Assembly: GCF_000482545.1 (NCBI RefSeq)
Contig: NZ_KI519454.1
Location: 2,144,954 to 2,208,953 of the forward strand
Direction of reading: 5' to 3'
Source of the DNA: Arthrobacter sp. 35W
GTDB lineage: Bacteria; Actinomycetota; Actinomycetes; Actinomycetales; Micrococcaceae
Length of the DNA: 64,000 nucleotides
Below are positions 1 through 64,000 of this stretch, piece by piece (the stretch's first letter is position 1; each line of letters begins with the position of its first letter). The translations under genes were made by a program, and so were the position numbers. The notes beneath the pieces were generated by a model, which was given only the letters and a program-made list of their open reading frames with translations, was not told the DNA's origin and made no database searches.

Positions 1-821
1 AGCGAGGCATCCCCGCCGGCTCGATCGTGGCAGCCGGGCGCAACGCCGCCCGCCTTGGCGAATTGGCCGAGCGAGGCGTGCAGACCCGCACCATCGACTT
101 CAGCGAGCCGGCCACCCTTAGGGAGGCGTTCGACGGCGCCAAGAAGGTGCTGCTCGTCTCCGGCAGCGAGCCCGGCCAGCGCCTGGACCAGCACCAGAAC
201 GTGATCGACGCAGCCAAGGAGGCCGGCGTCGAACTTCTGGCCTACACGAGCGTCGCCAATGCCGGCACTACCACGATGGCGCTGGCTGCGGACCACCAGG
301 CCACGGAGGCCGCCCTGCGGGAATCCGGTGTGCCCTTCACCCTGCTGCGCAACGGCTGGTACCTGGAGAACTACACGGCCCAGCTCGAAACCTTCATCGC
401 CCACGGTGCCGTGTTTGGCAGCGCCGGCGAGGGCCGCGTCAGCGCGGCCACGCGTGCAGACTTCGCCCGGGCCGCCGCCGAGGTTCTGGCCGGTGAGGAC
501 CACGCCGGAAAGGTGTATGAGCTCGGTGGCGACGATGCCTTCACCCTCGGTGAATTGGCCGGCGCGGTTGGCGCCGCCGCTGGCCAGCCGGTGGTCTACA
601 CCGACCTGTCCGAGAAGGACTACAGCGCGGCGCTGGTAGCCGCGGGGCTGCCGGAACCCTATGCCGCGATCCTGGCCGACAGCGACCTGGGCATTGCGCG
701 CGGAGACCTGCTGGTCACCAGCGGAGACCTGGCAACGCTGATCGGCCGCCCCACGGAATCGATGCACGACGCCGTTCGGGCGGCCTTCTCCGCCCTGGCC
801 GGCAAGGCGGCCCAGAACTAG
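1..821 (+). CDS. NmrA-like NAD(P)-binding oxidoreductase, 5'-truncated by the window
   Basis: This is the C-terminal part of an atypical short-chain dehydrogenase of the NmrA/QOR2 type, which binds NAD(P)H and acts as a quinone reductase or redox sensor. The frame is open from the window edge (codons from base 3). The GTG at 27 is probably internal, because the residues before it (GIPAGSIVAAGRN) match the end of the Rossmann beta2 region and the Gly-rich loop lies outside the window. The stretch KKVLLVSGSEPG, the VIDAAKEAGV helix and the RNGWYLENY segment are typical of the family. Its true start and first neighbour are not visible. It ends convergently with the sigma factor gene, with a strong hairpin just after the stop. 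Confidence 0.8.
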   Translation, partial: RGIPAGSIVAAGRNAARLGELAERGVQTRTIDFSEPATLREAFDGAKKVLLVSGSEPGQRLDQHQNVIDAAKEAGVELLAYTSVANAGTTTMALAADHQATEAALRESGVPFTLLRNGWYLENYTAQLETFIAHGAVFGSAGEGRVSAATRADFARAAAEVLAGEDHAGKVYELGGDDAFTLGELAGAVGAAAGQPVVYTDLSEKDYSAALVAAGLPEPYAAILADSDLGIARGDLLVTSGDLATLIGRPTESMHDAVRAAFSALAGKAAQN

Positions 822-833
822 GCACGACAACTA

Positions 834-863
834 TCCGTCCCGGCTGCATGCAGCCGGGACGGA
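834..863. terminator. Perfect 15-bp-arm palindrome between convergent genes
   Basis: The arms 834-848 and 849-863 are exactly complementary with no spacer, so an RNA hairpin would close with a four-base GCATGC-centred loop. It sits 13 bases after the stop of the oxidoreductase and about 90 bases before the end of the opposing sigma factor gene. This is the usual position of a shared terminator. There is no T-run, as is common in high-GC actinobacteria. Confidence 0.6.
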
Positions 864-952
864 CCTGCGCTCTGCGCCATGGGCCGTGGGCCGTGGGCCG
901 TGGTCACCGTTCCAGGCGGTCCACTCGAGCAGGCCCAGCCGGTCGGAGCCGG

Positions 953-2203
953 CTACCCGCAGGCGTCGTCCAGCTTCCGCTGCAGGGCCGCGCGTTCGGC
1001 CGCATTTCCGCACAGACCAATGGCCGCCCGGAACGCCTCCTGCGCCTCGGCAGCACGGCCGAGCCGGAGCAATAGTTCGCCGCGGACGGCCGGCAGCAGA
1101 TGCGTGCCGGCCAGCCCGCCTGCGGCAGCGATCCCCTCAACCAGCTCCAGGCCCGCGGCCGGACCGGAGGCCATGGCGACCGCAACGGCCCTGTTCAGAT
1201 CGATGATGGGCGACGGCGACAGCTGTCCCAGGGCTTCATAGAGGAGCACGATCCTGGGCCAGTCGGTCTCGGCCACCGACCGTGCCACGGCATGGCATTC
1301 GGCAATGGACGCCTGCAGACCATAGGTCCCCAGACCGCGGCCCGCCGCCACCGCCTGCTCGAGGGCGGCCCGGCCGCGCCGGATGGCCGATTGGTCCCAC
1401 AGCCGCCGGTCCTGGTCCTCCAGCAGCACCGGGTTGCCGGCGGCATCCAGCCGGGCCGGAAAGCGGGCGGCGGTGAGTTCCATCAATGCGATCAGCCCAA
1501 AGACCTCCGGCTCGGGCGCGAGGCGCACCAGCACGCGGGCCAATCGGCGTGCCTCGGCCGCCAATTCCTTGCGCATCCACGAGTCCCCGCCCGAGGCGAA
1601 GGAGCCCTCGTTGAAAACCAGGTAGAGAACGTGGAGCACCGATCCGAGCCGCTGCGCCAATTCCCCCGCCGGGGGCAGGCCAAACGGCACCCCGGCTGCG
1701 GCAAGGGCCTTCTTGGCCCGGGTGATCCGGGCCTGGATGGTCGCCACGGGCACCAGAAATGCCTTGGCGATCTCCGCGGTGCCCAGCCCGCCCACCACAC
1801 GCAGCGTCAGGGCGATCCGCGCCTCCCTGGGCAGCACGGGGTGGCAGGCGATGAACATCAAGGCGAGCACGTCGTCGTCGATGGCATCGGGGTCGAACAG
1901 GGCATCGGCACCCGGCTCCACCTCCTCCAGACCGTGGGCCAGGAGGGCGTAGCGCTCATCCAGCGCAGACCGCCGCCGGAAGGTGTCGATGGCGCGGCGG
2001 CGGCCCACGGTGAGCAGCCATCCGGCTGGCTGCACCGGCACGCCGTCGACGGACCAGGAGACCAGCGCCTCGGCGAGCGCCTCCTGCGCCAGATCTTCGG
2101 CGAGCGCGAAATCACCCGTGTAGCGCGCCAGGGCGCCGACGATGCGTGCTGACTCCATGCGCCAGACTGCTTCGACGGCGCCCCGCGCCTCGGTGGTGTT
2201 CAC
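953..2203 (-). CDS. ECF42-type RNA polymerase sigma factor with C-terminal TPR-like domain
   Basis: This is an extracytoplasmic-function sigma factor of 416 residues, about twice the usual ECF length. Region sigma2 covers about residues 15-80 (AEDLAQEALAEAL, then GWLLTVGRRRAIDTFRRR). Region sigma4 covers about 115-170, with the helix-turn-helix GTAEIAKAFLVPVATIQARI. The remainder is the alpha-helical DUF6596/TPR-like extension, starting with LYLVFNEGS. This domain order defines group ECF42, whose members lack an anti-sigma factor and normally sit next to a DGPF/YCII protein. That partner is the next gene upstream, six bases away. The start is GTG at 2203. The sigma factor probably drives its own operon, but no target promoter was identified. 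Confidence 0.9.
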   Translation of the reverse strand: MNTTEARGAVEAVWRMESARIVGALARYTGDFALAEDLAQEALAEALVSWSVDGVPVQPAGWLLTVGRRRAIDTFRRRSALDERYALLAHGLEEVEPGADALFDPDAIDDDVLALMFIACHPVLPREARIALTLRVVGGLGTAEIAKAFLVPVATIQARITRAKKALAAAGVPFGLPPAGELAQRLGSVLHVLYLVFNEGSFASGGDSWMRKELAAEARRLARVLVRLAPEPEVFGLIALMELTAARFPARLDAAGNPVLLEDQDRRLWDQSAIRRGRAALEQAVAAGRGLGTYGLQASIAECHAVARSVAETDWPRIVLLYEALGQLSPSPIIDLNRAVAVAMASGPAAGLELVEGIAAAGGLAGTHLLPAVRGELLLRLGRAAEAQEAFRAAIGLCGNAAERAALQRKLDDACG

Positions 2204-2209
2204 TGTTGG

Positions 2210-2629
2210 TTAGAGCTGGCCCGTCTGCTCGCGCCAGGCCCGCTCCTTTTGGATCCATTCGTTGTCCTGCGGGAACTCGTCGATGGTCGGCACCCGGCGG
2301 ATCTCCGCCTTGCTGCCGGCCATGTACGGCATCCGCTTGGCCCACTCCACGGCCTCCTCCTTGGAGGCGACGTCCAGGATGTAGTAGCCACTGAACAGTT
2401 CCTTGGTCTCCCCGTAGGGGCCGTCCGTGACCACCGGGGTCTCACCGGTGAAGTCGACGACGACGCCCTCGCTCGGATCCTCGAGGCCCTCGGCCGCCAG
2501 CAGGACGCCGGCACGGATCAACTCGTCGTTGAACTTGCCCATCGCGTTCAGCAGCTCGCCGAAATCGACATCCTTGAAACTTGCCATCGACTCGTCGGTT
2601 GCCCGCATGATCAGCATGTACTTGGCCAT
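2210..2629 (-). CDS. YCII/DGPF-domain protein, partner of the ECF42 sigma factor
   Basis: A 139-residue protein of the YCII-related (DGPF) family, a ferredoxin-like fold of unclear catalytic role. The start at 2629 is chosen because MAKYMLIMRATDES is the conserved N-terminus and an AAGGAG site lies eight bases upstream; a longer open frame exists but lacks these signs. The family signature appears as TDGPYGETKELFSGYYILDV, so the DGPF motif is DGPY here. It precedes the sigma factor by six bases in the same operon, the arrangement seen for ECF42 systems. The partner proteins may sense or modify something that controls the sigma factor, but this is not established. Confidence 0.88.
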   Translation of the reverse strand: MAKYMLIMRATDESMASFKDVDFGELLNAMGKFNDELIRAGVLLAAEGLEDPSEGVVVDFTGETPVVTDGPYGETKELFSGYYILDVASKEEAVEWAKRMPYMAGSKAEIRRVPTIDEFPQDNEWIQKERAWREQTGQL

Positions 2630-2757
2630 CACAAACTCCTTGGTTCTGGAAGACCGCCCTTCGACCTTCTCATCCATAGGTCGAACGACGCCGGGGAAAA
2701 TCGACACAACGCGGAAAATCTTTTTGCAGAGGCCGTTTCAGCGAAACAGCGGCGGTG

Positions 2758-3201
2758 TCACTCCGTCCCGGCCTGCTCGGCCATGAAAGCCTCCGGCCCC
2801 TGCTCCGCCGCCTCGGGCGACATGTAGACGAACTCGAGGATGTTGCCATCCGGGTCCTCAATGTCGCGCGAGTACATGAACCCGTAGTCCGTTGCGGCGC
2901 GCGGCTCGGTGCCGCCTGCGGCAAGGCCCTTCGCCACAACCTCGTCGACGCCTTCACGCGACTCGCAGCTGATGGCGTTCAGCGCCTGGGCGTGGGTGCG
3001 CGGATCCGTGACGGATTTGTCGGTGAACGTGGCAAAGAACTCGCGCGTGAGGACCATCAAATAGATGTTCTCCTCGATAACAACGCAGGCGGCGTTCTCA
3101 TCGGTGAACAGCGGGTTGATGCTCCAGCCCAGCGCTGTGTAGAACGCCTTGGAGCGGTCGAGATCTTCGGTGGGCAGGTTGACGAAAATGCTAGTGGGCA
3201 T
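2758..3201 (-). CDS. VOC family (glyoxalase/bleomycin-resistance fold) protein
   Basis: A 147-residue vicinal-oxygen-chelate protein. The N-terminal MPTSIFVNLPTEDLDRSKAFYTALGW and the C-terminal MYSRDIEDPDGNILEFVYM are the paired beta-alpha-beta-beta-beta signatures of the fold, and the DPDGN turn with a following Glu is the usual metal-ligand region. Proteins of this subgroup often lie next to YCII/DGPF proteins and ECF sigma factors, as here. It may belong to the same regulon, although it is separated by 128 bases. Substrate unknown. An AAGGAGAG-like site precedes the ATG at 3201. Confidence 0.85.
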   Translation of the reverse strand: MPTSIFVNLPTEDLDRSKAFYTALGWSINPLFTDENAACVVIEENIYLMVLTREFFATFTDKSVTDPRTHAQALNAISCESREGVDEVVAKGLAAGGTEPRAATDYGFMYSRDIEDPDGNILEFVYMSPEAAEQGPEAFMAEQAGTE

Positions 3202-3274
3202 TGCTCTCTCCTTATACGGGTGATTGCTGCATGCACCAGTTCAACAAGCCTTCCCCCCGATGGCAAGCATTTGC

Positions 3275-4003
3275 CTACTGGGCGGAGTCTGGCGACACCA
3301 CCTGCCACGTGCCAAACTGCTCCAGCCCCGCGGCCGCCGCCAGCGCCCGCGATGCGTGGTTGTCCAGCTGGCAGCGGTACTGCGGTTCATAGCCTTGGCT
3401 GTAGGCGTACCGGCTGATCGCACGCACCACCGCGCGGGCATGCCCCTTGCCCCTGAACTCCTCCACGGTCAGGACACCGAGGTCCGCCAGCGGCGCATCG
3501 TCCCAGGGATACATGCTGGTGGCACTGGCCAGGCGCCCGTCCGCAAAGGAACCGAACACCGCCCAGTGGTCCAATTCCACGTAGGCATCGTCGCGGTCCT
3601 GCTCCGGCGCCGACGATTCAAACTCCGCGAACACGGCGCCGTCGTCCTCCGCCAGCCGGCGGACGTGGGCCGCCGGCTCCTCCGCCAGCAACGTGGTCTT
3701 GGCGGACTCCGGGTAGTAGAAAAGGCAGTCGGCATCGTGCAGTGTGATCCCGGCATCCTCCAATGCCTGGCGGAGGGCCGGCTCCGACAGTTCCGGCCCG
3801 GCGGGCAGGTCCAGCCTGGCCGCCACAGAGGGCGCCAGCACGGCAGTGGTCCTGCCGTCCGTGGTGGCCAGCACCATGGCGCGGCGGTCCTCGCTGAGCT
3901 GGGGATTGACGACGACGGCAAAGGAACCGTTGTCCACGAGGACCTCGCCAGTGGCAAAGGAGCCGCGCCAGAAATCGACAATGGTTGGGGAGAAGGAATC
4001 CAT
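3275..4003 (-). CDS. GNAT family N-acetyltransferase
   Basis: The C-terminal third carries the GNAT core: LADLGVLTVEEFRGKGHARAVVRAISRYAYSQG contains the acetyl-CoA pyrophosphate-binding R-G-x-G-x-A loop, and the final NHASRALAAAAGLEQFG matches motif B. The N-terminal half (about 120 residues) is divergent and resembles tandem-GNAT or GNAT-extension proteins. The start at 4003 (MDSFSPTIVDFW) is preferred to an upstream one that would run into the neighbouring gene; 4012 is an alternative. The length is 242 residues. The acceptor substrate cannot be told. Confidence 0.8.
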   Translation of the reverse strand: MDSFSPTIVDFWRGSFATGEVLVDNGSFAVVVNPQLSEDRRAMVLATTDGRTTAVLAPSVAARLDLPAGPELSEPALRQALEDAGITLHDADCLFYYPESAKTTLLAEEPAAHVRRLAEDDGAVFAEFESSAPEQDRDDAYVELDHWAVFGSFADGRLASATSMYPWDDAPLADLGVLTVEEFRGKGHARAVVRAISRYAYSQGYEPQYRCQLDNHASRALAAAAGLEQFGTWQVVSPDSAQ

Positions 4004-4065
4004 GCGCCCCATCCTAGGACGCTGGGACCGGCCGGACCGTGCTGCCACGATCCGGCCGGCAGCCA

Positions 4066-6084
4066 TCAGCGGCGCGGGTGGTCGTCGATCGCCACCAGAT
4101 TGCGCCCGCGCATGCTGTACAGCATGCCGTCCTCATCGTTGGCGATGTGCGGGCCGCTGTACCAGCCGCCGTTGATCTCGGCCACCACCGTCTCCACCTC
4201 GAACGTCTTGGGATCGAAGCGGAACACGGTGGTGTCCGAGGCGGCGTAGACGAAGCCACGGTTGACCACCATGGCGGAGAAGCCGGGACAGATGCCGCGC
4301 AGGTCTTCCGTGTGGACCACAGCGCGGCTGCGCAGGTCGACGACGAAATAGCCGCCGCCGAGGCTCAGCCCAAAGAGGTAGCGCCCCTTCACTGCCAGGG
4401 ACGCGACGCCCTTGGCCTGCCCGGATTCCACGCGCCACAGTTCCCTGCCGGCCACCGGGTCCCAGGCGACAATCGTGCCCCGCGGACCGGCGGCTTGGGC
4501 GTTGTCGCCGCCCAGGTACGCCACGCCGTCTTCGCATGCGACGGCGCGCACCAGCTGGACGCCGTCGATGGGGTTGACCGCCGAGGTGGCCTTGCCCGTT
4601 TTGGGGCTGTACGTGGTCAGCGACCCCCCGCCGTCGGCGTCGTCCTGCACGCCCACCAGGATCAGGCCGTGCTTTTCGTCCCATTCCACGTCCAGCGGGC
4701 GGTTCTGCCCGGCCGGGAAGGCGGCCAGCCGCCGCGGCCCCTGGCCATCGCGCGGGTCATAGCCCCAGATGCCCTGGGAATTGTACTGGCCGGTGTAGAG
4801 CGTGCCCTTGAGGACCAGCGCATCCTTGGCCTCGCCCGGGAGCTGCAGATAGGTTTTCTTGCCGGTGCGCAGCAACCGCTCGACGACGGTGCCCGTGCCG
4901 CCGACATAGACACGGCCGGCGCCGGCCGCGATGCCCATCACCAGCTGCGGGTCCACCGGGGCGCCTGCGGTCCCCAGGTCCGTGGTGGTGGAGGTCCCGT
5001 CGGCGGGGTTGATGTCGGCGATGAATCCATAGGCAGAGGAGACCTGCAGCCTGCCCTGGTGGCCGTCCACGCCCCAGATCTCGCCCAGGTCCTGACCCTT
5101 GAGGTCGACGTCGGAAATGGTGTTGGCGGTGGTCGAGTAGACCTGCAGACCCTTGTCGGTGGAGTAGTAGATCTTCTCGCCCACCGCCGCGAAGGTCTTC
5201 ACCGTCACACCGTTGGAGGGCAGCACGGTGTAGGAGGAATAGTCGGCCAGGTCCATGATGGCGAAGTGGGCGGGGTCCTTCGATCCCGAGGTGCCGATCG
5301 CCAGCTTGTCCCCGACAATGGCCAGCTCGCGCAGGCTGGGATCGCCCGACGTTTCGGCCGGGGCAATCGAGGTGAACGTGCCCTGCGCGCGGTCGTAGGC
5401 GAACAGGGAGGTCTTGCTGGCGGAGCCGCCACCGCCGAGGACGCTGCCCGCGCCGAAGAAGACAGTGGTCGCCGTCGCCGCCACTGCCCTGGCCAGCGTG
5501 GCCTTCGGATCCGGAATGCCCAGGCTGCTGATGGCCCCGGTTGCCGGGTTGTACTCCCACAATGCAGGAGGGGTCGTGGCGCCGCCGCCGACGGCGTACA
5601 CCCTGCCGTCAGGGGCAACGGCGAGATCGCGCACGTCGCGGTCGCCGATCCGGCCCAGGGCCACGGCCGGCACGCTGGGTGTGGTGACATCCCAGCGGAA
5701 CAGATTGGCCGGCTCGGCCATGCTCTTGGACAGCGTTCCAATGTACAGGTACCTGCCGCCCGGGTCGGCAGCCATGGCCTGGATCGTGTAGCCGGCGCTG
5801 AGGTCGGTGCGCGAAACCACTTTCCGCGACGGGACATGGTAGCCGAGCACCCGGGGCGGATCCAGATTGCGCGAACCGATGAACATGGTGTCGCCCATCA
5901 TCAGCGAGCTCATCAGGGAGAACTGCTCGACGGCGGGGCCCAGATCGGTCACCACGGTTCCGGGCTTCTTTTGCCCCGGGGCCGCCGAGGCCGGGCCGGC
6001 CAGCATCGGCCCAGCAGCTGCGGCCAGGGCGAAGGCGCCACCGAGCTGGACGATGCGGCGGCGGCTGACGAGTGGTGAATCCAT
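4066..6084 (-). CDS. Tat-exported beta-propeller protein (copy 2)
   Basis: A secreted protein of 672 residues. The start at 6084 is preceded by AAGGAG. A twin-arginine signal follows (SRRRIVQLGG, then an Ala-rich core and AGPASAAP cleavage region). The mature part is made of repeated four-stranded blades with the recurring pattern GRYLYIG / DGRVYAVGGG / WEYNPATG / GDKLAIG, i.e. a seven- or eight-bladed propeller of the YVTN/PQQ-like kind. It is the downstream member of a tandem pair that shares its architecture from signal peptide to the final NGGWYSGPHIA blade. No catalytic motif was recognised; some polysaccharide lyases use this fold, but that is only a possibility. Confidence 0.75.
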   Translation of the reverse strand: MDSPLVSRRRIVQLGGAFALAAAAGPMLAGPASAAPGQKKPGTVVTDLGPAVEQFSLMSSLMMGDTMFIGSRNLDPPRVLGYHVPSRKVVSRTDLSAGYTIQAMAADPGGRYLYIGTLSKSMAEPANLFRWDVTTPSVPAVALGRIGDRDVRDLAVAPDGRVYAVGGGATTPPALWEYNPATGAISSLGIPDPKATLARAVAATATTVFFGAGSVLGGGGSASKTSLFAYDRAQGTFTSIAPAETSGDPSLRELAIVGDKLAIGTSGSKDPAHFAIMDLADYSSYTVLPSNGVTVKTFAAVGEKIYYSTDKGLQVYSTTANTISDVDLKGQDLGEIWGVDGHQGRLQVSSAYGFIADINPADGTSTTTDLGTAGAPVDPQLVMGIAAGAGRVYVGGTGTVVERLLRTGKKTYLQLPGEAKDALVLKGTLYTGQYNSQGIWGYDPRDGQGPRRLAAFPAGQNRPLDVEWDEKHGLILVGVQDDADGGGSLTTYSPKTGKATSAVNPIDGVQLVRAVACEDGVAYLGGDNAQAAGPRGTIVAWDPVAGRELWRVESGQAKGVASLAVKGRYLFGLSLGGGYFVVDLRSRAVVHTEDLRGICPGFSAMVVNRGFVYAASDTTVFRFDPKTFEVETVVAEINGGWYSGPHIANDEDGMLYSMRGRNLVAIDDHPRR

Positions 6085-6134
6085 CGGTGCTCCTTGGTTG
6101 CGTGGTGCGAAATCTTCCATCATTCCTCTGGTCA

Positions 6135-8123
6135 TCACTTGCGCGTCCGGTCATCGAGCGAGACAAGGTTGGGCCCGCGCAGGGTGTAGAGCAGTCCGTC
6201 GTCGCCGGCGGCGATGTGCGGGCCGCTGTACCAGCCGCCGTTGATGTCCGCGGCCACCACCGACACCGCAAAGCTCTTGGGATCAACCCGGAAGACGGTG
6301 GTGTCCGAGACGCCGTAGACAGTTCCACGGCTGACGGCCAGCGCCCCGAAGTCGGTGCAGACGGCGCTGGCATCGGCGGTGTGGATCACCTGGCGAGTGG
6401 GCAGGTCGATGATGAACAGCCCCGCGGCCCTGCGGGCCATGCCGTAGAGGTACCTCCCGTGGACGGCCAGGGCCGCAACGCCGGCACTCTGCCCCGGATC
6501 AAGGCGCCAGAGCTCCTGGTTGGCCACCGGATCCCAGGCGACGATCGTGCTGCGCGGGCCGTCCGCGTAGATGTTGTCGCCGCCCAGGTACACCACACCG
6601 TCCTGCGCAGCCACGGCGCGGACCATCTGGAGCTTGTCAATCGGGTTCACGGTGGTCGTGACCTGCGTGGTGGTGGGGTTGTAGGCCGCAAAGCAGCCAC
6701 CGCCACCGGTGTCGTTCTGCGCACCGGCGACAACCAGTCCATTGACCTCGTCCCAGCAGATGTCCAGGGGGCGGTTCTGCCCCGGTGGCAGGGCTGCCAC
6801 CTGGTAGGGCAGCTGGCCCGTGGCTGGGTCGTAGGTGCAGATTCCCCGGGAGTTGTATTGGGCCGTGTACAGGACTCCCCCGACGATGACGGCGTCCTTG
6901 GCCTCGCCGGTGGCCCGCAGGTTGGACACCTGGCCGGAGGCCAGCTGGTGGCGGGCGATGGTTCCGGTGCCGCCCACGTAGACGCTTCCCGCGCCGGCGG
7001 CGATGCCCATGCCCAGCTGGGGTCCGCCCGGGGCACCGGCCGCGTCGAGGTCGTACGTCGCGGCGGTCTTCGTGGCCGGGTCGACCTCCACCACGCTGTA
7101 GGAGGAGATGGTGAGCACCTTGCTGCCGTAGACGTCCAGGCCCCACATGGCGCCGACGTCCTCGGCCAGGATCTGGGTGATCCGCTTGGTGGTCATGTTC
7201 CAGGCCCAGACGCCGGGTTCCTTGACGAAGTACACCTGGTTGCCGCGCTGGCGGAACATCACGCCGGTCTTGGGGATGATCGTGTACTTCGAGGGGTCGG
7301 CCAGGTTGATCAGCACGGACTTTCCGGGGCCCTTGACGCCGACGCCGAGCTGGCCGTCCAGCACGCTGAGCGAGGTCACGGAGACACCCGCGGCCACCTC
7401 GGGCGGCAGGATGTTGGTGGAGGTTTTGGTGGTGCGGTCGAAGGCGAACAGGCGGGCGGGGCTTGAGCCGTTGCCGCCGCCGAGTACGCTGCCGGTCCCG
7501 AAGTACACGGTGCTGCCGGTAGCCGCGACAGCCTGGGCAATGGTGGCGCCCGTGTCCGGCACACCCCAGCTGGTCATGGCGTTGGTGGCCGGATCGTACT
7601 CCCACAGCGAGGGCGCAATGTTGGTCAGCCCGCCGCCTGCCACGTAGACCTTGCCGTCGGGGGCGACGGCGAGCGCACGGATGTCGCGGTCGCCGGTTTC
7701 ACCAACACCCACTGCCGGCACCGTGGGCGTGCTGAGATCCCAGCGGTAGAGGTTCGGCTTCCCATCGATGCCGTCCCGCAGGACGCCGGCGTACAGGTAG
7801 CGCCCGGTGGCGTCGGCCGCCAGCGCCTGGATGCTGTAGCCGGAGCCCAGGTCCGTGCGGGAGGTGATGGTGCGCGTCGGAACGTGGAAGCCGATGACCC
7901 GGGGCGGGTTCAGATTGCGCGAGCCGATGTAGACCGTGTCGCCGACCAACAGCCCGCTCATCAGCGAGAACTGCACGACGCCGGGGCCAAGGTCTGTCTC
8001 GATGACGCCGGTCTTCGGGGCGGCCGAGGCCGGGCCGGCCAGCATCGGTCCGGCAGCGGCGGCCAGAGCCAGCGCCCCGCCGAGTTGGACAATGTGCCGG
8101 CGGCTGACAATGAGCGGTTCCAT
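6135..8123 (-). CDS. Tat-exported beta-propeller protein (copy 1)
   Basis: A 662-residue paralogue of the next gene downstream, which starts 50 bases after this one ends. AAGGAG precedes the ATG at 8123. The Tat signal is SRRHIVQLGGALALAAAAG with AGPASAAP at the cleavage region. The mature part shows propeller blades such as DGKVYVAGGG, NPIDKLQMVRAVAAQDGVVYLGG and VGDTVYIGSRNLNPPRV. Both copies end with NGGWYSGPHIA followed by a blade-closing strand. The pair probably arose by tandem duplication. Folded export by Tat suggests a cofactor or rapid folding. The ROK regulator lies directly upstream on the same strand, which ties the pair to the carbohydrate locus. Confidence 0.75.
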   Translation of the reverse strand: MEPLIVSRRHIVQLGGALALAAAAGPMLAGPASAAPKTGVIETDLGPGVVQFSLMSGLLVGDTVYIGSRNLNPPRVIGFHVPTRTITSRTDLGSGYSIQALAADATGRYLYAGVLRDGIDGKPNLYRWDLSTPTVPAVGVGETGDRDIRALAVAPDGKVYVAGGGLTNIAPSLWEYDPATNAMTSWGVPDTGATIAQAVAATGSTVYFGTGSVLGGGNGSSPARLFAFDRTTKTSTNILPPEVAAGVSVTSLSVLDGQLGVGVKGPGKSVLINLADPSKYTIIPKTGVMFRQRGNQVYFVKEPGVWAWNMTTKRITQILAEDVGAMWGLDVYGSKVLTISSYSVVEVDPATKTAATYDLDAAGAPGGPQLGMGIAAGAGSVYVGGTGTIARHQLASGQVSNLRATGEAKDAVIVGGVLYTAQYNSRGICTYDPATGQLPYQVAALPPGQNRPLDICWDEVNGLVVAGAQNDTGGGGCFAAYNPTTTQVTTTVNPIDKLQMVRAVAAQDGVVYLGGDNIYADGPRSTIVAWDPVANQELWRLDPGQSAGVAALAVHGRYLYGMARRAAGLFIIDLPTRQVIHTADASAVCTDFGALAVSRGTVYGVSDTTVFRVDPKSFAVSVVAADINGGWYSGPHIAAGDDGLLYTLRGPNLVSLDDRTRK

Positions 8124-8315
8124 CTAATCTCCTTTGATTGGTGGCGCACCCCCCGGCGGCAGTCCGGGCCAGGCCAACGGAGTGCGCGCCCGCTTCACGT
8201 GGCGGCGGTGCCGCTCGGTTTGCGGGGCCTCGATGGGGTGCGGTGCAATCAATGTTTCAGCCAGCAGCCTGTTCAGCTAGACCTTCCCGCACAAATGAAC
8301 AGAACTGAACACCTC

Positions 8316-9485
8316 TCAACCTGCCTGGTCCACGGCCTCCAGCCCCGAGGCATCGGCGGTGAACAGCCGTCCGAGCACCGTGCAGGCGGCGCCGCGGGCC
8401 AGTGTTGCCGGCGCGTTGGCCATGGATTCAAACAGCGGCACTGGCGCATTCTCATGCACGTACTGCCCCCGGAAGGCCTGCTCGGCGCCGGCCGTGAGCT
8501 CCGCGAAATCCAGCTCTGGAGCCACGGCCAGCACCACACGCTCCGGCGCGAACATCTTGGAGGCATTGGCCATGGCAACGCCAAGGTGCGTGGCGGCGTC
8601 GGCGATCACCTCGGCGTCGCGGACCGGATCAACGGACCCCTCCCCCGCACCCCGCCGCGCCACCTCGGCCTGGATGCCCCACAGGCTGCTGCGCGTTTCC
8701 AGACAGTCGACGGCGCCGCAGTGGCAGGGCCGCTGCGGGTCCACGCCGCAGCCGACGTACGAGTGGGCAAATCCGCCCGCGGCGCCCGTGAAGCCCCGGT
8801 GGATCCGACCCTCGACAACCACCGAGGCCCCCAGGCTCGCACTGGCGCTGAAAACCAGGAGGTTCTGGCCCTCAAGCCGGCCGTCAAAGAGCAGCAGCCC
8901 GACGGCAAAGGAGTTCACGTAGCTGTCGATGACGACGGGGACGCTGAGCACCCTGCGAAGAAGTGAACGGAAGGGAACATCCTCCCAGCCCATCGAACCA
9001 CTGTGCTTGACGATCCCGCCCTCCTGATCCACCACCCCCGAGATGGCGACGCCGACGCCCAGCAGCGTTGATGCGGAGGCGTGGCGCAGCGTCGCCTGCA
9101 CGGCCTTGGCCGCAGCGGCGGCCACCTCGGGCGGTTCCGTCGATGCGATGGGCTCACGGTGTTCGGCCACCACCTCACCACGCAGATTCACCAGTACGGC
9201 GCGGGCCTCTTTGCTCGAGATCCGCACCCCTGCTGCGACGACGGCGTCGTGCCCCAGTTCCAGCAGCCTGGCGGGGCGGCCGCCGGTGTCGCGGACAACA
9301 TCCGTCTCCACCAGCAGCCCGGAACCGAGCAATTGGCCGGTGATGCCCGTGACCGTGGCCGGACTCAGCCCCGTCTGGGACGCAATGGTGGCACGTGCCA
9401 CCGGACCCTGCGCCCGGACCACATCGAGGACGAACGCCTCATTGATCTCCCGGATCAAGGCCTTGCTGCCGGCGCGGGGCTTCAT
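8316..9485 (-). CDS. ROK family transcriptional regulator
   Basis: A 389-residue regulator of the ROK (repressor, ORF, kinase) family. The N-terminal winged helix (about residues 15-70, with VARATIASQTGLSPATVTGITGQL as the recognition helix) is followed by the actin-like sugar-binding domain. The zinc motif CHCGAVDCLE (about residues 265-275) is the ROK signature. It is divergent from the 2-hydroxyacid dehydrogenase operon and upstream of the two propeller genes, so it is the likely local repressor, probably released by a sugar of this pathway. The start is the ATG at 9485; the intergenic 124 bases would hold its operator. Confidence 0.9.
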   Translation of the reverse strand: MKPRAGSKALIREINEAFVLDVVRAQGPVARATIASQTGLSPATVTGITGQLLGSGLLVETDVVRDTGGRPARLLELGHDAVVAAGVRISSKEARAVLVNLRGEVVAEHREPIASTEPPEVAAAAAKAVQATLRHASASTLLGVGVAISGVVDQEGGIVKHSGSMGWEDVPFRSLLRRVLSVPVVIDSYVNSFAVGLLLFDGRLEGQNLLVFSASASLGASVVVEGRIHRGFTGAAGGFAHSYVGCGVDPQRPCHCGAVDCLETRSSLWGIQAEVARRGAGEGSVDPVRDAEVIADAATHLGVAMANASKMFAPERVVLAVAPELDFAELTAGAEQAFRGQYVHENAPVPLFESMANAPATLARGAACTVLGRLFTADASGLEAVDQAG

Positions 9486-9572
9486 CGCCCGCTCGCTTCT
9501 GTAGACATGGAACCGTTCTTCCCCTCGGTGGTGCTGGATAGGACCTACACCACAGTCTACTTACTTCAGTCA

Positions 9573-9600
9573 TTGACAAAAGCATCTGCGGGCAAATAAT
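9573..9600 (+). promoter_or_regulatory. Candidate sigma70-like promoter, giving a nearly leaderless transcript
   Basis: A perfect -35 TTGACA (9573-9578) is followed after 16 bases by AATAAT (9595-9600). The expected start of transcription, about seven bases on, falls within a few bases of the ATG at 9610. No Shine-Dalgarno sequence is present before that ATG. This fits leaderless translation, which is common in actinobacteria. The assignment is by eye. Confidence 0.55.
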
Positions 9601-9609
9601 CTCAAGTGC

Positions 9610-10662
9610 ATGACCTCCCCCTATGAACCAGATCACAGCCCCGGCGGTGGCTCCGGGCCGCGGCAACGGGCCAGGATTCTGCTCAGCATCCCGCCCGCCG
9701 AAGTGGACGCCTTCTTCCCTCCGCAGACCCGTGAAGCACTGGGTGCCCTGGGCGACGTTGTCGAGGTGGACCCCGCGTCCCTCGCCTCTCTTGAGGCGTT
9801 CGGCCAGGCCACCGCCGATGCCCGGATCATTGTCACCGGCTGGGGATTCCCCCGCCTGACCCAAGCGCATCTGGACCTCGCTCCGGAGCTGGCATTTGTG
9901 GTCCACTCGGCCTCTTCCATCCATGGCCTGGTCAGCGACGATTTCTGGGCGTCGGGTCTGCCCATCTCCCAGTCAGGCGCCGCCATGGCCCCGGCCGTGG
10001 CCGAGATGTCCTTGACCTTCACCCTCTCGCTGCTGCGGCGCACGCAGCGGCTGGACCACGCAATGCGCAGCGGAGCCAGCTGGGCGGATGCCCGCACCAT
10101 CTCCCGCTCCCGGGAAATCGCCGGAGCCCGCGTCGGTGTCATCGGCGCCTCGCGCACCGGCCGCAGCTACATAGCCGCCTGCCAGGCGCTGGGTGCCGAG
10201 GTGCGGATCTACGACCCCTACCTGGACCCCACCGACCCGCTGGCCGCACACGCCGTCGGGCTCCAGGAGCTGCTGGGAACCAGTGAGGTGGTGGCCGTGC
10301 ATGCTCCGGAAACACCCGAGACCATCGGAATGCTCGGAGCGCGGGAAATCGCCGCCATGGCCGACGGAACCCTCTTCGTGAACACCGCGCGTTCAACCAT
10401 TGTCGACATGGACGCACTCTATGAGGCCGTCGAGGCCGGCCGGATTGACGCGGCACTGGATGTGTTCGACGTCGAACCGCTGCCCGAACAGGACCGCTGG
10501 CGCTCCCTGCCCGGAGCCTTGCTGACGCCCCATCTGGGCGGGGCCACTGTTGAATCGCGCCGCCGCGGCGGGCAGATAGTGGTCGATGAGATCCGCCGGC
10601 ACCTGGCCGGCGAACCGCTGCAGCATTCCCTCACGCGTGTCCAGCTCGAGCGGATGGGCTGA
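9610..10662 (+). CDS. D-isomer-specific 2-hydroxyacid dehydrogenase
   Basis: A 350-residue NAD-dependent dehydrogenase acting on a 2-hydroxy or 2-oxo acid. The Rossmann segment GARVGVIGASRTGRSYIAAC (about 175-195) is a G-x-x-x-x-G variant. The catalytic set is visible: Arg in FVNTARSTIVD, Glu in LDVFDVEPLP and His in LLTPHLGGAT. It is the first gene of the operon continuing through the sulfatase and ABC transporter, divergent from the ROK regulator. A role in processing a sugar acid after uptake is likely by context. The length is normal for the family. The start lacks a ribosome site; see the promoter entry. Confidence 0.88.
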   Translation: MTSPYEPDHSPGGGSGPRQRARILLSIPPAEVDAFFPPQTREALGALGDVVEVDPASLASLEAFGQATADARIIVTGWGFPRLTQAHLDLAPELAFVVHSASSIHGLVSDDFWASGLPISQSGAAMAPAVAEMSLTFTLSLLRRTQRLDHAMRSGASWADARTISRSREIAGARVGVIGASRTGRSYIAACQALGAEVRIYDPYLDPTDPLAAHAVGLQELLGTSEVVAVHAPETPETIGMLGAREIAAMADGTLFVNTARSTIVDMDALYEAVEAGRIDAALDVFDVEPLPEQDRWRSLPGALLTPHLGGATVESRRRGGQIVVDEIRRHLAGEPLQHSLTRVQLERMG

Positions 10663-10668
10663 GCCGCC

Positions 10669-12042
10669 ATGACGAACATCCTCCTTCTCCATGCCCACGA
10701 CCTCGGCCGCTTCCTGGGCGCCTATGGCGTGGCAACTGTGAATACGCCGCATCTGGACGCCTTGGCCGCCGAGGCCACGCAGTTCGATGCCGCGTTCTCC
10801 ACGGCCCCGCACTGCAGCCCGGCCCGCGCATCCCTGTTCACGGGAACGTACCCGCAGACCAATGGCGTGCTCGGCCTGACCCATGAACCCTTTGGCTGGG
10901 ATCTGCACGACCCCAGCTCGCACCTGGCGCACCGGCTGTCCACCCACGGCTACAGCACCGAACTCATCGGCGTCCACCACGAATCCAAGGTGCTGGCCGA
11001 CGCAGACATCGCCGCCAGGCTCGGCTTCTACAAGGTCTGCACCGGCGGCGCGCGGGATGTAGTTGTCGAGCGCACCAAGGCCGCACTGAGCGCCGCGGCC
11101 GGTTCCGAGAGGCCGTTCTACCTGCAGGTCGGCTTCAACGAGCCCCACCGCACGCCGTCCCACCATGACAGCCCCGGCGTGATGGGCTTCCTGGCCGAAG
11201 GCGTTTCGCCCGACACCTCCCGGGGCCTCACGGTGCCGGCCTATCTGCGCGACGACGCCGGTGCGCGCGAGGAAATGGCGGAACTGCAGGGCGCCGTGCG
11301 CCACCTCGATGAGGGCGTGGGCAGCATCCTCGCCCATCTGGATGCCCTGGGCCTGCGCGGGGACACCGTCGTCGTCTTCACCACCGACCACGGACTGGCG
11401 CTCCCCCGCGCCAAGTGCACCCTCTACGACTCGGGCCTCGGTGTCGCACTGCTGATGCGGGTTCCGGGCCGGCCGGGCTGGGGAAACCAGCGGGTTTCCT
11501 CCATGGTGAGCCATGTCGATGTGGTGCCGACGCTGCTGGAGCTCCTGGGACTGCCGACGGCGGCCGACGTCACGGGCGCCAGCCTTGTTCCCGTGGTTGA
11601 ATCAGACGTTCCGTCGCGGGCACACGCCTTTGCCCAGCTGAGCTACCACACCTACTTCGATCCCAAACGGTGCGTGCGCTCGGACACCCACAAGTTGATC
11701 GTCAATTTCTCCAATGCACCCCGGGCCATGGACCCCACCCAGTCCTGGCTGCACCGCAGCGCACCCGCTGAACTGGGCGGGCCGACCATCCCCACGAGCG
11801 AGGTCTTTGAGCTCTACGACCTCACCGTCGATCCGGACGAGGCGGACAACCTGGCCTCCGGCCCCGGGCATGAAGGGCTCCTCGCGGAGCTGGCCACCGC
11901 CCTGCTCGACTGGATGCGCGGCTGCGGCGATCCGCTGCTCACCGCAACGAACGCCCCTCCCCGCCATCGCTTGGCCCTGGCTGCCCTCCACAGCGCGGCC
12001 AACCACGCCGGCCTGCGACAGCACGCCGAAGTCCTTTCCTAG
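10669..12042 (+). CDS. Cytoplasmic type I sulfatase (N-sulfoglucosamine-sulfohydrolase-like)
   Basis: A 457-residue sulfatase. The motif CSPAR at residues 49-53 followed by ASLFTG is the type I signature in which the Cys is converted to formylglycine by a maturation enzyme. The N-terminal MTNILLLHAHD and the TTDHGL segment supply metal ligands. The overall pattern (NTPHLDALAAEATQFDAAFSTAPHC, then GTYPQTNG) resembles heparan N-sulfatase-like members. There is no signal peptide, so it acts on a sulfated sugar after import. It starts six bases after the dehydrogenase and is followed by the binding protein, placing desulfation beside uptake. No formylglycine-generating enzyme is in the window. 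Confidence 0.88.
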   Translation: MTNILLLHAHDLGRFLGAYGVATVNTPHLDALAAEATQFDAAFSTAPHCSPARASLFTGTYPQTNGVLGLTHEPFGWDLHDPSSHLAHRLSTHGYSTELIGVHHESKVLADADIAARLGFYKVCTGGARDVVVERTKAALSAAAGSERPFYLQVGFNEPHRTPSHHDSPGVMGFLAEGVSPDTSRGLTVPAYLRDDAGAREEMAELQGAVRHLDEGVGSILAHLDALGLRGDTVVVFTTDHGLALPRAKCTLYDSGLGVALLMRVPGRPGWGNQRVSSMVSHVDVVPTLLELLGLPTAADVTGASLVPVVESDVPSRAHAFAQLSYHTYFDPKRCVRSDTHKLIVNFSNAPRAMDPTQSWLHRSAPAELGGPTIPTSEVFELYDLTVDPDEADNLASGPGHEGLLAELATALLDWMRGCGDPLLTATNAPPRHRLALAALHSAANHAGLRQHAEVLS

Positions 12043-12109
12043 CCTTTGCACCCTTGCGCCTGTGTGCGGCCATGCCGCTCCTGGACCAACCCAAGAAACG
12101 AGAAAGACC

Positions 12110-13381
12110 ATGACCAAGAAGCACCTGCGACTCGCCGTCATGACCGCGGCCATCGCCCTGGCCGCTACGGGCTGCGCCCCTGGCGCCACCACCCCCGTCG
12201 GCGCCGACGGCAAGGCCACGGGCTCCGTAACCCTGTGGATGTACCCCGTCATCAAAGACGAGGCCAAGAGCAAGGAATTCTGGAACAAGACCGAGGCCGA
12301 CTTCGAGGCATCACACCCCGGCATCGATCTGAAGATTGAACTCCAGACCTTCGACAAGCGCGACGCCCAGATGTCCGCCGCCCTTGCCGCGAACTCCGGC
12401 CCCGACATCGCCCTGGTCACTCCCGACCAGGCGGCCACCTACATCACCGTGGGCGGGCTCCAGCCCGTCGACGACGCCGTCGCCAACAGCCGCGATGCCT
12501 TCTTCCCGGGGACGCTGAAGGCCGCAACGTTTGACGATGAACTCTATGGCGTGCCGCTCTTCCAGAACATCAACACCACCGTCTACAACACCAAGGTCTT
12601 TGCCGACGCCGGTCTGGCACTGCCCAAGACCTGGGACGACGTCCTGGCCGCCGCCCCCGTGCTTGCGGCCAAGGGCATCTCGGTGATGGACTACGCCGGC
12701 AGCCCCGAGCAGACTCTCAACCTCTCCTACTACCCGTTCCTGTGGCAGGCCGGCGGAACCGTCTTCTCCAAGGACGGCAAGAACGTCGAATTCGACTCCG
12801 ACGCCGGGGTGAAGGCCCTGCAGTTCCTCGTCGATCTGAACAAGGCCGGCGGCCTGCCCGTCGACGCCGCCACGGCCGGCCCCGCCGTCGAGGGCGCACC
12901 CATCGCCGCCGGCAAGGTGGGAATGCGGGCCACGGCAGCCCTGCCGGAATTGGCCAAGATGCGCACCGCGCTCGGCGCGGACCACGTGGCCCTCGGGCTG
13001 CCGCTTGAGGGCAAGGTGCAGGCCACCTATGGCAACCCCGGCCTGCTGGCGCTGACCTCGATCAACAAGAAGGAGAACCGCGCCGCGGCCTACGAGGTGC
13101 TCTCCTACCTGACCTCCCCCGAAAGCCAGACGGCGCTGAACGCCGCCGCCGGCAACTTCCCCACCCGCACCGACGTCAAGATCCAGGGCAGCGGCCCCGA
13201 CGTCGAGGCCATGAGTGCCTCGCTGGAGTTCGCCAACCCGGGCGAATCCTCCCCCGTGGCCCGCCAGGTCATGGCCATTCTGGCCCCGTACATCCAGGCG
13301 GCGCTCGGTGGCAAGCTCTCCGCCAAGGAGGCGCTCACCAAGGCGGCCGACGAGGCCAGGGCGCTGCTGAAGCGCTCCTAG
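12110..13381 (+). CDS. Sugar ABC transporter substrate-binding lipoprotein
   Basis: A 423-residue extracellular solute-binding protein (family 1, MalE-like). The lipobox LAATGC places the lipidated Cys at residue 22. The mature part has the class features VTLWMYPVIKDEAKSKEFWNK, NSGPDIALVTPDQAA and the PLFQNINTTVYNTKVFADAG hinge segment. The start at 12110 (MTKKHLRLAV) gives a proper signal peptide and has an AGAAAG site. It lies between the sulfatase and two permease genes. A very GC-rich hairpin after its stop may shield its mRNA and raise its level over the permeases. The ligand is inferred to be a sulfated or acidic sugar from the neighbours only. Confidence 0.9.
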   Translation: MTKKHLRLAVMTAAIALAATGCAPGATTPVGADGKATGSVTLWMYPVIKDEAKSKEFWNKTEADFEASHPGIDLKIELQTFDKRDAQMSAALAANSGPDIALVTPDQAATYITVGGLQPVDDAVANSRDAFFPGTLKAATFDDELYGVPLFQNINTTVYNTKVFADAGLALPKTWDDVLAAAPVLAAKGISVMDYAGSPEQTLNLSYYPFLWQAGGTVFSKDGKNVEFDSDAGVKALQFLVDLNKAGGLPVDAATAGPAVEGAPIAAGKVGMRATAALPELAKMRTALGADHVALGLPLEGKVQATYGNPGLLALTSINKKENRAAAYEVLSYLTSPESQTALNAAAGNFPTRTDVKIQGSGPDVEAMSASLEFANPGESSPVARQVMAILAPYIQAALGGKLSAKEALTKAADEARALLKRS

Positions 13382-13386
13382 CCGTC

Positions 13387-13411
13387 GGGGCGGGGCCCAC
13401 GGCCCCGCCCC
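13387..13411 (+). terminator. GC-rich intercistronic hairpin after the binding-protein gene
   Basis: The perfect 11-bp arms 13387-13397 and 13401-13411 enclose a three-base loop, with no T-run after it. It lies between the binding-protein stop and the first permease. Such stem-loops usually act as partial terminators or 3' stabilisers that give more binding protein than permease. This role is inferred from position. Confidence 0.6.
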
Positions 13412-13466
13412 GTGCGCACCGTCCCCACAGCCCCGTCCCATTCCCCAGATTCTGATTGGTTCCACC

Positions 13467-14369
13467 ATGTCCGTTTCAACAGCAATCCGCAGGCCGGCCT
13501 CGCGCCAGCGCCGGGAGGCCATCGCAGGCATCCTGTTTGTGCTGCCGACGCTGCTCATTTTCGCCCTCTTCAAGTTCGTACCCATCTTCGGGGCCGGGGC
13601 CATGAGCCTCACCCGCTACAAGCTCAACGGGGATGTGGACTTCCGCGGCGTCGACAACTACACCCGGCTGTTCTCCGACCCTAATTTCTGGCAGAGCCTG
13701 GGCGTGACGCTCGGCTATGTCTGCATCTTCGTACCGCTGATCCTGGTGGTTTCGCTGGCCGGCGCGCTGCTGTTGAACAAACTGGTCCGCTTCACCGGCG
13801 CCTTCCGCGCCCTGCTGTTCGTCCCGTATCTGAGCTCCTTCGTGCTGGCAGGCATTGTCTGGAAGTGGATCTTCGCCTCCGACGGCCCGCTCAATGCGGC
13901 CCTCTCGACGGCGGGGCTGGGGCCCGTCCCGTTCCTCTCCGGCGACCAGTGGCTGGTGCTCGCCTCGCTGGCCCTGGTGTCGGTGTGGAAGGGTTTCGGC
14001 TACTCGATGCTGATCTTCCTGGCCGGGTTGAAGGCCCTTCCCGGAGAGGTCCACGAGGCAGCGCACATCGACGGTGCCAACGCCTGGCAGACCTTGCGCC
14101 ACGTGACGCTCCCCCTGCTGAAGCCGGTGTTCTTCTTTGTGCTCGTGATCGAGACCATCATCGGTTTCCAGGTCTTCGACACCATCTACGTCATGACCGG
14201 CGGCGGACCGGCCCATGCGAGCCACAGCCTCATCTACATGCTCTTCGACGAGGGCTTCAAGTTCTTCGACTTCGGCTACGCGGCAGCCATCGGCATCGTG
14301 CTCTTTGCCATCGTCCTGGTGCTTTCGCTCATCCAGCGCCGCTTCTTCGAAGGAAAGGAAGAGAAATGA
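13467..14369 (+). CDS. Sugar ABC transporter permease (MalF type)
   Basis: A 300-residue membrane permease with about six transmembrane helices, the first near residues 20-45. The cytoplasmic coupling loop EAAHIDGANAWQTLRHVTLPLLKPV is the EAA motif that contacts the ATPase. It overlaps the next permease by four bases (ATGA), so the two are translationally coupled. No ATPase gene is in this cluster. Actinobacterial importers of this class commonly share an MsiK-like ATPase encoded elsewhere. Confidence 0.93.
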   Translation: MSVSTAIRRPASRQRREAIAGILFVLPTLLIFALFKFVPIFGAGAMSLTRYKLNGDVDFRGVDNYTRLFSDPNFWQSLGVTLGYVCIFVPLILVVSLAGALLLNKLVRFTGAFRALLFVPYLSSFVLAGIVWKWIFASDGPLNAALSTAGLGPVPFLSGDQWLVLASLALVSVWKGFGYSMLIFLAGLKALPGEVHEAAHIDGANAWQTLRHVTLPLLKPVFFFVLVIETIIGFQVFDTIYVMTGGGPAHASHSLIYMLFDEGFKFFDFGYAAAIGIVLFAIVLVLSLIQRRFFEGKEEK

Positions 14370-15283
14370 CCTCCACCTCGCTGCCCGACGCTCCGCAGCT
14401 CACCGAGCCCCTCCGCCGCACACCGAAGGTGCCGGCCCAGCACCAGGCCCCGCCGCGGGCCCGCCGGAAGTCGGCACGCCGGCGCAGCCAGCTCTGGCTG
14501 GTGTCCACTCTCGTCGTCGTCTCGCTCTTCACCATCGCGCCTCTGCTGGCCGTCATCGTGCTTGCCCTCTCCCCCGAGGACGCGCCGACGATTCCCTACG
14601 CCGTCCCGGCGTCGCTGACCCTTGACAACATCATCCGCATCTTCAACGTGGGCGAATTCCCACTGTGGCTGTGGAACTCGTTCCTGTACTCGAGCATCTC
14701 CGTGGTGGTCGTGCTGCTCACGGCGTCGATGGCCGCCTACGCCCTGGCCCGCAAGCGGTTCCCCGGCCGGAACGCCGTGCTGTGGACGATTGTGGCGACG
14801 CTGATGGTGCCGATGCAGGCCACCCTGATCCCCACCTTCATCCTGGTGGCCGGCATGGGCGGCGTGAACACCATGTGGGGGCTCATCCTGCCAACCCTGG
14901 CCAATGCCCAGGCCGTGTTCCTCATCCGCCAGTTCATCCGCGACCTGCCCGATGAGCTCTTCGATGCCGCCCGGATCGACGGCGCCGGCGAGTGGCGGAC
15001 GTTCGCCGGCATCGTGCTGCCCCTGATCCGGCCCGTGCTCGCTACGCTGGCGATCTTCGTCTTCCTCTGGCACTGGAATGATCTGCTCTGGCCGCTGGTG
15101 GTGGGTCAGTCCGACGCGGCGCGCACGCTCACCGTGGGTCTGGCCACGCTGAACACCGAGACCGTGTCGACGGCGAACATCATGGCGGCCGCGCTCATCA
15201 GCTTCATCCCCTGCCTGGTCATCTTCGTCCTGCTGCAGCGCCACATCGTCGCCAGCATCACCTCCAGCGGAGTCAAGGGATGA
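14366..15283 (+). CDS. Sugar ABC transporter permease (MalG type)
   Basis: A 305-residue permease. The N-terminal 45 residues are a basic, Pro-rich cytoplasmic tail (RTPKVPAQHQAPPRARRKSA), followed by six predicted helices. The EAA-type loop is DAARIDGAGEWRTFAGIVLPLIRPV. The start at 14366 overlaps the preceding stop as ATGA. Its own stop overlaps the next gene in the same way, making a tight three-gene unit with the Gfo/Idh enzyme. Confidence 0.93.
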   Translation: MTSTSLPDAPQLTEPLRRTPKVPAQHQAPPRARRKSARRRSQLWLVSTLVVVSLFTIAPLLAVIVLALSPEDAPTIPYAVPASLTLDNIIRIFNVGEFPLWLWNSFLYSSISVVVVLLTASMAAYALARKRFPGRNAVLWTIVATLMVPMQATLIPTFILVAGMGGVNTMWGLILPTLANAQAVFLIRQFIRDLPDELFDAARIDGAGEWRTFAGIVLPLIRPVLATLAIFVFLWHWNDLLWPLVVGQSDAARTLTVGLATLNTETVSTANIMAAALISFIPCLVIFVLLQRHIVASITSSGVKG

Positions 15284-16191
15284 CGGCCACATCGGCGCCG
15301 CTGCGCTTTGGCCTCATCGGCGTCGATTCCCCGCATGCCCCCTCCTTCACCCGGCTGCTCGGCGACGGCGTAGGCGGCGCCGTCGCCGGGGCCACGGTGG
15401 CCAGCGCCTGGGCCGGTGTGGCATCGGCGGACTTTCCGCCCAGCCGGGACCGCATGGCGGACTTTGTGGCCCAGATGGCCGGCCTCGGCGTGCCGCTGCG
15501 GGAGAGCCTGGAAGAGGTGGCGGAGGAATCCGATGCCCTCCTGCTGGTGGCCTCCGACACCCGCACGCATCCGGGGCTTTTCGCCCGGCTCGCGCCCTTC
15601 GGCAAGCCGGTCTACGTCGACACCCGTTTTGCACAGACCGCGGCGGACGCGGCGCGGATGCTGGAACAGGCAGAAGCCGGCGGAACTCTGGTGCTGGCCG
15701 GCTCGCCCAAGCGGTTCACGCCGGAATTCCTGGCGGCGGCGGGCTCGGGTCCGGTGGAGCGCATCGACCTGACAGGCCCCCTGCCGACGCAGCCCGGCCA
15801 CCCGGGCCTGGCCTGGTACGGCGTGCACCAGGTTGATCTGGCGGTTGCGGCGCTGGGCCCGGGCTGCAAACTGGTCGATGCCACCGGCGGCCGGGTGGTG
15901 CTCCACTGGAGCGATGGCCGCGTGGCCACCCTGGGCGGCGAGGCCGAATGGTCGCCACTGACCTCCGGCCGGATCAGCCGGGACGGCGGCCCCGCCGAGT
16001 TCACCATTGAGGCCTGCGAAGACATGCTGACCGGCCTGCTGGAAGCAATCGTTGCCGCCTGCCGCACGGGTTCGCCCATGATGCCGGCCAGCCAGATCCG
16101 CGAGATTGTGGCGATCGTCGAGGCGGCCAACCTCAGCCTGGACGCGGGCCGCCCCGTGGCGCTGGCGGAGCTCCGCAGCCACACCCGATAG
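15280..16191 (+). CDS. Gfo/Idh/MocA family oxidoreductase
   Basis: A 303-residue NAD(P)-dependent sugar or cyclitol oxidoreductase, somewhat shorter than typical members (330-400). The N-terminal LRFGLIGVDSPHAPSFTRLL takes the place of the usual GxGxxG loop. ESDALLLVASDTRTHPGLFARLAPFGKPVYVD matches the conserved loop that normally ends in EKP, and here VYVD replaces that motif. The Lys-type catalytic dyad is therefore not clear. It is coupled by a four-base overlap to the permease. The likely role is oxidation of the imported sugar, but a diverged or non-redox role cannot be excluded. Confidence 0.8.
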   Translation: MTATSAPLRFGLIGVDSPHAPSFTRLLGDGVGGAVAGATVASAWAGVASADFPPSRDRMADFVAQMAGLGVPLRESLEEVAEESDALLLVASDTRTHPGLFARLAPFGKPVYVDTRFAQTAADAARMLEQAEAGGTLVLAGSPKRFTPEFLAAAGSGPVERIDLTGPLPTQPGHPGLAWYGVHQVDLAVAALGPGCKLVDATGGRVVLHWSDGRVATLGGEAEWSPLTSGRISRDGGPAEFTIEACEDMLTGLLEAIVAACRTGSPMMPASQIREIVAIVEAANLSLDAGRPVALAELRSHTR

Positions 16192-16216
16192 CCGGCCACA
16201 CAGCCTGACAATCAAG

Positions 16217-16249
16217 AAGGACGGACCGCCCAGTGGGCGGTACGTCCTT
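16217..16249. terminator. Hairpin between convergent Gfo/Idh and cupin genes
   Basis: The arms 16217-16231 and 16235-16249 pair over 15 positions with one G-A mismatch and a three-base loop. It lies 26 bases after the oxidoreductase stop and 14 before the end of the cupin gene on the other strand. It probably terminates transcription from both sides. Confidence 0.65.
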
Positions 16250-16262
16250 GTCGCTGCCGGCG

Positions 16263-16673
16263 CTACGGTTGTGCGGCGCCGTATTCCTCATCGCTGACAT
16301 GCTCGGCCCATTCGACCTCCGGGCCGTCCTGGTCCTCGCCGAGGCATTCCCACATCGCCAGATGGGACATGGCGTGCTCGGCCGCGGCACCGTGCCAGTG
16401 CCATTCCCCCGGCGGGGTGTAGACCGTGTCCCCGGGGCGCATCTGGACGACGTCACCGCCCTTGGCCTGGACGAGGCCCAGACCCTCCGTGACGTGCAGG
16501 GTCTGGCCGTTGGCGTGCCGGTGCCACGCCGTGCGGGCGCCCGGGGCGAAGCGGACGATGTTGACCCGCAGTCTGGAGGGCGCGGTGCCGGCGGCGATAA
16601 CGTCAAAGTTGACGTTGCCGGTGAACAAGGCCTCCGGGCCCTTGGTGCTCGGTGTCTTGGGGATCTGGTGCAT
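16263..16673 (-). CDS. Small cupin-domain protein
   Basis: A 136-residue single-domain cupin. Motif 1 reads PGARTAWHRHANGQTLHVTEGLG, with the metal-binding H-x-H and a later His. Motif 2 reads MRPGDTVYTPPGEWHWHGA, with its His ligand, so the metal site looks complete. This subgroup is often annotated as carboxymuconolactone-decarboxylase-associated or quinone-related cupins. It begins two bases after the regulator gene upstream, so the two form an operon divergent from the DHA2 exporter. Function unknown. Confidence 0.85.
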   Translation of the reverse strand: MHQIPKTPSTKGPEALFTGNVNFDVIAAGTAPSRLRVNIVRFAPGARTAWHRHANGQTLHVTEGLGLVQAKGGDVVQMRPGDTVYTPPGEWHWHGAAAEHAMSHLAMWECLGEDQDGPEVEWAEHVSDEEYGAAQP

Positions 16674-16675
16674 TC

Positions 16676-17584
16676 CTAGTCCTTCGTTGAGGTCGTCGTG
16701 GCAGGTTCACTACCGGTGGTGTGGGTGTCGAGTTGGTCCTGCGTGCTCGCCCAGCTGGCGAGCAGCTTCAACGCATCCGACGTCGGGGTCCCCGGGGCGG
16801 CCGTGTAGACCAGCATCGTGAGGCCCGGGTCGGAGGGGAATTCCATGGCCTCAAAGTTGAGCTCCAGATCACCCACGATGGGGTGGTGCAGCTTCTTGAA
16901 CCCCGTGCGGTGGAAGCGCACATTGTGCGCGGCCCAGCGCTGGCGGAAGTCCTCGCTGCGGGTGGACAGCTCACCAATGAGCTCGGTCAGCGCCTTGTCA
17001 AAGGGGTTCCTCCCGGCTTCCAAGCGGAGCATCGCGGCAATGTCGTCCGCCGCCCGCTCCCAGTCGGTGAAGAACTCCTTGGAGGCCGGGTCCAGGTAGA
17101 CAAAGCGCGCCGTGTTCGCTGGCTGGTGGGGATCGGCAAGCATCGGGGCGTACAGGGCGCGGGCCATCCGGTTCGCGGCCAGGAGGTCGTGGCGCGCGTT
17201 GCGGACCCACGCAGGAGCATCCGCGATGGCTTCGAGCATCTGCAGGATCGGCTGGCGCACCGCCTTGGGCGACGGCGGACGCCGCCGCGCGGCGGGCACG
17301 GCAACGGACTTGCGGGCCAGATCGAAGAGGTGGTCGTGCTCGGCGTCGTCCAATTGCAGCGCACGGGCCAGTGCCTCGAGCACGCTCTCCGAGACGCCGG
17401 CCAGGTTGCCGCGTTCCATCCGCACGTAGTAATCGATGCTGACACCGGCCAGCAGGCAGACCTCCTCGCGGCGCAGCCCCTTCACCCGACGGTTTCCGCC
17501 ATAGGCCGGCAGCCCGGCCTGCTCGGGGGTGATCCTGGCGCGGCGTGAGGTGAGGAACTCGCGGATCTCTGTTTGGTGGTCCAT
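16676..17584 (-). CDS. Helix-turn-helix regulator with MmyB-like ligand domain
   Basis: A 302-residue XRE-type regulator. The N-terminal helix-turn-helix (about residues 10-75; LTSRRARITPEQ, then RRVKGLRREEVCLLAGVSIDYYVRMERG) is the classic start of the MmyB family. The C-terminal domain from about 110 onward (WVRNARHDLLAANRMARALYAPM) is the PAS-like fatty-acid/ligand pocket. The start at 17584 (MDHQTEIREFL) is chosen because it fits the family. It is divergent from the exporter gene, 162 bases away, and probably represses it together with the cupin. Confidence 0.9.
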   Translation of the reverse strand: MDHQTEIREFLTSRRARITPEQAGLPAYGGNRRVKGLRREEVCLLAGVSIDYYVRMERGNLAGVSESVLEALARALQLDDAEHDHLFDLARKSVAVPAARRRPPSPKAVRQPILQMLEAIADAPAWVRNARHDLLAANRMARALYAPMLADPHQPANTARFVYLDPASKEFFTDWERAADDIAAMLRLEAGRNPFDKALTELIGELSTRSEDFRQRWAAHNVRFHRTGFKKLHHPIVGDLELNFEAMEFPSDPGLTMLVYTAAPGTPTSDALKLLASWASTQDQLDTHTTGSEPATTTSTKD

Positions 17585-17746
17585 GCGATCAACCGTACGC
17601 CGGGCCGCGGTCCGGAGGGAGGCACTGTCATTACCTGTACGGGCCGGCACTCCCTGGCAGTGCGGGTCCCAGCTTCAATGGAATGAGCGGCCCCGGGGAT
17701 GTCCCCCGACAGCGCGGCCACCACCCACTCCACCCCAAGGAATCCA

Positions 17747-19192
17747 GTGACCGGCACTCCCACAGCCACCGGCGCCAAGACCGGCGCGATTCTGGCGATC
17801 ATCCTCGCCAGCTACTTCATGATCCTGCTCGACAACTCGATCATCTTCACCGGGCTTCCGAGCATCCAGGCCGCCATGGACCTCTCGGCCACCTCCCTGG
17901 CCTGGGTGCAGGACGCCTACACGCTCGTCTTCGGCGGGCTGCTCCTGCTGGGCGCCCGCGCCGGTGATCTGCTGGGCCGCCGCCGCGTCTTCGTGGCAGG
18001 CCTTGCCACCTTTGCCGTGGCGTCGCTCTTGATCGGTCTGGCTCCCACCGGCGAATGGCTGATTGGCGCCCGGGCCTTGCAGGGTGTCGGCGCGGCGGTT
18101 GTTGCCCCGACGTCGCTCTCGCTGCTGACGTCCAGCTTCGCGCCGGGCCGCGAGCGCACCCGCGCCGTGGCCTGGTACGGGGCCACGGCCGGCATCGGCG
18201 CCAGCCTGGGGCTCGTGATCGGCGGGGCGCTCACGCATTGGATCTCCTGGCGCGCCGGATTCTTCCTCAACGTTCCCATCGGCCTGGCCATGATCGTGCT
18301 GGCTCCGCGGTTCCTGCCCCAGGCCCAGCGCACGGCCGGGCGTTTCGACGTCGTCGGCGCCATCACGGCGACCCTGGGCATGGGTGCCATCGTCTTCGGC
18401 ATCATCAGCTCGGCCGACGCCGGCTGGGGGTCGCCGGTGACGCTGGTGGCCTTTGGCGCCGGGCTGGCGCTGCTGGCCCTGCTGGTGGTCAACGAGCGGC
18501 GGGTGGCACATCCGATCATGCCGCTGCGGCTCTTCGTGAGCCGTGAACGCACCGGGGCCTACGCCGCCCGGATGCTCTACATGGGTGCCATGATCGGCTT
18601 CTTTTTCTTCACCACCCAGTTCCTGCAGGGCGTGCTGGGCTACAACCCCCTGCAGGCGGGCATCGCCTTTTTCCCGATGACTGTCGTCAACTTCGCGGTC
18701 GCGCTGGCCATCCCGAAGCTGACGGCCCGGCTTGGCAACGCGGCCCTGCTGGTGGCGGGCGTGGCGGTGACCCTCGCGGGCATGATCTGGCTGGCCAGGG
18801 TGGACGCCGGGAGCCTGTACCTCACCGGGGTTGCCCTGCCGATGGTGCTGCTCGGCATCGGGCAAGGCCTCGCCTTTGCGCCGCTGACCTCCGCGGGCAT
18901 CGCCGGAGTCCCGGCGTCGGATGCCGGGGCCGCTTCGGGCCTGGTGAACACGGCCCATCAGCTGGGCAGCAGCCTGGGTCTGGGCATTCTGGCCGCGGTC
19001 GCAGCAGCCAGTGTTCCCAGTGCCGGGTCTGGCCGGGAGGCCCTGGCCGGGCACGTGAGTGCGGCATTGACGGCCGGCAGCCTCATGCTGGCCCTCTGCC
19101 TGGCGGTGGCACTGGCCCTCATAGCGCCGGCCGAGCTGGCCGCCCGGCACCGCCCCTCCGCCGTCGAGGCGCCCATCCCGGCCCGGCGCTGA
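17747..19192 (+). CDS. MFS exporter of the DHA2 (14-helix drug:H+ antiporter) family
   Basis: A 481-residue multidrug-type transporter. Helix 1 carries the DHA2 motif LDNSIIFTGLPSIQAAMDLS, motif A follows as GDLLGRRRVFVAG, and motif C-like GASLGLVIGGALTHWISWRAGFFLNVPIG is clear. The GTG at 17747 is preferred over the ATG at 17699 because AAGGA lies six bases upstream of the GTG and nothing comparable precedes the ATG. Divergent MmyB-like regulators commonly control such exporters. The substrate is unknown. Confidence 0.9.
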   Translation: MTGTPTATGAKTGAILAIILASYFMILLDNSIIFTGLPSIQAAMDLSATSLAWVQDAYTLVFGGLLLLGARAGDLLGRRRVFVAGLATFAVASLLIGLAPTGEWLIGARALQGVGAAVVAPTSLSLLTSSFAPGRERTRAVAWYGATAGIGASLGLVIGGALTHWISWRAGFFLNVPIGLAMIVLAPRFLPQAQRTAGRFDVVGAITATLGMGAIVFGIISSADAGWGSPVTLVAFGAGLALLALLVVNERRVAHPIMPLRLFVSRERTGAYAARMLYMGAMIGFFFFTTQFLQGVLGYNPLQAGIAFFPMTVVNFAVALAIPKLTARLGNAALLVAGVAVTLAGMIWLARVDAGSLYLTGVALPMVLLGIGQGLAFAPLTSAGIAGVPASDAGAASGLVNTAHQLGSSLGLGILAAVAAASVPSAGSGREALAGHVSAALTAGSLMLALCLAVALALIAPAELAARHRPSAVEAPIPARR

Positions 19193-19279
19193 GCCCAACC
19201 TGCGGTGCCCGGGGCGTTGAGCACCGGCCGGCTCCGGCGTAGCCTGAGGCAACTACCTGTCCATGCGGAGGAACCCCCG

Positions 19280-23012
<3,733 letters not shown>

Positions 23013-23074
23013 GCAGCCAAACCATCGGCGTGCCCTGGCGTGCACGGACCATGACGTCGGTTAGCGTGGCTGCA

Positions 23075-23239
23075 TGCGACGGCTTCCGGATGAGGTGGGC
23101 AGTGCCTTGAAAGCACTTCCCTCTCCGGGGCTACCCCGGGGCACGCAGTTCGACCAGCACCACGCGCCGTGGGCCCGCCCCTGCGCTCCGCGCAGCACGG
23201 GGCCCACACAGACAGATGGGTCATCCGGAAGCCGCCGCA
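23075..23239 (+). ncRNA. Candidate retron msr-msd non-coding RNA
   Basis: The terminal repeats a1 (23075-23093) and a2 (23221-23239) are complementary over 19 positions with a single mismatch, the hallmark of a retron RNA. Between them are three hairpins. One is AGTGC/GCACT at 23101-23117, another is CCGGGG-cta-CCCCGG at 23125-23139. The third is a long one at 23169-23207, with outer 8-bp arms and an inner CTGCGC-tcc-GCGCAG stem. The first two suit msr and the long one suits the msd that would be copied into DNA. The G directly after a1 (23094) is a candidate branching guanosine. It sits 46 bases before the reverse transcriptase, as in known retrons. Confidence 0.8.
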
Positions 23240-23285
23240 CCTTCCCCTGTGGGACGTCAAACACCCTCCCGGTCAGGGGCCGCAG

Positions 23286-24668
23286 ATGGCGGTAGCCACA
23301 ACAGGTGCAGCAACCCTGGCCCGCACGCCACGGACCTCGCCCGCTGACCTGGCCACGGCCCTGGCGCACGCCTTTCTGGGTGCGGAGTCCTGGTCCAAAG
23401 CGGCCCTGGTTGCCTCCGCAGCCGGATCACTTGGGGCCCGGCGCCGGTGGCTGCCGCCGCTGGCCGGCCACGTTCTGGCTGCGTACCACCGGCCCCCGGC
23501 GGACGCGCCTCGGGAGTTGGCCGCCGTCGTCGGCCAGTGCGACGCCTTCCGCGAGGCGCTCGCCAAATCTGCCCGGCAGCGCAAACCCATACGCCTGGCC
23601 CACCTGGTCCCAGTCGCCGGCAAGGCGCGGGACTCGGCTACGGACATTCCCCGGATCGACACCCTGGCGGAGCTGGCCGGACGACTGGAGCTCTCCACCG
23701 GTGAGTTGGAATGGTTCGCTGACCCTGGGCAGTGGAACCGCTCTGCCCGCACCCCACGGCTGCAGCACTACCGCTACGAATGGCGGAGCCGGCCCGGACG
23801 CGTTCCCCGTTTGCTGGAAATCCCTGGCACCAGGCTGCGCGCCATCCAACGCAGAATCCTCAGGGACCTGCTGCAGCCGATCCCCCTGCACGATGCGGCC
23901 CACGGGTTCGTCCCGGGGCGCAGCGCCATCACTGGCGCCGCCCGCCATACGGGAAACGAGGTGGTCATCAATCTGGATCTGTCCACCTTCTTCGCCAGGG
24001 TCACACCCGGGAAGATCTTCGGCGTGCTGCGGCAGGCGGGCTACGCCGAGGCTGTCGCCCACCGGCTCACCGGGCTGTGCACCCACGCCGTTCCGGCGCG
24101 CGTCCTGGCCGCCATGCCAGCGGGCGGGGACCCCGGCGAGCGCTTCGCCGTTCGGCAGGCGCTGGCCCGGGCGCACCTTCCCCAGGGCGCCCCGACCTCG
24201 CCTCTGCTGGCCAATCTGGCACTGCGCCGGTTGGACTCCAGGCTTGCCGGCTGGGCGGCCGCGGTGGGCGCCAGCTACACGCGCTATGCGGATGACCTGG
24301 CGTTCAGCGGCGGTCCGGATCTGGCCCGGGGCGCCGATGCCTTCATCCGCGGTGCGGCCCGGATCGTAGCCGACGAGGGCCACGACCTCAACCGCCGCAA
24401 GACCCGCGTCCGCGGCGCCGCCACGCGCCAAAGCGTCACGGGCGTCGTCGTCAACGCCCACACCAACATCTCCCGCGGCGACTACGACAGGATCAAGGCC
24501 ATCCTGCACCATTGCGTCCTCGATGGGCCCGGGGAGCAGAACCGCAGCGGGCACCCGGACTTCCAGGCGTATCTTCGCGGGCGGATCGCCTGGATCGAAA
24601 GCCTCAACGCTGCCCGCGGAGCGCAGCTGCGTGCGGAGTTTGACCGCATCCAGTGGCAGACCGCGTAA
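23286..24668 (+). CDS. Retron-type reverse transcriptase with N-terminal extension
   Basis: A 460-residue reverse transcriptase. Motifs in order: HGFVPGRS (206-213), a variant retron region X GAARH (217-221) where NAxxH is usual, DLSTFF (231-236, first catalytic Asp), LPQGAPTSP (298-306), YADD (334-337), NRRKT (369-373) and the retron region Y VTG (384-386, in VTGVVVN). About 150 residues precede the polymerase core, more than in the shortest retron enzymes. This extension is Ala/Arg-rich and helical, with no recognised domain. The ATG at 23286 is chosen because an earlier in-frame start would lie inside the RNA. With the RNA just upstream this forms a retron, a class of anti-phage systems. 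Confidence 0.9.
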   Translation: MAVATTGAATLARTPRTSPADLATALAHAFLGAESWSKAALVASAAGSLGARRRWLPPLAGHVLAAYHRPPADAPRELAAVVGQCDAFREALAKSARQRKPIRLAHLVPVAGKARDSATDIPRIDTLAELAGRLELSTGELEWFADPGQWNRSARTPRLQHYRYEWRSRPGRVPRLLEIPGTRLRAIQRRILRDLLQPIPLHDAAHGFVPGRSAITGAARHTGNEVVINLDLSTFFARVTPGKIFGVLRQAGYAEAVAHRLTGLCTHAVPARVLAAMPAGGDPGERFAVRQALARAHLPQGAPTSPLLANLALRRLDSRLAGWAAAVGASYTRYADDLAFSGGPDLARGADAFIRGAARIVADEGHDLNRRKTRVRGAATRQSVTGVVVNAHTNISRGDYDRIKAILHHCVLDGPGEQNRSGHPDFQAYLRGRIAWIESLNAARGAQLRAEFDRIQWQTA

Positions 24669-24872
24669 ATTTCCCAAGCAATGGTTGCCTTGGCGACCGA
24701 TTCGTCCTAAGTTTTGATTTGGGTTAGCAGCAACCCGTCAAGGCTCCGCCATGGCGCGTTCAGGGTTAACGCAGGCTCTGCTACCCGATCCTCCGCAACG
24801 GCGGCGGCGCCTTGGTGCACCGCAGACGCCGGTCCCCGCAGCAGTGGACCCCCGGACGGAAGGAAAGCAACT

Positions 24873-25304
24873 ATGTCGACAGTTCCCGATTCATGTGCCA
24901 CCGGCGGCACCAACCAGCCCGCCGGACAACGCCCCTGGTGCCTTGAGTGCCGCAGTGATGCCGCCCTCATCATTGAGTCGATAGTGTCCCGTGTCCCGCC
25001 GACACCAGGGATCGTGCACATCGAGTACACCTGTGCGGCCTGCGATTCCTACTACGCCCACCCGGCGGCAGTGGAGCAAATTGCCACCATACTCAACAAC
25101 ACCACCACGCCGTCGTCAGGCGTCCTTCAATTTGGCCACCATTACATCCATTGTGGCGAGCCGATGCAGGAGTTCAACGCCGAGCCGATCCGGATCAGGG
25201 CAGATTTCCCAGACAGTCACCACGGGCCTCGACTGACAGATGTCTCCCTGCCCACGCGGGTCCTGCGTTGCCAGTGCGGCTTCCGGATGTCCCTGCCCGG
25301 CTAG
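24873..25304 (+). CDS. Small zinc-ribbon-like protein
   Basis: A 143-residue hypothetical protein. Paired cysteines CLEC, CAAC and a C-terminal CQCG with HCG between them suggest one or two structural zinc sites. The middle (PGIVHIEYTCAACDSYYAHPAAVEQIATIL) looks like a conserved actinobacterial ribbon protein. The start at 24873 has GGAAAG upstream, and the longer open frame before it has poor composition. It lies 204 bases after the reverse transcriptase. A shared transcript is possible but not shown. Function unknown. Confidence 0.7.
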   Translation: MSTVPDSCATGGTNQPAGQRPWCLECRSDAALIIESIVSRVPPTPGIVHIEYTCAACDSYYAHPAAVEQIATILNNTTTPSSGVLQFGHHYIHCGEPMQEFNAEPIRIRADFPDSHHGPRLTDVSLPTRVLRCQCGFRMSLPG

Positions 25305-25360
25305 GTTCTCCCACCGGGACCGCCCGGCACTTTTGGCCCACCGTGAGATCGAAGAACGCC

Positions 25361-25567
25361 ATGCGCACCAGATCAATCCTCAGCATCATCATCATCCTGT
25401 GGCTGGTGGTCGGCGCCATTGCCGCCGGCCAGCGCGGCTACTTTTCTTCCGTCCCGGGAACGTGCAACCAGGCCGGGACCATTGCCGCGGCCATCGCCGT
25501 CGGCCCGCTCAATTACCTGGGCTTGAACCCACAGATCGCCTGCGAAGTACCGCAGCCCTCCCCCTGA
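25361..25567 (+). CDS. Small single-pass membrane protein
   Basis: A 68-residue peptide. The segment SILSIIIILWLVVGAIAAGQRGYF (residues 5-28) is one transmembrane helix followed by a short outside part with two Cys residues (GTCNQAG, QIACEVP) that could pair. Closely similar short proteins are widespread in Arthrobacter and relatives. A GAAGA site precedes the ATG at 25361. Function unknown. It ends 11 bases before the Pro-rich peptide, so they are probably co-transcribed. Confidence 0.75.
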   Translation: MRTRSILSIIIILWLVVGAIAAGQRGYFSSVPGTCNQAGTIAAAIAVGPLNYLGLNPQIACEVPQPSP

Positions 25568-25578
25568 AAGGCAGTGGC

Positions 25579-25746
25579 ATGACCATTCCACCCATCCCTG
25601 AACCCATTCCCGGGCAGCCGTTTCCGCCTGCACCGCCGATTCCGGACCCGGCGATCCCAGATCCCTCCGAGCCACCGCCTCTGGAACCGCCGGTACCCGA
25701 ACCCAATCCTTATCCGGAGCCACTGCCGCCCCTCGGGATGGACTGA
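25579..25746 (+). CDS. Extremely proline-rich peptide
   Basis: A 55-residue open frame in which close to half the residues are Pro, arranged as repeated P-x-P and EP units (PIPEPIPGQPFPPAPPIPDP and so on). The ATG at 25579 has AAAGGCAG upstream and lies 11 bases after the small membrane protein. There are no Cys and no membrane segment. It may be a polyproline-helix spacer or cell-wall peptide. A non-coding origin is possible, because such composition can arise by chance in GC-rich DNA. Confidence 0.45.
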   Translation: MTIPPIPEPIPGQPFPPAPPIPDPAIPDPSEPPPLEPPVPEPNPYPEPLPPLGMD

Positions 25747-25778
25747 GCTCGGGCGCCTGGCCGTGTTTGTGCAGCTGC

Positions 25779-26840
25779 TCAGGCGTCGAAATGTGTCTGG
25801 ACGCCCTTGTTGTTGAGGTTGGTGACCAGTTCTTCGGCGAGATCGCGCAGCTTCTGGTTCCTGCTCGAGGACGCCTTGACCAGGAGGGCAAAGGCGTCAT
25901 CCTGCGAGCACCGCTGTTGGCCCATGATGACGCCGATGGCGATGTCGATGGCTGTTCTGGACTTCATGGCTTCCTGCAGATCCACGGCAGCCTGGTCCCG
26001 CGAGCCGATGCGCACCGCCAGCCGGAGGGCCTTTTGGGCGGAGGATGCGTAGTTCTCTGCCCGTTCGATGATTGCCGGTGTGAACATGGCTTTGACGGGG
26101 GAAAAGAAGTTCATGGCCGCCGCGGCGCCACCCTCAAGGGGCATCGGCACGGCAAGAACACTGTTGATTTCCAGGGCGTGCATCTCCCGGGCATACTCGG
26201 GCCAACGGGGGTCCGTCGCGGCGTCATCCATCACGACGGTGTGGCCGGTCTCCAGTGCCTCCAAACAGGGGCCCGCGCCATGCTTCTGCTGGATCCGGTC
26301 AAAGATGGTGGCACTTTCATCACTGCCCGCTCCGGTCAAGGGGCGGTGCCGCCGGTACAGCGTGATGGCGCATTGGACGGGCATCTGGCCCACCCCCGGG
26401 GCACTGGTGGCTGAATAGGCCGCCAGATCCTCAAGGAACTCCACGACGTCGGCGCTGTCCAACACCAGGTCCTGGAGCTCATCGGCCACGGAATACTCGG
26501 ATCCGGTGTCGGTGTCGATGCTGTCCATGTCCGCGGTCCCCTTGTCCTCGTTTAGCAGATCATCCAGCCAGCCGGCGCTGGATTGGGGAGGTTCGCTGTG
26601 CGGAACCCGGGCCGGCAGACCGCTCTCCATGGAATGTTCATTCATGGCAGCGGCTGCCATGTCGCATTCAAGGGCGGGGAGCATGTGCGCGCCGAAGACG
26701 TAGGCTTCGATTTCAAATCCACCGGCGCTGCCACCAAGCGCGAAATAGTGCAGCCAGAAGTCTGTGAGCCGCCATCGTGAATCTGACAGGGCATTTCTGA
26801 GCTCCCTCGTTTGAAAGCTGCCGTCGCCGTGGAGTGGCAT
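25779..26840 (-). CDS. GAF and ANTAR domain regulator
   Basis: A 353-residue signal-responsive RNA-binding protein. A GAF domain covers about residues 140-290 (ALEINSVLAVPMPLEGGAAAAMNFFS). An ANTAR domain covers about 295-350 (LQEAMKSRTAIDIAIGVIMGQQRCSQDDAFALLVKASSS), which in other proteins binds paired hairpins to prevent termination. The first 90 residues form an extra helical region. The start at 26840 (MPLHGDGSFQT) is chosen by composition with a GGGA site; the frame is open further upstream. Targets in this genome are unknown. It is convergent with the Pro-rich peptide gene. Confidence 0.85.
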   Translation of the reverse strand: MPLHGDGSFQTRELRNALSDSRWRLTDFWLHYFALGGSAGGFEIEAYVFGAHMLPALECDMAAAAMNEHSMESGLPARVPHSEPPQSSAGWLDDLLNEDKGTADMDSIDTDTGSEYSVADELQDLVLDSADVVEFLEDLAAYSATSAPGVGQMPVQCAITLYRRHRPLTGAGSDESATIFDRIQQKHGAGPCLEALETGHTVVMDDAATDPRWPEYAREMHALEINSVLAVPMPLEGGAAAAMNFFSPVKAMFTPAIIERAENYASSAQKALRLAVRIGSRDQAAVDLQEAMKSRTAIDIAIGVIMGQQRCSQDDAFALLVKASSSRNQKLRDLAEELVTNLNNKGVQTHFDA

Positions 26841-27057
26841 CTCTGGTCCCAAAGACTCCTCTGCCGGGCCGGAGTGCGCCATGCCCGGGTCATTGCCACG
26901 GGCCTCTGGCCAAGCCTGTTCCAATGCTACGCCGCATCTGCGCTCCCGGACCGGCCCGGTGCACTGTTGGTGCCGGCACCATTTGCGGCCCATTCCCCTT
27001 GCGCCGATGGAGGGACAGTTCTACCGTGGGATCTGAAGCCAGCAGCGCGTCACGGTC

Positions 27058-27348
27058 ATGGGCAGTGCCCCAATTCTTCGATCGGACGACAGTGAAAGAT
27101 GCTGGATACTCCCCCACACGCCCCGCCGCCCCGGCCCGCGCCGCGGATGCTGCTGGACATGCGCCCGGCGGATCCTGCCCGCTGCCGCCAACGAGGGCCG
27201 AGGCACTCTTGGCCGCAAGGGCGGCCAGGCTCGCAGCTATGAACAGGGGGCGGTAGCCCAGCTGCGCGCCAAGGCCAAAGACATCGGGCTGACCGGCTTT
27301 TCCTTCCAACGGAAAAGCGCATTGATCAACCGGCTCAGGAATTCCTGA
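27058..27348 (+). CDS. Short protein with Rho-N / DUF7218-like C-terminus
   Basis: A 96-residue frame whose last 48 residues (LGRKGGQARSYEQGAVAQLR, then KAKDIGLTGFSFQRKSALINRLRNS) match the helix-extended-loop-helix of Rho-termination-factor N-terminal-like stress proteins. The first half is Arg/Cys/Pro-rich and unlike the family, so the gene may have lost its normal N-terminus or be frameshifted. No better in-frame start was found. It is followed 39 bases later by the CsbD gene, and both types are often found together in stress loci. Confidence 0.45.
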   Translation: MGSAPILRSDDSERCWILPHTPRRPGPRRGCCWTCARRILPAAANEGRGTLGRKGGQARSYEQGAVAQLRAKAKDIGLTGFSFQRKSALINRLRNS

Positions 27349-27387
27349 CCCGGACCGGCGCCAATCAGGAACAGAGAGGAGGAAACC

Positions 27388-27564
27388 ATGGGAATCGACG
27401 ACAGGGTGGAAAGTGCAGCCGACAAGCTCAAAGGCACGGTCAAGGAAGCCGCTGGAAAGCTGACCGACAACGACAAGTTGGAGGCCGAAGGCAAGGCGGA
27501 CCAGGCCAAAGGCAAGCTAAAGGATGCCGTTGAAGACGTCAAGGACGCCTTCAAGAAGGACTAG
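27388..27564 (+). CDS. CsbD family stress-response protein
   Basis: A 58-residue hydrophilic, Lys/Glu/Asp-rich protein. The sequence begins MGIDDRVESAADKLKGTVKE and repeats the A-x-K-x-K-G pattern (GKADQAKGKLKD), typical of CsbD. Such proteins are induced in general stress through alternative sigma factors in other bacteria. AGAGGAGG lies just upstream of the ATG. It is likely co-transcribed with the small membrane peptide 55 bases downstream. Confidence 0.9.
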   Translation: MGIDDRVESAADKLKGTVKEAAGKLTDNDKLEAEGKADQAKGKLKDAVEDVKDAFKKD

Positions 27565-27618
27565 GTCTGCTGTGGAATCCAGGGTTCAAGAAGACCGAGA
27601 GCGGAGGGAGGTGTAGTC

Positions 27619-27786
27619 ATGAATGCTCTGTTGTTGATCGTGGGCGTCGTCGCCATTGTGCTGCTGTTTGTTGGCGGCTTTACCCAGTCATTGAACTGGC
27701 TGTTGTGGGCTGGAGTCATCCTGTTGATTCTGGCCGCGATCGGCTGGATCGTGCGGACGGTCTCCGGGCGGACGCCGTCAACCTAA
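27619..27786 (+). CDS. Small two-helix membrane protein
   Basis: A 55-residue peptide with two hydrophobic segments: residues 2-20 (NALLLIVGVVAIVLLFVGG) and about 28-48 (LLWAGVILLILAAIGWIV), ending VRTVSGRTPST. It belongs to the very short DUF6131/hydrophobic-stress-peptide kind often beside CsbD genes. GGAGGGAGGTG precedes the ATG. Function unknown. Confidence 0.75.
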   Translation: MNALLLIVGVVAIVLLFVGGFTQSLNWLLWAGVILLILAAIGWIVRTVSGRTPST

Positions 27787-27942
27787 ACACCGACTGGTGA
27801 ATGGTGCCGGCCACCACCCTCCTGCAGCCCACCGTGGCTGGTTCGAAGGAATCGATGGCCGGCACAGCCATGCCCCGGGGCGATTAGCCCATGTAAACAT
27901 GGCGTAATCTAGGTGACGTCGCTCACATTGGCGTGGTTTCGA

Positions 27943-27971
27943 TTGGAAATTAGGCATGGCTAACCTACAGT
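27943..27971 (+). promoter_or_regulatory. Iron-repressed promoter with DtxR/IdeR box
   Basis: The bases 27950-27968 read TTAGGCATGGCTAACCTAC and match 15 of 19 positions of the DtxR/IdeR consensus TTAGGTTAGGCTAACCTAA. They fall in the 17-base spacer between TTGGAA (27943-27948) and TACAGT (27966-27971), a plausible -35/-10 pair, so bound repressor would block transcription. It precedes the iron importer operon by about 65 bases, which fits iron-dependent repression. Confidence 0.8.
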
Positions 27972-28036
27972 TTCCTGTGAGCCCGCTATGAATCCCTCCA
28001 GGACTCCCCCTTGTTCTGTGTCAGAAGGAAGCCCCC

Positions 28037-29098
28037 ATGAAGATCCGCAAGAATGCGCTGGCCGGCATCGCCCTCGCCGCCACCGCCGCCCTCGGCCTGG
28101 CCGCCTGTGGCTCCACCGCCACCCCCGCCGCCACCAGCTCTGCACCCGCATCCGCCGAGGCAAAGGTCGCCGGCGAGATCACGGTCTACAACGCCCAGCA
28201 CGAGAGCCTGACCCAGGAATGGGTCGACGCCTTCACCAAGGAGACCGGCGTCAAGGTCACCCTGCGCCAGGGCTCCGACACCGAGCTGTCGAACCAGATC
28301 GTTGCCGAGGGCGCAGCCTCCCCTGCCGATGTGTTCCTCACCGAAAACTCCCCTGCAATGGCGCAGGTTGAGAACGCCGGCCTCTTCGCCGACGTCGACA
28401 AGGACACCATCGCCCAGGTTCCGGCCGAGTTCCGCCCCTCCACGGGCAAGTGGACCGGCATCGCCGCCCGTTCGACCGTGCTGGTCTACGACAAGGCCAA
28501 GCTGAGCGAAGCCGACCTGCCGAAGTCCATGCTGGACCTGGCCAAGCCGGAGTGGAAGGGCAAGTGGGCTGCATCACCCACCGGCGCCGACTTCCAGGCC
28601 ATCGTGGCAGCACTGCTCGAGCTCAAGGGCGAGGCCGCCACCGAAGAGTGGCTGAAGGGCATGAAGGAGAACTTCACGGCCTACAAGGGCAACAGCACCG
28701 CCATGAAGGCCGTCAACGCCGGTGAAATCCCCGCCGCACTGATCTACCACTACTACTACTACGGCGACCAGGCCAAGACCGGCGAGAACTCCAAGAACGT
28801 CACGCCGTACTTCTTCAAGAACCAGGATCCGGGCGCGTTTGTGTCCATCTCCGGTGGCGGTGTGCTGAAGTCCTCCAAGAATGCTGCTGCAGCCCAGGCC
28901 TTCATCAAGTTCATCACCGGCAAGACCGGCCAGGAAGTCCTCAAGAACGGCACCTCCTTCGAGTACGCCATTGCATCGGACGTTGATGCCAACGCCAAGC
29001 TGGTGCCGATCAAGGATCTTCAGGCTCCGGTTGTCGACCCGGCCAAGCTGAACTCCGCAAAGGTCACCGAGCTGATGACCAAGGCAGGACTGCTGTAA
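28037..29098 (+). CDS. Ferric iron ABC transporter substrate-binding lipoprotein
   Basis: A 353-residue FbpA/FutA-type protein. The lipobox LAAC places the lipid-anchored Cys at 24. The mature part starts AGEITVYNAQHESLTQEWVDAF, the usual opening of ferric-binding proteins. The YHYYYYGDQ run (about residues 236-244) supplies the adjacent Tyr iron ligands. It captures Fe(III) outside the membrane and passes it to the permease. It is first in a three-gene operon behind an iron box. Confidence 0.93.
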   Translation: MKIRKNALAGIALAATAALGLAACGSTATPAATSSAPASAEAKVAGEITVYNAQHESLTQEWVDAFTKETGVKVTLRQGSDTELSNQIVAEGAASPADVFLTENSPAMAQVENAGLFADVDKDTIAQVPAEFRPSTGKWTGIAARSTVLVYDKAKLSEADLPKSMLDLAKPEWKGKWAASPTGADFQAIVAALLELKGEAATEEWLKGMKENFTAYKGNSTAMKAVNAGEIPAALIYHYYYYGDQAKTGENSKNVTPYFFKNQDPGAFVSISGGGVLKSSKNAAAAQAFIKFITGKTGQEVLKNGTSFEYAIASDVDANAKLVPIKDLQAPVVDPAKLNSAKVTELMTKAGLL

Positions 29099-29102
29099 TT
29101 CT

Positions 29103-30695
29103 GTGACAACTGATCTATCGGCCCCCCGCAGTCCGGGGGGCACGACGACGGCGGGCAAGGGCAAGCGCCCTCGCCCGCCTTTCGGCGTTTCCGCCATCTC
29201 GTTGATTGCCGTCCTCATTGCCCTGTTTGCGCTGCTGCCCCTGGGCTACGTGGTCTACATGACCATCACCACGGGGTGGGACACCGCCGTCGGACTCATC
29301 TTCCGCCCCCGCGTGGGCGAACTGCTGCTGAACACGATTCTGTTGATTGTGTTCACTGTCCCCCTGTGCCTGGTGCTGGGTGTGGGCGGGGCCTGGCTGG
29401 TGGAGCGCACCAAGCTGCGTGGACACCGCGTCTGGGCCGTGGTGCTTGCCGCCCCGCTGGCGATTCCCGCCTTCGTCAACAGCTACGCCTGGGTGTCCGC
29501 TGTGCCGTCGCTGGCCGGCCTGTTCTCGGGTGTGCTGATCGCAACCCTCTCCTACTTCCCACTGGTGTACATCCCGGCGGCGGCCACACTGGGGCGCCTC
29601 GACCCGGCCATCGAACAGTCCGCCGCGTCCCTGGGGCTGGGGCCGTGGGCCGTGTTCTTCCGAGTGGTGCTCCCCCAATTGCGGGTGGCGCTCTCCGGAG
29701 GTGCGCTGCTGGTGTCCTTGCACCTGCTGGCCGAGTACGGCGCGTTCGCCATGATCCGCTTCGACACCTTCACGACGGCGATCATGGTGCAGTTCCAATC
29801 CACCTTCAACGGCTCCGCCGGCAACATGCTGGCCAGCGTTTTGGTGCTCTTCTGCCTGATCCTGCTGTTGGCCGAGGTCCGCTCCCGCGGCACGGCCCGC
29901 TATGCCCGCATCGGCTCCGGGGCCCAGGCCAAGGCCATGCGCCTGGATCTGGGCTGGTACCAGATGCCGGGACAGCTGTTCCTCGCCGCGCTGTCTACCT
30001 TGGCCGTGGGCATCCCATTGTGGTCCGTGCTCCGCTGGGTTGCCGCAGGAGGGACCGAGGTGTGGGACGCCGCAGAGTTTGTCCCCGCGCTCCTGCAGAG
30101 CCTTGGCTATGGCGCCGCCGGAGCGCTGGCGACAATCGTCGTCGGGTTCCCCATGGCCTATCTGGCCGTGCGGCACCCCAGCTGGTTCTCCAAGACGCTG
30201 GAGCTCTCCAACTACATCACCAGCTCCATGCCCGGGATCGTCGTCGGCCTGGCCTTCGTCACCATTGGCCTGCGCGTGGTGCCGGGCACCTATCAAACGG
30301 CCGGCATGGTGATCGCCGCCTATGTGCTCCTCTTCCTGCCGCGTGCCCTGGTCAACATCCGGGCCGGACTTTCGCAGGCCCCCAAGGAGCTGGACGAGGC
30401 GGCGCAGGCTCTGGGCAAGTCTCCGCTGACGGCCTTCGTCAAGGTGACACTGCGGCTGACGGCGCCCGCCGCCGCAGGTGGTGCGGCACTGGTGTTCCTG
30501 GCGATCATCAACGAGCTGACGGCCACCCTGCTGCTGTCCCCCAATGGCACCAGCACGCTGGCCACCGAATTCTGGAGCAAGAGCAGCGAGATCGATTACG
30601 TGGGTGCGGCACCGTACGCCCTGTTGATGATCGTCCTCTCCGCACCCATGACCTACCTGCTGTTCCAGCAGTCAAAGAGAGTAGCCGGACAATGA
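29103..30695 (+). CDS. Ferric iron ABC transporter permease (fused two-domain FbpB type)
   Basis: A 530-residue permease with two homologous halves, each about six helices, typical of FbpB-type iron importers. The coupling loops are EQSAASLGLGPWAVFFRVVLPQ in the first half and DEAAQALGKSPLTAFVKVTLR in the second. The N-terminal 35 residues are basic and cytoplasmic. It begins four bases after the binding-protein stop and overlaps the ATPase start by four bases. It forms the membrane channel of the iron importer. Confidence 0.92.
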   Translation: MTTDLSAPRSPGGTTTAGKGKRPRPPFGVSAISLIAVLIALFALLPLGYVVYMTITTGWDTAVGLIFRPRVGELLLNTILLIVFTVPLCLVLGVGGAWLVERTKLRGHRVWAVVLAAPLAIPAFVNSYAWVSAVPSLAGLFSGVLIATLSYFPLVYIPAAATLGRLDPAIEQSAASLGLGPWAVFFRVVLPQLRVALSGGALLVSLHLLAEYGAFAMIRFDTFTTAIMVQFQSTFNGSAGNMLASVLVLFCLILLLAEVRSRGTARYARIGSGAQAKAMRLDLGWYQMPGQLFLAALSTLAVGIPLWSVLRWVAAGGTEVWDAAEFVPALLQSLGYGAAGALATIVVGFPMAYLAVRHPSWFSKTLELSNYITSSMPGIVVGLAFVTIGLRVVPGTYQTAGMVIAAYVLLFLPRALVNIRAGLSQAPKELDEAAQALGKSPLTAFVKVTLRLTAPAAAGGAALVFLAIINELTATLLLSPNGTSTLATEFWSKSSEIDYVGAAPYALLMIVLSAPMTYLLFQQSKRVAGQ

Positions 30696-31849
30696 TTGAG
30701 AAGACCTCGCCGGTGGTGGGCCTGCGGACCACTGCAGCGGCGGCCCCGGCCGGACATCTGGACATCGCGGATGTGGCCAAGAGCTTCGGCTCCCAGCCGG
30801 TGCTCAAGGGCGTGAACCTGTCCGTGCTCAAGGGCGGCACCACCGCCATCGTGGGCCCTTCCGGTTCAGGCAAGACGACGCTGCTGCGGCTCATCGCCGG
30901 CTTCGAGCACCCCGACGCCGGACGCATCGATGTGAATGGATCCACCGTTGCCGGGGCGGACCAGTGGGTCCCGGCCCACAAGCGCCAGGTGGGCTACGTG
31001 GCCCAGGACGGCGCCCTCTTCCCCCACCTGAGCGTGGGGCAGAACGTCGCCTTCGGGCTGGAGGGGGCACGGCGCGACGGCGGACGCCGCGCCGAAAAGA
31101 CCCGCGTGGCCGAGCTCTTGGAAATGGTGTCCCTGGATCCGTCCATGGCCAAGCGCCGCCCGCACCAGCTGTCCGGCGGGCAGCAGCAACGCGTCGCTCT
31201 GGCCAGGGCCCTGGCCCGGGAGCCAGAGTTGATGCTCCTCGATGAGCCGTTCTCGGCCCTGGACGCCGGGCTCCGTGTGGCCACGCGGCGCGCGGTGGCG
31301 TCAGTCCTCAAGGAGGCCGGCATCACCACCATCCTGGTCACCCACGACCAGTCCGAAGCGCTGTCCTTCGCCGACCAGGTGGCCATCATGCGCGGCGGCA
31401 GGCTGGTCCAGGTGGGCAATCCCTTTGTGGTCTACACCCGCCCGGTGGACAGGCCCACCGCCGAGTTCCTGGGCGACGCCGTCATTCTGGATGCCTGGAT
31501 GGAGGGCTCGCTGGCCACCTGCGCCCTTGGCGGCATCCCCGTGCGGCGCCCGCCCGTCCAGGGCCGGGTGCAGTTGATGCTGCGCCCCGAACAGATCCGC
31601 ATCGCCGCCGACGGCCCGATCAGCGGCGTCGTGCTGCAAACGGACTACTTCGGCCCCGAAACCATGGTCCGGATCAGGTTGGCCGACAACCCCACCCTGG
31701 CCGGGCGCACCGGCGCCAACGGACTGCGCCACACAGCCGGAGGCGAAGTCATCACCATCCGCCACTGGAACGCGTCCATCGCCAAACCCGGCACGGAATT
31801 GTTCCTGCGCGTGGTGGGCGAGGGCGTGGCCTTCCCTCCGGAGGACTAG
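30692..31849 (+). CDS. Ferric iron ABC transporter ATP-binding protein (FbpC type)
   Basis: A 385-residue ATPase. Walker A is GPSGSGKTT (about 55-63), the signature is LSGGQQQR, Walker B is LMLLDEPFSALD, and the switch His lies in LVTHDQSEA. The C-terminal 110 residues are a TOBE-like regulatory domain (MLRPEQIRIAADG). The start at 30692 overlaps the permease stop as ATGA and gives a normal N-terminus. It powers iron uptake in the same operon. Confidence 0.93.
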   Translation: MIEKTSPVVGLRTTAAAAPAGHLDIADVAKSFGSQPVLKGVNLSVLKGGTTAIVGPSGSGKTTLLRLIAGFEHPDAGRIDVNGSTVAGADQWVPAHKRQVGYVAQDGALFPHLSVGQNVAFGLEGARRDGGRRAEKTRVAELLEMVSLDPSMAKRRPHQLSGGQQQRVALARALAREPELMLLDEPFSALDAGLRVATRRAVASVLKEAGITTILVTHDQSEALSFADQVAIMRGGRLVQVGNPFVVYTRPVDRPTAEFLGDAVILDAWMEGSLATCALGGIPVRRPPVQGRVQLMLRPEQIRIAADGPISGVVLQTDYFGPETMVRIRLADNPTLAGRTGANGLRHTAGGEVITIRHWNASIAKPGTELFLRVVGEGVAFPPED

Positions 31850-31896
31850 GCGGCTTCCTGGAACCCGCCCTCAGGCTTTTGCCGTAAGCTTCCCCA

Positions 31897-32679
31897 GTGA
31901 TATCCCCAGCACTGCACTCCGTGGCCCCTGCCGACGTCGATGCAGGGGCCGTGGCCCAGCACTGGTGGCAGTCCCTGCTGGATGGGTTCGCCCGCGGCAG
32001 CGACCTGCACGTCCCGCTGGTGGTGCTCGCGGCGATTGTTGCCGCCGCCGTGGTGCTCAGCGTTCCGCTGGCCACCTGGCGCTGGTTTGGGCTGTACGTG
32101 ACGTTCGTCCATGAACTCGGCCATGCCTTTGCCGCCCTCATGACCGGCCGCGTCGTGCATGGACTGCGCATCGGGCTCAACCACTCCGGCCAGCTGGTCA
32201 GCAGCGGCCGCCGTGGTGCGGGCGCCGTCTGGTCTGGTTTCTGGGGCTACCCGGCCCCCGCCGTCGTCGGCGCCGCCCTGGTCTGGGCCGCCAGCGCAGG
32301 GTGGTCCGGCGCAGCGCTGTCGTCCGGCGCCGTCGTGCTGCTCGTGTCACTGGTCTTCCTGCGGAACTTCACCGGCATCGCCGTCGCCCTGGGCTCGGCC
32401 CTCATCGCCCAGCTGCTGGTGCTGTTCGCAGATGCCACCACCGTCAGCTACGTCGGGCTGGGGCTGGGGACTGCACTGCTGGTCGGCTCGGTGCGGGATT
32501 GGTTCAAGGTGGTTTCGGTCCACACCCGGCGTCGGAGCGAACTGGCCAGCTCCGACGCCTACCTCTTGGCCCGCTCCACCGGCGTGCCGTCCTTCCTCTG
32601 GCTCGCCGGCTTCGCGGTCGTCATCGCCGCTTCCGTGGCCGGATCCATCTGGTGGCTGCTCGGCATCGTGGCCGGCTGA
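31897..32679 (+). CDS. M50-like membrane zinc metallopeptidase
   Basis: A 260-residue membrane protein with about six helices. HELGH at residues 72-76 is the zinc-binding motif, placed in a hydrophobic helix as in M50 (site-2-protease/SpoIVFB-like, M50B) peptidases. The second-ligand motif (N/D-x-x-P-G-type) is not evident; VSLVFLRNFTGIAVALGSAL occupies that area. The GTG at 31897 has no strong ribosome site, so the start is uncertain. It lies 47 bases after the iron operon, on the same strand, but is probably separate. Confidence 0.8.
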   Translation: MISPALHSVAPADVDAGAVAQHWWQSLLDGFARGSDLHVPLVVLAAIVAAAVVLSVPLATWRWFGLYVTFVHELGHAFAALMTGRVVHGLRIGLNHSGQLVSSGRRGAGAVWSGFWGYPAPAVVGAALVWAASAGWSGAALSSGAVVLLVSLVFLRNFTGIAVALGSALIAQLLVLFADATTVSYVGLGLGTALLVGSVRDWFKVVSVHTRRRSELASSDAYLLARSTGVPSFLWLAGFAVVIAASVAGSIWWLLGIVAG

Positions 32680-33206
32680 CATGCGCAGGTTGGCTTCCGC
32701 AGGACAATTGTCCGCCTGGGACGCATCGCTGTTGGACCCCCGAGGGACGTAACAAACGAGAAATCATGCGGAACATCAAGTGCTGCATCGTCAGATAATT
32801 CCAGCGGACTCTGTCAAAAAAACCCGCCCCAATCGGCAGCTTGACAAACAGAGAAGCATCCCAGGAATCATGCCGTCGTCTTATGGGCGGCATCATCGGG
32901 TGACGAGCCGGTTTCCCGGACATTGGGTTTGCACCCATTCCTCTAGGGTCTGGTTTCCAAGGGCGGAATACTGGCCCTGGTTGTTGTACCCGTGCACCCG
33001 TCGGAACCGATCGAGGGCCAGTGTCCGGGTGCTGCGGATGGACGTGCGTTCCTACCGTTTCATGATTATGACCCCACCGGAGATGGGCCTGCCGTCTACC
33101 TTCCTATCATTTGCGGGTAGGGGCAACGCTCATACGGAATGGTTTAAACCACCCTTTTGGGTGGGCTTCTGCGTGCACGATCCTGCCTAATATGACAACA
33201 CGAACA
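32680..33206. other. Non-coding stretch before the cupin locus
   Basis: I see no convincing gene in these roughly 530 bases. Short open frames here have poor composition and no ribosome sites. Base composition is visibly less GC-rich than either side. A small CCACCC-TTTT-GGGTGG hairpin lies near 33149-33164. It may mark a boundary of an acquired segment. Confidence 0.5.
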
Positions 33207-33234
33207 ATTGACATGAACATTGGTTCATGTCAAT
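33207..33234. promoter_or_regulatory. 12-bp-arm palindrome, candidate TetR-type operator
   Basis: The arms 33207-33218 and 33223-33234 are perfectly complementary around ATTG, with the core TGAAC-ATTG-GTTCA. A TTGACA (33208-33213) lies inside, so a repressor bound here would cover the -35. Spacing and symmetry suit a TetR-family dimer. The best local candidate is the regulator at 37549. It lies 102 bases before the first cupin gene. Confidence 0.6.
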
Positions 33235-33335
33235 GTATTGGCAGTTTCGTGACCTGCATCACGCCGAGGCAAGGTCATGTGAATTTACCCGGGCATGCCT
33301 CCACGCAGATGCCCACTGAAGGAACGGTTAAAACT

Positions 33336-33746
33336 ATGGCCACCACCAGCACAGAGTCCCCGTCACTGACGACGGGTGAAGAGATCGATTTCTGGCCGGC
33401 GACATCCCTGCCTCTCATGAAGGACGAATGGCCGCGGCTGCGCTGCATGTTCATCAACGCCCTCCCTGTAGGGGCATGGGACGACTTCATCCTCTCGGAG
33501 TGGGATCTTCGGGCCTGTGGCTGGGAGGACTTCCACCCCCACACCGAGACGAACTTCGTGCTGGAAGGCGAACTCCATATCCAGACCGAAGGCAAGACAG
33601 TCATTCTGAAGCCGGGCGATTCGGCACGGGTCAACCCCGGACGAACCGGCCGATACTGGGCGCCGGACTACGCACGCATGGTCACCATCTACGGCCCCAA
33701 CCCCCATGGCCTGGAGTCGCACTCCTTCCGCTACTTCGAACTCTGA
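33336..33746 (+). CDS. Cupin-domain protein 1 of the BCCT locus
   Basis: A 136-residue cupin. Motif 1 is DFHPHTETNFVLEGELHIQTEG, with an H-x-H and nearby Glu. Motif 2 (LKPGDSARVNPGRTGRYWAP) lacks the usual His, so the metal site may be incomplete or altered. The start at 33336 (MATTSTESPS) follows AAGGA at longer than normal spacing; an ATG at 33309 is an alternative. It is the first of three unlike cupins before a BCCT transporter. The substrate is unknown. Confidence 0.75.
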   Translation: MATTSTESPSLTTGEEIDFWPATSLPLMKDEWPRLRCMFINALPVGAWDDFILSEWDLRACGWEDFHPHTETNFVLEGELHIQTEGKTVILKPGDSARVNPGRTGRYWAPDYARMVTIYGPNPHGLESHSFRYFEL

Positions 33747-34009
33747 GCCCTGACATATCTCCGCCAGGGCACGAGGTCCATCCTTGCTCCTCCCAACCGC
33801 GCTCAAGAACACTCGTTGCCTGCGTCCCCTGGGAGCCTTGCCCTCTTGTCGACGTGACCTTGACGATGCCTTGGCCGTTGGCCAGCCAACAGGTAGACCA
33901 AGCCGCCCATGGCGTGGCCGGTGAAGCGGCCCTACGACAACCGGTGCGCAACTAAAACAAAATCCACCATCGGCAGAAGCAACCGATAGTGCACACGAAA
34001 GGAAAAACA

Positions 34010-34372
34010 ATGGCCCAGAAGACAGCCAGCATCTCCGCTCAACTTATCCGCGATGCAGTAAACATTACAGATCTGGACGATTGGGGCCCTTGTCCTGAAG
34101 CAACCGGACAGCAGATGGACACTCGTGGACGCTACCTGTGGACAGACGAGAACGGCACTGACTCTGGCATCTGGGAATGCACCGCAGGGCCCTCCCGTTG
34201 GGTCCTTGAAACCAACGAATTTGTACATGTTCTTTCGGGCTCGATGACAATCACCCCGGACGGCGGCGAGCCCGAGTTCGTAGGTCCCGGAGACACGATC
34301 TTCATCCCCCGGGGTTGGAGCGGTGACTGGGATCTGCACGAGACTCTGCGCAAGCTGTACGTGATCTTCTGA
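34010..34372 (+). CDS. Cupin-domain protein 2 (COG3450/DUF861 type)
   Basis: A 120-residue cupin of the DUF861 type, related to the (S)-ureidoglycine-aminohydrolase-like fold. The typical run is SGIWECTAGPSRWVLETNEFVHVLSGSMTI, then GPGDTIFIPRGWSGDWDLHETLRKLYVIF. GAAAGGA precedes the ATG at 34010. It lies 263 bases after cupin 1 and 68 before cupin 3, all on the same strand. It is a probable small-molecule lyase, isomerase or binding protein. Confidence 0.85.
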   Translation: MAQKTASISAQLIRDAVNITDLDDWGPCPEATGQQMDTRGRYLWTDENGTDSGIWECTAGPSRWVLETNEFVHVLSGSMTITPDGGEPEFVGPGDTIFIPRGWSGDWDLHETLRKLYVIF

Positions 34373-34440
34373 CCAGGACCGCTGAAACGGCAACTACGCC
34401 CACGATGAATCATTTCCCAACGATATTCACAGGAGAGACC

Positions 34441-34821
34441 ATGGAAACCACCCTCGTAGGAACACTGAGCAAGGCCGGATCCATCCACAAGGTTGAAGGC
34501 GGCTACATCGGCCTGCCGTCGATGAACGAGCCCGGCACGATCGCGGCCATCGGCGACTCCCTGCACAACCCCGAAGGATCGGTCATGTGCGCCGGATTCT
34601 TCGAACTGAAGGCCTCCGAGCCGCTGGTGTACACGTACACCTACGACGAGATGAAGGTTGTCGTGCAGGGTGAATTCATCCTCACCGACCAGACCACTGG
34701 AGAAGTGACGCACGCCAAGGAACGCGACGTGCTGTTCTTCCCCAAGGGCACCACGGTCAAGTTTGAGACCCGTGACTACGCCCTGGGCTTCTTCGCCGGC
34801 GACCGCACCTTCGCCCCGTAA
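34441..34821 (+). CDS. Cupin-domain protein 3 (EutQ-like)
   Basis: A 126-residue protein resembling the cupin domain of EutQ. Key stretches are MCAGFFELKASEPLVYTYTYDEMKVVVQGEFILTD and ERDVLFFPKGTTVKFETRDYALGFFAGDR. The metal His residues of classical cupins are missing, as in EutQ. GGAGAG precedes the ATG at 34441. No other ethanolamine-utilisation genes are present, so the EutQ likeness points to fold rather than pathway. Confidence 0.8.
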   Translation: METTLVGTLSKAGSIHKVEGGYIGLPSMNEPGTIAAIGDSLHNPEGSVMCAGFFELKASEPLVYTYTYDEMKVVVQGEFILTDQTTGEVTHAKERDVLFFPKGTTVKFETRDYALGFFAGDRTFAP

Positions 34822-35227
34822 GACCCGCCATGCACACCGCGTCCATGCCCTCGGCACCAGGCACTTGCTGGGAATCGCCAGCTCGGTCCTACGGCCTTGG
34901 CGTGGGGCATACCTAGCGCAGTCGAGTGAACTGCCGGGACCAGCCTTGGGGGAGGCAATAATCGCAGCACTTTCCAGAAGGTTTTGACGGATATGCCCAC
35001 GCCCCAAAACTACAGGTGAATCCGACTCCTGGCGGCAATCGGTTGGATACTCTGGTACAAGGGGAACCCTTTGGGCCCTCTGTTGCTGAGGGCAACCGGT
35101 TGTACGCTCCGGTGCCGAGGGCAGCCTCGGCACCGGGCTCTATGGTTGACCACCCAGGAAAGTTCGCGAACACCACAATGACGTGCTGTGCTTCATGCAG
35201 CTTGGACCAAAAATTGGAGTTGGACCC
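34822..35227. other. Non-coding gap between cupin 3 and the BCCT gene
   Basis: No credible gene is seen in these 406 bases. Two features stand out. One is a perfect 12-bp-arm hairpin at 35109-35120/35125-35136 with a four-base loop, a possible terminator for the cupin unit. The other is a short palindrome GTTCGCGAAC at 35162-35171 that could be a protein site ahead of the transporter. Confidence 0.5.
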
Positions 35228-37372
35228 TTGAGCACCACCATCGACAAAGCCCCTGTCACGCAACCCCCCAATCTCACCAAGGACAGCGGACCCAAGGTTA
35301 ACTGGCGCGTATTCATCAGCGCTGCAGTCATCGTTATCGCCTTCTCGATCTGGGCGATGGTGATGCCTGCCAACGCGGAAACCACCATGACAACGGTGAC
35401 GGGCTGGATTGCGCAGAATCTCGGCTGGTTCTACGTCCTCACCGTCACTGTAGTGATCGGTTTTGTGCTGTGGGTTGCGCTGTCCAAAGTGGGTTCGGTC
35501 CGGATGGGCCCGGACCACTCCCGGCCGCAGTACAAGCTCTTCACATGGGTGGCCCAGCTGTTCGCCTGCGGTGTGGGAATCGACATGCTGTTCTACTCCG
35601 TAACGGGGCCCATCACCCAATATATGCATCCCCCGGCAGGGGAAGGCCAAACGGCGGCCGCCGCCCAGGATGCAGTGGTGTGGACCATGTTCCACTACGG
35701 AGTGGCTGGCTGGGCCATGTATGCGCTCCTCGGGATGGCCATGGGGTACTTCGCCTACCGGTGGGGCATGCCGCTGTCGATCAGGGCGGCCCTGTATCCG
35801 CTGCTGGGCAAGCGCGTCAAGGGTGGCGTCGGTGATGCGATCGACATCGTCACCTTGGTGGGCACTGTCTTCGGCGTGGCCACGGCAATGGGAATAGGCG
35901 TGGTTTTGCTGGACATTGGCTTCTCCATAATTTTTGGTCTGGAGCAGGGCCTGGCCCTGCAGATCGCGCTGGTGATTGTCGCCGTCGTGCTGACCATCGC
36001 CGCGTGTACGTCCGGCGTTGACAAAGGAATCCGTTGGATCGCTGAGCTGAACATCTGGGTTGCCGCGGCCTTGCTGCTGTACATTCTCGTGACCGGTCAG
36101 ACTTCGTTCCTGCTCAATGCCCTCGTGGAGAACATTGGCCGCTTTGCCGTTACCTTGCCCGGCCGCACCCTGGAGACGTTTGCCTACGATGCGGGCGGTT
36201 CGGATTGGATGGCCGGCTGGACCCTGTTCTTCTGGGCCTTCTGGCTTGCCTGGGGCCCGTTCGTTGGGCTGTTCCTCGCACGCATCTCCCGCGGCAGGAC
36301 GCTGCGCGAGTTCGTCATCGCTGCGATCACTGCCCCCGTGCTGTGCGATTTCCTGGTAGTGAGCATCTTCGGCAACAGCGCCATGCACGAGGTCCTCGGC
36401 GGCAACACCGAGTTCGCCCAACTCGCCATAGACAGCCCGGAACGTGGCTGGTACGCACTGCTGGAAATGTTCCCCGGGGCCTCTTTCCTGATCGGATTGG
36501 GCACGTTGTCCGGCATGCTCTTTTACCTCACCAGCGCCAACTCGGGTGCCATGATGATGTCCAACTTCTCCTCCACCATCCGGAATGCGTCGCAGGACGG
36601 CGCCAAATGGCTGCGAATCTTCTGGGCCGTGCTCACCGCGCTGCTCACCATTGCGATGCTGGTGGCAGGCGGCGTGAGCACCATGGAGCACGCCACACTG
36701 ATCTTCGCCCTGCCGGTGACGATCATCGCCTGGCTGGTGATGGCTTCCTTCGCAAAGGCGCTGCGGACGGAGCGGGCCGAACGTCTGGGACAGTTTCTGC
36801 GTCGTCAGCAATCGGCCGTGCACGCCGGCCACGTGCCGGACCGCACCTGGCGTCAGAGGTTGGCCGGGATTCGGTCGTACCCCGCAAAGAAGGAACTGGC
36901 CCAGTTCATGGAACACACCGTGCAGCCGGCCCTGGCCGAGCTAGTCGAGGAATTCGCCAAGCAGGGTTACCACGCCTCCCTGGACATCATCCCGAACGAA
37001 TCCACCGGTATTTCCAGTTACTCACTGGCGGTTCCTATTCCGGACCATCGCGACTTCCTATACCAGGTCGAGGCGGTTGAAGCTCCGGTGCCAAGGTTTG
37101 GTGGGCGGGTGACTTCCAAGCCTGAGGTCTACTACCGCGCGGAAGTCTTCGCGCAGACCGGTTCCGAGGGGTACGACCTGATGGGCGTAACCCACCAGCA
37201 AGTGATTGACGACGTCCTGGGCCGATACGAGGGCCACGTGGGCTTCTTGACCTACTTGAGCCAGCATGACTACGCCTCCGTTCTCACCCCGGCGGAAGAG
37301 CCGGCCATGGGTTCCATCGCGGGTGTGGCGACAGCGCGAAGCGGCGACAGCGCGGCTGGCGCCAAGGGGTGA
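35228..37372 (+). CDS. BCCT family transporter (BetT/BetS-like)
   Basis: A 714-residue transporter for choline, betaine, carnitine or similar zwitterions. About 12 helices precede a cytoplasmic C-terminal domain of about 180 residues (from QRLAGIRSYPAKKELAQFMEH), a BetT-like extension. The substrate-region motif VVWTMFHYGVAGWAMYALLG and the helix FYLTSANSGAMMMSNFSS are diagnostic. The TTG at 35228 with GGAG eight bases upstream is preferred over a GTG at 35183 with no site. Its neighbours suggest uptake of a carbon source rather than osmoprotection only. Confidence 0.9.
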   Translation: MSTTIDKAPVTQPPNLTKDSGPKVNWRVFISAAVIVIAFSIWAMVMPANAETTMTTVTGWIAQNLGWFYVLTVTVVIGFVLWVALSKVGSVRMGPDHSRPQYKLFTWVAQLFACGVGIDMLFYSVTGPITQYMHPPAGEGQTAAAAQDAVVWTMFHYGVAGWAMYALLGMAMGYFAYRWGMPLSIRAALYPLLGKRVKGGVGDAIDIVTLVGTVFGVATAMGIGVVLLDIGFSIIFGLEQGLALQIALVIVAVVLTIAACTSGVDKGIRWIAELNIWVAAALLLYILVTGQTSFLLNALVENIGRFAVTLPGRTLETFAYDAGGSDWMAGWTLFFWAFWLAWGPFVGLFLARISRGRTLREFVIAAITAPVLCDFLVVSIFGNSAMHEVLGGNTEFAQLAIDSPERGWYALLEMFPGASFLIGLGTLSGMLFYLTSANSGAMMMSNFSSTIRNASQDGAKWLRIFWAVLTALLTIAMLVAGGVSTMEHATLIFALPVTIIAWLVMASFAKALRTERAERLGQFLRRQQSAVHAGHVPDRTWRQRLAGIRSYPAKKELAQFMEHTVQPALAELVEEFAKQGYHASLDIIPNESTGISSYSLAVPIPDHRDFLYQVEAVEAPVPRFGGRVTSKPEVYYRAEVFAQTGSEGYDLMGVTHQQVIDDVLGRYEGHVGFLTYLSQHDYASVLTPAEEPAMGSIAGVATARSGDSAAGAKG

Positions 37373-37408
37373 CCCGGCCAGAAATGAGTTAGATCCCGTG
37401 GCGCGGGG

Positions 37409-37453
37409 TGGCTGTCGGTGGTGGACGAAGAATTCGTCCACCACCGACAGCCA
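37409..37453. terminator. 21-bp perfect hairpin after the BCCT gene
   Basis: The arms 37409-37429 and 37433-37453 are fully complementary with a three-base loop, followed by ATTAAGTTTTCC. This is the longest perfect hairpin of this kind in the window and fits a Rho-independent terminator, although the T-run is interrupted. It separates the transporter from the TetR gene 96 bases later. Confidence 0.8.
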
Positions 37454-37548
37454 ATTAAGTTTTCCTTCATGGTTGATTTAAGGCTGCCGCTAGCATGTAA
37501 GCAGCTGTCCCTATCGGGCCGACGGCAGGAGACTGGGGGAAGTGGGCC

Positions 37549-38136
37549 ATGCGGATACCCGCAATTGAACGAAAAGAACAACTGATTTCAGCAACCGTGG
37601 AACTCATGAGGCGAGAAGGCGTCCAGTCGGTGACGATGCGGGCCATCGCCAAGGAAGCCAATGCCCCCCTGGCCACGGCACACTATTGCTTCAGCAACAA
37701 GGACGAGCTCATGGACGCGGCCGCCGAAGCCTGGTTGAAGAACCTGAACCGCTTTTCCCACGACGTCCCGGTCCATGCAGGGCTCCGCAGGGCCGTGGAA
37801 CAGGTCGCCGAAGGCTACTGGCGGGCCCTGGAGGAGGAGCCCGCGAGCCTGCTGGCCGAGATCGAACTCATCCTGTGGGCCACCCGCAACGCCGCCACCA
37901 GCCCGCTGGCCGCGAAAATCTACCCCGCCTATGAAGCGGAGCTGGGAAGCATCTTCTCCTCCGCAGCCCAGGGCGGCGGCGGCGGGTGCCTGCTGGGCAT
38001 CGATACGCTGGTGCGCTCCTTTTTGATGATCTACGACGGCGCGGCCCTGCAGTACATGACCGGCCCGGCGGCTGCCGACCACCGCGCCACGTTCTTCATG
38101 ATGGTTGACGCCCTCCTGATCAAGGCCGGCGTCTAA
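37549..38136 (+). CDS. TetR/AcrR family transcriptional regulator
   Basis: A 195-residue regulator. The helix-turn-helix (about residues 10-55) is REGVQSVTMRAIAKEANAPLATAHYCFSNKDELM. The C-terminal domain forms the ligand pocket (WRALEEEPASLLAEIELILWATR). A GGGGGAAG-like site precedes the ATG at 37549. It sits downstream of the transporter on the same strand and is the natural candidate to bind the palindrome at 33207-33234. It may alternatively control only itself. Confidence 0.9.
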   Translation: MRIPAIERKEQLISATVELMRREGVQSVTMRAIAKEANAPLATAHYCFSNKDELMDAAAEAWLKNLNRFSHDVPVHAGLRRAVEQVAEGYWRALEEEPASLLAEIELILWATRNAATSPLAAKIYPAYEAELGSIFSSAAQGGGGGCLLGIDTLVRSFLMIYDGAALQYMTGPAAADHRATFFMMVDALLIKAGV

Positions 38137-38460
38137 CGCTCCACCGGCGGCCCTCACCGTGGGGGATGTCACCCGTTCCCGGTGAGTCTGTGGGACGCCT
38201 GTCGGAACTCTTCAACCGCCGCAACGGAGGCGCCGCCGCAGATTTCCGCGCCGGCGGCCGCCAAAGTGCGGACGATGGTCCGGACCTCGTGGGCTCGCAT
38301 CCAGTCATTCACAGCGGCCAGACCCTGCCCACCAAAGGCGAGCCCAAGCCGATCTCGTTCATGATCAGCACGTCGGCGCCGCGCAGCTACGCATCATCCC
38401 CATCCGTTAAGCCGTCCACAGCCAAGAGCCAATGTCCGCCACCGGCCATATGATAAGCGC
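38137..38460. pseudogene. Degraded sequence, possible gene remnant
   Basis: There is no intact gene in this 324-base gap. On the minus strand, two frames that would need one frameshift read GADVLIMNEIGLG and then GLAAVNDWMRAHEVRTIVRTLAAAGAEICGG, which has protein-like composition. It may be the decayed end of an enzyme gene or chance coding potential. Confidence 0.3.
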
Positions 38461-38922
38461 ATGTCTTCCTACACAGTCACTCGCAATGCACTGATCCCGG
38501 CACCCGCCACCGAACTTTTCGCGCTCGTCAACAACTTCCACGAGTGGACCAAGTGGTCGCCGTGGGAAACCGTCGACCCCAACATGGACCGCACCTATTC
38601 CGGTTCGCAGTCCGGCGTCGGCGCCAAGTATGCCTGGTCCGGCAACAGCAAGGCGGGGTCCGGAAACATGGAGATCGTCAAGGTGTCAGAGCCCGATTCG
38701 ATCAGTATCCGGCTGGAATTCACCAAGCCGTTCAAGGCCGTCAACCCCACCGTCTTCACCTTCACGCCCGAGGGCTCCGGCACCCGCGTGACGTGGACCA
38801 TGACCGGCGAGAGCAAGGGCATCGCCAAGATCTTCGCCCTCTTCATGAACATGGACAAGATGGTGGGCAAGGACTTTGAAAAGGGCCTGGCCCAGCTGGC
38901 GCAGGCCACGGCGGCCAAGTAG
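38461..38922 (+). CDS. SRPBCC family (polyketide cyclase/START-like) protein
   Basis: A 153-residue helix-grip protein. YTVTRNALIPAPATELFALVNNFHEWTKWSPWE is the standard opening strand and helix of polyketide-cyclase-2-like members, and the C-terminal helix FEKGLAQLAQATAAK closes the pocket. These proteins bind hydrophobic ligands; the ligand here is unknown. The ATG at 38461 has only a weak upstream site (ATATGATAAGCGC). Confidence 0.88.
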   Translation: MSSYTVTRNALIPAPATELFALVNNFHEWTKWSPWETVDPNMDRTYSGSQSGVGAKYAWSGNSKAGSGNMEIVKVSEPDSISIRLEFTKPFKAVNPTVFTFTPEGSGTRVTWTMTGESKGIAKIFALFMNMDKMVGKDFEKGLAQLAQATAAK

Positions 38923-39047
38923 CCACCGCCGGCACAGCGCCGCAACCACCGTGAAGGAGGCCTTTGACACCTTGGTGCCAAAGGCCTCTATGCGTCTTGA
39001 CCGCGCCCGAAAAAGGGCCTGCAATGGACGTAGTGGAAGGACCCGAG

Positions 39048-39623
39048 ATGCTGGAGTTCACGGCAGTTGCGGCGGTCACGGCCCTGACGGTGTGGGCCGT
39101 GGCAGTCAAGGGTGTCCGGCGGCACGACATGGACGGAGCCTTCTGGTTTGGCTTCGCAGGCCTCTGCGCGCTGGCCCCGGCCATCCTGCCGGCCGCCGCC
39201 AACAACCCAGGAACCGTGCCAGTGCTCCTCGCGTGGGGCGCTCTGGTTTCCGTAGCCACTCTCCTGCTTCTGCGTCGCCACGACAGGCGTTCCCGGCAGG
39301 CCGGACTGCTCGCAGCCGAGTCGACGGTGCTGCACGCCCTGGCCGCCCGGCACGACGCGGTGATATCCCGCTGGCACACCTATGAACTCGACGTCGGCAG
39401 GTGCATCGACTTCCCCGCCATGTCGGATGTCCGCGTACCTGAAACTTCCGCCCTGGTCCGGGCGATGGCCGAGGCGGCCAGACTTCGCCCGGGCACCAGG
39501 ATCCAGAACCCCGGCGCCGCGCCCGCCTACGGCGCGGCCGTCGAACGTCTGGAAGAGGCGTTCAGGACGGCCGAACGCGCCGCCATCGGGGCTGCAGCCG
39601 ACGACGGCGGCACACTGCGCTAG
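39048..39623 (+). CDS. Putative two-helix membrane protein
   Basis: A 191-residue protein with two hydrophobic segments near the N-terminus (MLEFTAVAAVTALTVWAVAV, and GTVPVLLAWGALVSVATLLLL) and a soluble helical C-terminal half. That half includes HALAARHDAVISRWHTYELD, a region seen in Arthrobacter hypothetical proteins. The start at 39048 has GGAAGG seven bases upstream; ATG 39024 with AAGGG is an equally possible start. No function is recognised. Its stop overlaps the opposing PEP-utilising gene by four bases. Confidence 0.7.
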   Translation: MLEFTAVAAVTALTVWAVAVKGVRRHDMDGAFWFGFAGLCALAPAILPAAANNPGTVPVLLAWGALVSVATLLLLRRHDRRSRQAGLLAAESTVLHALAARHDAVISRWHTYELDVGRCIDFPAMSDVRVPETSALVRAMAEAARLRPGTRIQNPGAAPAYGAAVERLEEAFRTAERAAIGAAADDGGTLR

Positions 39624-42412
39624 TCCGCCAGGCGCACCGTGCCGGCGCCGCCGTCAACGTCCATGTGGCGCCCCGTGTCGATCAACGACGTCGCATCCGG
39701 CACCCCCACCACGGCGGGGATGCCGTATTCACGCGCCACCACTGCGCCATGGGAGTTGGCACCGCCCATTTCCATCACCAGACCACCGGCCGTCAGAAAC
39801 AAGGGGGTCCACCCCGGGTCCGTCGATGGCGCCACCAGGATCTCCCCCGGTTCCAGCCGCGCACCCACGGGGTCCAGGATGACGCGGGCCGTGCCGGACA
39901 CTGTTCCGGCCGACGCCGGAGTCCCCCGCAGCTGCCCCGGCTCGGTCTGTGCCGCATCGCTGCCTGTCCCGGGAACCGCCTCTGGTTCGGTGCCATCGGA
40001 GAGCAGTACCCGGGGAATGTGCCGCCGGCGCAGCTCCCGGGCGTACTCGGCCTGCCGCTCCTGAACCAGCTCCCTCAGTGCGGCGCCGCCATCCGCGGGA
40101 GGGCCGAATCCGGCGCCGGCCTCGGCAAAGCCCAGGAAGAAGATGTCCTCAGCCGCCGCCAGGATGCCCCGTTCGGCCAGCAGAACTCCGGCGCGCAGCA
40201 GGTCGCGCCGTGCCGCATCGAACGCCACAATCAGCAGGTACTTGGGCTGCTCGCGCAGCCCGCCGAGCAGCCGGGCCCGGCGCAGCGCGCCCTTGGCCAC
40301 CGCCGCCGGCAGCGGACCCTTCCGCCGGGCCCGGGCCACCAGTTCCGCGGCCATCGCCTCGCCCGCCCGCGCCGACTCGGCAAACTTTGCCTCGGGCGCA
40401 TCGCCGGGGCCCAGGGCCAGGTAGCCGGCCAGCACACCCAGAATGTGTCCGGGATCCTCGGACCAGCGCGGCAGACCGACGTCGATCTCCCCCACGGCAC
40501 GGTGGCCGTATTGGCCCAGGAAGGCGGACAACCCGCTCTGCAATGAGGCGGGCAGCCCACCTTCCAGATACGCTCGTGCGAGGTCGGCCGCGGGCGTGCC
40601 GGCCAGCAGGTTCTTGACGGCGTCGGCGTCGGGTCCGTCCCGAACATCGGCGGCAAGGCTCCACAGCTGGAGGTCCATCTCGGTGGTGGCATTGTTGGGC
40701 AGCCCGCGCATCACCGCCTGCAGCTCGCCGGGCTCGGCGATGCCGCGCAGCAGCCGCTGGGCCAGCCCGGCCATGGCGAATCCCCCGGCCGGTGCCGGAA
40801 GAATCGAGGGCAGCACCGGAAAGACATCCTGCTCGAAGACCTGCCGGGCACGCGCCAAAAGGCCCGGTCCGTCATCGGGGGACGGCCGGCCGGTCGCCAA
40901 GCGCGCCCGGAGCTTCCCTTCAAAGGCGAGCGCATTCTCCAGCGCAGCCTGCGGGCGGAGCACCACCCGGGCCAGCCCCGCCGGCACCCGGTAGGCTGCG
41001 GCAATCCGGCCCACCCGCCGCAGCAGCGGGAGCGCAGAGCGGGTGGTGATGGAAAAGCGCTCGTCCTCGAAGAGCCGCCGGAGGACGACGGCGGAGCGCG
41101 CCTCCATGACACCCAGCACCTTGGGGGCCAGCACCCGGCCCACCTCACTGCGCACCACAGTGGTGGCATCGATGTAGACGCGGCCGCCGGCCACCATGAA
41201 GGGTGACGGGCCGTCAAGGGGCTCCGGTACGGAAAAGCCCGCATGGGCGGCGATCGAGGCGCCCAGCAGTTTCATGCCCGCCAAACCCATGGGCGTCAGC
41301 GGGCGGGTGAGCCCCTGGGCCAGGCTGAAGCAAAAGTAGGCGCGGACCTGATCTGCCGGTGCATCATCGCGGCGGGCCGGCAGCGGGTAGAGCGTGGTGA
41401 TGGCACGGGTCTGGGTGAGCCACAGCCTTCCGTCCGCGTCCAGGGCCCATTCGGCATCCTGCGGCGCGCCGAAGTGTGCCTCGAGCCGCCGCGCCAACGC
41501 CGCGAGTCCCTGGATGTGTGAGGTCCCTAGGCACAGGGACGCCGGGTCCGAGGCACCGCTGAGCCGCTCGGTGCCGCCGCCCGGCCTCGGCCGCACCTCC
41601 CATTGCCGACGCCCCACGGTGCTGGAGAGGATGCGCCCACTGCCGCCGTCGGCCACAATGTGGTCTGGATCCACCATGCCGGAGACGACGGCCTCGCCCA
41701 GACCCGGGCTGGCATCGATGACCAGCTGCCCCCTGGTCCCCGTCACGGGATTGGCGGTGAACAACACGCCGGCCACATCGGCGGGGACCATCAGCTGGAC
41801 GACCACCGCCAGTGCCGCACTGGCCCCGTCAATGCCATTGGTTGCACGGTAGGCGACGGCGCGGTCCGTCCAGAGCGAGGCCCAGCATCGGCGCACAGCA
41901 TCCAGGACGGCATCAATCCCGACCACCTGGAGGAAGCTGTCCTGTTGGCCGGCAAAACTGGCGAAGGGCAGATCCTCCGCCGTGGCCGAGGACCGCACGG
42001 CCACCGGAGCATCCCACCCCGGGGCGTCGACGCCGTCGACCGCGCCGGTAGTGCCGTTCCGGCTGGCGGCGCTGGTGCCGGATAGGGCCGAGTAGGCGGA
42101 GCGGATCTCGACGGCTGCGGACTCGGGGATGGTGGCACCGGCGAGCAGGGTGCGGGCCCTGGCCGCCAACTCCTCGCGCTCCGCACCCGAAGCTTTGGCG
42201 ATCGCCTGGGCCACCTCCCCCAGCCCCACGTCCCCCGCCGCCAGCCGATAGGCCCCGGTGGTTACGCAGAATCCCGCTGGCACGGGGAACCGGCCCCGCA
42301 GCATCTCGCCGAGGTTGGCGGCCTTGCCGCCCACCTCTTCCAGCATGCCGCCGTGGACCTGGTCCAGATCCACAACCACCGTCGCAGGGAGGGCACCGCC
42401 GTTAGTCGCCAT
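39620..42412 (-). CDS. PEP/pyruvate-dikinase-like enzyme, rifampicin-phosphotransferase-like
   Basis: A 930-residue enzyme with an ATP-binding domain at the N-terminus (GGKAANLGEMLRGRFPVPAGFCV, then AVRSSATAEDLPFASFAGQQDSFL and QTRAITTLYPLP), a long middle domain and a C-terminal swivelling domain. The phosphohistidine is about His888 in GGANSHGAVVAREYGIPAVVG. This order and the middle GEIDVGLPRWSEDPGHIL resemble rifampicin phosphotransferase (Rph), rather than PEP synthase, which has a PEP-binding barrel after the His. A rox homologue is 17 kb away, but no RAE core lies upstream here, and non-Rph relatives exist. The start at 42412 is by family fit; the ribosome site is weak. Confidence 0.75.
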   Translation of the reverse strand: MATNGGALPATVVVDLDQVHGGMLEEVGGKAANLGEMLRGRFPVPAGFCVTTGAYRLAAGDVGLGEVAQAIAKASGAEREELAARARTLLAGATIPESAAVEIRSAYSALSGTSAASRNGTTGAVDGVDAPGWDAPVAVRSSATAEDLPFASFAGQQDSFLQVVGIDAVLDAVRRCWASLWTDRAVAYRATNGIDGASAALAVVVQLMVPADVAGVLFTANPVTGTRGQLVIDASPGLGEAVVSGMVDPDHIVADGGSGRILSSTVGRRQWEVRPRPGGGTERLSGASDPASLCLGTSHIQGLAALARRLEAHFGAPQDAEWALDADGRLWLTQTRAITTLYPLPARRDDAPADQVRAYFCFSLAQGLTRPLTPMGLAGMKLLGASIAAHAGFSVPEPLDGPSPFMVAGGRVYIDATTVVRSEVGRVLAPKVLGVMEARSAVVLRRLFEDERFSITTRSALPLLRRVGRIAAAYRVPAGLARVVLRPQAALENALAFEGKLRARLATGRPSPDDGPGLLARARQVFEQDVFPVLPSILPAPAGGFAMAGLAQRLLRGIAEPGELQAVMRGLPNNATTEMDLQLWSLAADVRDGPDADAVKNLLAGTPAADLARAYLEGGLPASLQSGLSAFLGQYGHRAVGEIDVGLPRWSEDPGHILGVLAGYLALGPGDAPEAKFAESARAGEAMAAELVARARRKGPLPAAVAKGALRRARLLGGLREQPKYLLIVAFDAARRDLLRAGVLLAERGILAAAEDIFFLGFAEAGAGFGPPADGGAALRELVQERQAEYARELRRRHIPRVLLSDGTEPEAVPGTGSDAAQTEPGQLRGTPASAGTVSGTARVILDPVGARLEPGEILVAPSTDPGWTPLFLTAGGLVMEMGGANSHGAVVAREYGIPAVVGVPDATSLIDTGRHMDVDGGAGTVRLAD

Positions 42413-42535
42413 GACCTCAGAATAGACCTGCCTCAGGGGCACGCCAGGGGCCGTGACGGACCGGCTTGGAAGGCGCAGAATGGAAGAACGGGCCGCCGAA
42501 GCAGCGGCCCGGCATGACGAGCCGAAGGGGACCCA

Positions 42536-42673
42536 ATGACCAGCGTTCCAGCACACGAGGAACACATCCGCGAACACAGTGAGGAAGCGGCCGAAGGAAC
42601 GGACGGCGCCGACCTCCCCGAGATCCGGATGCACTCGCAGGATCCGGCCGAAGGCGCCGACGAGGACGCCTAG
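42536..42673 (+). CDS. Small acidic protein with repeated HS-x-x-x-AEG motif
   Basis: A 45-residue open frame, divergent from the PEP-utilising gene. GAAGGGG lies six bases before the ATG at 42536. The peptide contains two copies of a short motif, HSEEAAEG (14-21) and HSQDPAEG (33-40), and is strongly acidic without Cys or membrane parts. Similar short acidic peptides seem to recur in Arthrobacter relatives. Function unknown. Confidence 0.55.
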   Translation: MTSVPAHEEHIREHSEEAAEGTDGADLPEIRMHSQDPAEGADEDA

Positions 42674-42707
42674 CCCGCAGGACTGGTGCAGTGGCGGGCG
42701 GCGCCGC

Positions 42708-43820
42708 TCAGCCCAGGGACCCCGCCGCCACGACCTCCACGTCGAAGCGTTGGACGGCGGTGTTGCCCATGCCCTGGGCGTTCCACTCCGGCTCCAACGG
42801 CTGCGATGCGCCCGACGCGTCCCAGGCCCGGCACGCCAGCGAGTGGACGCCCGGGGTTGCAACCCACGGGAAGCTGAACCCATGCCAGGCCCGCGGTCCA
42901 ATGGACGGTTCCAGCTGCGCCCTGGCCCAGCCGCCGTCGACGGCGACGTCCACCCGGGCCACGGGCGCGCTGCCCGACCACGCCCTGCCCCTGAGCATCA
43001 CCGGCCCGGCTTCCAGCAGCCGGTTGCGCGTCAGAAAGTCCGGCACGCCGGGTGGGGCCAGCAGCGAGCGCACGCGGATCCGCTGTACAGGGGTGCCCGG
43101 ATCGCCGTCGTCATGCTGGTAGCGGTAGGCGATGGCCTGCTGGTAGCCCAGGAAGGGCGTCCGCACCGCTTCAATGGAGCGCAGCCACTTGACGCTGGCC
43201 ATGCCGTACCAGCCCGGAACCAGCAGCCGCAGCGGGAAGCCGTGGGCCGGGGGCAGCGGCCGCCCATTCATTTCATAGGCCAGCAGTACATCGTTGCCGA
43301 GGGCGTCGTCGATGCTGAGGCTGCGCTGGTAATGCTGCGCCACCCCGCCCTGCACGCCCTGGTCCGCGCCGGTGAAGACCAGTTCGACGGCGTCGTCGGC
43401 CAGTTCCGCTTCCGCCAGCAGCGGCGCCAACGGTGTGCCCGTCCATTCCGCCGTCCCGAAGGCCCCCAGATCCCAGGGTTGGCTGATGGGCCGCGGATCC
43501 AACCGCGAGCGCCCGTTGCCGGCGCACTCCATGGTGACGGTGATGGTCCGGCTCGGGCGGACCATCAGTTCACCCAGGGTCAGTTTCAGGCGGATTCCGA
43601 CGGCGCCGCCCACCGAGAGCCGCCAGTCGAAGGGATCCAGCTGGGGAACATCGAAGTGGACCAGCAGGTAGTGCATTCCGGGCGGGGTGATCGGCCAGCG
43701 GAGCGACTCCAGCGGGGCCGCGTGGTTGCGCGAAGCAAGCTGGAGTTCCTCGCGTGTGATGGGACCGGTGCTCGCGGACTCGGGTGCCGTGCCGCGGACG
43801 CGGTTCTCTAGTGCGCCCAT
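42708..43820 (-). CDS. Sulfite-oxidase-family molybdopterin oxidoreductase
   Basis: A 370-residue protein with the sulfite oxidase fold. The molybdenum-ligating Cys is in MECAGNGRS, and HFDVPQLDPFDWRLSVGG is the typical beginning of the Mo-binding domain. The C-terminal 110 residues are the Ig-like dimerisation domain (LRGRAWSGSAPVARVDVAVDGG). There is no Tat signal, so it is probably cytoplasmic. No heme domain or partner is adjacent. It could oxidise sulfite or reduce an oxidised substrate; the direction is not evident. Confidence 0.88.
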   Translation of the reverse strand: MGALENRVRGTAPESASTGPITREELQLASRNHAAPLESLRWPITPPGMHYLLVHFDVPQLDPFDWRLSVGGAVGIRLKLTLGELMVRPSRTITVTMECAGNGRSRLDPRPISQPWDLGAFGTAEWTGTPLAPLLAEAELADDAVELVFTGADQGVQGGVAQHYQRSLSIDDALGNDVLLAYEMNGRPLPPAHGFPLRLLVPGWYGMASVKWLRSIEAVRTPFLGYQQAIAYRYQHDDGDPGTPVQRIRVRSLLAPPGVPDFLTRNRLLEAGPVMLRGRAWSGSAPVARVDVAVDGGWARAQLEPSIGPRAWHGFSFPWVATPGVHSLACRAWDASGASQPLEPEWNAQGMGNTAVQRFDVEVVAAGSLG

Positions 43821-43870
43821 GGCGCCAGTGTGGTCCGCGTCCGCGGGGGTGTCAAGGTTCCGCGGACGGT

Positions 43871-44362
43871 CTACGCGCCGCTGGCCACACCGGCCAGCAG
43901 TTCCTCCATGCGGTCGTAGCCCTCGGCCATGCCGCCCTCCATGCCGGAGGCGACCATGCCGTCGCGGTCTTCAACGGTTTGGTAGACGGCGTGCGTGCTC
44001 ACCTTGGTGCGGCCGCCCAGATCCTCGAAGGTGACGCGCTCCAGGCTCACATGCCCCGGGTAGCCGTCGAACTCAAAGGTCTGCAGCATCTGCTCCCCCG
44101 GCGTGATGGAGTGGAAGACGCCCTTGAAGCCAAAGGCATTGCCTTCGGGATCGCGGTGGATGTAGTTCCAGCGGCCGCCCGCCCGGGGATCGAACTCCAC
44201 AATCTCCATGGCCAGGTTCCGCGGCCCCATCCACTGGGTGATCAGCGCCGGATCGGTGTAGGCGCGGTAGACGGCGTCCAGCGGTGCATCCAACTCGCGG
44301 ACGGTGTCGATGAAGGGGACGCCCGGCTCGGCGGTGATGGTGAGTGAGTTCTTGGTGCTCAT
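43871..44362 (-). CDS. SRPBCC (AHSA1-like) protein
   Basis: A 163-residue START/AHSA1-like protein. VRELDAPLDAVYRAYTDPALITQWMGP is the signature opening, and GVFHSITPGEQMLQTFEFDGYP is characteristic. It overlaps the preceding ArsR gene by four bases. ArsR plus SRPBCC is a frequent two-gene unit in actinobacteria, in which the regulator controls the pair. The ligand is unknown. The start at 44362 has AGGCAGGG upstream. Confidence 0.9.
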   Translation of the reverse strand: MSTKNSLTITAEPGVPFIDTVRELDAPLDAVYRAYTDPALITQWMGPRNLAMEIVEFDPRAGGRWNYIHRDPEGNAFGFKGVFHSITPGEQMLQTFEFDGYPGHVSLERVTFEDLGGRTKVSTHAVYQTVEDRDGMVASGMEGGMAEGYDRMEELLAGVASGA

Positions 44363-44727
44363 TGCCCTGCCTCTTTTCTGGGTTCCGGATCCATGGCCGC
44401 AAGCAAGGTGTCCAGTCTCCTGAACTGTGCCTCCGCCACGAGCCGGTAGCTGTCGATCCATGCCGTGAGTTCTTCCAGTGCCGCCGGGGCCAGGTGGCAC
44501 GGCCTGCGTGCCCCGTCCCGGCTGCGGGTAATGAGCCCGGCGGCCTCCAACACATGGATGTGCTTGGACACCGCCTGTTTGGTGATGGCGAAGGGTTCCG
44601 CCAACTCGTTCACCGTGGCCGGGCCCCGCGACAATCGTGCAATGAGTCCGCGCCGCACGGGATCTGCCAGGGCAAGGAATGCCCTGTCGAGCTGGGCATC
44701 ACTCCCCCGGGCTGCTGCATCTGGCAT
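44359..44727 (-). CDS. ArsR family transcriptional regulator
   Basis: A 122-residue winged-helix repressor. DPVRRGLIARLSRGPATVNELAEPFAITKQAVSKHIHVLEAAGLI spans the helix-turn-helix (about 22-68). No metal-binding Cys pair is present, so it is of the non-metal ArsR type associated with SRPBCC genes. The promoter region just upstream (44728-44770) is AT-rich, with AATCAACC / GGTTGATT-like repeats that may be its operator. Confidence 0.9.
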   Translation of the reverse strand: MPDAAARGSDAQLDRAFLALADPVRRGLIARLSRGPATVNELAEPFAITKQAVSKHIHVLEAAGLITRSRDGARRPCHLAPAALEELTAWIDSYRLVAEAQFRRLDTLLAAMDPEPRKEAGQ

Positions 44728-44728
44728 T

Positions 44729-44766
44729 AATCAACCTTTTCGTTTATCAACCATTTTGTTGATTAC
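44729..44766. promoter_or_regulatory. Repeated TTGATTA/AATCAAC sequences ahead of the ArsR gene
   Basis: This short AT-rich patch contains AATCAACC, TTATCAACC and GTTGATTA within 38 bases, directly before the ArsR start. Such repeated half-sites are typical of ArsR autoregulation. The exact operator cannot be fixed by eye. Confidence 0.4.
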
Positions 44767-44843
44767 TTAACCATGGTCCTGTTCCAGACGTTCGTCAAGA
44801 GGGTGCGGCACAGGATTTCCCCCGGCCGCGGGCTGTTGTGTGC

Positions 44844-45356
44844 CTAGCCGTGGTGCGGCTTGTGGACCACGCCCGGAATGGCCAGTACAGGCGTGTGCTG
44901 GGTGGTGGTGAGCTTGTGCACCACGGAACCGCCCACCATCTCTTCGGCCCTGGCCGCCAGTCCGGGCCGCCGGGTGCCCACCACTATCACCGCTGCGCCC
45001 ACGGCCTCCGCCAGCCGGCCGATGGCCATGGCCCGGTCGCCGGCCACCACACGGAACGAGGCTTCCACCCCATGCTCCAGGGCCACCCGCGAGAGGAGGT
45101 CCTCCAGATCCTTGGCATCCTGGACCGCTTCGTCGTCGGGATCAAGCGTGGGGGCCAGCGAAAGGGGGTCGACATGCCCGCCAGGAGTCCACTCCAGCAG
45201 ATAGCTGCTCGGATCGACAAAGGCACCAAGCAATGGCACCCCCAGAGTCGCTGCCAACTCGGCGGCCCGGACCACCACGTCCCTGCCCTGCCCCGGCATC
45301 AGCCCCACCAGCACGGGTCCGCTCTCGAAGGGTACGGGCGTGTACTCGGTCTCCAT
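44844..45356 (-). CDS. Universal stress protein (UspA domain)
   Basis: A 170-residue single-domain Usp. The ATP-binding pattern G-2x-G-9x-G-S appears as VVGTRRPGLAARAEEMVGGSVVHKLTT, and the last strand is TPVLAIP. The N-terminal PVLVGLMPGQGRDVVVRAAELAATLG fits. The start at 45356 (METEYTPV) has AGAGG upstream; the longer frame is unlikely. A role in general stress is inferred from the family. Confidence 0.9.
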   Translation of the reverse strand: METEYTPVPFESGPVLVGLMPGQGRDVVVRAAELAATLGVPLLGAFVDPSSYLLEWTPGGHVDPLSLAPTLDPDDEAVQDAKDLEDLLSRVALEHGVEASFRVVAGDRAMAIGRLAEAVGAAVIVVGTRRPGLAARAEEMVGGSVVHKLTTTQHTPVLAIPGVVHKPHHG

Positions 45357-45480
45357 GGCGCTTGCCTCTCCGGTGTCGGTGGTGCTCCGATGAACTGGGC
45401 CGGGTGGCCGGAATCTCCTGCCTCCATTGTCGGCCGGTGCGGCCATTGGCGGAAGTGCCGGCGACGGCGGCCCGGGCTGC

Positions 45481-46500
45481 CTAGGGTTCGAACCAATCGC
45501 CGTCGGGCACTACCGACACCGGTGGCACCGGCGGACCGAACTCCGCCGTCGGAACCTTGATCCGGCCATTGGCGGCCAGCCAGCGCACGGACTCGGCGAC
45601 GGCGGCCAGCGAGGTGTAGCGCGGTTCATAGCCGAGGATGGCATGCGCCTTGGCGATGCTCATCGATGGGCTGTGCGCCACATGGTCCAGGCTGGCGGCG
45701 GCATGCTCCGCCGTCGTGCTGTCCTCAAATCGTTGGAACGGGGCGAATGCCAGCACCGCACCGCGGCCGAACCACCCCGCCACCGCCTCGGCAAAGCCGC
45801 GGAGCGTGAGGGCCCGCTCGCTGGTGGTGTGGAAGCTCTGGCCGATGGCGGCCGGTGCCAACAGGGCGCGGTGGAAGGCCTGGGCGACGTCGTCGGCGTG
45901 GACGTGGTGGACGGTTTCCAATCCCAGCATCGGCACCACCACCGGCTCCCCGGCGGCGAGGCGCTCCCAGACGGACAGGTCGAAATTGCCCACGGGGTTC
46001 ACCACCGGCCAGCCCGGACCGCAGATGTGGCCGGGGTGGAGAACGACGGCTGGGACCCCGCCGGCGTTGGACTGCTCCAGCAGATAGGACTCGATGGCCG
46101 CCTTCGCCATGCCATAGTCGTCAAAGGCATTCCGCGGGGCGTCCTCGGTGGCGGGCACCTCCGTGGCATGGCCGTGGACCCAGATGGTGCCGCAGGAGAG
46201 CAGCATGGCGCCGGTTCCGTGCAGTGCCGCCACCAATTCCCTGGCGGAATCTTCGGTGAAACAGAGGAGATCGACGACGGCGTCCGGCTCCAGGGCGGCG
46301 ACCCTCGCGCCGAAGACACCTGCGGCATCCTCGGCGGCCCGGTCCACGGCGATGCGTTCCACGCCGTCCCAGGCCGGATCCGGATGGTAGGGGCCCCGGC
46401 GTCCTCGGCTGAGCGCCACCACATGGTGCCCGGCGGCCGCCAGCCGCGGCACGAGGTAGCTGCCAATGTGCCCGGTGGCACCGATGACCACAATGCGCAT
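45481..46500 (-). CDS. NAD-dependent epimerase/dehydratase family protein
   Basis: A 339-residue extended short-chain dehydrogenase. The NAD-binding loop is VVIGATGHIGSYL (about 4-16). The YxxxK dyad appears as DDYGMAKAAIE, and PGHICGPGWPVVNP is the following conserved stretch. The start at 46500 (MRIVVIGATG) has GGGAGGA upstream. The substrate is likely a nucleotide sugar or related compound but is not determinable. It is alone in its transcription unit, divergent from the methyltransferase. Confidence 0.88.
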   Translation of the reverse strand: MRIVVIGATGHIGSYLVPRLAAAGHHVVALSRGRRGPYHPDPAWDGVERIAVDRAAEDAAGVFGARVAALEPDAVVDLLCFTEDSARELVAALHGTGAMLLSCGTIWVHGHATEVPATEDAPRNAFDDYGMAKAAIESYLLEQSNAGGVPAVVLHPGHICGPGWPVVNPVGNFDLSVWERLAAGEPVVVPMLGLETVHHVHADDVAQAFHRALLAPAAIGQSFHTTSERALTLRGFAEAVAGWFGRGAVLAFAPFQRFEDSTTAEHAAASLDHVAHSPSMSIAKAHAILGYEPRYTSLAAVAESVRWLAANGRIKVPTAEFGPPVPPVSVVPDGDWFEP

Positions 46501-46610
46501 GAGACGTCCTCCCGGTCCGGGGGTGCTGCTGGTTGCATTCTCCACCACGGCAGGGAAACCGGCCATAGCCCAGCGGCCGGCTGCGGCGGTATTGGGCTAG
46601 GCTCGACGGC

Positions 46611-47372
46611 ATGCCCAAAACCTTTGACCAGCTCATCGACGACGCCAACGCCGCCTCCGTGGATGGCTGGGATTTCTCCTGGCTGGACGGCCGGGCCACC
46701 GAGCAGCGCCCCTCCTGGGGCTACCAGCAGCAGATGGCGCTGCGCCTGGCCCGCGCCCGGGCCGCCCTTGACCTGCAGACGGGCGGCGGCGAAGTCCTCG
46801 CCGGTGCAAAGGAGTTCCCGCCCCTGATGGTCGCCACCGAAGGATGGCCGCCCAACATCGCCAAGGCGACGGCCTTGCTTCACCCACGCGGCGTGGCGGT
46901 GGTGGCCGATGAGGATGCCCCGCCGCTGCCCTTTGCCGACGGCGCGTTCGATCTGGTGACAAGCCGGCACCCCGTCACGGTGTGGTGGGACGAAATTGCC
47001 CGGGTGCTGGAACCCGGCGGCACCTACTTCTCCCAGCAGGTGGGCCCGGCGAGCGTGTTCGAGGTGGTGGAGTTCTTCCTCGGGCCGCAGAGCGAGGCCA
47101 CCCGCCACGGACGGCACCCCGATCTGGCCCGGGCCGGCGCCGAGGCCGCAGGGCTTCAGATCGTCCAGCTGCGCCCCCAGTCGCTGGCCACGGAGTTCTT
47201 CGACGTGGGGGCCGTGGTGTACTTCCTGCGCAAGGTGATCTGGATGGTCCCCGGCTTCACTGTGGAGCAGTACATGGACAAGCTGAAGAGCATGCACCGG
47301 CACATCCAGGAGCACGGGTCCTTCACGGCCACCACCACGCGGTACCTCATCGAGGCCCGCAAACCCGCCTGA
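46611..47372 (+). CDS. Class I SAM-dependent methyltransferase
   Basis: A 253-residue methyltransferase. Motif I is LDLQTGGGEVL (about 53-63), motif II is PLPFADGAFDLVTSRH, and the following LEPGGTYFSQQVG is motif III. These are consistent with the Methyltransf_11 group. The substrate is unknown. The ATG at 46611 lies 110 bases from the divergent epimerase start. A hairpin after its stop is shared with the convergent map gene. Confidence 0.9.
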   Translation: MPKTFDQLIDDANAASVDGWDFSWLDGRATEQRPSWGYQQQMALRLARARAALDLQTGGGEVLAGAKEFPPLMVATEGWPPNIAKATALLHPRGVAVVADEDAPPLPFADGAFDLVTSRHPVTVWWDEIARVLEPGGTYFSQQVGPASVFEVVEFFLGPQSEATRHGRHPDLARAGAEAAGLQIVQLRPQSLATEFFDVGAVVYFLRKVIWMVPGFTVEQYMDKLKSMHRHIQEHGSFTATTTRYLIEARKPA

Positions 47373-47398
47373 CGGCGGCGGGCCGGGCGCATGACATG

Positions 47399-47444
47399 GT
47401 TCCCCTTTGAGGACGCATTCGTGGACGCGTCATCAAAGGGGAAC
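47399..47444. terminator. Bidirectional hairpin between methyltransferase and map
   Basis: The arms 47399-47416 and 47427-47444 match at 17 of 18 positions around a ten-base loop. It lies 26 bases after the methyltransferase stop and 35 bases before the map stop on the other strand. It probably ends both transcripts. Confidence 0.75.
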
Positions 47445-47479
47445 TGCGTCCCAGCCTCGCTCGACCAGCGCGGGCCGGG

Positions 47480-48250
47480 CTACGGCAGGGTGAGGATGAC
47501 CGGGCCGTCGGCGGTGATGGCGATGGTGTGCTCGCTGTGGGCGGCGCGGCGGCCGTTGGCGGTGCGCAGCGTCCACTCGTCGTCGTCATAGTAGTAGTCG
47601 TCCTTCTTCTTGCCCAGGATCAGCATGGGTTCAATGGCGATCACCATGCCCTCCTCCAGCTTGATGCCGCGGCCCGGGCGGCCGTCGTTGGGCACCGACG
47701 GCTCCTCGTGCATGCTGCGGCCGACGCCGTGTCCGCCGTGGTCCGCCAGAATGCTGTAGCCGGCGCGGCGTGCTTCGCCGCCGATGGCGTAGGCCACGTC
47801 GCCCATCTTGTTGCCGATCCGGGCCGCCTCGATGCCGCGGGCCAGGGCCGCCTCGGTGGCCGCGATCAGGGCCAGATCCTCGTCAGCGGGCGTGCCGACG
47901 ACGAAGCTGATGGCCGCGTCGCCGCACCAGCCATCCACAAAGGCGCCGCAGTCGATGCTGACCAGATCGCCGTCGGCGAGCACATAGTCGGTGGGGATGC
48001 CGTGGATGATGGCATCGTTCACGGAGGTGCAGATGGTGCCGGTGAACGGCGTGTTGGCCCAGTGCGGGTGGTAGTTCAGGAAGGCCGGGGTGGCGCCGGC
48101 GTCGGCAATCACCGTCGCGGCGACGGCGTCGAGCTCCTTGAGCGTCATCCCGACGGCGGCGGCGGCCTTGACGGCGGCCAGCGCATTGGCCACCACCCGC
48201 CCGGCTTCGCGCATAATGGAAATCTCTGCTGGCGTCTTGATCTGGCCCAC
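47480..48250 (-). CDS. map: Type I methionyl aminopeptidase
   Basis: A 256-residue methionine aminopeptidase that removes the initiator Met after deformylation. Metal ligands are visible: the two Asp in DCGAFVDGWCGDAAISF, the His in HGGHGVG, the Glu in AIEPML and the Glu in HSEHTIAIT. An unusual acidic/Tyr insert, KKKDDYYYDDDEW, sits before the last ligand. A second map-like gene is at the right edge of the window. The N-terminal zinc-finger extension of some actinobacterial MetAP1c enzymes is absent. Confidence 0.95.
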   Translation of the reverse strand: MGQIKTPAEISIMREAGRVVANALAAVKAAAAVGMTLKELDAVAATVIADAGATPAFLNYHPHWANTPFTGTICTSVNDAIIHGIPTDYVLADGDLVSIDCGAFVDGWCGDAAISFVVGTPADEDLALIAATEAALARGIEAARIGNKMGDVAYAIGGEARRAGYSILADHGGHGVGRSMHEEPSVPNDGRPGRGIKLEEGMVIAIEPMLILGKKKDDYYYDDDEWTLRTANGRRAAHSEHTIAITADGPVILTLP

Positions 48251-48309
48251 TGCTGCCCCTTGGTGTTGGTCTTGTGCTTGCCGTCCACTTTACGCAGTAG
48301 CCTTTCAGG

Positions 48310-48990
48310 GTGCTCAATCAACCCTTCCTCGACGCCCTGCGCCCGGCCCTGGCGGCTGCGGCCCTGCCCGAGAAGGCAGCGGGCATGGCGGCCTACATGA
48401 AATCGTCCCAGCCGTATCTGGGGGTGCCGATGCCCATCCTCCGCCGCACCGTCAAGGCACTGGTCCTAGAGCATCCTTTCAGCGGTGCCGGGCAGCTGCT
48501 GGACACGGCGGCGGCGGTGTGGCGGGAGGCGTCCTTCCGGGAGGAGCGCTACGTGGCGTCGCTTCTGGCCGACCAGAAGCTGGCCCGCGGCGATTTGGAC
48601 TTCCTGCCGCTCTACGAGCAGATCATCTCCACCGGCGCCTGGTGGGACCACGTCGACGGCATCGCCGGACGCATCTGGGAGCTGCTGGAGGCACACCCCG
48701 GGCGGATGGGCCCGCTGCTGCGCAACTGGAGCGTGCACGAGGATTTCTGGTTCCGGCGCAGCGCCATCATTGCCCAGCTGCCCGCCAAGGAGGCCACCGA
48801 CACCGCTTTGCTGGCGGAGGTGGTCGAGCCGAATCTGGGCGAGAGCGAGTTCTTTGTCCGCAAGGCCATCGGCTGGTCGTTGCGGCAGTACGCCCGCACC
48901 GACCCGGCGTGGGTGCTGGCCTATGTGGCGGCGAACCGCTCCCGGCTGAGCCCGCTGTCCACCCGCGAGGCCATGAAGCACCTGGGTTGA
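48310..48990 (+). CDS. DNA alkylation repair protein (AlkD-like HEAT repeat glycosylase)
   Basis: A 226-residue all-helical protein. AYMKSSQPYLGVPMPILRRTVKAL and WWDHVDGIAGRIW are typical of the DNA_alkylation_repair family, as is the final EFFVRKAIGWSLRQYARTDPAWVLAYV. Members excise N3- or N7-alkylated purines without base flipping. It starts with GTG at 48310, 59 bases from the divergent map gene. Confidence 0.93.
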   Translation: MLNQPFLDALRPALAAAALPEKAAGMAAYMKSSQPYLGVPMPILRRTVKALVLEHPFSGAGQLLDTAAAVWREASFREERYVASLLADQKLARGDLDFLPLYEQIISTGAWWDHVDGIAGRIWELLEAHPGRMGPLLRNWSVHEDFWFRRSAIIAQLPAKEATDTALLAEVVEPNLGESEFFVRKAIGWSLRQYARTDPAWVLAYVAANRSRLSPLSTREAMKHLG

Positions 48991-48997
48991 GGTGCCG

Positions 48998-50605
48998 TCA
49001 GACCCGCCGTGGATGCCGGAACAGGACGTGGGTCTTCTTGTCGAAGAACATCAGGTAGATGGCGAAGGAGAACCCGACGCCGATCGCCACACCGCGCACC
49101 ACTTCCATGGGGATCCACTGGAAAACGCTCAGCTGGTCCGTGAGGGCAATCAGGGTGAAGAAGGCCGTCAGGTAGAACACCGTGCGCAGCTGCCATCCGT
49201 CGCCGATGCCCGTGACGGTGAAGAAGGCCAGCAGCCACAGCATGTACCAGGGCTGGATCATGGGCGCCAGCAGCACGACGGCGGAAAAGGCCCAGGCGGC
49301 CCGGCGGACCACCAGGGTGCCGTAGCCGCGTTCACCGAGGGCGCCGCCGTCCATCCGGCCCGTGAAATCAAGCCCCAAGGGGCCGGTGCGGACCGGGCGC
49401 AGCGTGAGCCACACGACGGCGAGGATGGACAGGACGGTGCCGACCTTCTGGATGACATCGATGAAGGGATCGCCCGATCCGCCGAACAGCGATGCACCCA
49501 AGCCCACGGCATGGCTCAACAGGCCCACCGGGGCGTACCAAATCCACACCGCGCTGGAGGTCTGCAGGGCACCCAGCCAGCCAAACCCCAGCCCGTTGAC
49601 CATCCCGGCGGCGGCCAGCAGCCCCGTGGAAATGCCCAGAGTCGCCGCCCAGCACAGGAACTTCCGGCCCCAGCCCGCCCGGTGGCCCGCCCACAACAGA
49701 CCGGCGAAGGGCAGCGCGATCAGGGTGATCGGCTTGATGGCGATCGAGGCCGTGATGAGGATGATGCCCAGCACCGGGCGCTTGACGGCGGCGTAGTAGA
49801 TGCCGGCCACCACCAGGCCCAGCATCAGGGAATCGTTGTGCGCACTGGCGATGAAGTTGATCAGCACCACGGGGTTCAACGCCACCAGCCACAGCGCGCG
49901 GTGCGGATTCACACCGTTCAGGGCAGCCAGTTTGGGTACGAAGACCGCCAGCAGGACCACGCCGGCAAGGGCCGCGATCCGGAACGGGATCAGCGCGAGC
50001 TCCGGGACGCCGCCGCTGATGGCCACAGCACCCTGCTCGATCCAAAGCCACAGGGGGCCGTAGGGTGTGGGCGCCTCGGTCCAGAGCGTATCCGGCCCCA
50101 GCGAATAGTAGTTGTTCAGGGCCGAGATGCCGTTCGTATACGGGTCAAGCCCCTGCATCATCAGCCGCCCCTGGCCGATGTAGGCGTAGGAATCGCGGCT
50201 GAACAGCGGCAGGGAGAACATCATGGGCAGGGACCACATCCACATCGCCCGCATCAGCACGGGGCGCGAGTGGGCATCCCAGCTGCCAATCCGCTGGGCG
50301 AGCCGCAGCCAGGACCGCAGGAGCAGCAGGGCACCGACGCACAGCAGCACCGTGCAGATGATGACGGCGATGGGCGAGGTGCGCGCGATGATGAACAGCG
50401 GGGTGCGGATCAGGGTGCTGCTGCCGGCCAGCCAACCAACACCCGCCGAGCCAAGGACCATCAGCACAGAGCCGACGAATCCCTGCAGGATGGCCGTCCG
50501 GGCACCATTGGCGGCGCCGCCGCCCGGTGCATCAGAGCCGTGAAGCGCCTTGGGAGCAGCCAAGGAATCCCCCACTCCGCGCTTGCGCAACTCTGAGGTC
50601 ACCAT
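48998..50605 (-). CDS. MptB-like polyprenol-phosphomannose alpha-1,6-mannosyltransferase (copy 1)
   Basis: A 535-residue GT-C membrane glycosyltransferase with about 12 helices. The first extracellular loop carries SLPLFSRDSYAYIGQGRLMMQGLDPY, including the GT-C type catalytic Asp, and NPVVLINFIASAHNDSLMLGL is the MptB/DUF2029-like signature. It probably extends the lipomannan alpha-1,6 backbone using polyprenyl-phosphate mannose outside the membrane. ATG 50605 is chosen; an adjacent TTG at 50608 exists. It is divergent from the GT87-like pair and has a paralogue at 53570. Confidence 0.85.
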   Translation of the reverse strand: MVTSELRKRGVGDSLAAPKALHGSDAPGGGAANGARTAILQGFVGSVLMVLGSAGVGWLAGSSTLIRTPLFIIARTSPIAVIICTVLLCVGALLLLRSWLRLAQRIGSWDAHSRPVLMRAMWMWSLPMMFSLPLFSRDSYAYIGQGRLMMQGLDPYTNGISALNNYYSLGPDTLWTEAPTPYGPLWLWIEQGAVAISGGVPELALIPFRIAALAGVVLLAVFVPKLAALNGVNPHRALWLVALNPVVLINFIASAHNDSLMLGLVVAGIYYAAVKRPVLGIILITASIAIKPITLIALPFAGLLWAGHRAGWGRKFLCWAATLGISTGLLAAAGMVNGLGFGWLGALQTSSAVWIWYAPVGLLSHAVGLGASLFGGSGDPFIDVIQKVGTVLSILAVVWLTLRPVRTGPLGLDFTGRMDGGALGERGYGTLVVRRAAWAFSAVVLLAPMIQPWYMLWLLAFFTVTGIGDGWQLRTVFYLTAFFTLIALTDQLSVFQWIPMEVVRGVAIGVGFSFAIYLMFFDKKTHVLFRHPRRV

Positions 50606-50835
50606 CAATTAGCAGTCCTGTCCGGGCGTCTTCCCTGGGCCGGCAGTACCCGCCGTCGTGATCATCTGGTATGGAATAGTGCCACTTTAGCACCGCAGCG
50701 GGTGTCGACCCGGTTCGTTTCGGCACGGCCAGACGGCGGGAAATGGGGGCTGGGATAGGATGGAACCGGCCGGCGCATGCCCCACGGCAGCCCGGCGAAG
50801 CCCTGTGACTGTACCTATCTGACAAGGATTCTCCC

Positions 50836-52143
50836 ATTTCCACGGACTCATTTTTCAGCGCTCTCACACGGTTCCGCCGCCGGATCATTCCGGCCCGCGC
50901 CGAGGCCTTCCTGAACTCCCCCAAGGGCCTGCTGGCCGGCTTCATCATCATCCATCTGGTGTTTTTGGTGTTCTCGCTGGCCATCTCCCTGCGCGGGGAG
51001 GCCTTCAGCGACACCTTCATCTACCGCGAATGGACCATCGCCGGATTCAATGACGCCAATCTCAGCGGCGGCCCCAGCCCCTGGGTGTACCCGATCCTGG
51101 CCCTGATGCCCATGGCCGTGGCAGGCATTGCCGGCCCCGGACCGTTCTTCTTCCTCTGGGTGTTGATGATCACCATCCTCAACGGATTGGCCGTGGCCAA
51201 GCTCACCGATTGGGGGCGGAGCCAGCACGCCATCCGCGCCGCCTGGTGGTGGCTGGTGTTCGTGTTCATCATGGGCTGGCTCGGCTTCGCCCGGGTGGAC
51301 GGCATCACCGCACCGATCGTGCTCCTCGCCCTGGCCTTCGGCGTCGCCCAGCCGTTCATCGCCGGCCTCCTGCTGGCCATCGGCACCTGGATGAAGGTCT
51401 GGCCGGCCGCCGTCATGCTTGCGCTCTTCACCGTAGTGAAGAACCGCGTGCAGGTGGTTCTCTCCGGCGTCCTGGCCACCGTCTTCGTCGTCGGCCTGGC
51501 CGCCGCCATGGGCGCCGTGCCCAAGCTGCTGGACTTCCTCACCCAGCAGGGTGACCGCGGCATGCAGCTCGAGGCCACCTTCACCACACCGTGGTTGTGG
51601 CTCTCCGTGCTCGGCATCGGGGATTCGCGCATGTACATGAACACCGACATCAACTCCATGCAGGTGGATGGCCCGGGCACCGCGTTCATGTCCTGGCTGA
51701 TGCAGCCTCTGCTGATTGTCGCCGCCATCATCGTGGCAGCCCTGACGTTCTGGGCGCTGCACAACGGCAAGCGCACCGGCGGCGCAGACCGCACCGAGCT
51801 GCTGCTGGCCGGGTCCCTGACCATGGCCACGGCCTTCGTGGTGTTCAACAAGGTGGGCTCCCCCCAGTTCATGGTGTGGCTGGCCCCCGCCGTCGCCGTC
51901 GGACTGGCCCACAACTTCAAGGAATGGCGGGTGCCGGCCACCATGCTGATTGCCATCGCCGTGGCCACGTTCTTCGTCTACCCGCTGTTCTACGACGCCC
52001 TCAGCCACAACAACCCGCTCATGGCGCTGGTTCTCACCACCCGCAACGTGCTGCTGGTGGTGCTGTTCTGCTGGTCCATGCGGCGCCTGTTCCTCCTGGG
52101 CAAAAAAGAGCCCAGCGCCCACCTTGCGGCCAAGGAGTCCTAA
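50836..52143 (+). CDS. GT87-like mannosyltransferase (copy 1), probable ATT start
   Basis: A 435-residue membrane protein with about nine to eleven helices. EAFSDTFIYREWTIAGFN has the GT-C Asp, and WVYPILALMPMAVAG and KVWPAAVMLALFTVVKN are typical of DUF2029/GT87 mannosyltransferases. The only well-placed start is ATT at 50836, preceded by AAGGA seven bases upstream. In frame there is a stop at 50806-50808, and no ATG, GTG or TTG occurs until well inside conserved sequence. The first residues ISTDSFFSALTRFRRRI align with the paralogue just downstream, whose start is also ATT. Confidence 0.82.
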   Translation: MSTDSFFSALTRFRRRIIPARAEAFLNSPKGLLAGFIIIHLVFLVFSLAISLRGEAFSDTFIYREWTIAGFNDANLSGGPSPWVYPILALMPMAVAGIAGPGPFFFLWVLMITILNGLAVAKLTDWGRSQHAIRAAWWWLVFVFIMGWLGFARVDGITAPIVLLALAFGVAQPFIAGLLLAIGTWMKVWPAAVMLALFTVVKNRVQVVLSGVLATVFVVGLAAAMGAVPKLLDFLTQQGDRGMQLEATFTTPWLWLSVLGIGDSRMYMNTDINSMQVDGPGTAFMSWLMQPLLIVAAIIVAALTFWALHNGKRTGGADRTELLLAGSLTMATAFVVFNKVGSPQFMVWLAPAVAVGLAHNFKEWRVPATMLIAIAVATFFVYPLFYDALSHNNPLMALVLTTRNVLLVVLFCWSMRRLFLLGKKEPSAHLAAKES

Positions 52144-52144
52144 G

Positions 52145-53431
52145 ATTTCTGCAACGTTTTTTGACCGTCTGATCCGCCTCCGCAGCACGGTCCTGCCCCC
52201 TGCCGCCATCGACTGGTTTTCCCGGCCCGCCAGCGTCTGGTGGGGTTTCGCCGTCGTCCACCTGTTCTTTCTGGGCTGGATGGCCACGTTCTTTGTCCAC
52301 GGCAACACCTTCTCCGATACGGAGCAGTACCGCCAGTGGGCCATGGACGGCTACAACCCCGCCGATCTGGACGGCAAAATCAGTCCATGGGTCTACCCGG
52401 TGCTGGCGCAGATTCCGATCTTCCTGGCCAACATCGCCGGGCCCAGCGTCTACCTGCTGGTCTGGACGCTTGTCATCACGGCCCTGAACGCCGTGGGGCT
52501 GCTGTTCCTCACCCGTGGCCCCCGCCGCACCAAGGGCATCGCCCCGGCGTGGTGGTGGCTGTTCTTCACTGTCTTCATGGGCTACCTCAGTTTTGCCCGG
52601 GTGGAGGGCATCACGGCCCCCATCGTGCTCATTGCCCTGCTATACGCGGCCGAGCGCCCGGTGGTGGCGGGCTTGCTGCTGAGCATCGCCACCTGGATCA
52701 AGGTGTGGCCGGCTGCCGTTCTGCTGCCGATCGTCATTGCCAGCCGCCAGCGCCTGGCCGTGCTGGCCACGGGCGCGGCGGTGACCGCTGTCGTCGCCGT
52801 TGGGACCTGGGTTTCCGGTGGATTCAGCCACATTCTGGACTTCCTCACCAACCAGGGCGAGCGCGGCATGCAGCTTGAGGCCACGTTCTCCACCCCCTGG
52901 GTGTGGCTGAGCGTGTTCAACGTGGGCGGCTCGAAGATTGCGGACAACGTGGCCATCAACTCCACGGAGGTCTACGGCCCCGGCGCGTCCGTGGCGGCCT
53001 TCCTGATGCAGCCGCTGCTGGTGCTGGCGGCCGCCGTCGGCGCAGCCCTGCTCATCTGGGCCCTGCGCCGCGGTGCCGAGCGCGAGGAGTTGTTCCTGGA
53101 GGGCGCCTTGCTGATGACGACGGCGTTCGTGGTGTTCAACAAGGTGGGCTCCCCGCAGTTCATCATCTGGCTGGCCCCCGTGGTGGTGGCCGGTCTGACC
53201 CACGACTGGAACCGCTGGAAGGTGCCCGCCGCGCTGCTGATGGGCATCGCCGTAACCACCTTCGTGATCTACCCGCTGTTCTACACGCCGCTGATCCACG
53301 CCAACCCGATCATGGCGGCGGTGCTGACCACCCGCAATGTGCTGCTGGTGGTGCTCCTGTGGTGGTCCATCCAGCGGACGGTGGAGCTGGGCCGCAACGC
53401 CAAGCCGGCCGCTCTGGCCGCCTCCGCCTAG
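52145..53431 (+). CDS. GT87-like mannosyltransferase (copy 2), probable ATT start
   Basis: A 428-residue paralogue of the preceding gene, starting one base after its stop. AAGGAG lies seven bases before ATT at 52145, giving ISATFFDRLIRLRSTVLP, which aligns with the first residues of copy 1. Conserved stretches include NTFSDTEQYRQWAMDGYNPADL (GT-C Asp region), SPWVYPVLAQIPIF and IKVWPAAVLLPIV. AFVVFNKVGSPQFIIWLAPVV is nearly identical in both. It is probably another polyprenyl-phosphate-mannose-dependent transferase in lipomannan synthesis. It has a strong terminator hairpin after it. Confidence 0.82.
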   Translation: MSATFFDRLIRLRSTVLPPAAIDWFSRPASVWWGFAVVHLFFLGWMATFFVHGNTFSDTEQYRQWAMDGYNPADLDGKISPWVYPVLAQIPIFLANIAGPSVYLLVWTLVITALNAVGLLFLTRGPRRTKGIAPAWWWLFFTVFMGYLSFARVEGITAPIVLIALLYAAERPVVAGLLLSIATWIKVWPAAVLLPIVIASRQRLAVLATGAAVTAVVAVGTWVSGGFSHILDFLTNQGERGMQLEATFSTPWVWLSVFNVGGSKIADNVAINSTEVYGPGASVAAFLMQPLLVLAAAVGAALLIWALRRGAEREELFLEGALLMTTAFVVFNKVGSPQFIIWLAPVVVAGLTHDWNRWKVPAALLMGIAVTTFVIYPLFYTPLIHANPIMAAVLTTRNVLLVVLLWWSIQRTVELGRNAKPAALAASA

Positions 53432-53462
53432 CCGGCTCCGCCAAAGAGCCGCGCCAAAGACT

Positions 53463-53509
53463 ACCGCGCCCCGCTGCCCTCCCCTTGTGGGATGGCGGCG
53501 GGGCGCGGT
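53463..53509. terminator. Terminator hairpin between convergent glycosyltransferase genes
   Basis: The arms 53463-53474 and 53498-53509 are perfectly complementary over 12 bases, with further GCC/GGC pairing inside. The hairpin is followed by TCTTGGTT. It lies 32 bases after copy 2 of the GT87-like genes and before the end of the second MptB-like gene. Confidence 0.7.
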
Positions 53510-53569
53510 TCTTGGTTAAGGCGTGGTTTCCTCGTGCGGCTGCGGTGCCGTACTAGTCCACAGGCCGTC

Positions 53570-55165
53570 CTAGGACAGCGGCCTGCGGAGCTTGAACCAT
53601 TGGCTGGGCGTGCCCTGCACCAACAGCCTGCGCGTGTGGATGTCCAGCACCAGCAGGTACACGGTGAAGGACAATGCCACGATGTAGGCCAGCGAGGACA
53701 CCTGTACCTGCAGGTCCACGAAGGACCAGACGGAGAGCTGGTCCTGGGCGCCAAACACCACGAAGAACGTGATGGCGACGTAGAGCGACTTGATCTGCCA
53801 GTCGTCGCGGATCCCCGTCACGGCGAGGAACGGAATGAACCAGAGGATGTACCAGGGCTGGATGATCGGGGACAGCATGACGACGGCGGCAAACGCCAGC
53901 CCCAGCCGGCGCACCAGGTGAGAGTAGTCGCCGCGGAACATCAGCACCAGCACCAGGGCCATGCCTGACCATTTCATGCCCGTGCGCAGCCAATCGGCGA
54001 TCGATCCGCCGGGGAGGCCGATCATATTGGCCAGGCTTTCCACCTGCTGCCCCAGGAAGCCCGAGGGCGAATAGCCCGTGTAGCCCGGCGTCGGATCCAG
54101 AATGGCCCAGGTCCAGCCGATGCCAAGGTGGTACGGAATTCCGCTGAGCACCAGCACGCCAAAGCTGATGCCCGCCGTCGCCGCCCAGAAGAGGAACTTG
54201 CGCGCCATGGTGGCGCCGGCCCCGGCCCACATGAGGCCCAGGAACGGCAGCAGAATGATGGTGATCGGCTTGATGCCGATGGACGCCGTCACCAGCAGGA
54301 TGCCCGTGATGTGGCGGCCCGTGGCGGCAAAGTAGACGCCCGCCACCGCCAGTCCAACCATCAGGGCGTCATTGTGGGCGCTGGCCACGAAGCTGATCAG
54401 GAACAGCGGGTTGGCGACGGCAATCCACAGGGCGCGGCCGCCGCTGATGCCATGCAGCTCCGCCAGCCGGGGAACGAAGATGACACACAGCAGCACGCCG
54501 ACGCCGGCCAACAGCCGGAACAGCAGCACCGAGGCATCGGGCTGGGCGCCGGTGATGCCGACGATGGCCCGCGCCAGCCACAGGAAGTAGGGGCCGTAGG
54601 GCGTCTTGGCCTCGGCCCAGGTGGGGTCCGCCCCCAGCGAGAACCAGTTGCTCAGGGAGCTGATGCCCTCGGTGTAGGGGTCCCTCCCCTCGAGCATCAG
54701 CCGGCCCTGGCCGGTGTACGCGTAGACATCCCGGGAGTAGATGGGCACCGCGAAGAGCATGGGCAGCGACCATGCGCCGACGGCGGCAGCCACCGACGTC
54801 AGGGAGCCGGGGCCCCAGTCCTTGAGCCGCTGGCCCAGCCGCAGCCATGAGCGGACCAGCAGCATGGCGCCCAGCGTCAGCAGCACCGTGGAGGTGGCGA
54901 CGCCCCAGCCCTCGGTGCGCAGGGCGATGACGAGCGGATGCCTGACCATAGGGGACCCGTTGGCGATCCAGCCAGCACCGATGGACCCGGCAAACATCAT
55001 TAGGGAGCCGATGAAGCCCTGCAGGATGGCGATGTAGGCCTTGGGCTTCCGGGCCGGTTCCACAGGTGCAGAGGTGGGGGCAGGGCTCGCCTCTGAGCGG
55101 GCGGAGTCTTCCTCCACCCGTCCCTGATCTTCGGACGTGCCCATGCGTAAACCGCCTGACGTCAT
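53570..55165 (-). CDS. MptB-like alpha-1,6-mannosyltransferase (copy 2)
   Basis: A 531-residue paralogue of the gene at 48998. AVPIYSRDVYAYTGQGRLMLEGRDPYTEG has the GT-C Asp, and NPLFLISFVASAHNDALMVGLAVAG and SIGIKPITIILLPFLGLMW are shared with copy 1. The first 40 residues are an acidic, disordered tail. The genes on this 6-kb segment read inward or outward symmetrically: MptB left, two GT87 right, MptB left. The start at 55165 is the first ATG; 55144 is an alternative. Confidence 0.85.
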   Translation of the reverse strand: MTSGGLRMGTSEDQGRVEEDSARSEASPAPTSAPVEPARKPKAYIAILQGFIGSLMMFAGSIGAGWIANGSPMVRHPLVIALRTEGWGVATSTVLLTLGAMLLVRSWLRLGQRLKDWGPGSLTSVAAAVGAWSLPMLFAVPIYSRDVYAYTGQGRLMLEGRDPYTEGISSLSNWFSLGADPTWAEAKTPYGPYFLWLARAIVGITGAQPDASVLLFRLLAGVGVLLCVIFVPRLAELHGISGGRALWIAVANPLFLISFVASAHNDALMVGLAVAGVYFAATGRHITGILLVTASIGIKPITIILLPFLGLMWAGAGATMARKFLFWAATAGISFGVLVLSGIPYHLGIGWTWAILDPTPGYTGYSPSGFLGQQVESLANMIGLPGGSIADWLRTGMKWSGMALVLVLMFRGDYSHLVRRLGLAFAAVVMLSPIIQPWYILWFIPFLAVTGIRDDWQIKSLYVAITFFVVFGAQDQLSVWSFVDLQVQVSSLAYIVALSFTVYLLVLDIHTRRLLVQGTPSQWFKLRRPLS

Positions 55166-55325
55166 GATTGTTCAAGTCCCTTGGATCCGTTGGTACAGCA
55201 TTGCCGGAACAGGCCCTCGGGGCGGTTCAACGACCTCGCCATTTTAGCAGCCACCCCCCGGCCATTCCCCGCGGCGTCACAGTGTTATCCGCGTCTCACC
55301 GCCATGGTGGCGGTACATTTGTCCA

Positions 55326-55922
55326 GTGCCTATATCTAATGAACGCATTGTATGGATCGACTGCGAGATGACCGGGCTGGACCTGGAAAATGACGCGCTC
55401 ATCGAGGTGGCCGCGCTGGTCACGGACTCCGAGCTGAACATTCTCGGCGACGGCGTGGACGTCGTCATCAAGCCCGAGCCCGCCGCCCTGGCGCAGATGA
55501 ACGACTTTGTGCGCGATATGCACACCACCTCCAAACTCCTTGACGAGCTCCCCCACGGCATCACCATGGCCGAGGCCGAGGCCAAGGTGCTGGCCTACAT
55601 CCAGGAGCACGTGCCGGATCCCAACAAGGCACCGCTGGCCGGCAACTCGGTGGGCACCGACAGGATGTTCCTGGCCCGTGACATGCCCTCCATCGTGGAG
55701 CACCTGCACTACCGGGTCATTGATGTCTCCACCATCAAGGAGCTCTCGCGCCGCTGGTACGCCCGCGCCTACTTCCAGTCCCCGGCCAAGCACGGCGGCC
55801 ACCGCGCCCTGGGCGACATCCAGGACTCGATCAACGAGCTCAAGTACTACCGCGAGGCCGTGTTTGTGCCCGCCCCGGGCCCCGATTCGGCCACGGCAAA
55901 AGAGATTGCAAAGAAATTTTAG
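55326..55922 (+). CDS. orn: Oligoribonuclease
   Basis: A 198-residue DEDDh 3'-5' exonuclease that degrades two- to five-base RNA leftovers. The active residues lie in WIDCEMTGLD (DEx motif), NSVGTDRMFL and HRALGDIQDSI (H and D). The length and sequence are typical. It starts with GTG at 55326. A strong terminator follows and then tRNA-His, an order conserved in many actinobacteria. Confidence 0.97.
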   Translation: MPISNERIVWIDCEMTGLDLENDALIEVAALVTDSELNILGDGVDVVIKPEPAALAQMNDFVRDMHTTSKLLDELPHGITMAEAEAKVLAYIQEHVPDPNKAPLAGNSVGTDRMFLARDMPSIVEHLHYRVIDVSTIKELSRRWYARAYFQSPAKHGGHRALGDIQDSINELKYYREAVFVPAPGPDSATAKEIAKKF

Positions 55923-55933
55923 AAGTTCCTGGA

Positions 55934-55977
55934 CCCGCTGAAATCCCTGTAAATACGGGGATTTCAGCGGGTTTTTT
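55934..55977 (+). terminator. Rho-independent terminator after orn
   Basis: Perfect arms at about 55934-55947 and 55958-55971 (CCCGCTGAAATCCC and its complement) enclose a ten-base loop and are followed directly by a six-T run (55972-55977). This is the clearest classical terminator in the window. Confidence 0.93.
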
Positions 55978-56114
55978 GGCTTCCGGAGCGGCCCGGAAAC
56001 GGGCCTGACGGGCCCCGTGGCAGCCAAAGTGTCACGAGCACCCCAAAACTTCCGGTAAGCTTTTCTGCGTTGCCTTTTCCACGGAAGAAACGCCGGGGAA
56101 TGCAAGGGCACATG

Positions 56115-56190
56115 GTGGGATTAGCTCAGTTGGCAGAGCGCCTGGTTGTGGTCCAGGAGGTCGCGGGTTCAACCCCCGTATCTCACCCCA
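56115..56190 (+). tRNA. tRNA-His (GTG)
   Basis: The cloverleaf is complete. The acceptor GTGGGAT pairs with ATCTCAC, the D arm is GCTC...GAGC, and the anticodon arm CCTGG-TTGTGGT-CCAGG has GTG at 56148-56150. The T arm is CGGG-TTCAACC-CCCG and the CCA end is encoded. A G at 56114 can be the extra G(-1) unique to tRNA-His, facing C73. Confidence 0.97.
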
Positions 56191-56223
56191 AGGTTGGAAG
56201 GCATCACTCGCAAGAGCGCCGGA

Positions 56224-56268
56224 CACGCAAAGGCCGCGCTGGAATTTTCCGGTGCGGCCTTTTGCGTG
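56224..56268 (+). terminator. Hairpin after tRNA-His
   Basis: The arms 56224-56237 and 56254-56268 pair almost perfectly, with one extra T on the right. It lies 34 bases after the tRNA, a sensible place for termination. No T-run follows the stem. Confidence 0.7.
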
Positions 56269-56351
56269 CCGGTCCGGTTTCTTGTCCAGTGGCGCACATC
56301 CCACCCGCACGGTGAACCAGCAGGACATTCGGATCATGAGGAGCAGCCATT

Positions 56352-57506
56352 ATGAAGCGCCATCTTTTTGACGAAGACCACGAACTGTTCCGCGAGGTCG
56401 CCACGGAGTTCAACTCCCGCGAACTCGCCCCTAACTACGCCGCGTGGGATGCCGCCCACATGATGCCCCGGTCCATGTGGACAGCCGCCGGCGAGCAGGG
56501 CCTGCTGGGTCTTGCCGTGCCGGAGGAATTTGGCGGCATGGGCATGGCCGACTACCGCTTCCGCACCGTGCTGGATGAGGAGTTCGCCAAGAGCAACCAC
56601 CTCGCCGTGGCCCTGGCCTTCCACCTGCACGACGACATGGTCCTCCCCCACCTGCTGGCCTATGGCTCAGATGAGCTCAAGACCGCCTGGCTGCCCGGCA
56701 TGGTCTCCGGCGAGAAGGTCACCTCCATCGCGATGACCGAGCCCGGAGCGGGCTCGGATCTGCGCGGCATCCGCACCAAGGCCGTCCGCGACGGCGATGA
56801 CTGGCGCATCACCGGCCAGAAGACCTTCATCGGCAACGGCATCTCCGGCGACGGCGCCCTGGTGCTGGCCCGCACGGACGGCGGCACCGGACGCGGCGCC
56901 CGGGATTCCTTCTCCCTGTTCATGGTGGAAAAGACCGAGGGCTACAACACCGGCAGCCAGCTGGACAAGATGGGCCTGAAGGCCTCCGACACCGCCGAGC
57001 TGTTCTTCGACAACGTGCTCGTGACCGGCGCGAATCTGGTGGGCGAGGTGGGCCGCGGCCTGGAGTACGCGGCCGGCCAGCTCCCCCAGGGCCGTCTGGC
57101 CATCGCCGTCGCCTCCTCCGCCGTCGCCCGCGCCATCTACACCGAGACGGTGCAGTACACGAAGGACCGCAACGCCTTTGGCGAGCGGATCATCGATTTC
57201 CAGAACAGCCGCTTTGAGCTGGCCGACATCCTCACCGAGGTGGAGGTCACCGAGGCCTACGTGGACAACGCCATCCGCGCGTTCAACGAGGGCACCCTCT
57301 CGGCCACCGACGCCGCCCGGGCCAAGCTCTGGGCCAGCGAGCGGGTCAAGTCCATCACGGACCGCTGCCTGCAGCTGCACGGCGGCTACGGCTACATTCT
57401 GGAGTACCCGGTGGCCCAGGCGTTCCTGGCCTCGCGGCTGCTGACCATCTTCGGCGGCACCAACGAGATCATGCGCGACGTCATCGGCCGCGAAATCGCC
57501 GGCTGA
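56352..57506 (+). CDS. Acyl-CoA dehydrogenase
   Basis: A 384-residue FAD-dependent acyl-CoA dehydrogenase of normal length. The flavin-binding part reads MTEPGAGSDLRGIRTKAVRDGDDWRITGQKTFIGNG, and the C-terminal signature is LHGGYGYILEYPVAQAFLASRLLTIFGGTNEIMRDVIGR. The Glu in YILEYPV is the probable catalytic base position. Its acyl chain specificity is unknown. It sits 31 bases ahead of def but is probably unrelated in function. Confidence 0.95.
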   Translation: MKRHLFDEDHELFREVATEFNSRELAPNYAAWDAAHMMPRSMWTAAGEQGLLGLAVPEEFGGMGMADYRFRTVLDEEFAKSNHLAVALAFHLHDDMVLPHLLAYGSDELKTAWLPGMVSGEKVTSIAMTEPGAGSDLRGIRTKAVRDGDDWRITGQKTFIGNGISGDGALVLARTDGGTGRGARDSFSLFMVEKTEGYNTGSQLDKMGLKASDTAELFFDNVLVTGANLVGEVGRGLEYAAGQLPQGRLAIAVASSAVARAIYTETVQYTKDRNAFGERIIDFQNSRFELADILTEVEVTEAYVDNAIRAFNEGTLSATDAARAKLWASERVKSITDRCLQLHGGYGYILEYPVAQAFLASRLLTIFGGTNEIMRDVIGREIAG

Positions 57507-57537
57507 CCCACACGCACCTAGTTTCAAGGATCCCTTC

Positions 57538-58110
57538 ATGACCATCCACCCCGTCACAGTCCTGGGCGAGCCCGTCCTCCACCGCAGGGCCGAGGAAGTC
57601 ACCGTCTTCGACGGCGAGCTGAAGTCCCTGGTTGCGGACATGTTCGAGACCATGGACGCCGCCAACGGCGTCGGCCTGGCCGCCCCGCAGATCGGCGTGG
57701 GCCTGCGGATCTTCACCTACCAGATGGAGAACGACGACGACGTGCCCGCCCGCGGTGTGCTGGTCAACCCCACGCTGACGCTCGGCAAGATCTCCGGCAA
57801 GGACCCCGACCCCGAGGAAGAGGAAGAGGGCTGCCTCTCCGTCCCCGGCGAGGGCTTCCCGCTCAAGCGCGCCGAATGGGTGCGCGTGCGCGGCTTCGAT
57901 GCCGACGGGAACGCGCTGGACTTCGAGGCCACGGGCTGGTTTGCCCGCTGCATGCAGCACGAGTACGACCACCTGGACGGCAAGCTCTACGTGGACCGCT
58001 TGAACAACCGCTACGGCCGCAAGGCACAGAAGATGGTCAAGCGCAATGGCTGGGGCATCCCCGGCCTGACCTGGCTGCCGGGTGTCGACCCGGATCCCTT
58101 CGGCCACTAG
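57538..58110 (+). CDS. def: Peptide deformylase
   Basis: A 190-residue metalloenzyme that removes formyl from the initiator Met. The three motifs are GVGLAAPQIG (about 45-54), EGCLSVPGE (about 98) with the metal Cys, and QHEYDHLDG (about 139) with the two His and catalytic Glu. The acidic run DPEEEEEG before motif 2 is notable. The start at 57538 has AAGGA upstream (gtttcaaggatccctt). It fits with the methionine aminopeptidases elsewhere in the window. Confidence 0.97.
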   Translation: MTIHPVTVLGEPVLHRRAEEVTVFDGELKSLVADMFETMDAANGVGLAAPQIGVGLRIFTYQMENDDDVPARGVLVNPTLTLGKISGKDPDPEEEEEGCLSVPGEGFPLKRAEWVRVRGFDADGNALDFEATGWFARCMQHEYDHLDGKLYVDRLNNRYGRKAQKMVKRNGWGIPGLTWLPGVDPDPFGH

Positions 58111-58160
58111 GCCCGTCCGGCCCTCTCGATCCACCCTTCTTCACCGCTCTAGGGACACCC

Positions 58161-59597
58161 ATGCCTTCTTCCACATCCACCCCTTCGGCCACGGTGCCCC
58201 GCAGAGTCATCGGCCTGGCCGTTGCCGGCGCCGTCGGCGGCTTCCTGTTCGGCTTTGACTCCTCGGTGGTCAACGGCGCCGTCGATGCCATCTCGGACCA
58301 ATTTGCCCTCAGCGAGGCCGTCACGGGCTTCGCCGTCGCCGTCGCCCTGCTGGGCTGCGCCGCCGGCGCCTACCTGGCCGGAAAGGTGGCCGACAAGTAC
58401 GGCCGCATCCCGGCCATGAAGCTCGGTGCCATCCTGTTCCTGGCCAGCGCCCTGGGCACGGGCTTTGCCTTCGGCGTGTGGGATCTGATCCTCTGGCGTC
58501 TGGTGGGCGGGCTGGGCATCGGCCTGGCTTCGGTGATCGCGCCGGCCTACATCTCCGAAATCTCCCCGCGGCACGTCCGCGGCCGGCTGGCCTCGCTGCA
58601 GCAGCTGGCCATCACCACGGGCATCTTTGCCGCGCTGCTCTCCGACGCGCTCTTTGCGACGACGGCGGGCGGGGCCGGCGAGCCGTTGTGGTTCGGCATC
58701 GACGCCTGGCGCTGGATGTTCCTGGCCGGCGTGGTCCCGGCGGTGGTCTACGGTGGCATTGCGTTCACGCTGCCCGAGTCCCCGCGCTTCCTCGTCTTCA
58801 AGGGCAGGGAGGAGCAGGCCCGCGCGGTGTTTGCCACCATCGCCCCGGCCGAGGACACGGACCGCTACATCCGTGAAATCACGGATGCCATCGCCGAGGA
58901 TTCCCTGGCCGAGCGCAAGGGATCGCTGCGCGGCAGGACGTTCGGCCTGATGCCCGTGGTCTGGGTGGGCATCATCCTCTCGGTGCTGCAGCAGTTTGTC
59001 GGCATCAACGTGATCTTCTACTACTCCACCACGCTGTGGAAGGCCGTTGGCTTTGGCGAGGAGAGCTCGCTGGCCATCTCCGTGGCCACCTCTGTCACCA
59101 ACATCCTCGTCACGTTGGTGGCCATCGCGCTGGTGGACCGGATCGGCCGCCGTCCGATCCTCCTGGCGGGCTCCATCGGCATGGCCGTCTCCCTCGCGAC
59201 GATGGCGATGGCCTTCGCCTCCGCCACCGGAGAGGGATCGGACATCTCGCTCCCCGGCGCGTGGGGCCCGGTGGCACTGGTTGCCGCCAATGTCTTCGTC
59301 ATCAGCTTCGGCGCCTCCTGGGGGCCGCTGGTGTGGGTGCTGCTGGGTGAAATCTTCCCCTCGCGGATCCGCGCCCGGGCCCTGGGCCTGGCCGCCGCCG
59401 CGCAGTGGATCGCGAACTTCGCCATCACGCTCAGCTTCCCCGTCATGGCGGCCGCCTCGCTGCCGCTGACCTATGGCATGTATGCGCTGTTCGCCGCGTC
59501 GTCGTTCTTCTTCGTCTTCTTCAAGGTGCCCGAGACCAACGGCATGTCGTTGGAGCAGGCGGAGACCCTGTTCGTGGCCAAAACCCCCACGTCCTAG
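58161..59597 (+). CDS. MFS sugar porter (sugar:H+ symporter)
   Basis: A 478-residue, 12-helix sugar porter family member. Diagnostic motifs: GKVADKYGRIPAMKLG, RLVGGLGIGLASVIAPAYISEISP, PESPRFLV, QQFVGINVIFYYST, VDRIGRRPIL and the final PETNGMSLEQ. It imports a hexose or pentose with protons. The ATG at 58161 is preferred over the longer frame. No sugar kinase or regulator is adjacent, so the sugar is unknown. Confidence 0.93.
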   Translation: MPSSTSTPSATVPRRVIGLAVAGAVGGFLFGFDSSVVNGAVDAISDQFALSEAVTGFAVAVALLGCAAGAYLAGKVADKYGRIPAMKLGAILFLASALGTGFAFGVWDLILWRLVGGLGIGLASVIAPAYISEISPRHVRGRLASLQQLAITTGIFAALLSDALFATTAGGAGEPLWFGIDAWRWMFLAGVVPAVVYGGIAFTLPESPRFLVFKGREEQARAVFATIAPAEDTDRYIREITDAIAEDSLAERKGSLRGRTFGLMPVVWVGIILSVLQQFVGINVIFYYSTTLWKAVGFGEESSLAISVATSVTNILVTLVAIALVDRIGRRPILLAGSIGMAVSLATMAMAFASATGEGSDISLPGAWGPVALVAANVFVISFGASWGPLVWVLLGEIFPSRIRARALGLAAAAQWIANFAITLSFPVMAAASLPLTYGMYALFAASSFFFVFFKVPETNGMSLEQAETLFVAKTPTS

Positions 59598-59655
59598 CGG
59601 CCCCTCCCCGGGACCTGTGGTGCTGGAACAGCGCCGGTTTCGGTAGGCTGGCGCC

Positions 59656-60498
59656 ATGACTGAAACCACTGCGCTGGACACCGCCGCCCTCCTCGACACC
59701 ACTGGCATTGCGCCCGCGGACCGGGTGGAGGCGGCGGCGCTGTTGGCGGCTCCGGCCAGTGGCGGCACCGAGGCGGTGCTGGCGTTCCTGGCCTCCCGTC
59801 TGGGCAGTGCCGAGGATTCCCTGCCGGTGCTCGGTGCCAGCCAGGCGGACTGGATCTCCGCCTACCTCCGCTTCACTCCCGAGCTGCTGCGCTTCCACGA
59901 GGCCCGCGGCATCGACGCCGCCGTCAGCCGGGCCACGCTGGCGGACCTGGGCCGGAACATGGCCATCAGCCGCCGCGTCCACGGCACCTTCGGGATGGAC
60001 ACCTACGGTTGGCTTCGCCACCACTATGCCGGGCAGCTCTACCAGCTGGGCCGCCTGCAGTACTTGATCCACCAGCCCACTCTGCCCATCCCCGGCGTCG
60101 AGCCCGGCGAATGGGTGGCAGGCGTCCACATCCCCGAGGACGGCGGCCTGGGCGCCGACGCCGTCGGCGCCTCCCTGGCGATGGTCCGCCCATTCTTCGC
60201 CGCCCACTTCCCCGGGCACCCCGTGGCACACGCCAATTGCGAATCCTGGCTGCTGGACCCCTACCTGGCGCCGCGTCTGGACCCGGCGAGCAACATCGCC
60301 CGGTTCGCGGCGCTGTTCACCCCCTACGGCACGCCGCGGGACGAACCCACGGATGCCGTCTACTTCACCTTCCGCACGCGCAGCATGGAGGATCTGGACG
60401 CGCTGCCCCGCGAAACGGCGCTCCAGCGCGTGGTCCTGGAACGCATCGACGCCGGGGGCAGCTGGCAGCTCGGATTCGGCGCGCTGGCACTGCGCTAA
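59656..60498 (+). CDS. GNAT-like acyltransferase-domain protein
   Basis: A 280-residue protein of the two-part acyltransferase-domain family found in actinobacteria. The N-terminal helical domain (to about 130; FGMDTYGWLRHHYAGQLYQLGRLQY) is followed by the GNAT-like fold (GVHIPEDGGLGADAVGASLAMVRPFF, then NCESWLLDPYLAPRLDPASNIARFAALF). The reaction and substrate are unknown. A terminal transcript upstream of prfC is likely, with 56 bases between the genes. Confidence 0.75.
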   Translation: MTETTALDTAALLDTTGIAPADRVEAAALLAAPASGGTEAVLAFLASRLGSAEDSLPVLGASQADWISAYLRFTPELLRFHEARGIDAAVSRATLADLGRNMAISRRVHGTFGMDTYGWLRHHYAGQLYQLGRLQYLIHQPTLPIPGVEPGEWVAGVHIPEDGGLGADAVGASLAMVRPFFAAHFPGHPVAHANCESWLLDPYLAPRLDPASNIARFAALFTPYGTPRDEPTDAVYFTFRTRSMEDLDALPRETALQRVVLERIDAGGSWQLGFGALALR

Positions 60499-60554
60499 AA
60501 TTGAAGCTTTGGTGCCGTTCCGTGGCACGGCAGTAAACCAGCGAAAGAAGCAGC

Positions 60555-62162
60555 GTGTCCGAGCAGACCCTCTCCCCCGCCCGCGCCAACCAGATCACTG
60601 GGCAGGCCGCGCGTCGGCGCACCTTTGCCGTGATCAGCCACCCGGATGCCGGAAAGTCCACGCTCACCGAGGCCCTGGCCCTGCATGCGAAGGTGATCGG
60701 CACCGCCGGCGCCACCAACGGCAAGTCCAACCGCCGCGAGACGGTCTCGGACTGGCAGCAGATGGAAAAGGACCGCGGCATCTCGATCAGCTCCGCCGCG
60801 CTCCAGTTCTCCTACCGCGACACCGTCATCAACCTGCTGGACACCCCCGGCCACGCGGACTTCTCCGAGGACACCTACCGCGTGCTGGCAGCTGTTGACT
60901 GCGCCGTGATGCTCATCGACGCCGCCAAGGGCCTGGAAACGCAGACCATGAAGCTCTTCGAGGTCTGCCGCCAGCGTGGACTGCCGATCATCACCGTGAT
61001 CAACAAGTGGGACCGCCCGGGCCTTGATGCCCTGGCCCTGATGGACGAGATCACCGAGCGCACGGGCCTGCTGCCGATGCCGCTGACCTGGGCCGTGGGC
61101 ATTGCCGGCGACTTCCGCGGCGTATGGGACCTCAAGCAGGACCGCTTTGTGCAGTTCCAGCGCAACAACGCCGGCGCCCAGATCGCGTTGACGGAATACT
61201 TCAGCCCGGAGGCGGCCGCCGAGTCCCTCGGCGATGTCTGGACGGACGCCGTGGACGAGGCCGGACTGGTGATGGACTCCCCCGACGACTTCGACCTTGA
61301 GGCGTTCTACGCCGGCAAGTCCACCCCCATCCTGTTCTCCTCCGCCGCGCTGAACTTCGGTGTGAAGGAACTGCTGGACGCGCTGGTGGACTACGCCCCG
61401 GCCGCTGCCGCACGGCCCGACGTCGACGGTGGCAAGCGCCCGGTGGACGCGTCCTTCTCCGGCTTCGTCTTCAAGGTCCAGGCCGGCATGAACCAGGCCC
61501 ACCGCGACCACGTGGCCTTCATCCGCGTCTGCTCCGGCATCTTCGAGCGCGGCATGGTGGTCACCCAGGGCCGCACCGGCAAGTCCTTCGCCACCAAATA
61601 CGCCCAGCAGGTCTTCGGCCGCGACCGCGAGGTCATCGACGAGGCCTTCCCGGGCGACGTCGTCGGCCTGGTGAACGCCTCCTCGCTGCGCGTGGGCGAT
61701 TCACTCTTCCTGGATTCCCCGGTGGAGTACCCGGCCATCCCGCTGTTCGCCCCGGAGCACTTCCAGGTGGCCCGCTCCAAGGACCCGAGCCGCTACAAGC
61801 AGTTCCGCCGCGGCATCGACCAGCTCGAGCATGAGGGTGTCATCCAGGTGCTGCGCTCGGATCTGCGTGGCGACCAGGCCCCGGTGCTTGCTGCCGTCGG
61901 CCCCATGCAGTTCGAGGTGGTCGAGGACCGGATGGAGCACTTCTTCAACGCACCGATGCGCCTGGAGCGCCTGCCGTATTCGCTGGCCCGCCTGACGACG
62001 GCGGAGGCCGAGCCAACGCTGGCCAATGTGCACGGCGCCGAGGTGCTGCTGCGCACCGACGGCGAGTACCTGGCGCTGTTCAACGACATCTGGGCACTGC
62101 GCCGGGTGGAAAAGAACAACCCTGACCTCTCTCTGGTGCCGATCGGCACCGAGAGGTCCTAG
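60555..62162 (+). CDS. prfC: Peptide chain release factor 3
   Basis: A 535-residue translational GTPase that recycles RF1/RF2 after termination. G1 is SHPDAGKST, G2 lies in KDRGISISSAALQF, G3 is DTPGHADFSEDTYR and G4 is NKWDRPG. The remainder matches RF3 domains II and III (VFKVQAGMNQAHRDHVAFIRVCSG). It starts with GTG at 60555 with AAAGAAG upstream. It ends overlapping the small convergent gene by four bases. Confidence 0.97.
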   Translation: MSEQTLSPARANQITGQAARRRTFAVISHPDAGKSTLTEALALHAKVIGTAGATNGKSNRRETVSDWQQMEKDRGISISSAALQFSYRDTVINLLDTPGHADFSEDTYRVLAAVDCAVMLIDAAKGLETQTMKLFEVCRQRGLPIITVINKWDRPGLDALALMDEITERTGLLPMPLTWAVGIAGDFRGVWDLKQDRFVQFQRNNAGAQIALTEYFSPEAAAESLGDVWTDAVDEAGLVMDSPDDFDLEAFYAGKSTPILFSSAALNFGVKELLDALVDYAPAAAARPDVDGGKRPVDASFSGFVFKVQAGMNQAHRDHVAFIRVCSGIFERGMVVTQGRTGKSFATKYAQQVFGRDREVIDEAFPGDVVGLVNASSLRVGDSLFLDSPVEYPAIPLFAPEHFQVARSKDPSRYKQFRRGIDQLEHEGVIQVLRSDLRGDQAPVLAAVGPMQFEVVEDRMEHFFNAPMRLERLPYSLARLTTAEAEPTLANVHGAEVLLRTDGEYLALFNDIWALRRVEKNNPDLSLVPIGTERS

Positions 62163-62347
62163 TTTTCCTTGACCACGCGGGCGAGGTCGGCCGAGGCGAT
62201 GTCCTTGAGCTCATGAAGCTGCAACAGGCGCGCCTCGGGGATCCTGCCGGCGGCAAAATCGGTGGTGGCCTGCGCCAATTGGCGGTTGGCCTCCTCCAGA
62301 TTGTCCTGGGCCATCTTGACCGGGTTCACATAATTGATCGGACTCAT
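62159..62347 (-). CDS. Small helical hypothetical protein
   Basis: A 62-residue protein (MSPINYVNPVKMAQDNLEEA...) that is predominantly helical and charged, with ANRQLAQATTDFAAGRIPEARLLQLHELKD suggesting a short coiled coil. The ATG at 62347 is the best start. It ends inside the last codons of prfC on the other strand. Function unknown. Confidence 0.6.
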   Translation of the reverse strand: MSPINYVNPVKMAQDNLEEANRQLAQATTDFAAGRIPEARLLQLHELKDIASADLARVVKEN

Positions 62348-62403
62348 GACGGCATCATGGCACTTATTGCCGTCTGCCGCCAGAGCCTTGCGCGGGTTCC
62401 GCA

Positions 62404-63204
62404 TCAGCGCCGTGGATAGCCGGATTCCAGGCTTTGGGTTCCCGGGCAGCCGCGCAGAATCCGTTCCATCGCATCCCGTTCGGCCGGCGTGACCCACAGG
62501 TTGTACGCGGCCTTGACCGACACCTGCCGCGCCACATAGGCGCAGCGGTACCCCTTGGCCGGCGGCAGCCAGGTGGCCGCATCGCCGCTGCCCTTGTCCT
62601 GGTTGGTGGGGCCGTCCACGGCCAGCAGGTTCAAAGGATCATTGGCCAGATTCGCCCGCTGCACCGCGCTGAGCTGCTGGGCGCCGGTGGCCCACGCATT
62701 GCCCAGGGCCACCACATGGTCGATCTGCACCGCGGCGCTGGTGTCGGCACCGCGGGTGAAGGCGATGGTGGTGCCGGTGTAAGGGTCGTGCAGTGCACCG
62801 GACGCCACCAGGCACCGGGACCCTGCCACCAGCGCGGCATCCTGGAGATCGCGCCGGAGCACATCGTTGCGGGTGTCGCAGCCGTTGGCATCCGCGTCGA
62901 GCCACGCCTCGCCGAACGCGGCGCGGTCATAGTTGGTCTTCGGAGCACGCCCCTTCACCTCAAGCGTAGCCAGGACGGCCAGTGCCTGGGCCGGCTGCAC
63001 CCGGTTCACGGGGCTGCCCAGACCCGCGTCCCCGGGCACCACCACGGGCGGCGGGCCCACCTGTGAGCCCGGACCGATCCACCCGCCCGCGTAAAGCCAG
63101 CCGACGCCGGTGATGGCCGCCAGGAGTGACAGGACGATGACGGCAATCACCAACCGCCGCAGCGGACGAGGGCGGCGCGGGCGGTTTCCGAACACGGCAC
63201 CCAC
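62404..63204 (-). CDS. Secreted or anchored HNH-type (DUF1524) endonuclease
   Basis: A 266-residue protein. Residues 17-42 (RLVIAVIVLSLLAAITGVGWLYAGGW) form one membrane anchor or uncleaved signal. The C-terminal DUF1524/HNH domain has the catalytic IDHVVALGNAWATGA, then NDPLNLLAVDGPTNQDKGSGDAATWLPP and KGYRCAYVARQVSVK. The DxxC pair (NGCDTRNDVL and GSRCLV) is typical of this actinobacterial group. It is likely a cell-surface nuclease in nutrient or DNA turnover, not a homing enzyme. Confidence 0.88.
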   Translation of the reverse strand: MGAVFGNRPRRPRPLRRLVIAVIVLSLLAAITGVGWLYAGGWIGPGSQVGPPPVVVPGDAGLGSPVNRVQPAQALAVLATLEVKGRAPKTNYDRAAFGEAWLDADANGCDTRNDVLRRDLQDAALVAGSRCLVASGALHDPYTGTTIAFTRGADTSAAVQIDHVVALGNAWATGAQQLSAVQRANLANDPLNLLAVDGPTNQDKGSGDAATWLPPAKGYRCAYVARQVSVKAAYNLWVTPAERDAMERILRGCPGTQSLESGYPRR

Positions 63205-63309
63205 TTCCCTTCGGCCTGCACTCGCGGAACTGAAATGAGTCTACGACGGCGCTCCGACACCCACCCGCCTTGTCCACAGCCGCCGTCGTCGTTCCTCCCC
63301 CCACAGATA

Positions 63310-63428
63310 AAACTGTGTAGCAGTAGTTGTCCCCGGCGGCTCCCGAAACTCGCAAGCTCGCTTCGGGCCCCTCGCCGCCGTGGGCCCAGTTCTGAGCGCT
63401 CTGAGCAGCACCTACTGCTACACAGTTT
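63310..63428. repeat. 119-bp inverted-repeat element, MITE-like or attenuator-like
   Basis: Perfect 17-bp terminal repeats (AAACTGTGTAGCAGTAG at 63310-63326 and its complement at 63412-63428) enclose about 85 bases. The interior also folds: CGGCGG near 63336 faces CCGCCG near 63375, and CCCGAA faces TTCGGG. It lies directly downstream of the second map-like gene, whose stop is at 63444-63446. No other copy was found in this window by eye, and no T-run follows either arm. Confidence 0.55.
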
Positions 63429-63443
63429 GCAAAACCCGGGCGT

Positions 63444-64000
63444 TCACCTGGTGAGGATGACGGGCCCGTCGTCGGTGACGGCGATGGTGTGTTCGCTGTG
63501 GGCGGTGCGGGCCCCGGTGGCGCTTCGAAGGGTCCATCCGTCCGCATCCGTGGCGAGGCTGGCCGTATCCGCCATGACCCACGGTTCAATGGCCAGCAGC
63601 AGCCCGGTGCGGAGCTTGTAGCCGCGGCCCGGCCGCCCCATGTTGGGGATGTGCGGATCCTGGTGCATCGTGGATCCGACGCCGTGCCCGCCGAAGTCAG
63701 TGTTGACCGGATAGCCGGCTGCCGCCAGGACCGTTCCGATGGCATAGGAGATGTCCCCGATGCTCGCTCCAGGGGTGGCGGCGGCGATGCCGGCCTCGAG
63801 GGCCCGCTGGGTCGCGTCAATCATCGCCGCATCCGACGGGTTGGATGATTCGCCGACGACGAAGCTGATGGCGGAGTCCGCGACGATCCCCTGCACTGAC
63901 GCAGCGAAGTCGAGGGTGAGGAGGTCCCCGTTCTTCAAAGCGTAGTCGTGGGGCAGTCCGTGCAGCACGGCATCGTTGACGGATGTGCAGATGAAGTGCC
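63444..64000 (-). CDS. map: Second type I methionyl aminopeptidase, truncated by the window edge
   Basis: The visible C-terminal 185 residues of a MetAP. Frames run to base 64000 (HFICTSVNDAVLHGLPHDY...), so the start lies outside. Metal ligands are the Asp in TLDFAASVQGIVADSAISF, the His in FGGHGVGS, the Glu in AIEPWVM and the Glu in HSEHTIAVT. It is clearly diverged from the copy at 47480, for example by MHQDPHIPNMGRPG in place of MHEEPSVPNDGRPG and by lacking the acidic insert. Two MetAPs in one genome are usual in actinobacteria. Confidence 0.92.
   Translation of the reverse strand, partial: HFICTSVNDAVLHGLPHDYALKNGDLLTLDFAASVQGIVADSAISFVVGESSNPSDAAMIDATQRALEAGIAAATPGASIGDISYAIGTVLAAAGYPVNTDFGGHGVGSTMHQDPHIPNMGRPGRGYKLRTGLLLAIEPWVMADTASLATDADGWTLRSATGARTAHSEHTIAVTDDGPVILTR

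Follow-up and report, generated by a model that had tools for sequence, protein, structure and literature searches.

The window analysed here is a stretch of 64,000 nt from Arthrobacter sp. 35W (GCF_000482545.1, contig NZ_KI519454.1, positions 2,144,954-2,208,953, forward strand). It carries an msr-msd RNA (23075-23239) and, starting 46 nt past the end of its a2 arm, a reverse transcriptase (RT) gene (23286-24668). We take the two together to be a functional retron, with a probability of about 0.85; this figure covers the best explanation as a whole, whose least certain part, the function, is graded separately below. The features of the locus are as follows.

23062-23067, + strand: probable -10 promoter element (TAGCGT) of the ncRNA, from conservation of a TANNNT box
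23075-23093, + strand: a1 arm, the 5' end of the msr-msd RNA, from complementarity, shuffles and covariation
23094, + strand: candidate branching guanosine in a conserved GAG box, from conservation and position, with its priming role predicted
about 23095-23122, + strand: msr stem-loop 1, variable in sequence with a covarying stem (helix 2; about 23094-23124 in the minimum-energy fold)
23123-23141, + strand: msr stem-loop 2, 8-bp stem and 3-nt loop (CTCCGGGG-CTA-CCCCGGGG; helix 3)
23169-23207, + strand: msd hairpin, the putative DNA-copied part, from the fold and helices 4-6
23221-23239, + strand: a2 arm, from complementarity and covariation, with copying predicted to start at 23220
23286-24668, + strand: retron reverse transcriptase, 460 aa (ATG at 23286), from PADLOC, Pfam RVT_1 and Foldseek
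23286-23735, + strand: N-terminal helical domain and linker of the RT (residues 1-150), from alignment A6, the structure model, dN/dS and profile matches

The two arms that the original prediction had placed at the ends of the RNA are there, 19 nt long, 95% complementary and 127 nt apart. With no more than one mismatch allowed, arms in 22950-23300 reach 19 nt, against a maximum of 15 nt in 300 dinucleotide-preserving shuffles (0/300 as long). The hairpins predicted between the arms, including the msd-like one, appear both in the fold and in the consensus, and none of 200 shuffles was as stable as the fold of 23060-23285 (z = -3.84). The inner side of the a1/a2 stem bears the GAG box (23092-23094), invariant in 17/17 rows of alignment A1 and replaced by AAG in two Burkholderia loci; the branching guanosine of known retrons occupies the same position relative to a1 as G23094 (PMC6868368). 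Msr stem-loop 1 is paired in 91.2% of cells in a 17-locus alignment and 90.0% in a 44-locus alignment. For msr stem-loop 2 (consensus limits 23123-23141, minimum-energy fold 23125-23139) the corresponding values are 99.3% and 99.4%. RT-Eco1 depends on a core of the msr made up of an 8-bp stem and a three-base loop (PMC6868368), a form that stem-loop 2 matches, and by analogy with Ec86 this is probably the hairpin that the RT recognizes. Between it and the msd hairpin (98.5-98.9% of cells paired in the 44-locus alignment) there is weaker pairing, near 23140-23168. Upstream, 28 of 43 loci (the 43 include 17 of the home genus) have a TANNNT box at -14 or -15 relative to the first base of the RNA model, while any other position is occupied in at most two; a1 is therefore the probable start of the RNA. 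The msr-msd RNA brought no Rfam 15 family up to its threshold.

A lack of covariation of the a1/a2 pairing in homologous loci had been named beforehand as refuting the prediction. Covariation was found: the pairing is kept by compensatory change. Among 17 loci picked for recognizable arms (alignments A1 and A2), 23 of 41 consensus pairs are compensatory, and 96.3% of cells are paired, whereas shuffles reach 81.9% and sliding the partners leaves 39.5-46.4%. With 44 loci the figures become 31 of 41 pairs, and 96.9% versus 76.6% and 40.5-50.7%; this larger alignment was fitted to the structure and leans towards pairing, whereas the 17-locus covariation count was not so fitted. Since the 17 loci were chosen for their visible arms, a search of held-out loci is the fairer test. 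The covariance model built from A2 matched 25 of 27 sources, including 8/8 loci outside its training; the two unmatched sources (L005, L006) start inside the RT gene. It also matched Tsukamurella, Dietzia and two Burkholderia loci, all 18 loci of the host genus, and 44 of 45 sources at E 1e-5, the 45th (L204) being matched with filters off. The RNA lies on the RT strand in 45/45 rows, its distance to the beginning of the RT match being -31 to 404 nt. Applied to 297 genomes of the order, the RNA model found 14 carriers, the same 14 that came from the RT search among 396. A Methylobacterium relative (39%) yielded no such RNA in the RNA-model search, which counts against the best explanation. As judged from sequence comparison, the msr-msd RNA is a conserved family of about 165 nt, in which a covarying a1/a2 stem encloses two hairpins in the msr and one in the msd. 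Weak antisense matches to the model also occur, over about positions 94-132 (the msd region of the RNA loci), because the msd hairpin is nearly self-complementary and both strands look alike.

The RT contains LPQGAPTSP, YADD, NRRKT and VTG, and its region X reads GAARH, all as originally reported. Pfam finds RVT_1 in it. The top PADLOC profiles are RT_other (PDLC02949; 602 bits, residues 7-459) and RT_outgroup (PDLC03740; 560 bits, residues 20-457), both untyped, followed by type XIII (288 bits, the best typed profile) and III-A (226 bits); the RT is closest to none of the typed classes (types I-XIII). Five relatives (Burkholderia L042, Tsukamurella L044, Dietzia L045, L041 and L011) likewise score best against RT_other or RT_outgroup. 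Among 27 RTs of the clade, a count that includes one interrupted copy (L024), region X is GAxxH in 25, with Asn in none and His in all; region Y is VTG in 22, VTS in three, MTG in one and LAG in one. GAARH and the N-terminal extension had been read as hints of a poorly described group; the best profiles are untyped, and GAxxH is a trait of the clade. In a survey of 102 retron sequences the full NAXXH motif was present in 59% and its Asn in 62% (PMC4244168), and the region X Asn is likewise missing from Mx65 and Ec48 (PMC6868368), so the motif is not strictly defining. In the features that sequence can test, the locus is a retron (an RT of retron type in sequence and fold, an upstream msr-msd RNA with a1 and a2, VTG, and a guanosine next to a1), except for the Asn of region X, where NAxxH is not found. 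The RT gene is under purifying selection (dN/dS 0.09-0.17). In the interrupted copy (L024, the same locus as L037), an in-frame TAG lies about 232 codons into the matched RT, and the RNA upstream still scores 108 bits; the stop may reflect either a decaying copy or a sequencing error.

The RT had been said to have a long, unrecognized N-terminal extension. The extension is real, but it is not unrecognized: the PADLOC RT_other profile spans it. The structure model (pLDDT 82) shows residues 1-150 as a small bundle of helices with a linker, in which we found no recognized motif and, by structure search, no confident match to a solved fold. Profile comparison of the domain (hhalign) gave 94.9% for the Burkholderia relative and 96.6% for the Tsukamurella relative, the latter match being strongest in the last 30 residues. 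Purifying selection is seen here too (dN/dS 0.08-0.27 in eight of nine pairs, the ninth being saturated). Most clade members have the domain. A natural exception is L203 (in G707, 41% identical; about 2530-2730, minus strand), in which the RNA ends directly before the part that matches RT residues 85-88 onward; with the RNA ending just ahead of about residue 88, most of the N-terminal domain is missing there. This speaks against the domain being indispensable and lowers the reading of it as a built-in effector. Given that the domain has neither a recognized motif nor a confident fold match, an effector role for it is a guess.

We looked for partner genes beside the RTs of the clade. A rough GC3 rule served to choose neighbour ORFs, and 128 of the 131 picks of at least 100 aa, from 41 loci, were scanned; neighbours shorter than 100 aa were covered by clustering alone. 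No neighbour gene recurs widely in ORF clustering, where the widest clusters span just 6/25 loci and 6/18 genus loci. Among the 128 ORFs, PADLOC (E 1e-10) detected seven families, each in one or two, and no Pfam family (E 1e-8) occurred in more than five. Thus no adjacent effector is apparent in these sequences; an effector may lie at a distance, be a neighbour of less than 100 aa, or be fused to the RT as the N-terminal domain. Three genes close to the retron in the window may be mentioned: (i) 22206-23012 encodes a DMP19-like protein, of which PF14300 covers residues 170-265 only. (ii) 24873-25304 encodes a small cysteine-containing protein with no Pfam match, which has matches in 17/23 genus genomes, several of them multicopy. 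(iii) 25779-26993 (minus strand) encodes a GAF-ANTAR regulator, with similar ORFs close to the retrons of L012 and L028. At another locus a long perfect inverted repeat (L010:3657-3703) is found just ahead of the retron promoter region, and is perhaps the terminator of the upstream gene.

The retron is present in 18 of the 23 genomes of the host genus and absent from the other five. The RT is carried by 14/396 genomes of the order, and at E 1e-60 two queries found it in 3/296 and 5/396 genomes of the phylum (the window's own genome is counted at all three levels). Searches of phage and viral collections yielded just remote relatives. RT distances within the genus correlate with those of rpoB (rho 0.40; 0/2000 permutations as high), and three RT clades have flanking genes in common among their members (6/6, 4/5 and 3/3); the window's own flanks are common to none of the three. 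To explain where the retron is present, at least five changes are required on the rpoB tree, and one RT clade is rejected by rpoB (p-AU 0.011). This rejection, the five genus genomes without the retron and the interrupted L024 are further points against the best explanation. These patterns suggest that inheritance has been vertical in part, alongside losses, relocation and a degree of transfer or recombination.

Several known systems bear comparison. The PADLOC classes RT_other and RT_outgroup are like the window RT over nearly its full length, N-terminal extension included; these are class names without an effector type, and the match brings nothing on RNA or function. The best solved relative is Retron-Eco1 (Ec86; E 3.6e-31; Foldseek TM 0.75 and 0.77 by target), with which the window retron has its RNA order in common. 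Ec86 differs in its 320-residue chain, in having been solved with an effector (7v9x), and in region X, which is NAXXH (PMC6868368) as against GAARH. For the type XIII and III-A RTs, the next-best profiles, the best stretches run from residues 115 and 103 respectively, and in the clade described here, as a difference, no conserved partner gene was found alongside among the neighbours scanned. An extended RT N-terminus, as in the window RT, is described for the group of Mxa2 (Mx65), Mxa1 (Mx162), Sau1 (Sa163) and Nex2 (Ne144), and the myxobacterial Mx65/Mx162 group combines it with a GAGC or CAGC priming box; the GAGC of Mx65 is similar to the window GAG, in addition to the likeness in region X noted above (PMC6868368). 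Vertical inheritance has been proposed for Mx162 and Sa163 (PMC6868368), and for the first-found myxobacterial retrons no effector is described in the passages cited. By these reported features the window retron resembles the myxobacterial retrons with extended N-termini, above all Mx65, more than any other described kind; they belong to another phylum, and the likeness is judged on described features.

How the retron would work can be outlined from known retrons. The RNA would be transcribed from its own promoter, beginning at a1, and the RT would bind the 8-bp/3-nt msr hairpin and prime from the 2'-OH of G23094. Copying would run leftward from 23220 through the msd hairpin and stop somewhere in about 23146-23168. 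The product would be an msDNA that stays attached to the msr. Its length, roughly 50-75 nt, is an estimate, as the sequence does not show where DNA copying ends. With an order common to known retrons, the locus should work as they do, and it fits no effector-defined type.

An account without any retron would have a group II intron, DGR or DRT reverse transcriptase lying by chance downstream of a hairpin. The missing Asn of region X leans that way, as does the score of the NCBIfam retron St85 model, which at 162 bits falls short of its cut-off of 235. The same 162 bits stand far above the scores for group II intron (52) and Drt2 (36); PADLOC agrees with the PDB, where the nearest solved sequences are retron RTs, and with Foldseek, where the best 18 matches to a model of the full RT (pLDDT 89) all come from retron complexes; and the msr-msd covaries. 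We regard this account as scarcely credible, and the group II intron and DGR classes, named in the original prediction as the placements to fear, were rejected on profile scores, PDB sequence and Foldseek matches, used in place of a tree against all retron types. What stands is a retron in an actinobacterium, a covarying msr-msd RNA with a retron-class RT, in a group without an assigned type. Such a retron might be decayed or selfish, with no host function, and one interrupted copy and five genus genomes without the retron fit that idea; the purifying selection on both the RT and its N-terminal domain, the compensatory evolution of the RNA and the retention of the RNA in 18/18 genus copies make it improbable.

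The remaining accounts concern what a working retron does. The upstream DMP19-like gene has a place in its favour, on the same strand and ending 62 nt before a1, together with its PF14300 match; it is found in 1/23 genus genomes (its own) against 18/23 for the retron, and has no PADLOC match, so that we consider it very unlikely to be the effector. A better candidate is an ordinary tripartite abortive-infection retron whose toxin, encoded elsewhere or by a small missed neighbour, is brought in by the msDNA particle. Where the function of a retron is known, the system consists of an RT, an RNA and an effector that is toxic (PMC12548924). Scans of neighbours would miss a partner that is distant or very small. 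Speaking against this account, no adjacent partner recurs across the 41 scanned loci, and the known effectors of typed retrons adjoin the RT or are fused to it. Our own preference, held tentatively and at well under even odds, is for a two-component cell surveillance particle of RT and msDNA, in which the N-terminal domain would be a built-in effector or a docking site for a host factor and there is no toxin next door. This self-contained particle and the distant or overlooked effector stand close to even; the latter is an account of function only, its retron part being common to the best explanation. More doubtful still is the wider proposal that the lineage is complete as RNA plus RT, with the N-terminal domain replacing the toxin or the msDNA particle having a standing cellular role, as near-core equipment of the genus that does not move among defence islands; we lowered our estimate for it because L203 lacks most of the N-terminal domain.

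Parts of this picture are already known. Some retrons have no clear association with a nearby effector (PMC8867640); for Retron-Bth1, on an extrachromosomal element in a Bacillus, no effector was obvious (PMC12548924); surveys list putative retrons in Actinobacteria (PMC6868368); and PADLOC profiles catch the window RT. The passages on these effector-less or putative actinobacterial retrons give no RNA family or lineage to which the window retron could be matched. The present analysis contributes the RNA family and the evidence that it covaries, the finding that no neighbour recurs, and the distribution across the genus. No description of the msr-msd RNA family was found among the literature matches listed, and priority in print is not established.

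Retrons of known function act through an effector, and the lineage is comparative material on the effector question. It offers 45 loci with a defined RNA, an N-terminal domain that most of these loci carry, at least one being a natural exception, and 18 carriers plus five non-carriers within one genus. The RNA is compact and might also be used, as a source from actinobacteria, for producing DNA inside cells. With no recognized partner toxin alongside, and with most species of the host genus being carriers, the role of such retrons would be testable there.
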